A DNA stretch of 21,255 nt, taken from a virus. Every line of letters starts with the position of its first letter. Position 1 is the first letter of the stretch. Made by a program: the position numbers and the translations under genes. Below, piece after piece: positions 1 through 21,255 of the stretch. The DNA lies in the IMG/VR virus record IMGVR_UViG_3300035179_000074, positions 1 through 21,255 of that record. The stretch is one strand, 5' to 3'. The notes under the pieces are model-generated. The model did not search any database and was not told the origin of the DNA. It saw only the letters and a list, made by a program, of their open reading frames with translations.

Positions 1-91
1 CGGTGCCCTTGACGGTGTAGCGCAGCGTGGCCGCGGGGCTGTCGCCGTGGGCGGCGGGCCGGCTGTCGAATTTCTCGATCACGGTGGGCAC
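1..91 (-). CDS. Tail-region protein, N-terminal fragment (runs off the left edge)
   Basis: Only the first 30 codons are in the window; the product starts MPTVIEKFDSRPA and continues past position 1. The GTG start at 91 is chosen because GAGGA sits 7 bases upstream on the minus strand, just after the tape measure stop, and the reading frame stays open to the edge. It is the gene immediately after the tape measure, where long-tailed phages usually encode distal-tail or baseplate proteins. That role is inferred from position only; 30 residues are too few to show a domain. Confidence 0.6.
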   Translation of the reverse strand, partial: MPTVIEKFDSRPAAHGDSPAATLRYTVKGT

Positions 92-101
92 GGGTCAGTC
101 C

Positions 102-2066
102 TCAGTCGAAGGTGGCTTCGGCATCGTCGGTCCAGTCGGCGATCTTCTTGGTGTTCTTGGCGGTCTTTTCGCCGGCGGCCGCGATTCGGTCCGCGACGCC
201 GCCGGCGGCGACGGCGGCGGCCTCGATGGCGCTGAACGTGCCGCGGCCGGCGATGCTCTTCTCGACGTCGGCCATGAGGTTTTTGAGGCCGCCGAACTTA
301 GCCGCGACCTTCGGCAGCTCCGGCGTCATCAGGGCGGCCTGCTCCGCGGAGACGCGCTGTTCACGGGCCTTGGCCCGGGCGTCATCCAGGGCCTTCTGCG
401 CCGCGGCGACCGCGGCGAGCTCCGGGGCAAGAACAACCGCCGCGGCCTGGCGGGGGCTGGCATACTCCCGGCGCTTCGTTTCGAGCTCCGATTCGATGTG
501 TTTGATAGCCTTCGCGCCCGGCTTAAGGAATGTCTCTGCAAGGATTTGTGCATAAATGTGTTTTACGTTGGCCCGCCAGGCCTTGGCCGCTTCCGGGGTC
601 ACCATGCCGAGGGTTTCCTGCATAGCAATCCAGGCTTTGGCCATGCCTTCCGAGAGCTTGAGGAACATCGTGCCGAGGACGGCCCACGTCGTAGCCGCGA
701 TGGTTTGGATGGTGGCCCACGTTTCGGCCCAGACCGTGCGGATGTCCTTACACCCGCCGCGCCAGGACTGGACGTAGTCCACCCAGGCCGCGTTGGCGAC
801 GTCCAGGAAGTGGTCTTTCCAGTCGAGCCACAGGTTCTTGAGCCAGAGCACTCCGCGCTTCCACCACATTTTGAGGGTCAGCCATACCAGTTCGGCGGCG
901 AGGTTGATGTCGCCGACGGCGAGGGCATCCATGATGCCTTCGGCGACTCGGCCCACCTCCGTCTTGAGGTCGTTGAATCGGTCGCGGAGCCAGGCGATGG
1001 CACGGCCGCCGGCGCCGCTGGCCCACACCAGGTAGCTTCCCAGGGCGGCCGCGGCGGTGACGGCGAGCCCCAGGGGCGAAAGGATGAAGCCGACAATGGT
1101 GCCGATCGCGGCGAGGGCGGCGCCGGCGGCGCCCAGGACGCTGCCCAGAATGGAAAGGCCGGCGCCCACGGCGGACACCGCGTAGCTCAGGGCGACGAGG
1201 GCGGCGCCGGCGGCGGCGACGCCGGCGGCGACCTTCAGGACCGAGACGATGAGGCCCCGGTTCTGCGCGACCCAGGCAGAGGCGCGGCGCACGAGGTCGA
1301 TGGTGGTGTGGGCGGCGTCGGTCAGGGCGGGGGCGAGGGAAGCGCCGATCTCGAAGGCGGCGCGCTTCACCACGGCCCAGGTGTCGCCCAGGATATCATT
1401 GAACGCCTCCGCGGCGACGGCGTCGCCCGTGGAAATGGTGAGACCCAGGCGGCGGGCCTCCAGCTCCAGGGCCTCGATGCCCTTGGCCCCGTTGTTGATC
1501 ATCGGGAGGAGGCTGGTGCCCGATCGCCCGAAGAGCTGCAGGGCGGCGGCGGCCCGGATGGTGGGGTCCTCGATTTGGGAGATCCTCTCCGCGCAGAGCT
1601 TGAACTGGGCATCGGGGCTCAGGGCGTCGAACTCGTCCACGGTCAGGCCGAGCTGGCCCAGCATCTTGACCGCGGTCTTGGACCCGGTGGCGGCCCCGAC
1701 AATCGCCTTCTGCATTTTCTTGATGGCGACCTCGAGGGTCTCGACGTTGGTGCCGGACCGGCCCGCGGCGAAGGCGAGCTCGGAGAGGACCTCGGCGGAG
1801 ATCCCGGTCCGCTTCGCCATCTTGCCGAAGGCGTCGCCGGTGTCGGCGAACGTCTTGGCCGCGGCGGCGAGCGGCGCGAGGATGGCGGTGCTGGTGGCGA
1901 TCAGCCGGGTGCCCCAGCCCATCATGCCGCTGCTCAGGGACTGCACCGCGGCGCCGAAGGTCTTGAGCCGGCGCGAGGCCCGGGCGAGGCCGCGGATCAG
2001 GCGCGAGTCGTCGGTGAAGATCTCGACGTAGGCGGCGCCGGCCCGGATTCCCCTGCTGCTCGGCAT
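102..2066 (-). CDS. Tail tape measure protein (TP901-like)
   Basis: This 654-residue protein sets tail length and is expected to run inside the tail tube. Residues 1-70 are helical and basic. Residues 70-260 look like the TP901-type tape measure core (FADTGDAFGKMAKRTGISAE, then ELAFAAGRSG and LQLFGRSGTSLLPM). Residues 271-350 are a long Gly/Ala-rich hydrophobic stretch able to form several membrane helices, as is common in tape measures. Residues 370-520 are Trp-rich and helical, and the C-terminal third is Ala/Lys-rich coiled coil. The start at 2066 has AGGA 7 bases upstream and lies 9 bases after the preceding stop. At roughly 0.15 nm per residue, the ratio known from lambda, the tail would be near 100 nm; that is an inference. 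Unusually, it does not directly follow the chaperone pair: about 4 kb of accessory genes lie between. Confidence 0.9.
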   Translation of the reverse strand: MPSSRGIRAGAAYVEIFTDDSRLIRGLARASRRLKTFGAAVQSLSSGMMGWGTRLIATSTAILAPLAAAAKTFADTGDAFGKMAKRTGISAEVLSELAFAAGRSGTNVETLEVAIKKMQKAIVGAATGSKTAVKMLGQLGLTVDEFDALSPDAQFKLCAERISQIEDPTIRAAAALQLFGRSGTSLLPMINNGAKGIEALELEARRLGLTISTGDAVAAEAFNDILGDTWAVVKRAAFEIGASLAPALTDAAHTTIDLVRRASAWVAQNRGLIVSVLKVAAGVAAAGAALVALSYAVSAVGAGLSILGSVLGAAGAALAAIGTIVGFILSPLGLAVTAAAALGSYLVWASGAGGRAIAWLRDRFNDLKTEVGRVAEGIMDALAVGDINLAAELVWLTLKMWWKRGVLWLKNLWLDWKDHFLDVANAAWVDYVQSWRGGCKDIRTVWAETWATIQTIAATTWAVLGTMFLKLSEGMAKAWIAMQETLGMVTPEAAKAWRANVKHIYAQILAETFLKPGAKAIKHIESELETKRREYASPRQAAAVVLAPELAAVAAAQKALDDARAKAREQRVSAEQAALMTPELPKVAAKFGGLKNLMADVEKSIAGRGTFSAIEAAAVAAGGVADRIAAAGEKTAKNTKKIADWTDDAEATFD

Positions 2067-2075
2067 CGGCGGTTC

Positions 2076-2312
2076 CTAGAGCAGGGCGAGCAGGGGGCCG
2101 GCCTGGGCGGTGATGGCGCGGGCGATGGCGATGGCTTGGGCCGCGGCGCGCTTCTGCGTGATCTCGAAGCCCATGCCGATCAGCATGGCGTCGAGCTCGG
2201 CCTGGGGCATGCGCTCCATCGCGGCCTCGACGGCGGCGATGAGGGTCTCGGCCTCCTGGCCGGTGCCGGTGACCTTCTGAAAGGCGGCGTGGATTTGGTC
2301 CGCGAGCGACAT
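2076..2312 (-). CDS. Small helical protein upstream of the tape measure
   Basis: A 78-residue protein, mostly amphipathic helix (MSLADQIHAAFQKVTG at the start, Ala-rich end), with no recognised domain and no membrane segment. The start at 2312 is preferred over an in-frame ATG at 2324 because GGAGG lies 5 bases before 2312. It sits directly before the tape measure, the slot normally filled by a tail assembly chaperone, so it could be a small chaperone or tape-measure partner. This is inference from position; the recognisable chaperone-type proteins are encoded near 6400. Confidence 0.75.
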   Translation of the reverse strand: MSLADQIHAAFQKVTGTGQEAETLIAAVEAAMERMPQAELDAMLIGMGFEITQKRAAAQAIAIARAITAQAGPLLALL

Positions 2313-2336
2313 AAGAACCTCCAATCATGGCGCGGC

Positions 2337-2642
2337 TTACAGGAGTTTCCCGACCCCCAGCTTCGCGCTCGTGCTATGCAGTTTGGCGCCGGCGCCCTCG
2401 ATATAGACCTGGATTTGCCAGTCGCCGGCTTCGTCCAGATCGCCCTCGACGGTGGCGTAGCGGAGGAGGCCGTCCTTGCCGTCGGTCGTGAAGGCGGCGG
2501 TCCAGGTCTTGGCCGGCCCCACCGGTGGCTTGGCGTGAAACTCCTTGACGGTCACGAGGCTCAGGTCTCGCGGCGTGCTGCCATCCGTGGTGACGAGACG
2601 CTCGATGACGAATCCGACATCGCCTTTTGTGGCCGTGGCCAT
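2337..2642 (-). CDS. Small beta-rich tail or baseplate-associated protein
   Basis: A 101-residue protein with alternating hydrophobic strands and a WTAAFTTDGKDGLLRYATVEGD segment-like pattern (positions 47-68), ending in a WQIQVYIEGAG strand and a basic tail. The pattern suggests an Ig-like or baseplate upper-protein-type N-terminal domain, but I cannot assign a family firmly. It begins 15 bases after the stop of the repeat-containing LamG gene, with only a weak AGGA as ribosome site. The neighbours are all surface-type proteins, so a role in the adsorption apparatus is likely but inferred. Confidence 0.75.
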   Translation of the reverse strand: MATATKGDVGFVIERLVTTDGSTPRDLSLVTVKEFHAKPPVGPAKTWTAAFTTDGKDGLLRYATVEGDLDEAGDWQIQVYIEGAGAKLHSTSAKLGVGKLL

Positions 2643-2657
2643 GGCGCGCTGCCGTTC

Positions 2658-4073
2658 CTATGGGATGATGACCGTTGCTCGGGCCTCGCCGGAAATCCTG
2701 GCCGCGCCGACGCGCAGGTATCCGGCCCGGACAGAAGCCCGGGATGCGCCGGCGAGCCGGATCAGGGCCCAGTTGCCGGCGGGGAAGACCTCGACGATAC
2801 CCTCGCCCGCGATGGCGGCGGGGAAAGCGGCAACGGCGCCGGGGCCGAAAAACGCCGCTTCGCTTGTTACGCCCGTCCCGGCGAGGGCGGCCGGCCGCGC
2901 CGCAACGGCCCCCGCGCCGAGGAACTTGAGGGCGCCCGTACCGGCGAGGGCGGCGGGCGGCGCCGCAACGGCCCCCGCGCCGAGGAACTTGAGGGCGCCC
3001 GCACCGGCGAGGGCGGCGAGCTGGGCCGCGATGGCCCCCGCGCCGGAGAACACCTGTACGCCCGTCCCGGCGAGAGCGGCGAGTTGGGCCGCGATGGCCC
3101 CCGCGCCGGAGAACACCTGTACACCCGTGCCGGCGAGGGCGGCGGGCGGCGCCGCAACGGCCCCCGCGCCGAGAAACTTCAGCGCACCCGTCCCGGCCAG
3201 GGCGGCGGGGCTTCCGGCCACGGTGCCCGTGCCGGCGAATGTCTCGGCGCCCGTACCGGCGAGGGCGGCGGGCTGGGCGGCCACGGTCCCCGTCCCCGTG
3301 ATGCCGCCGCCCGCCGCCGCTCCGATCACACACAACCGCCTTCGCGGCGGCACGACGAGGCCGGAGAGCATGACGTTCGACGGGTCGGCGAGGGCGGCGA
3401 TCTCGGGGAGGGACAACACGCGATTGTAAAAGAGGGCATCCGCCAGCCGTCCGGTTCCATAACCATCACGGCCCACGCCCAGGAACGTGTGCGCCAACGA
3501 CCCTGTTATGTCATGTTCCGCCGTTGATGTTCCCCGGCCGAGAAGGTTTGCATTCAGATACACATACCTTTCGGTCGGACTGACGGCAATGGCGCAGAGA
3601 TGCCCCCACACTCCAGCACCGATTGTGTTGGTAGTCATGGCGGCCGCCGAACTTCCGCCGTGATACGCGACGAACCGGGCCGCACCGGAGGAGAGTTTGA
3701 GGAGCAGATAATACCCGATTTGATTCGCCGGGTTGAGCTGGTGCAGGCACATTGCTTCGCACGAGGTGCTAACGCCTCGTACCCAGCACGCCATCGTCGC
3801 GGGGAATCCATTGAGAACGGCCCCGGCGCGATACACATATTGAGAGGCCGTTGCAACGATATCCAGTGTCCACCGCCCCAGTTTTGGGTCGAACACCCAA
3901 TCCGTCAGCGGGTCCATGTTCGTCAGCGTGCCGTGGTTGCCCTTGCCGGACTCGTCACGGTATCGGGGGCTGTGGTGTGCCCGGCCGAGGCCGAGAAAGA
4001 CCGCCCCCCGGGCCCGGGGATGGCCCAGGTCGACGGTGAAGTGCTCCGGCCTTTGTGTTCGTGCTCGTCGCAT
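2658..4073 (-). CDS. LamG/concanavalin-like protein with Gly/Ala 21-residue repeats (fibre-like)
   Basis: A 471-residue protein in three parts. Residues about 35-235 look like a LamG/concanavalin-type beta-sandwich: a DESGKGNHGTL opening, a GFPATMACWVRG strand, a GHLCAIAVSPTERYVYLNA segment and a closing ADALFYNRVLSLPEIAAL motif, typical of carbohydrate- or surface-binding modules. Residues about 260-423 are some eight copies of a 21-residue Gly/Ala repeat of form GTGxxxFxGxGxxAxxxAALA. Residues 424-471 form a separate beta-rich tip. The ATG at 4073 follows directly on the TAA of the upstream gene, with no clear Shine-Dalgarno, so translational coupling is likely. The layout suggests a side fibre or tail appendage with a binding head and a repetitive shaft. 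The fold calls are pattern-based. Confidence 0.85.
   Translation of the reverse strand: MRRARTQRPEHFTVDLGHPRARGAVFLGLGRAHHSPRYRDESGKGNHGTLTNMDPLTDWVFDPKLGRWTLDIVATASQYVYRAGAVLNGFPATMACWVRGVSTSCEAMCLHQLNPANQIGYYLLLKLSSGAARFVAYHGGSSAAAMTTNTIGAGVWGHLCAIAVSPTERYVYLNANLLGRGTSTAEHDITGSLAHTFLGVGRDGYGTGRLADALFYNRVLSLPEIAALADPSNVMLSGLVVPPRRRLCVIGAAAGGGITGTGTVAAQPAALAGTGAETFAGTGTVAGSPAALAGTGALKFLGAGAVAAPPAALAGTGVQVFSGAGAIAAQLAALAGTGVQVFSGAGAIAAQLAALAGAGALKFLGAGAVAAPPAALAGTGALKFLGAGAVAARPAALAGTGVTSEAAFFGPGAVAAFPAAIAGEGIVEVFPAGNWALIRLAGASRASVRAGYLRVGAARISGEARATVIIP
2805..3296 (-). repeat. 63-bp tandem coding repeats
   Basis: About eight head-to-tail units encode the 21-residue Gly/Ala repeat of the LamG-type protein. 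Most units are exactly 63 bases; the last is 72 bases because of a three-residue insertion. Variants at the FxG position, from N to C terminus, read AETF, ALKF, VQVF, VQVF, ALKF, ALKF, then a VTSEAAFF form. The two VQVF units (3006-3131) are nearly identical at the DNA level, which suggests recent duplication. Confidence 0.9.
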
Positions 4074-4586
4074 TTATGCCGCTGCCTGAATCTCATCCAC
4101 CAGGGGCGTCAGGATGAACTCCAAATCGGCGTCCGTTGCCCCCATCGCCTTCGTCAACGAGGCGTTCCAGCCCGCCAGGGCCACGTAGCGGTCGGCGATC
4201 TCGAGGACGCCGTGCGTGCACCTGGCCGCGTCCGCCGCCGCCGCGACCACGCGGCCCACGTACTTGCAGTGCGTGGCGAGTTCGGTCTCGGACGTGAGAT
4301 CGGCGTCGCCGAAGGTCAGGCCGCCGTCCGTCTTGGCGGCGGTGGCCGAGGCCGTGGACCGGACGAGATAGAGACGGAACTCATCGCCCGCCGCCGGAGC
4401 GTTCACCCACTTGGCCCTGGCTTCCCACGCGTAGAGCATGGGCTTCGCTCCCGCACCCCGGTCCCAGACGTTCGAGATCCGCCCGTGCCCCAGGGGGGTG
4501 TCCGCGGGCGTCCAGACCACGTCGCCGCCGGAGTCCTTGAACGAGATCGGCGTGCCTGGCAGGAGTAGTATCTGTTGTGTGGACAT
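4074..4586 (-). CDS. Virion-surface protein of unknown function
   Basis: A 170-residue beta-rich protein starting MSTQQILLLPGTPISFKDSG, with RGAGAKPMLYAWEARAKW in the middle and a helical C-terminal tail (LEFILTPLVDEIQAAA). It has no signal peptide or membrane segment. AAGGAG lies 8 bases before the ATG at 4586, overlapping the end of the upstream gene. I remember similar proteins in phage tail-fibre neighbourhoods but cannot name a family. It belongs to the run of small surface-type genes between the chaperones and the tape measure. Confidence 0.75.
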   Translation of the reverse strand: MSTQQILLLPGTPISFKDSGGDVVWTPADTPLGHGRISNVWDRGAGAKPMLYAWEARAKWVNAPAAGDEFRLYLVRSTASATAAKTDGGLTFGDADLTSETELATHCKYVGRVVAAAADAARCTHGVLEIADRYVALAGWNASLTKAMGATDADLEFILTPLVDEIQAAA

Positions 4587-4588
4587 CC

Positions 4589-4870
4589 CTAGATCTCCTT
4601 CGCGTTCAGAAGCGCCGCAAGCAGGGCTTCCTGGTTGGCGATCAAGGCGGTCGCAACGGCCAGGTCGGCCTGGGTCTTGTAGAGCCCATAGAGTACGGCC
4701 GCGATCTCGACGCGGATTTCCGCCAGAGTCCTCCCGGCGGTCGGCGCGTAGGACAGACCGCTCAGGGCATAGGTCCTTACATCCGTGCCGTCCGTCCGGG
4801 TCGCGGCGACGTTCATCACCTTATTCGCCGCGTCGGTGACGTCGATCTTCACAGTCCAGGTCGCAGGCAT
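4589..4870 (-). CDS. Small tail-region protein, unknown function
   Basis: A 93-residue protein. Residues 1-45 form beta strands (MPATWTVKIDVTDAANKVMN) and residues 46-93 are a long helix (TLAEIRVEIAAVLYGLYKTQ onwards) with a coiled-coil look. The ATG at 4870 has GGAG about 7 bases upstream, and the stop overlaps the ribosome site of the next gene. A beta head plus coiled coil suits a small trimeric or adaptor tail protein, but that is a guess. Confidence 0.7.
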   Translation of the reverse strand: MPATWTVKIDVTDAANKVMNVAATRTDGTDVRTYALSGLSYAPTAGRTLAEIRVEIAAVLYGLYKTQADLAVATALIANQEALLAALLNAKEI

Positions 4871-4965
4871 GTCAGTTCTCCGTCACTGCGTCACTTCCTC
4901 GGCCGCCTCGCGCCTACCCCGTCGTCACGAGGAGGTTCCCGCCGGCGGCCATCGCCGGGGGTTCA

Positions 4966-5370
4966 TCAGGCCGACTTCGGCGCCGTGAACGTGAGCGCCG
5001 TGACCTGGACCGACGCCCCGCTCTGGATGGCGACGGAGTTGAGCACAATGTTGGCGGTGGCGGTCCCGACCGACCCGTCGAACACCTTGGTGTCGTCGGC
5101 CTTCAGACAGCGGAACCACGTCGCGGTCGCGGTGTAGATCGCGTTGGCGGCCGGGATCGTATTCGCCGCCGCGACGCCGGCGGCGGCGGCCGCGAAGGCG
5201 GGATTCGGGAACGTGAGCTCCACGAGGAGGTGCTGCGCGCCCACCTCCGTGTCCGCGTTCGCCGCCTGGGCGCCGTCGTAGATCCGCAACTTGCCGCCGT
5301 TGAGGAGGGCGCACACCGCGTCCGCCTCCGCGTTGACGGCGGTCTCGGCCAGTTTCGGGTTTAGCGCCAT
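4966..5370 (-). CDS. Phage tail-fibre-region beta protein
   Basis: A 134-residue protein beginning MALNPKLAETAVNAEADAVC, then NGGKLRIYDGAQAANADTEVG and alternating small-residue beta strands (FPNPAFAAAAAGVAAANTIP, TATATWFRCLKADD, VLNSVAIQSGASVQVTALTF). This start and the closing beta repeats are a pattern I recall from small proteins near phage tail fibres, usually left as hypothetical. The ATG at 5370 has AAGGAG 7 bases upstream. It is likely a virion surface protein. There are 95 bases before the next gene, holding only a 12-codon ORF without a ribosome site. Confidence 0.75.
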   Translation of the reverse strand: MALNPKLAETAVNAEADAVCALLNGGKLRIYDGAQAANADTEVGAQHLLVELTFPNPAFAAAAAGVAAANTIPAANAIYTATATWFRCLKADDTKVFDGSVGTATANIVLNSVAIQSGASVQVTALTFTAPKSA

Positions 5371-5413
5371 TGTGTGCTCCTTGCGTTATGGGCGGCCGGC
5401 GCGGCACGCCCAG

Positions 5414-6112
5414 CTACGGGGCCAGCGTGGCGGCCGGGGGGCCGGTCGCGGCGGGCTTGCGGTACGATTCCACCAGGCCGGCCGCCTCGGCGACCAGGCC
5501 CGGCAGGGCGGACTCGTCAATCCCGGCCTCCAACCATTCAGTCATCTTGGCATGCAGTCGCAGGGCCTTGGCGGCTTCGGTGGCGTTGGCATCGGCGAGG
5601 CTCTTGACCTTGGCGATCAGTGTCTGGGTCTGGGCGCGGACCTTCTCGCGGTTTGCGCATATCGCCTGAAGGGCGCCGGTGAACTCGCCCACGGGCAGCT
5701 GGCCGTCGACGGCGGCGGCCTTCACCAGGGCGATGGCCTCGTCGGTGGCGCGGGCAAGGGCGGCGGTGCGTTCGATCTGGTACATCGAGAGGGCGAGGTC
5801 CTGGATTCGCTGCACGTTGCGCATGTAGTTTCGCCAGGCCGCCTCCTCCCAGGCCTGGTTCTCGCGGACGGTGGCGCTGGCGACGCATCCGGGCAGGAGC
5901 AGGAGCGCGGCGAGGGCGAGGAGGGGCAGCCTGGGCGGCCCGCCGTTCTTGTCGGCAATGTGGAGGCCGACGTGCTTGAGGACGTCGAGGACGCCGGCGA
6001 GCCAGGCATCATCCCGCGGCGTCGGCGTGAGCTTCACGATCAGCCGGGCGAGGAGAACCACGCCGCCGGCGATGGCGATCAGGGTGTCGAGATTCTCCAG
6101 AATCCAGGTCAC
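5414..6112 (-). CDS. Membrane protein with internal lipobox (possible lysis or spanin-like protein)
   Basis: A 232-residue protein with an unusual plan. Residues 8-28 are a first hydrophobic helix (LDTLIAIAGGVVLLARLIV) as in small holins. Residues 61-75 are a second hydrophobic stretch ending in L-L-P-G-C (Cys76), which matches a bacterial lipoprotein signal and lipobox. Residues 80-220 are soluble helix with coiled-coil character. The GTG start at 6112 overlaps the previous stop by 4 bases. It may be a fusion of a holin-type protein with an outer-membrane lipoprotein such as a spanin subunit, or the lipobox may be fortuitous in one two-helix membrane protein. No ATG, GTG or TTG is in frame between the two hydrophobic parts, so separate initiation is not obvious. 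The role in lysis is inferred. Confidence 0.7.
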   Translation of the reverse strand: MTWILENLDTLIAIAGGVVLLARLIVKLTPTPRDDAWLAGVLDVLKHVGLHIADKNGGPPRLPLLALAALLLLPGCVASATVRENQAWEEAAWRNYMRNVQRIQDLALSMYQIERTAALARATDEAIALVKAAAVDGQLPVGEFTGALQAICANREKVRAQTQTLIAKVKSLADANATEAAKALRLHAKMTEWLEAGIDESALPGLVAEAAGLVESYRKPAATGPPAATLAP

Positions 6113-6333
6113 GGTCCACCGTCCTTTCTCCGTCGGCGTTTGAGGAACGCCGTCTTGAGGAGCCGCAGGCTCTCTTTGGTTATCGGCATGCCGCCGCGGC
6201 CGCGGGCCTCATAGGGGTTGAAATCCTGCGGCTTGAAGATCCGCGAGTGCTTCGAGCCGCGGTTCACGTTGGCTATGTGGGCGAGCAGGGCCGACGTGTG
6301 GGCCCAGTTGTCTCGGCCCTTGGCGTCGGCCAT
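6109..6333 (-). CDS. Tail assembly chaperone, second frame (gpT-like C-terminal part)
   Basis: From the ATG at 6333 this frame gives 74 residues (MADAKGRDNWAHTSALLAHI, then ANVNRGSKHSRIFKPQDFNP, ending in a basic tail). That matches the small proteins that follow the first tail chaperone in many phages. However, the same frame upstream, from about 6408, reads ERLIWQLAGIAGVAPGPLTL, which looks like genuine protein and has no ATG, GTG or TTG start. It lies in the -1 frame relative to the first chaperone, whose stop is at 6354. The N terminus is therefore probably made by -1 frameshifting from the 6354-6836 gene, as lambda G makes GT, or by a non-standard start. The stop overlaps the next gene by 4 bases. 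Confidence 0.75.
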   Translation of the reverse strand: MADAKGRDNWAHTSALLAHIANVNRGSKHSRIFKPQDFNPYEARGRGGMPITKESLRLLKTAFLKRRRRKDGGP

Positions 6334-6353
6334 GCGGGCGAGTTCGCGCAGGG

Positions 6354-6836
6354 TCAGGGGGCCGGGGGCGACGCCGGCGATGCCGGCGAGCTGCCAGATG
6401 AGGCGTTCGGTTCGGCGAGCAGTGCTCGCAGGCGGGCCTCCATCTCCGGGCTGTCGAGGCGGGCCTCTCCCGCCTCCACGGCGAGCGTCTCGATGTGCCG
6501 CAGCTTTTGGACCGCCTTGGCGAGGAGCCGTCTCCTCGCTTGCGGGAAAAAATCGACCAGATCCTCCAGGAGGGCGGTCACCGCTCCGTCGATGGCGTCG
6601 CCGGCCATGGCGCGGCCGAAGTCGGCATCGGTCACGCCGCGGGTGTCGGCTTCGGGCTTGCAGACCGCGTAGACCACATCGCAGAGGAGGATGGGGTCGC
6701 TGACGAGGCGGTCCACGAGCTTGCCGTCGACGACCTCCAGGAGGTCGACCTTCAAGAGGCCGCGGACGCGCTTGATGGCGTCGACCGTGATGGCCACGGT
6801 CCAGGTACGGCCGGTCGCATCGACAAAGGCGCGCAT
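6354..6836 (-). CDS. Tail assembly chaperone, first frame (gpG-like)
   Basis: A 160-residue protein encoded after the tail tube, in the slot of lambda G. It starts MRAFVDATGRTWTVAITVDA, a compact beta/helix opening, followed by helices (KRVRGLLKVDLLEVVDGKLV, DPILLCDVVYAVCKPEADTR, TALLEDLVDFFPQARRRLLA). It ends in a Ser/Pro/Ala-rich tail (SSGSSPASPASPPAP) exactly where the overlapping -1 frame becomes protein-like. Chaperones of this type coat the tape measure before tube polymerisation; that role is established for the family and inferred here. GGGAG lies about 5 bases before the ATG at 6836, just after a hairpin repeat. The assignment rests on position, size and the overlapping-frame arrangement. 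Confidence 0.8.
   Translation of the reverse strand: MRAFVDATGRTWTVAITVDAIKRVRGLLKVDLLEVVDGKLVDRLVSDPILLCDVVYAVCKPEADTRGVTDADFGRAMAGDAIDGAVTALLEDLVDFFPQARRRLLAKAVQKLRHIETLAVEAGEARLDSPEMEARLRALLAEPNASSGSSPASPASPPAP
6546..6552 (-). promoter_or_regulatory. T TTT TTC heptamer in the chaperone frame (possible slippery site)
   Basis: On the minus strand the codons GAT TTT TTC contain a T TTT TTC heptamer in the phase needed for -1 frameshifting, and the -1 frame is open from here to the end of the second chaperone frame. Against it, the next 45 or so residues of the -1 frame are low-complexity Gly/Pro/Arg, while the 0-frame is a normal helix. The real shift site may therefore lie nearer 6410. Kept as a weak candidate only. 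Confidence 0.25.
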
Positions 6837-6847
6837 GTGCTCTCCCA

Positions 6848-6864
6848 GCTGCCTACCTGGCAGC
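6848..6864 (-). repeat. GCTGCC-TACCT-GGCAGC hairpin, copy 1
   Basis: A perfect 6-base-pair inverted repeat with a 5-base loop in the 40-base gap between the beta-rich protein gene and the first chaperone gene. On the transcribed (minus) strand it ends 5 bases before the GGGAG ribosome site of the chaperone. A near-identical copy is at 17465-17481, and relatives are at 7392-7406 and 7430-7452. No T-run follows, so it is not a typical terminator. Confidence 0.85.
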
Positions 6865-6876
6865 GGCGATCTCGGC

Positions 6877-7371
6877 CTACCCCAGGGCGATGCCGACGTC
6901 CAGGGCCTGGACGCCGGTGCCGACCATGTCCAGGTTCTTGTTGGTGCCGGAAATGTCGCTGCCGGCATCGTTGGTAAGGATGAGGTGCTCGGCGCCGGGG
7001 GCGAGGGTGACCTTGAAGTCGGCCCCGAGGCCGTCGTACCCGTTCGCGGCGCCCTTGGCGATGCTGATGGGGTTCGCGTTCGTGGACGGGTTGCGGAGGC
7101 GGAGGACCTGGACCCGCAGGCCGGTGCCGTCGGTGATGAGCTCGTTGGTGCCGAGGAGGGCGGTCAGGTCCAGGGTCTTGGTGCCGGCGGCGAGGGCGAC
7201 CTGGGCCGCGGCCCAGAGCCTGACCGGCGGGGAACTGTCGACCTTCAGGGTCTTGGCGGTGTCCCACGAGGAGTGGGTGACGAGGCGGGTCCCGGCCGGG
7301 GCGGCGGGGACGTTGGCCTCGAGGGTCTCCTTGGCCTTCGCGGTGGCGGCGTAAATCAGCTGTAGCGACAT
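6877..7371 (-). CDS. Beta-rich virion protein after the tail tube
   Basis: A 164-residue protein. Residues 1-60 are mixed; residues 80-164 form a beta-sandwich-like pattern with LRVQVLRLRNPSTNANPISI, GLGADFKVTLAPGAEHLILT and NLDMVGTGVQALDVGIALG. I recall such a domain in small phage virion proteins without a known function. AAGGAG lies 7 bases before the ATG at 7371, giving good start support. It lies between the tail tube and the chaperone genes, where a tail-tube decoration or accessory tube protein would fit. The genes on both sides are separated from it by gaps with hairpins, so its expression may be tuned separately. Confidence 0.8.
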   Translation of the reverse strand: MSLQLIYAATAKAKETLEANVPAAPAGTRLVTHSSWDTAKTLKVDSSPPVRLWAAAQVALAAGTKTLDLTALLGTNELITDGTGLRVQVLRLRNPSTNANPISIAKGAANGYDGLGADFKVTLAPGAEHLILTNDAGSDISGTNKNLDMVGTGVQALDVGIALG

Positions 7372-7484
7372 GGACTTCTCCTTGTCTCGCGGCTGCCGGT
7401 GGCAGCGGTGCGGCCCAGGTTATCGGTCGGCAGCTGCCTGCCTGGCAGCTGCACGGGTGCAGGCCTTGGTTCTTGCGCCCGGGC
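7372..7484 (-). other. Intergenic gap with several hairpins (GCTGCC/GGCAGC family)
   Basis: This 113-base gap follows the tail tube stop. It holds GCTGCC-GGT-GGCAGC at 7392-7406, a longer GCAGCTGCC-TGCCT-GGCAGCTGC (9-bp stem) at 7430-7452, and an abutting TGCAC-GG-GTGCA at 7450-7461. No T-run follows any of them on the minus strand. They could cap the 3' end of the abundant tail-tube message or slow transcription. I see no open reading frame here. Confidence 0.8.
7430..7452 (-). repeat. Extended GGCAGC/GCTGCC hairpin, third location
   Basis: A perfect 9-base-pair stem with a 5-base loop (GCAGCTGCC-TGCCT-GGCAGCTGC). Its core and loop length match the copies at 6848 and 17465, with one loop change (TACCT to TGCCT). 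It lies between the tail tube gene and the beta-rich protein gene. Confidence 0.85.
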
Positions 7485-7925
7485 CTAGACGACCTTCCAC
7501 TCCGGCACGTTCTCGGAGTAGGTCGGCTTGGCCGAGATGCTGACGGTCAGGGCGTCCTCGAGCGGCTCGTTGCGGTCGAACTTCAGGATGGCGCAGTCGG
7601 CGAGGAGGCCTTCGGTGCCGGGGGTCTCGATGTCGCCGTCCATGATGGCGAGGCCCATCAGGGTGTCATCCATGAACGCGGCGCGCATCGCGAGGAAGCC
7701 CGGGTCCTCGGTGTCCCAGTTCATCTGCCAGTCGATGGTGGCGTCCTTGAGGGCGCCGATGGTGGCCTTCCAGCCCCCGCCGCCGCGGCGGCTGACGTCG
7801 GCCTCGCCCTTGGCGATGTTCAGGGTGAGGTCCTTGACGTTGGTGACCTCGGTCCAGGCGGGGCTGCCGCCGATGCCTTCGGTGCAGAAGTAGAGTTTCG
7901 CCTCGCTGCCGATCGGAACGTCCAT
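7485..7925 (-). CDS. Major tail tube protein
   Basis: A 146-residue protein with the layout of siphovirus tail tube proteins: an N-terminal MDVPIGSEAKLYFCTEGIGG strand region, a central loop with EADVSRRGGGGWKATIGALK, then WQMNWDTEDPGFLAMRAAFM and a closing strand LEDALTVSISAKPTYSENVP. Copies would stack in hexameric rings to form the tail tube, with the tape measure inside. AGGAGG sits 7 bases before the ATG at 7925, the strong ribosome site expected for an abundant structural protein. It lies between the HK97 gp10-like gene and the chaperones, the usual place. Confidence is high on family, based on motif pattern and context. Confidence 0.88.
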   Translation of the reverse strand: MDVPIGSEAKLYFCTEGIGGSPAWTEVTNVKDLTLNIAKGEADVSRRGGGGWKATIGALKDATIDWQMNWDTEDPGFLAMRAAFMDDTLMGLAIMDGDIETPGTEGLLADCAILKFDRNEPLEDALTVSISAKPTYSENVPEWKVV

Positions 7926-7952
7926 GCTGCGGCCTCCTGTCGCTCTCGCGAC

Positions 7953-8345
7953 CTATCGAACCGAGGCGGCCCAGTGGCGGGGCAGCCGGTCCCTGACCTG
8001 TTCAAGCGCCGGTCCCATGAAGGGCCGGCGCGGGTACTCTTGGCCTTTATATCGGCCGCCGAACTCGTGCGGCTGCGCAGAGCCGCCAACGAAGGCCGCA
8101 TCGGGGCCGACGACGGCCGAGGTGCCTTCGGGCTCGACGGCGTACAGGATCGCCCTTTTCATGAGGCCGCGGCGGGTGTGCGGCGGTCGGCCCGGGGCGC
8201 TCGCGCGCCGGCTGGGCCGAATGCTGCGGCGCGCCGTGAGCCGGATCGCGGCCGCGGCGTGGCCGAGGCTCTTGAAATTGCCGCGGCGGGCCGCCGCGGC
8301 GACCTTCTCGGCGTGGAACCGCGTTTTACATTTCATGCGAACCAT
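7953..8345 (-). CDS. HK97 gp10-like head-tail/tail completion protein
   Basis: A 130-residue basic protein. It has an N-terminal helix region (KVAAAARRGNFKSLGHAAAA, IRLTARRSIRPS), a central beta segment (AILYAVEPEGTSAVVGPDAA) and the HEFGGRYKGQEYPRRPFMGPAL motif region (residues 92-113). The HEFGG...RPFMGPAL ending is typical of phage morphogenesis proteins of the HK97 gp10 / tail-completion group, which act at the neck before the tail tube docks. The ATG at 8345 has AAAGG 7 bases upstream. It directly precedes the tail tube gene, in keeping with that role. Confidence 0.85.
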   Translation of the reverse strand: MVRMKCKTRFHAEKVAAAARRGNFKSLGHAAAAIRLTARRSIRPSRRASAPGRPPHTRRGLMKRAILYAVEPEGTSAVVGPDAAFVGGSAQPHEFGGRYKGQEYPRRPFMGPALEQVRDRLPRHWAASVR

Positions 8346-8381
8346 GCAGGCGCCTTTTACAGTGCGGGCCGCATGCGGCCG

Positions 8382-10784
8382 CTAGCCGACCCCCAGAAGT
8401 GCGAGATCCTCCAGGGGGCGGTTCCAGGACCATCCCGGCCGCGAAACCATCGATGCGAATTCGGCCGCCGAAATCGCCTCGTGCCGGACGCCGAGGGAAT
8501 GGAAGAGGCCGAAGCCGAAGCCCGTCCCGGCAGGATCGACGCCGAAGTGCGCGTCGATCGGCGCGCCGACGCTGAGGATGCCGCTGTCGTCGGCGCTCTG
8601 GATCCCCTCGACGGGGCTCCACACTCGCAACGTGACGACCCCGCCGGCCGCCTGCGAGATCGCAACCCACAGTTTGTCGAAGTGCCGCCACTTCACCGTG
8701 CCCGTTTGGACGGGCGGGTCGGAGCCGTTCCACAAACCGAAGGTCTGCGCAGCGGGGTAATACATCACGGCCAGTTTGCCCGTGCCGGCGGGGCCGTGGA
8801 TCGTGACGAGGGGCACGCCATCGGCGGCAACCGCCGCCGCCCACCCGTCGCCCGGATGCCAGCCGAAGAGGAGCGACCAGGGCGCGGCGCAACCGGCCAG
8901 GGAGACCGAGGCCTGCTCGTCCGCCCGGGCCGTCCCGCCGACCTGCCAGGCGGTGGCCGCGACCCAGTCGTCGAGGTAGAGGACGCGGAAACAGTCGATG
9001 CGGGCGTCGAAGGTCCCGGCCGTGCCGATGCCGCGAACGTACACGGTGTTGATCTTCGTCGGCGGGCCCGTGACCTTGCCCGTCCTTACGAGCTGCACCC
9101 ATTTGCCCGTTCCGACGCACTTGCCGACCGCGTCGTCCCAGTGGATGCCGGTGCTTGGCATGCCGCTGTCGTTCGGGTGGAGGAACCACGTCCAATCGGC
9201 GGGGCAGGCGTCGACCCGCAGCCAGACCGAAATGACGATGCGCTTTCCCGCGGCCGGGGTCGCATAGACCGGGTAATCCGGAGCGCCGGCGCCCGCAGAG
9301 GAGCAGAAATAATAATATTGCGGGATGTAGAAGTCGCAGAAGGTGCTCGTACCCTGGCTCCGCAGGTACTCGGCGCCGTGCATCCCGCCGTCCGTGCCCT
9401 TCACGTTCGAGCCCGGGTTGCATTTCCAGTTGTTGCTGCCGACGATCCAGCCCACGAGGTCCGAGTTGAGGACGTCCACCACGACGTTCGTTTCGCCGCG
9501 CTCGACGCGCAGGGCGTTGACGAGCGCCGGCGAGACCGCCGGGAACGAGACGACCTGGTCGTCGCCCGCCCCCTTGTTCCGGTATCCGTAGACGCGGCCC
9601 TCGGCGACGAAGTTCGTCACGCGCACGCCCATGTTGTTGCCGACATCGCGCCACAGGGCGACCCAGTGGACGCCGTCCGCGCTCGCATAGACGCCGTCCT
9701 GGCTGCCGGCCGCCGGGGCGTAGAGGCAGAACGAGAGGTAGATGACGCCGCTGTGGATGCGGACGGAGCGGATCCACTCGTCGTAGGCCGCGTTCCAGGA
9801 ATAGCGCGCGTAGTCGTCCGTCTCGGTCGGGAGGGGCGGCCGCCAGAGCCGCTCATAGACGCCGGTCGCGGGGTCGAGGGAGAAAAGGTCGTGGCCGGCG
9901 ACGAGCAGCTTGCCGCCAAAGGGGACTTTCGCCTCCGGCTGTACCGGGACCGCGCCCGTCTGAAGGATCGTCGGCGTCCACGCCCCGTCGCCGGGTTCCC
10001 AATCGACGGGCCGGTCGAGTTGCATCACGATCGAGTCCGCCCCATCCCCCCATGCCGCGTAGATGCGGGTCGGATTACCTTCGGCATCGAGCGTCGCCGG
10101 GTCGAAGTCGGCCCCGTGGAAGTGGGCCCCCGCCGCCTCCGTCGTCTTCGACCAGATCGGGTCCCAGTGAATGCCCGCGTCCTCGGTGTACCAGAGATTC
10201 CGGCCGGCGTAGACCGGGTCGGCCCGGCCGGTGTAGTCGCCGTAGACGAAACGGTTGCCCCGGACGCCGGGGCTCGTGGGGCCCGGGTTCCCGCCGTCGT
10301 GCTGGTGATGGACCTTCGTCCAGGTCGCGTCCACGTCCGTGGGGTTCGCCGACCGGTAGATGCGGCATTGCTCGATCGCGCCGTCGGTGTACCCGTTCGT
10401 CCGGCCGACGACGAGGAGCCACGAGCCGTCGGCCATGACGCGGCAGGCCGTGATATAGACCGCCGCCTCGGCGTTCATCGCCGTCCAGTCCTTATCCGCG
10501 TCGCCGATGTGCATGATCTCCTGGCCGGGGGCGGCCGCCAGGTCCCCGAGGGGCGGGGCTTTGGCGTAAAGCGTTTTCGCATTCGCGGACGCGTAGAGGA
10601 CGAGGCCGCGGCCGGCGTCGTAGTCGAGGGGGTATCCGGGGCCGTGGTCCGTCACGACGGCCCCGCCGCTTGCGGCCTTCTCATACCGCACAGCGCCCGA
10701 GGCGACGTCGATGAGCGACTGACCATCCGCCGCGAGCTTCGTCGCGATGCTCGGGCGCGTGATGGTCGTTGCTCGGCCGGGCAT
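8382..10784 (-). CDS. Large Asp-box/jelly-roll/LamG-like protein (putative receptor-binding or tail-spike)
   Basis: An 800-residue protein with a modular build. Residues about 20-420 look like a sialidase-type beta-propeller with two Asp-box-like motifs: YTEDAGIHWDPIW (199-211) and YASADGVHWVALW (366-378). Residues about 430-605 resemble a carbohydrate-binding jelly-roll (VVVDVLNSDLVGWIVGS to RIDCFRVLYLDDW). Residues about 630-780 resemble a LamG/concanavalin sandwich. I see no secretion signal and no proven hydrolase active site, so binding rather than cleavage is the safe call; glycan cleavage is possible. The start at 10784 lies 1 base after the upstream TAG, implying coupling. Such a large glycan-binding-type protein is expected with tail fibres, yet here it lies among neck genes. 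Confidence 0.8.
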   Translation of the reverse strand: MPGRATTITRPSIATKLAADGQSLIDVASGAVRYEKAASGGAVVTDHGPGYPLDYDAGRGLVLYASANAKTLYAKAPPLGDLAAAPGQEIMHIGDADKDWTAMNAEAAVYITACRVMADGSWLLVVGRTNGYTDGAIEQCRIYRSANPTDVDATWTKVHHQHDGGNPGPTSPGVRGNRFVYGDYTGRADPVYAGRNLWYTEDAGIHWDPIWSKTTEAAGAHFHGADFDPATLDAEGNPTRIYAAWGDGADSIVMQLDRPVDWEPGDGAWTPTILQTGAVPVQPEAKVPFGGKLLVAGHDLFSLDPATGVYERLWRPPLPTETDDYARYSWNAAYDEWIRSVRIHSGVIYLSFCLYAPAAGSQDGVYASADGVHWVALWRDVGNNMGVRVTNFVAEGRVYGYRNKGAGDDQVVSFPAVSPALVNALRVERGETNVVVDVLNSDLVGWIVGSNNWKCNPGSNVKGTDGGMHGAEYLRSQGTSTFCDFYIPQYYYFCSSAGAGAPDYPVYATPAAGKRIVISVWLRVDACPADWTWFLHPNDSGMPSTGIHWDDAVGKCVGTGKWVQLVRTGKVTGPPTKINTVYVRGIGTAGTFDARIDCFRVLYLDDWVAATAWQVGGTARADEQASVSLAGCAAPWSLLFGWHPGDGWAAAVAADGVPLVTIHGPAGTGKLAVMYYPAAQTFGLWNGSDPPVQTGTVKWRHFDKLWVAISQAAGGVVTLRVWSPVEGIQSADDSGILSVGAPIDAHFGVDPAGTGFGFGLFHSLGVRHEAISAAEFASMVSRPGWSWNRPLEDLALLGVG

Positions 10785-10785
10785 G

Positions 10786-11103
10786 CTAATCCTCGATGTA
10801 GCCGATGAGGCCCTTAACCGTGCCGCCCGTCACCAAGAGCTTGAGGGCACCGCCCTTGGCCGTCTCGCACCAGCCCGCGTAGCAGGGTTGCCAGACCCGG
10901 GAGCGTTCGGCCTCGAGACCGATCGCGGCGTCATCGCCGGAGTAGAGGGTGGCCGCGGCGCCTTCGGGGATTTCAAAGTCGGCGAAGATGACGCGGATGA
11001 TCTTGCCTTCCACGGCCGCGATGAGTTCCTGCGGGTCGTCGCCGGCGTCGATGCTGAACGGCAGCCGCTTCAGCATCGGCCAACGGGCTTCCAACATGTC
11101 CAC
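10786..11103 (-). CDS. Small beta-sandwich virion protein
   Basis: A 105-residue protein with a strand pattern from about residue 30 (AAVEGKIIRVIFADFEIPEG, AATLYSGDDAAIGLEAERSR, YAGWCETAKGGALKLLVTGG, GLIGYIED). The GWxETAxGxAL core followed by a short Gly-rich strand and a final acidic Y-x-E/D end is a pattern I recall from small phage capsid- or fibre-associated beta proteins of unknown function. The GTG at 11103 is chosen over ATG 11097 because AGGAG lies 7 bases before it. It forms a coupled pair with the following 800-residue surface protein and may be its virion anchor; that is inference. Confidence 0.75.
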   Translation of the reverse strand: MDMLEARWPMLKRLPFSIDAGDDPQELIAAVEGKIIRVIFADFEIPEGAAATLYSGDDAAIGLEAERSRVWQPCYAGWCETAKGGALKLLVTGGTVKGLIGYIED

Positions 11104-11113
11104 GGCCTATCTC

Positions 11114-11542
11114 CTATCGGACGACGCGGAAGGTCAGGGTCAGGATGCTGGTGAACTGCCGCAGCTCCTCCATGTGTTCCTGGGCGTAGACCGGCACGTT
11201 CTCGGTCCTGACCCACGTCGCGGCGGGGTACAGCGCGAGCCGGCGGTGGCGGAAAAAGTCGGCGATGGCCTGCACCAGGTTCATGAGGGGGTCGAGCTCG
11301 AGCGGGGCGTCGGTCTCGTATTTCTTCTGGACCGCGATGTCGACCTGGACGTGCCACTGGTCGCGGCTGCGGTCCGCGACCTCGAGGGCGACGGCCTTGG
11401 GGACGACCGTGACGTGGAGGGTGGTCATGTCGGCGAGGTCGAAGACGGGGTGGTAGAGCCGCTGCGCGACGAAGGGCGGCGCGAACGTGCCGGCGTTCAG
11501 CTCGTCCTTCACGGCCTCCGCGATGTCGGTGATGACGGCCAT
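11114..11542 (-). CDS. Tail terminator-like / minor tail protein
   Basis: A 142-residue protein with a helix (ITDIAEAVKDELNAG), a central beta strand pair (TTLHVTVVPKAVAL, WHVQVDIAVQKKYE), a helix (LMNLVQAIADFFRHRRL) and a final strand (FTSILTLTFRVVR). That order is typical of tail terminators such as lambda gpU and the minor tail proteins of similar size (gpU is about 131 residues), which cap the tail tube at the head-proximal end. The start at 11542 is the ATG 2 bases after the stop of the 57-residue membrane protein; the frame is open further upstream, but that part overlaps the membrane protein gene. Confidence 0.78.
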   Translation of the reverse strand: MAVITDIAEAVKDELNAGTFAPPFVAQRLYHPVFDLADMTTLHVTVVPKAVALEVADRSRDQWHVQVDIAVQKKYETDAPLELDPLMNLVQAIADFFRHRRLALYPAATWVRTENVPVYAQEHMEELRQFTSILTLTFRVVR

Positions 11543-11544
11543 GT

Positions 11545-11718
11545 TCAGTGGCTTCCCCAAAGGCTGATCAGGAGCGAGCCGACGCCTGCGAGGAGGGCCC
11601 CAAGGACGGCCACCGTCACGGTCCAATGATGGGCGAGGTGCCGCGACATGCGGCGGCCGAGTTCGGTCAGCCGCTCGTCGATGCGAATCAGGAGATCATG
11701 GTCGGTTGCGTCGGCCAT
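11545..11718 (-). CDS. 57-residue one-helix membrane protein (XhlA-like topology)
   Basis: This small gene fills the gap between the head-tail joining protein and the tail-terminator-like protein. The product starts MADATDHDLLIRIDERLTEL, an amphipathic helix with heptad character. It is followed by a basic His-rich patch (RRMSRHLAHHW) and one hydrophobic helix (residues 33-54, TVTVAVLGALLAGVGSLLIS) ending in LWGSH. GGAGG lies 7 bases before the ATG at 11718. Both neighbours are 2 bases away, so it is translated as part of the operon. Coiled coil plus one C-terminal membrane helix is the topology of haemolysin XhlA-type and some holin-associated phage proteins. Finding it among neck genes is odd, and its role is unknown. 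Confidence 0.8.
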   Translation of the reverse strand: MADATDHDLLIRIDERLTELGRRMSRHLAHHWTVTVAVLGALLAGVGSLLISLWGSH

Positions 11719-11720
11719 CG

Positions 11721-12101
11721 TCACCCCTCCTTGGCAACCAGTTTTGTGTGAATCCGCAGTGTCCGGTGGTACGGGTCGCTATAGCGCCAGGCCGGCTCCG
11801 TGCCGGGGGCCATGACCTCATAGGTCAGGATGTTGCCGTCCTGGAGCTCCTCGACGCGGTCTCCGGCCGCGGGCAGGGCCGGCTCGCCGCCCAGGACCAG
11901 GTCAGCGGCGGCGATCAGGAAGTCCCGCGACTCCGTGACCACAACCACGCCGTAGGCGTCGGGCGCCTCGAAGAGGCTGCGGCCGATCGTCGCGTCGACC
12001 TCGACCGCCTCGGCGCCGCGGCGGTACGTCACCGGCCTGGCCAGGTGCACCTTGCGCTTGGCGCCGAGCCACGCCGAGGCGACCTCGAAGGCGTCCGGCA
12101 C
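11721..12101 (-). CDS. Head-tail joining / head completion protein
   Basis: A 126-residue protein. It has an N-terminal helix (AFEVASAWLGAKRKV), then beta strands (HLARPVTYRRGAEAVEVDAT, VVVVTESRDFLIAAADLVLG) and a closing GDRVEELQDGNILTYEVMAP ... WRYSDPYHRTLRIHTK. The G-D-x-V-E ... Y-E-V-x-x-P-G ... W-R-Y-S-D-P-Y pattern is characteristic of the phage head-tail joining or head completion group (lambda gpFII-size, about 120 residues). These form a ring under the portal before tail attachment. The GTG at 12101 has AAGGAG 8 bases upstream. It follows the DUF2190 gene, the usual position. Confidence 0.82.
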   Translation of the reverse strand: MPDAFEVASAWLGAKRKVHLARPVTYRRGAEAVEVDATIGRSLFEAPDAYGVVVVTESRDFLIAAADLVLGGEPALPAAGDRVEELQDGNILTYEVMAPGTEPAWRYSDPYHRTLRIHTKLVAKEG

Positions 12102-12142
12102 GGAGGCGCTCCTTTTCCTGGGCCGTCATCACCGGCCGAGGG

Positions 12143-12961
12143 TTAGCTCGGCAGTAGCGGGATCGTGTACCAGGTCGTCGCGTCGTAGGCGACGAAGATA
12201 GCCGAGACCTTGGCCGCGAGGGACATCGCTGTGTTGGCCCCGATGGCGTTGATGGCGTCGTCGGTGTTCGGGTAGACCTTCAGGATGGCATTCTCGCCGT
12301 CGCGATTCTTCACGACGCAGAGCTTGCCGGCGGCCGCCGCGGGCAGCTTGACGCCCTTGTTGGCGTCGGCCCCGGTGACGAGGGTGAAGCCCTCGGCGAT
12401 GAGGGTGGCCCCGGCCTGATCGGCGCCGGCGGCCGCGACCGTCGCCGAGGCGACGCCGACCACGCCGGCCCCGCTCAGCGTCAGCGGACCCGTCACTGGC
12501 TGGTCCTCGTAGGAATCGCCGTCGGCGATCAGGATGCGGCCCGCGGTGTAGAGCACCGCGCCGACGTCGCCCAGATCCGCGAGGGAGAGGGTCTCGGCGG
12601 CGCTCGATTCCACGCTCCGCAAGGCGAGGCGCACGGTGCTATCCGTGGCGGCCGTGATCTGGAGCGAGAAGCCCATGAACGTGTTGCCGGTGGCCGACGT
12701 GGTGGCGGCCCCGGTGCCGGGCGTGCCGCCCACGGGGTCGCCGTCGGCGTCCCAGTAGACCGCCCCGCCCACCGCGAAGACAACGGCGGCCTGGACGACG
12801 TCGAACACGCCCTCGACCGCGAGGCTGCCGAGCTTGCCCGCCGCGATGGCGAGCTTGGCGATGCCGACGAGCGCGGCGAGGATGACGACCTGGCCCGCGG
12901 CGACGTCCCCACCGGGCGTATAGTCGACGCTCCGGCCTTCCTGGACAAACGTGGCCTGCAT
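12143..12961 (-). CDS. DUF2190-type capsid accessory protein with C-terminal extension
   Basis: A 272-residue protein. Residues 1-115 match the DUF2190 pattern: MQATFVQEGRSVDYTPGGDV, hydrophobic strands and the AVYWDADGDPVGGTPGTGAA core. Such proteins sit next to the capsid gene in many phages and are thought to decorate or stabilise the head; the function is not settled. DUF2190 proteins are often near 110 residues, so residues 116-272 are an addition: a linker, then a beta-rich domain (EGFTLVTGADANKGVKLPAA, CVVKNRDGENAILKVYPN, AIFVAYDATTWYTIPLLPS) of the kind seen in phage appendage proteins. AAGGAG is 8 bases before the ATG at 12961. Confidence 0.82.
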   Translation of the reverse strand: MQATFVQEGRSVDYTPGGDVAAGQVVILAALVGIAKLAIAAGKLGSLAVEGVFDVVQAAVVFAVGGAVYWDADGDPVGGTPGTGAATTSATGNTFMGFSLQITAATDSTVRLALRSVESSAAETLSLADLGDVGAVLYTAGRILIADGDSYEDQPVTGPLTLSGAGVVGVASATVAAAGADQAGATLIAEGFTLVTGADANKGVKLPAAAAGKLCVVKNRDGENAILKVYPNTDDAINAIGANTAMSLAAKVSAIFVAYDATTWYTIPLLPS

Positions 12962-13109
12962 GGGAATATCTCCTTATGCCGCCGTCCCGGCCGCGGCGCG
13001 CCGGTAGTTCAATGTGAATCCGTGCCGGCGGCCGGGCCGGATTTTGCCGGCCCGGCCGGGGCACGTGCCCGAACCGAACGGGGACTCGCCAGCCCCCGCA
13101 GTTCTTGGT
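12962..13109 (-). other. 148-base gap between capsid and DUF2190 genes with strong hairpin
   Basis: A perfect inverted repeat, 12 base pairs with the six-base loop ATTTTG, spans 13029-13058, and the palindrome GGGCACGTGCCC (13059-13070) adjoins it. On the minus strand the hairpin lies after the capsid stop. No T-run follows, so it is more like a processing, stabilising or pausing structure than an intrinsic terminator. A 12-codon TTG-started frame near 13016-12978 has no independent support. Confidence 0.75.
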
Positions 13110-15545
13110 TTACACCTCGCCCTTCGCCTTCACGCCGCCCCTCGGGTCCTGGAGGGCGACGCCGAAATCGTGGTAGCCCCGCATCTGGATGCCGAGGAGG
13201 TTGAAGTCGGCCTCCGCGGTCTCGATGGTCGGCGCCTCCTTGCCGTCCAGGAAGGCGATCTCCACGACGGGCAGGTCGTTCGGGTCGGCGAGGAGATACC
13301 AGGCCTTGGCCGAGTTGCCGGGATACTTGGCGTTGGCCAGGTACCGGCTGACCTCGTTGCGGAACTTGCCCACGTGCGGGTTGGCGACGGGGTACTTCGT
13401 GGTGGCGGTCGTGTCCCTGATTTCCAGGGACTTGAAGAGCTGCGTGCCGGTCGCCGAGAGGGCCGTCGGCACGAGCAGGATCGCCGGCATGATGCCGGTG
13501 GGCTTCCCGTCCGCGTCGACCTGGTCCATGAAGAGGGCCTCCATCTTCGTGAGGCCGTCGATGGAGAGGGCCGTGTCGGCGCCGGCGAGGTAGTTCTTGT
13601 TGCCGGCGGCGAAGAACGCGCCGTTGTTCAGGAACACGGTCCAGAAGATGTCGTTGATCTTCGAGCCGCTGCCGCGGCCCAATTTCTTCGGCACCGTGGT
13701 GATGGCGCCGAGGTCGTCGTTGATCATGTCCCGCCGCGAGATGCCCAGCATCAGGGCATAGGTGTCGGCCTTGTTGGTGAACGGTTCCTCGCCGAGGGTG
13801 CCGTGCTTGATCTCGCCGGCCGGCCCGACGAGCTCGTACTGGTCCTTGCCGATCAGGCGGTAGGACGTCGCGGTCTTGAAGTCCGGGACGTTCCGCACGG
13901 CGCAGATGTTCCTCCAGGTCCGCTCGACGGCCATGAAGCCGTCCAGGAGGAACTTGTTGGCGACATTGGAGAGGATGCCGCCGATGTCGACGGTCGAGAA
14001 CGCCGCCTCGAGGCGGCTGGGACCGAAGGCGGCGATGAGGGCGCCATGGATGTCGCTGCGCAGGGTATGGCCGGTCCAACCGGCGGCGCGGGCGGTCACG
14101 ACGATGAGCTCGCCGAGGCCGAGGCCGTGGCGGAACCGGCGGCTCGCCCGCTCCAGCACCTCCGCCGAGTAGTGCGACTCGGGCTTGGTCAGCCCGCCGG
14201 CGAGGGCGAGGCCCGCCTCGAGCTCCAGGGACTGGGGCGGTGCGGGCGCCTGGGCCCGGCCCGGGTCGGGCGCCGTCATGCGGGCCCCGCGGACGAGGGC
14301 GAGCTCCGTGTCCCGAAGATTCCACCGCTTGTCGATGGCCTCGGTGGCGATGGCCTTGATCTCATCGATCCGGCCGGGGTTGCCGCGGAAGTAACCGAGG
14401 GCGAGCTCCTCGACGGCCTGGCGGCGCCGGTACTCGGCGGCTTCCTCGTCGATGCGGGCAAACTCGGTCCGGGCCCCGCCCTGGATCGGCGCCGCGGCGG
14501 GGGCGGGGGCCGGCGTGGGGGCCGGCGCCGGGGCCGGCGTGGCGTCCGGTTTCTTGCCGCCGGCGGGGTCAGCCTCCCAGGCGGCCTTCAGGTCCTTCTT
14601 TTGGGCGTCGGTGATCTTCGCGGCGTCCCACCCATGCTTCACGAGCCATGCATCGAAATCCATTGTCGTCCCTCCTGGGCCGGGTGCCGCGCTGGCGGCG
14701 ACCGTGACCTGTGTCCCTTCGTCCGCCCCGACCGCGACGACCGAAATTTCTCGCAGGCGGGCCTTTTTGACCTCGAATAGGCCCTTGGCGGTGGCCTTGA
14801 ATCGCCGGCCATTGGCCTCGAACTCACTTCCTTCCCCGTGCTCGACGACGGTGATGGCCTTGGCCCCAAGGGAGGCTTGCCAGGGGAAGCCTGCCTTGGC
14901 GCTGGCGACGAACTCGCGGCCGGCGTCGCTGTCCTGGACGCTCACCACGCCCTCGAGCTCGAGCTGGCCGCTTTGAACCGCCGGCGTGCCGTGGCCCACC
15001 GGAGTCGTGACGTCATGGTTGGCGAGGATGGGCATCGTCTTGGGCAAAGCGAGGCCGTCGAGGTGGATCACGACGGGGCGCCACCATCCCGCGAGGTCCA
15101 TTTCGACGCCGGTGTAGGCCACGATGTGGAGTCGGGGCAGGCGCTCGCCGGCGGCCGCGGCGGTGACCGAGACGGTGCCTGTCAGGGCGATGTCGCGGCC
15201 GTCATCGGCCGCGCTGGCCTCGCCGGTGGCCTCCTCGAAGGAAGCGTAGGGGTGCTCGTTGTCCTTGAGCCATTTACGGGCCTCATCGGCGGTCCACTTC
15301 GCGGTGTCAAAGCGCCATGCCTGGACGCTCCATCCCTCGCCCTTTAGGGGCCCGCCCAGGACGCGGATGCCGGCGGGGATCACCCACCCCTTCTTGCGCA
15401 TCGCCTTGGTGATATCGCGGACCCGGCGGAACAGGTCGGGTTCCTTGACGCGGGCCGCGTGCTCTGTGGGGTAGGGCATGGCCATGATCGGCGGCCACTG
15501 CCGATCGTCCGGCGGCCGGGCGGCATGCTCATTCGCGTCTGGCAT
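13110..15545 (-). CDS. Prohead protease fused in frame to major capsid protein
   Basis: An 811-residue protein joining two normally separate functions. Residues 1-110 are an N-terminal adapter (PYPTEHAAR; FDTAKWTADEARKWL). Residues 115-285 are a prohead-protease-like domain with PILANHDV (His177) and WQASLGAKA (Ser225), which fit the His/Ser pair of HK97-type proteases, and a LREISVVAVGA strand. Residues 295-360 are helix plus a Pro/Ala linker (TPAPAPAPTPAPAPAAAP) that could act as a scaffold arm. Residues 360-811 are the HK97-fold-type capsid part (LLDGFMAVERTWRNICAVRN, GEEPFTNKADTYALMLGISR, LPVVEIAFLDGKEAPTIETA). The start at 15545 overlaps the portal gene by 17 bases. An internal ATG at 14663 with its own AGGAGG would yield the 517-residue capsid part alone. 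The catalytic residues are assigned by pattern only. Confidence 0.88.
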   Translation of the reverse strand: MPDANEHAARPPDDRQWPPIMAMPYPTEHAARVKEPDLFRRVRDITKAMRKKGWVIPAGIRVLGGPLKGEGWSVQAWRFDTAKWTADEARKWLKDNEHPYASFEEATGEASAADDGRDIALTGTVSVTAAAAGERLPRLHIVAYTGVEMDLAGWWRPVVIHLDGLALPKTMPILANHDVTTPVGHGTPAVQSGQLELEGVVSVQDSDAGREFVASAKAGFPWQASLGAKAITVVEHGEGSEFEANGRRFKATAKGLFEVKKARLREISVVAVGADEGTQVTVAASAAPGPGGTTMDFDAWLVKHGWDAAKITDAQKKDLKAAWEADPAGGKKPDATPAPAPAPTPAPAPAAAPIQGGARTEFARIDEEAAEYRRRQAVEELALGYFRGNPGRIDEIKAIATEAIDKRWNLRDTELALVRGARMTAPDPGRAQAPAPPQSLELEAGLALAGGLTKPESHYSAEVLERASRRFRHGLGLGELIVVTARAAGWTGHTLRSDIHGALIAAFGPSRLEAAFSTVDIGGILSNVANKFLLDGFMAVERTWRNICAVRNVPDFKTATSYRLIGKDQYELVGPAGEIKHGTLGEEPFTNKADTYALMLGISRRDMINDDLGAITTVPKKLGRGSGSKINDIFWTVFLNNGAFFAAGNKNYLAGADTALSIDGLTKMEALFMDQVDADGKPTGIMPAILLVPTALSATGTQLFKSLEIRDTTATTKYPVANPHVGKFRNEVSRYLANAKYPGNSAKAWYLLADPNDLPVVEIAFLDGKEAPTIETAEADFNLLGIQMRGYHDFGVALQDPRGGVKAKGEV
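14661..14676 (-). promoter_or_regulatory. Internal ribosome site and start codon for the capsid part
   Basis: Inside the fused protease/capsid frame, AGGAGG (14671-14676, minus strand) lies 7 bases before an in-frame ATG at 14663, which begins MDFDAWLVKHGWDAAKITDA. This falls exactly at the junction between the protease domain and the capsid part, so two products from one frame are likely: an 811-residue fusion and an abundant 517-residue capsid precursor. Lambda C/Nu3 is an established precedent for an internal start in a protease frame. Confidence 0.65.
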
Positions 15546-17079
15546 GGCCGTCTCCGTTTCCGCCGCGCGCGGGGACCGTGTCCTCGTCATTTTCCCCGTC
15601 CTTGTCGTCGGCGGCCTTACCTGCCGGGGCGGGGGGTCCACCCTGTTCCGCTTTCTCCCAGGGTTGGGGGAGGCCGAACCGGGTGCGGGCCCTGGCCTCG
15701 CGGGCCCGCTGTTCCATTTCGGATTGCCAGTCGTAGCCTCGTCGGGCCTGGTAGCGGGCCTCGGTCTCCAGGCCGGCCGCGACGCGGTCGCTCTCGGCCT
15801 TGGTGATGCGAGGATCGATCTGCTCAAACCCTTCGAAGAACCAAACGTGGGGGTCTGCCTCATCCATCCAGGCCCCGGCCGGCAGGACATGCTCGATGCG
15901 CTTGGCCTCCGCGACCCAGGCGGCGAAGATGCGGTCGAGAACGTGGGCCGCTAGATGTGACTGCTCGATGACGATGCCGTGGCGGTAGAGGAGGCAATCC
16001 ATCTGCGCCGAAGACGCGGTATGCTGGGAGCTGTCGCATGCAGCTACCAGATAGGGCATGCCGAGGCAGCGCGGGATTTCCGAGAGAATCTGCCGCTTGA
16101 AGTCCCCGTAGGTGGTGGGGGGCTGTTCGGCCTTCACCTGGTTCAGGTCCCAGCCGGCCGGCAACGTGGTGAGCATGTTCCGTTCGAGCTCGATGAGGTC
16201 CATCGATTCGACCGGCTCCGCCTCGCCGTCGGGCGGGGCATCGGTATGCAGGACGGCGGCCCAGTCGGCGGCGGTCTCGGCCGCGGCGATCACGGCGAGG
16301 GTGTAGCGGCGAAGCTGGGCGAAGAGGGGCAGGGCGGGCAGCAGTTCCGGCAGGCCGCGGGACTGGCCGGGCCGATCGACGCGGAACCAGTGGATCATCA
16401 GATTCGCCGGCACGCGGTCGAAGTCAAGCGAGGCGAGGTCCGCCGGGTTGCCGGGGTGGGCCCTCAAGAGGTGGTACTCCCTGGGGTTGCCGTAGGGGTC
16501 GAAGCGGATGCCGTCGACGGCGCTCGGCGCCCAATAGGGCAGGCCCGGCGTGGCGATCTGGTCCGCCTCGATAAGCCTGATGTCGAGCTGGACCCCCGTG
16601 GGCAGCGCGGGGTTCGTGACGAGGAGGGCGAAGGCCTCGCCATCCTGCGCCCGGGCCATCCGCATGGTGCGTAGCTTCTCGGCGAGGCGGACCGCCTTGG
16701 CCCAGGTCTCAAACTCCTTTTCAATGGCCGCGTTGGCCGCGGCGTCCTGGAGCAGCATCTGGAGCCGGGGTCCCGAACCGACGAGGTCGTTGGCGAGCGT
16801 GAGGATGATGCCGCGGGCATAGGAATTGTTGGCGACCTCGTACCTGGCCCGGGCCCGCAGGACGCGCCGGACCTCCGGCGTGGCGGCGGCGTCGGGTGAG
16901 AGGAGATCGGCATTGAGCCAGTGGCGCGCGTTCTCGCCGCTGGTCTGTGCCGCGTCGTACCGGGCCCGCATGTCGTGAAGGCGCGCCCGGGTGAAGGCCG
17001 CGAGCTGGTGGCCTGGCGGGCGGGGCCGCTCCGAGAGGCGGCGGGGCGAACGGCCCAGGAGGCGGTCAAGGAATTTCAT
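15529..17079 (-). CDS. Portal protein (lambda portal family)
   Basis: A 516-residue protein, close to the 533 residues of lambda gpB. It has the lambda-type portal sequence: RARARYEVANNSYARGIILT then LVGSGPRLQML near the N terminus, AQDGEAFALLVTNP, RLIEADQI, NLMIHWFRVDRPGQSRGLPE in the middle and a YGDFKRQILSEIPRCLGMPY segment. The C-terminal 60 residues are charged and disordered. It forms the dodecameric ring through which DNA enters and leaves the head. The ATG at 17079 shares its A with the TGA of the gpW-like gene (TGATG); a GTG one codon earlier is also possible. It is followed at once by the protease/capsid gene. Confidence 0.92.
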   Translation of the reverse strand: MKFLDRLLGRSPRRLSERPRPPGHQLAAFTRARLHDMRARYDAAQTSGENARHWLNADLLSPDAAATPEVRRVLRARARYEVANNSYARGIILTLANDLVGSGPRLQMLLQDAAANAAIEKEFETWAKAVRLAEKLRTMRMARAQDGEAFALLVTNPALPTGVQLDIRLIEADQIATPGLPYWAPSAVDGIRFDPYGNPREYHLLRAHPGNPADLASLDFDRVPANLMIHWFRVDRPGQSRGLPELLPALPLFAQLRRYTLAVIAAAETAADWAAVLHTDAPPDGEAEPVESMDLIELERNMLTTLPAGWDLNQVKAEQPPTTYGDFKRQILSEIPRCLGMPYLVAACDSSQHTASSAQMDCLLYRHGIVIEQSHLAAHVLDRIFAAWVAEAKRIEHVLPAGAWMDEADPHVWFFEGFEQIDPRITKAESDRVAAGLETEARYQARRGYDWQSEMEQRAREARARTRFGLPQPWEKAEQGGPPAPAGKAADDKDGENDEDTVPARGGNGDGHARRE

Positions 17080-17276
17080 CACACGGCCCCCGGGGGCGAT
17101 ATCTTCTGCAGTCGCAGGCCGCGGCGGTTGTTGGCGACGGCCGTGGCGCTTCGCAGATAGCGATCCGCCTCGATTTGGTCCCTGGGGGGATGCTGCTGGA
17201 AGCTAACCTGGTCACCGGAGGCGCGGGACGGGCCGGCGGCGTTCTCGCGGATGGCGTCGGTCAGGTCATCGGCCAC
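17079..17276 (-). CDS. gpW-like head-to-tail joining protein
   Basis: A 65-residue protein, close to lambda gpW (68 residues), starting VADDLTDAIRENAAGPSRAS and ending with DQIEADRYLRSATAVANNRR and GLRLQKISPPGAV. The DQIxADxYL ... RGLRxxxxxPPG pattern is typical of the gpW family, which joins the filled head to the tail. GTG at 17276 is chosen because GAGGGG lies 5 bases before it; a longer in-frame ORF to 17351 would read through the terminator hairpin and is not protein-like there. It lies next to the portal gene as in lambda (W then B). Confidence 0.87.
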   Translation of the reverse strand: MADDLTDAIRENAAGPSRASGDQVSFQQHPPRDQIEADRYLRSATAVANNRRGLRLQKISPPGAV

Positions 17277-17281
17277 GGCTA

Positions 17282-17293
17282 CCCCTCGAGGGG
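17282..17293 (-). promoter_or_regulatory. CCCCTCGAGGGG palindrome over the gpW ribosome site
   Basis: A perfect 12-base palindrome whose transcribed 3' half, GAGGGG, is the Shine-Dalgarno of the gpW-like gene. It can fold as a four-pair hairpin with a TCGA loop, hiding the ribosome site, or act as a double-stranded binding site. It lies just after the terminator T-run. Confidence 0.45.
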
Positions 17294-17296
17294 CGC

Positions 17297-17330
17297 AAAA
17301 AAAACCGTCCGGGGGTCCGGCCCCGGACGG
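17297..17330 (-). terminator. Strong intrinsic terminator between terminase and head genes
   Basis: On the minus strand, a perfect 10-base-pair stem (CCGTCCGGGG with CCCCGGACGG) and a 6-base loop is followed at once by eight T residues. It is the only textbook rho-independent terminator I see in the window. It follows the zinc-ribbon gene and precedes the gpW-like gene by about 20 bases, so full termination would silence the head and tail genes. Partial read-through, antitermination, or a promoter close by must supply downstream expression. Confidence 0.9.
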
Positions 17331-17444
17331 CCTCGGAGGCGAGTGCCGCACCCCTCAGAGGCGGCGCTCGCGGTCTCCTGCACATGCTCATTGTCGGCAA
17401 CTCGGCCCCTCCGCGCGCCAAGAATCCTTGGAAAAGGCGGAAAG
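17331..17444 (-). other. Intergenic leader before the terminator
   Basis: This 114-base stretch follows the zinc-ribbon stop. It holds a weak CCAAG-AATC-CTTGG hairpin (17418-17431) and a 44-codon ATG frame that runs through the terminator and ends inside the gpW gene; its composition is not protein-like. I see no convincing -35/-10 promoter. Confidence 0.5.
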
Positions 17445-17714
17445 TTACGCTAATGGAACTCCTGGCTGCCTACCTGGCAGCGGCCCATCGCCGGTCTGCC
17501 GTTCCCAGGTCGTTGTGCGGTGGCCGCAGAACCTGCACTCGCGCCGGCGCACGATGCCGATGCGGCGCTGGCGGGTATAGATCACCCGCAGGTCGCGGCA
17601 GCCGCACCGGCGGCAGGATAGGCCTCGCTCGGGTTCCTGCGGCGGCGGGGCCGGCGGCGGGGCTGGCACCGCGGCCGGCGGCGGGGCCGTTTTCTTCCGT
17701 TTTTTCGGGCTCAT
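17445..17714 (-). CDS. NrdR-like zinc-ribbon protein
   Basis: An 89-residue protein. Residues 1-30 are basic, then Pro/Ala-rich. Residues 34-71 form a zinc ribbon: Cys34-x2-Cys37 and Cys60-x2-Cys63, with RRRECRFCGHRTTTWER. This matches the N-terminal finger of the ribonucleotide-reductase repressor NrdR, where the consensus has CPxCG, then RRRREC, then CG and FTTYE. The ATP-cone that normally follows in NrdR is absent. A DNA- or RNA-binding regulator is likely, but the target is unknown. The ATG overlaps the terminase stop (ATGA) and has AAGGAG 6 bases upstream. Its last residues are encoded by a copy of the hairpin repeat, so the C terminus may be a repeat insertion. Confidence 0.85.
   Translation of the reverse strand: MSPKKRKKTAPPPAAVPAPPPAPPPQEPERGLSCRRCGCRDLRVIYTRQRRIGIVRRRECRFCGHRTTTWERQTGDGPLPGRQPGVPLA
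17465..17481 (-). repeat. GCTGCC-TACCT-GGCAGC hairpin, copy 2 (inside a coding end)
   Basis: Same 17-base hairpin as at 6848-6864, here inside the last codons of the zinc-ribbon gene. Similarity to copy 1 extends to a 26-base block (17459-17484 versus 6842-6867) with 2 mismatches. Confidence 0.85.
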
Positions 17715-19780
17715 CGCCTTCTCCTTTGCAGGTCGGATAGCCGGATGCGTTTGCGGGACTTGAGGCCCTGGCGGCCGCCCGCACTGTCGGCGAGCCCGCA
17801 GTCAAGCATGGAAGCCGCGACGGCGCATCCGACGACGCAGTCGAACAGGTGGTTGTCGGCCTGGCTGGCGACCCATTCCTCGACGGTGCCGTAGGGGCCT
17901 TCGAGGGCCGTGCCGCGTTCCGCGGTCAGATGTTCGGCGATCATCCGGTGGCGGTCCGCCGCTCCCCAAAGGGTCAGGCTGCCCGGGCCCACGATGGGGC
18001 CGGCGAGGCGGGCGTGGACAAAGGACTTCCAGTGATTCACGTCAGCGACGACGTGGCGGTCCTCCTGGCTGCGCTCGCGAGTGGCCGGGAGCCACCAATA
18101 ATCCCCGAGCCGGCGCCCGGGTTTCCTGAGGTACGTCGAGATGGGCCGCTGTCGGGCGGGGATGCCCCGGCCCAGGTAGGGCATGGCCGGCTCGCCGGCG
18201 CGGCGGCACGCGAGTTCCACCGATCGCGGGAGGTAACCACGGTCCACCAGGAGGCGTTCGATTCGCAGATGGGCGCCGTCGGTCCGCGTCCAGGCATGGG
18301 CGGTCAAGTCGGCGATGACGGCCTCGATGCCGACGCGGACCGCTTCCTCTCGCGGGAGGCCCCGGTGCTTGGCGGTCAGCGTGGACTTGGCGTCGCGCAG
18401 CGTGAAATAGGCCCTGCGCTGATCCGGGTATGTACCATAATCGATGATTGCCCCGGTGAAGTCGGGTTGCCACGCCGCGACGGCGTAGTAGAGCAGGTTG
18501 GCGTGGACGTCCACGAACGCGGTGACGTGTTCGCTGTGGGGCGGGACGGTGCGGCGGGTGAGGCCGTTCGTCCTGGCGAGAATATCGTCGGGCCGCAGGC
18601 GTTCGGTGGCGAGCTCTTCCGGCTTCGGGGCGTTTTGGAACTCGGCCCAGAAGGTGGGCTCGTCCGAGAAGCGGATGTTCATCCCGTGCTGGATGCCCGA
18701 GGCCTCCTGGGCGTCGAAGCGGTCGGGCCAACTCACGACCGCGCCGCGGTCCAGGGCCGCTTGGTGCTTGCGGTAATAGGCCGTGGCCTTGCTGCCGTCG
18801 CCGCCGGCGCGGTGGTGGGCATCGAGGATGCGGTGGTACTCGTCCCAGCCCTTGGTGTTCTTGGGGAATCGATGGATCATGGGGAGGCGTTCGCCGTGCC
18901 AGTCGGGCCGGCGGGCCGGGTCGGTGAATTCATCGGCGAGATCCTCGGGCCGGATCACGGTGCAGCAGAGGATGGTGGCGAGGGGCCGCCGCGGGCCGGC
19001 GGCGCCCAACACGGCGGCCTCGATGGCGCTAACTCTTTTGTGGGTCTCGGTCAGGCTCCAGGCGGTGTCATCGTCCTGCGGGTCGTCGATGATGAACAGC
19101 TCGGGCCGGATGGTCTCGCCGGTCGGCAGCTTGTGGCGCTGGCCGCGGAGCTTGCCGCCCTCGATGCCGGTCGCGGTCAGGATCGTGCCGGACGCCCGGC
19201 TGCCGGGGATGGTGGGCAAGACCTTGCGGGTCTTGCCCCAGGTGATGCGGGTCGGGCGGCCCTGGTGTTTCTGGCCGGTGGCGCGGTTCGCGGTGCGCTC
19301 GAGGCGTCGGATGGGATAGGCCACCTCCGGGAAGTCCTCGAGCAGAAGCGGGTTCTCCTCAAACTCGGTGGCGAGGCTCTCCATGAGATCGTCGGCGTGG
19401 CTCGCGGCGCAACCGATGAAGGTGACGAATCGGCATCGGCCTGGCAGGATCGTCCATAACACGGCGGCCTCGGCGAGGCTGGTCTTGCCCTCGCCGCGCG
19501 GCATGGCGACGGCGAAGCGGCCGCCGCGGAGCACCGTTTGCTGAATGCGGGGCAGCACCTTGAGCTGATTCCGGGACCACGGCAGGTAAAACGTAGCTCC
19601 CAGATAGGTCTCGCAGAAGACCCGCAGGTCGGCGACGGCCGCGGCGCGGCGGGCCGGGTCGGCGACGGGGGGGATCGGGCCGATGTCCTGGCCCGCGGCG
19701 ACCTCGCGGGCGGCCCGGGCCCTGGCGCGGCCCTTGTGTGCCTCATAGGCCCTCCGCGGGCTGTCCTGGGGGTCAGGCAT
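17711..19780 (-). CDS. terL: Terminase large subunit (packaging ATPase and nuclease)
   Basis: A 689-residue protein, the motor that cuts and packages phage DNA. Walker A is MPRGEGKTS (residues 93-101), Walker B is LFIIDDP (228-234), and a coupling segment, ATILCCTVI, is at 268-276. The C-terminal RNase-H-type nuclease shows acidic residues at FVDVH (Asp424), LLVDRGY (Asp513) and DNHLFDC (Asp647). The DNHLFDCVVGCAVAA ending recalls lambda gpA-type terminases. The start at 19780 is chosen because AGGAG lies 7 bases before it and overlaps the small-subunit end by 8 bases; the longer in-frame ORF to 20029 is just the other frame of the small subunit gene. The zinc-ribbon gene overlaps its stop. 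Confidence 0.93.
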   Translation of the reverse strand: MPDPQDSPRRAYEAHKGRARARAAREVAAGQDIGPIPPVADPARRAAAVADLRVFCETYLGATFYLPWSRNQLKVLPRIQQTVLRGGRFAVAMPRGEGKTSLAEAAVLWTILPGRCRFVTFIGCAASHADDLMESLATEFEENPLLLEDFPEVAYPIRRLERTANRATGQKHQGRPTRITWGKTRKVLPTIPGSRASGTILTATGIEGGKLRGQRHKLPTGETIRPELFIIDDPQDDDTAWSLTETHKRVSAIEAAVLGAAGPRRPLATILCCTVIRPEDLADEFTDPARRPDWHGERLPMIHRFPKNTKGWDEYHRILDAHHRAGGDGSKATAYYRKHQAALDRGAVVSWPDRFDAQEASGIQHGMNIRFSDEPTFWAEFQNAPKPEELATERLRPDDILARTNGLTRRTVPPHSEHVTAFVDVHANLLYYAVAAWQPDFTGAIIDYGTYPDQRRAYFTLRDAKSTLTAKHRGLPREEAVRVGIEAVIADLTAHAWTRTDGAHLRIERLLVDRGYLPRSVELACRRAGEPAMPYLGRGIPARQRPISTYLRKPGRRLGDYWWLPATRERSQEDRHVVADVNHWKSFVHARLAGPIVGPGSLTLWGAADRHRMIAEHLTAERGTALEGPYGTVEEWVASQADNHLFDCVVGCAVAASMLDCGLADSAGGRQGLKSRKRIRLSDLQRRRR

Positions 19781-20249
19781 CGAGCCGCTCCTGGAGCTCC
19801 AGGATGCGGGCGACGGCGAGACGGGCGTGTTCGGCCAGGGGGGCGTGGGGCTGTGCAAGTCGGAGGGGCGCGAGGTGGGCGCGGGCCGCCTCGTGGTCGG
19901 CGGCGAGGCCCAGCAGGTCCCGGCCGGGCTCGCTCTCGGCCGGGAGGCTGTAGAGGTCCATGAGGCGGTTGAGTTCGCGCTGGGCCTGGAGGGCGGTGCG
20001 GACGTCCTGGACCTTGATGCTCCTGGCATACAGATCGTTCAGGCGGGTCACGGCGGTCCCCAGCTCTTCGTCGCGGTGATAGTCGGCGGCGAGGGTGATG
20101 CGGCGGCGGGCCTCCGCGAGGGCCTTGTCGGCGGCGGCCGCGGTCAGGCTGAACCGCTCCATGCAGGCGTGGCGTGCCGCCGGCTCCGTCACGCCGCTAA
20201 TGAGCAGGCGGATCAGGGCGTCGAGGGTCTCGGCGTCGGACTCGGGCAT
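19773..20249 (-). CDS. terS: Terminase small subunit
   Basis: A 158-residue, almost wholly helical protein. Residues 5-50 look like a helix-turn-helix DNA-recognition domain (LDALIRLLISGVTEPAARHA, CMERFSLTAAAADKALAEAR). Residues 60-100 are a coiled-coil oligomerisation region (RLNDLYARSIKVQDVRTALQ, AQRELNRLMDLY). The C-terminal helix (HARLAVARILELQERL) may contact the large subunit. It binds the packaging site and feeds DNA to the large terminase. AAAGG is 9 bases before the ATG at 20249, and the stop overlaps the large subunit start. The assignment rests on position, size and helix pattern. Confidence 0.82.
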   Translation of the reverse strand: MPESDAETLDALIRLLISGVTEPAARHACMERFSLTAAAADKALAEARRRITLAADYHRDEELGTAVTRLNDLYARSIKVQDVRTALQAQRELNRLMDLYSLPAESEPGRDLLGLAADHEAARAHLAPLRLAQPHAPLAEHARLAVARILELQERLDA

Positions 20250-20288
20250 TCGGCGGAACCTTTGCTACTTCACGCGTAGCATTCCGGC

Positions 20289-20972
20289 TCAGCGCTGGAC
20301 CAGGGCGTCCTCGATGAAGGTGACGAAGAACTCATAGAGCCGGCGGTCGCGGGTGATCTGGACCTGCTCGTAGGCGTGGCACCGGCGGAGGTTGAGGCTG
20401 CCGTGGATCACGATCTCCGTGCCGTTGTCCATGCGCATGGCCATGACCTTGGTGTGGTTGCGGTTCGCGGTGTATCGCCAGCCGCGGCGGTTGAACTCCT
20501 GGGCGATGAAGAGCCAGACATCGGCATCCTTCTCCGCGAAGACCTCGGATACCACCAGGGCGCAGCGACCGATCGTCGGGCCGTCCAGGAGGGTGCCGTC
20601 GCCCAGGCCGAGGAGGTGCTGGACGTGCGTCTTGTTTATGGACATCGTGCTCAGGTGGGCCTCGATGCACCTGGCGGGGAGGGCGAGGCGGAGGCAGGTC
20701 GTCAGCAGGTCGAAGCCGTGAAAGGTGCCGTCCAGGATGAGGGCGATCTCCTCGCCGGCGGCGGGCAGCCGGCCGATGACCTCGAGGGCGCGGTCCTCGC
20801 GCAGCAGCCGGCGGGTGTGGCGGATCGCCGGCTCGGCGAACGCGCCGGCCCGGGCCCTCAGCGGGCCGATGGCGCGGCGGGTGCCGTCGCGGTTGTACTC
20901 GCCTTCGAAGGTGTCCTGGCCGCCGCCGGGGTCCAGGATCGAGTCGATCAGGAAATCCTCATCATCGCCCAT
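20289..20972 (-). CDS. Phospholipase D-like phosphodiesterase family protein
   Basis: A 227-residue protein with one PLD-type motif: NHTKVMAM (His173, Lys175), Asp182 and IHGSLNLRRC (Gly191-Ser192-x-Asn194). In the usual HxKxxxxD...GSxN motif the Asp is two residues nearer; here it is at +9 from His, so the motif is slightly degenerate. Upstream, residues 75-110 (EEIALILDGTFHGFDLLTTC, then EAHLSTMSI) form strand-helix units of the fold. A single motif implies a dimeric nuclease or phosphodiesterase, or a catalytically weakened binder. I recall similar proteins beside phage terminase genes, without a proven role. The start overlaps the upstream ORF by 11 bases; the ribosome site is weak. Confidence 0.75.
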   Translation of the reverse strand: MGDDEDFLIDSILDPGGGQDTFEGEYNRDGTRRAIGPLRARAGAFAEPAIRHTRRLLREDRALEVIGRLPAAGEEIALILDGTFHGFDLLTTCLRLALPARCIEAHLSTMSINKTHVQHLLGLGDGTLLDGPTIGRCALVVSEVFAEKDADVWLFIAQEFNRRGWRYTANRNHTKVMAMRMDNGTEIVIHGSLNLRRCHAYEQVQITRDRRLYEFFVTFIEDALVQR

Positions 20973-21255
20973 GGGTGGCGCTCGCCCTGCGTTCGCGGGC
21001 CCGCAGGATGTCCCTTTGGTGGTGCCCCGGCCGCCGGCCAAGGAGGCGGCGGGCGAGGCGCAGTTTCTTGCGGCAGCGCGCGAACTGGGTCAGGCGCTGC
21101 GGCGGGAGGCGATCCGCGACTTGGGTCGCGCGTCGGCGGGCCGTGGCGGGGCGAACGCCGGCGCGGAGCATGGCCTCCTCGAGGGCGTGCTCTGCGGCGG
21201 TCCAGCCGGGAAGGTCGCGGGGCGGATCGGGGCGTGGTTCCCCGAAGGCCGCTGC
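20962..21255 (-). CDS. Basic protein, C-terminal fragment (runs off the right edge)
   Basis: The last 97 residues of a frame open to the window edge. The visible part starts AAAFGEPRPDPPRDLPGWTA, includes AEHALEEAMLRAGVRPATAR and is strongly Arg-rich towards the end (LARRLLGRRPGHHQRDILRA). An internal ATG at 21171 exists, but the frame reads on upstream with protein-like sequence (GWTAAEHALEEA), so the gene probably begins outside the window. Its end overlaps the PLD-like gene by 11 bases, suggesting coupling. No domain is recognised; a small nucleic-acid-binding phage protein is possible. Confidence 0.55.
   Translation of the reverse strand, partial: AAAFGEPRPDPPRDLPGWTAAEHALEEAMLRAGVRPATARRRATQVADRLPPQRLTQFARCRKKLRLARRLLGRRPGHHQRDILRARERRASATHGR

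Follow-up and report, generated by a model that had tools for sequence, protein, structure and literature searches.

How does a fused head gene yield shell subunits by the hundred yet little protease? The question is raised by an 811-codon frame in IMG/VR virus record IMGVR_UViG_3300035179_000074, which was analysed whole as a window of 21,255 bases. On the minus strand of the window, terminase, portal, the 811-codon frame, a cement protein and a head-tail joining protein follow one another in that order. The frame (15545-13110, minus strand) is open throughout and codes for an N-terminal region, an S78-type prohead protease, scaffold-like helices and an HK97-fold major capsid protein. Its start is overlapped for 17 nt by the end of the portal gene (15529-17082, minus strand; PF05136, E 2e-55), and the gene of a capsid cement or decoration protein lies downstream (12143-12961, minus strand; PF09956, E 3.6e-20). 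Elsewhere in the window, a 63-bp tandem repeat of 6.7 copies (2870-3292) falls within a minus-strand ORF (2658-4073) bearing a Laminin_G_3 domain, possibly a variable surface or tail protein. Upstream of the terminase genes, a phospholipase-D-like stretch, HTKVMAMRMDNGTEIVIHGSLNL, was spotted by eye in the ORF at 20289-21041 (minus strand), for which there was no Pfam match.

An earlier note on this DNA had claimed that protease and capsid occupy the single 811-codon frame, with AGGAGG 7 nt before an in-frame ATG at residue 295; coordinates and spacing were both verified. We consider it very probable that the frame is a nested in-frame gene pair, which would yield an 811-aa protease-scaffold-capsid protein and, from the internal start, a 517-aa scaffold-capsid protein.

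Domain organization of the fusion protein

The 811-aa protein matched PHROG 4523 in a profile search (E 2.1e-64) and, over residues 169-809, NF045541 (263 bits, E 4.9e-78); it is a divergent relative of the latter, formally under the curated cut-off of 525 bits. An S78-type protease and a PF25209 capsid are both present in the single frame. Residues 1-119 (15189-15545, minus strand) had no Pfam match. This N-terminus resembles the fusions of two phages, S-CBS1 of Synechococcus (residues 13-119) and CRP-821 of Roseobacter (residues 24-109), with E 3e-7 each, and the alignment of most close homologues to the 811-aa query begins only at about residue 80-140.

The protease domain (residues 138-283; 14697-15134, minus strand) is of the herpesvirus-assemblin/T4 gp21-like kind, with Peptidase_S78 and TIGR01543 matches and an AlphaFold pLDDT of about 90. 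The HMM match is weak (S78, 19.4 bits against a cut-off of 21) and the fold evidence is better: Foldseek matched the protease part to pUL26N and the HCMV protease (E 1.8e-3) and, much more weakly, to T4 gp21. H177, S225 and E266 are invariant across the homologue alignment and likely constitute the catalytic set of the protease. Since the protease profile match stops at residue 281-284, the confident AlphaFold protease model stops at 283 and residues 285-294 are disordered in the prediction, the start at residue 295 falls exactly at the boundary.

The earlier note was correct in placing this start where the protease domain ends, but the capsid arm, which it had expected to begin there, does not; what begins is a scaffold/delta-like helical segment (about residues 295-440; 14226-14663, minus strand), in which AlphaFold secondary structure and pLDDT give helices at 297-325 and 359-421 with an Ala/Pro linker between them. 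The model suggests a scaffold role for this segment. The shell fold proper begins at about residue 460-515, and the HK97-fold capsid region (residues 460-811; 13113-14168, minus strand) matched PF25209 with 145.9 bits against a cut-off of 27 (E 3.5e-42). Because the capsid region was poor in the full-length model, a capsid-only AlphaFold model was built (pLDDT 77.9), which gave Foldseek matches (E 1e-10 to 1e-8) to capsids including those of HK97 and phiCD508. Among solved structures, no chain was near enough to show the mature capsid N-terminus.

Two candidate starts in one frame

The internal Shine-Dalgarno sequence (SD), AGGAGG at 14676-14671 (minus strand), stands 7 nt ahead of the ATG codon of residue 295 (14663-14661, minus strand), whose column is conserved in homologues. 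From this codon runs a nested ORF of 517 aa (13110-14663, minus strand), comprising the scaffold-like segment and the major capsid protein, which is predicted to encode the main shell subunit precursor. At -10.8 kcal/mol, the SD is the strongest among all in-frame starts of the ORF (residue 1, -6.6), and the inner start codon is also predicted to be less paired than the outer one. In codon shuffles of the ORF, AGGAGG followed by an in-frame ATG within 4-10 nt arose somewhere in 8%, but in only 2 of 2000 shuffles did it lie no more than 15 codons from residue 295.

If both starts are used, ribosomes starting at 15545 would produce the 811-aa protease-scaffold-capsid fusion, and those starting at the internal SD and ATG (14663) would produce the 517-aa scaffold-capsid protein. 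The two products share the C-terminal shell subunit and therefore should co-assemble, and through the shared shell domain the protease would enter the procapsid as part of the fusion, needing no targeting signal of its own. Once assembly is complete, protease cleavage would remove the scaffold segments and the protease itself. We infer that the 517-aa form is in the majority, that the two forms co-assemble, that cleavage removes the scaffold, and that particles contain some of the long form; the few fusion molecules, the fixed ratio of protease to capsid and the protease within the shell that the earlier note envisaged would be predictions of the same kind. In the virion proteome of phage B8b, a related fusion was detected abundantly, with 42.7% coverage and 937 spectra, reported without peptide positions (PMC4294664).

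The ratio could also be the opposite, with the inner start used mainly for extra scaffold-capsid protein, the long form as principal product and the protease abundant, which we hold to be unlikely. The relative strength of the outer and inner SDs differs by family: in the F10 family the outer one is on average stronger (-8.2 against -6.5), as abundant protease would have it, whereas the inner one is stronger in the window and in the RcOceanus family. SD strength is no consistent guide to the protease:capsid ratio across families. Established head-assembly systems use sub-stoichiometric protease, which argues against an abundant long form; in herpesviruses, for example, scaffold from the protease-bearing form makes up about 10% of the total (PMC12474303).

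Conservation of the probable internal start in close homologues

The close-homologue set comprised 80 IMG/VR loci at 52-56% identity, every one of them fused in one frame. Homologues lacking the AGGAGG/ATG pair, which the earlier note had named as evidence that would count against an internal start, were looked for, and the proposal withstood the comparison: ATG, GTG or TTG occupies the Met295 position in 75 of the 80, usually with an SD. The residues flanking this column vary and gap freely on both sides. When start codons were counted column by column, with an SD at least as strong as -6 kcal/mol required, the junction column had them in 68 of 79 sequences versus 33 at the next-best column, and with one representative per 80%-identity group the counts were 32 of 37 versus 14; the next-best column is probably the true gene start of the homologues.

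The codons themselves were also informative. Valine at the junction column is encoded by GTG in all 10 of its occurrences, against a GTG background of 41%, and TTG stands in for ATG once. Synonymous recoding of the upstream codons with each gene's own codon usage gave a mean junction SD of -6.18 ± 0.24 in the window family, against the observed mean of -7.67, which was reached by 0 of 300 recodings. The SD occupies two codon registers in the window family, mostly 5-8 nt ahead of the start, and two or three registers across families, with a spacing mostly of 4-8 nt. Because the register shifts while the spacing holds, the conserved element is a nucleotide signal and not a peptide.

Several sequences depart from the pattern. 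Two loci (L069 and L077) have CTG after the SD at the junction, one (L044) has its SD and a GTG five codons further downstream, and two (L045 and L065) have a junction ATG without an SD; the L025/L030 lineage has no candidate start at the junction. In a codon-identity scan for synonymous constraint, which was not computable for the window family, the junction was no outlier (ranks 139/712 and 241/748). The targeted recoding test was used instead, because the SD covers no more than about two codons and the residues around it vary too much. The homologue search with the window used six peptides, of which one (TTMDFDAW) spans the junction; selection bias from this peptide was considered and rejected, since it is absent from every listed homologue.

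It is very unlikely, in our view, that only the long protein is made, with the protease cleaving itself at the junction and the conserved Met being a protein feature or the relic of a cleavage site. Such a reading agrees with a protease presumably able to act in cis, with the annotation of the fusions as single proteins, and with the MD8 paper, which places protease, scaffold and capsid in one gene and reports a single-gene product with three domains (PMC8508860). It is at odds, however, with a junction Val that is always GTG and a TTG once in place of ATG, with an SD that is stronger than synonymous recoding gives and lies in differing codon registers, and with flanking residues that are not conserved, unlike those of a cleavage motif; in addition, it demands protease and shell protein at 1:1.

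Candidate internal starts in other fusion families

A candidate start with an SD at the junction is conserved in at least five families. F10-type fusions, which carry an unrelated ClpP-like protease, have the junction ATG in 80 of 80 aligned sequences and in 12 of 12 representatives (9 with an SD), and the observed SD was matched by 0 of 300 synonymous recodings. For the RcOceanus-type (Rhodobacter-type) S78 fusions the corresponding values were 78 of 78 and, again, 0 of 300. Among prophages of sequenced genomes, 44 frames were aligned, of which 40 have a start codon at the junction; split loci account for some of the non-ATG cases. The capsid of CRP-821-type fusions belongs to another family, PF05065 (HK97 capsid); the junction ATG was found in 18 of 19 representatives, 15 of them with an SD, and the SD was -8.1 as observed and -3.4 after recoding (0/200). 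An SD-preceded ATG was also located just past the protease in all five fusions from four Microbacterium phages and Curtobacterium phage Barebow. The S-CBS1 fusion had no clear internal SD and start at the junction.

The search peptides of the F10 and RcOceanus scans included no junction peptide. One peptide of the CRP-821 scan (MTEEVKKD) begins at the junction Met, and bias from it was discounted, as it is present in only 2 of the 19 representatives.

The junction start is shared by fusions with unrelated proteases (ClpP or S78) and by two capsid Pfam families. In profile comparison, homology between ClpP-type and S78-type fusions began about 25-40 residues beyond the junction start and did not extend upstream of that point; the inner product thus behaves as the evolutionary module, with the protease as an exchangeable part.

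Some prophage frames are interrupted. The protease and capsid frames are split in four RcOceanus-related prophages (L378, L380, L382 and L385); in L378 and L382 the protease stop is followed after about 90 nt by a candidate capsid start with an SD, and none was seen in L380 and L385. In five further prophage loci (L340, L356, L366, L369 and L377), the fusion frame is broken outside the junction by a stop or a frameshift, and these are either decayed prophages or sequencing errors.

Split and fused genes in the FP_Epona family

The family of Faecalibacterium phage FP_Epona resembles the window in its homologous capsid, S78 protease and gene order, but differs in having mostly two separate genes, with fused members rare: among 80 loci, protease and capsid are separate genes in 70 and fused in 4, the other 6 having given no protease match. 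The nested 517-aa ORF of the window is the counterpart of the separate capsid gene in these phages. On the family tree, the split and fused states must have interchanged at least three times, the direction of each change not being set by the tree alone. All 4 fused members keep an ATG with an SD of -11.6 to -12.6 at the former capsid start, which indicates that the signal used to start a separate capsid gene is retained within the fused frame as an internal start. That the internal start is only a vestige of a fused ancestral capsid gene, not yet decayed, would suit the repeated changes between states and the coincidence of the junction with the capsid start of split relatives, but is extremely improbable, because the window family at 52-56% identity retains start and SD despite turnover of the surrounding residues, a divergence at which decay would be expected.

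Taken together with the occurrence in at least five families and with SDs in different codon registers, the capsid start of split relatives at the same site means that comparative genomics strongly supports what the earlier note had proposed, a real internal start making capsid protein within the fusion frame. At the level of sequence, the two-start architecture and its conservation are established.

Relation to known systems and significance

In lambda C/Nu3 and Mu I/Z, an in-frame internal start at the protease/scaffold boundary gives a C-terminally identical second product in excess. The lambda precedent cited in the earlier note is apt, for in the window, too, a ribosome-binding site and an in-frame internal start mark the protease boundary, and relatives conserve them. 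However, the inner product of lambda and Mu is scaffold only and the shell protein has its own gene, whereas the inner product of the window combines scaffold and shell, its frame running to the end of the HK97-fold capsid; moreover, lambda C is not an S78 protease, unlike the protease of the window. Herpesvirus UL26/UL26.5 (UL80/UL80.5) is an equally close parallel, with the same protease fold (Foldseek) and a nested gene giving a product without protease, but there too the nested gene yields scaffold alone, with the shell protein encoded by a gene of its own, and the inner start is not SD-driven. HK97 gp4/gp5 resembles the window in its HK97-fold capsid with an N-terminal scaffold-like (delta) domain and in the protease immediately upstream, and in the models of the window protein a helical N-terminal domain precedes the HK97 fold. 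In HK97, however, protease (gp4) and capsid (gp5) are two genes, whereas the window has a single 811-codon frame with a nested start.

The protease/capsid fusion itself is already known (NCBIfam NF045540/NF045541). Fusions of the NF045541, NF045540 and PHROG 4523 groups (MD8, F10, Gifsy-2, RcOceanus, Microbacterium cluster EE) have the same architecture as the window, and the capsid of the Proteobacteria-phage fusions is homologous to that of the window. These have been annotated and published as one fusion protein, as in the 'major capsid and protease fusion' of Microbacterium phage annotation, whereas we read the window as a nested two-start gene. Among the open-access papers searched, none was found to describe an internal capsid start in protease-capsid fusions, so that priority is uncertain. 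The novel part would be the internal start, probably working like those of lambda C/Nu3 and UL26/UL26.5, with an inner product that also carries the shell protein.

More generally, it seems fairly probable that nesting with two products is the rule for the protease-capsid fusion genes of tailed phages, that recurrent fusion is tolerated thanks to an ancestral capsid start that stays in frame, and that the fusion doses and targets the protease as a rare isoform of the shell subunit. If this is true, most genomes of this kind carry a mis-annotated capsid protein. The nested start would explain how a single fused gene meets the unequal demand for shell and protease, and it would extend the nested protease logic of lambda and the herpesviruses to the shell protein itself. 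The prediction is that, for many phages, the N-terminus of the main capsid protein is wrong in the databases, with consequences for proteomics, capsid engineering and structure work.
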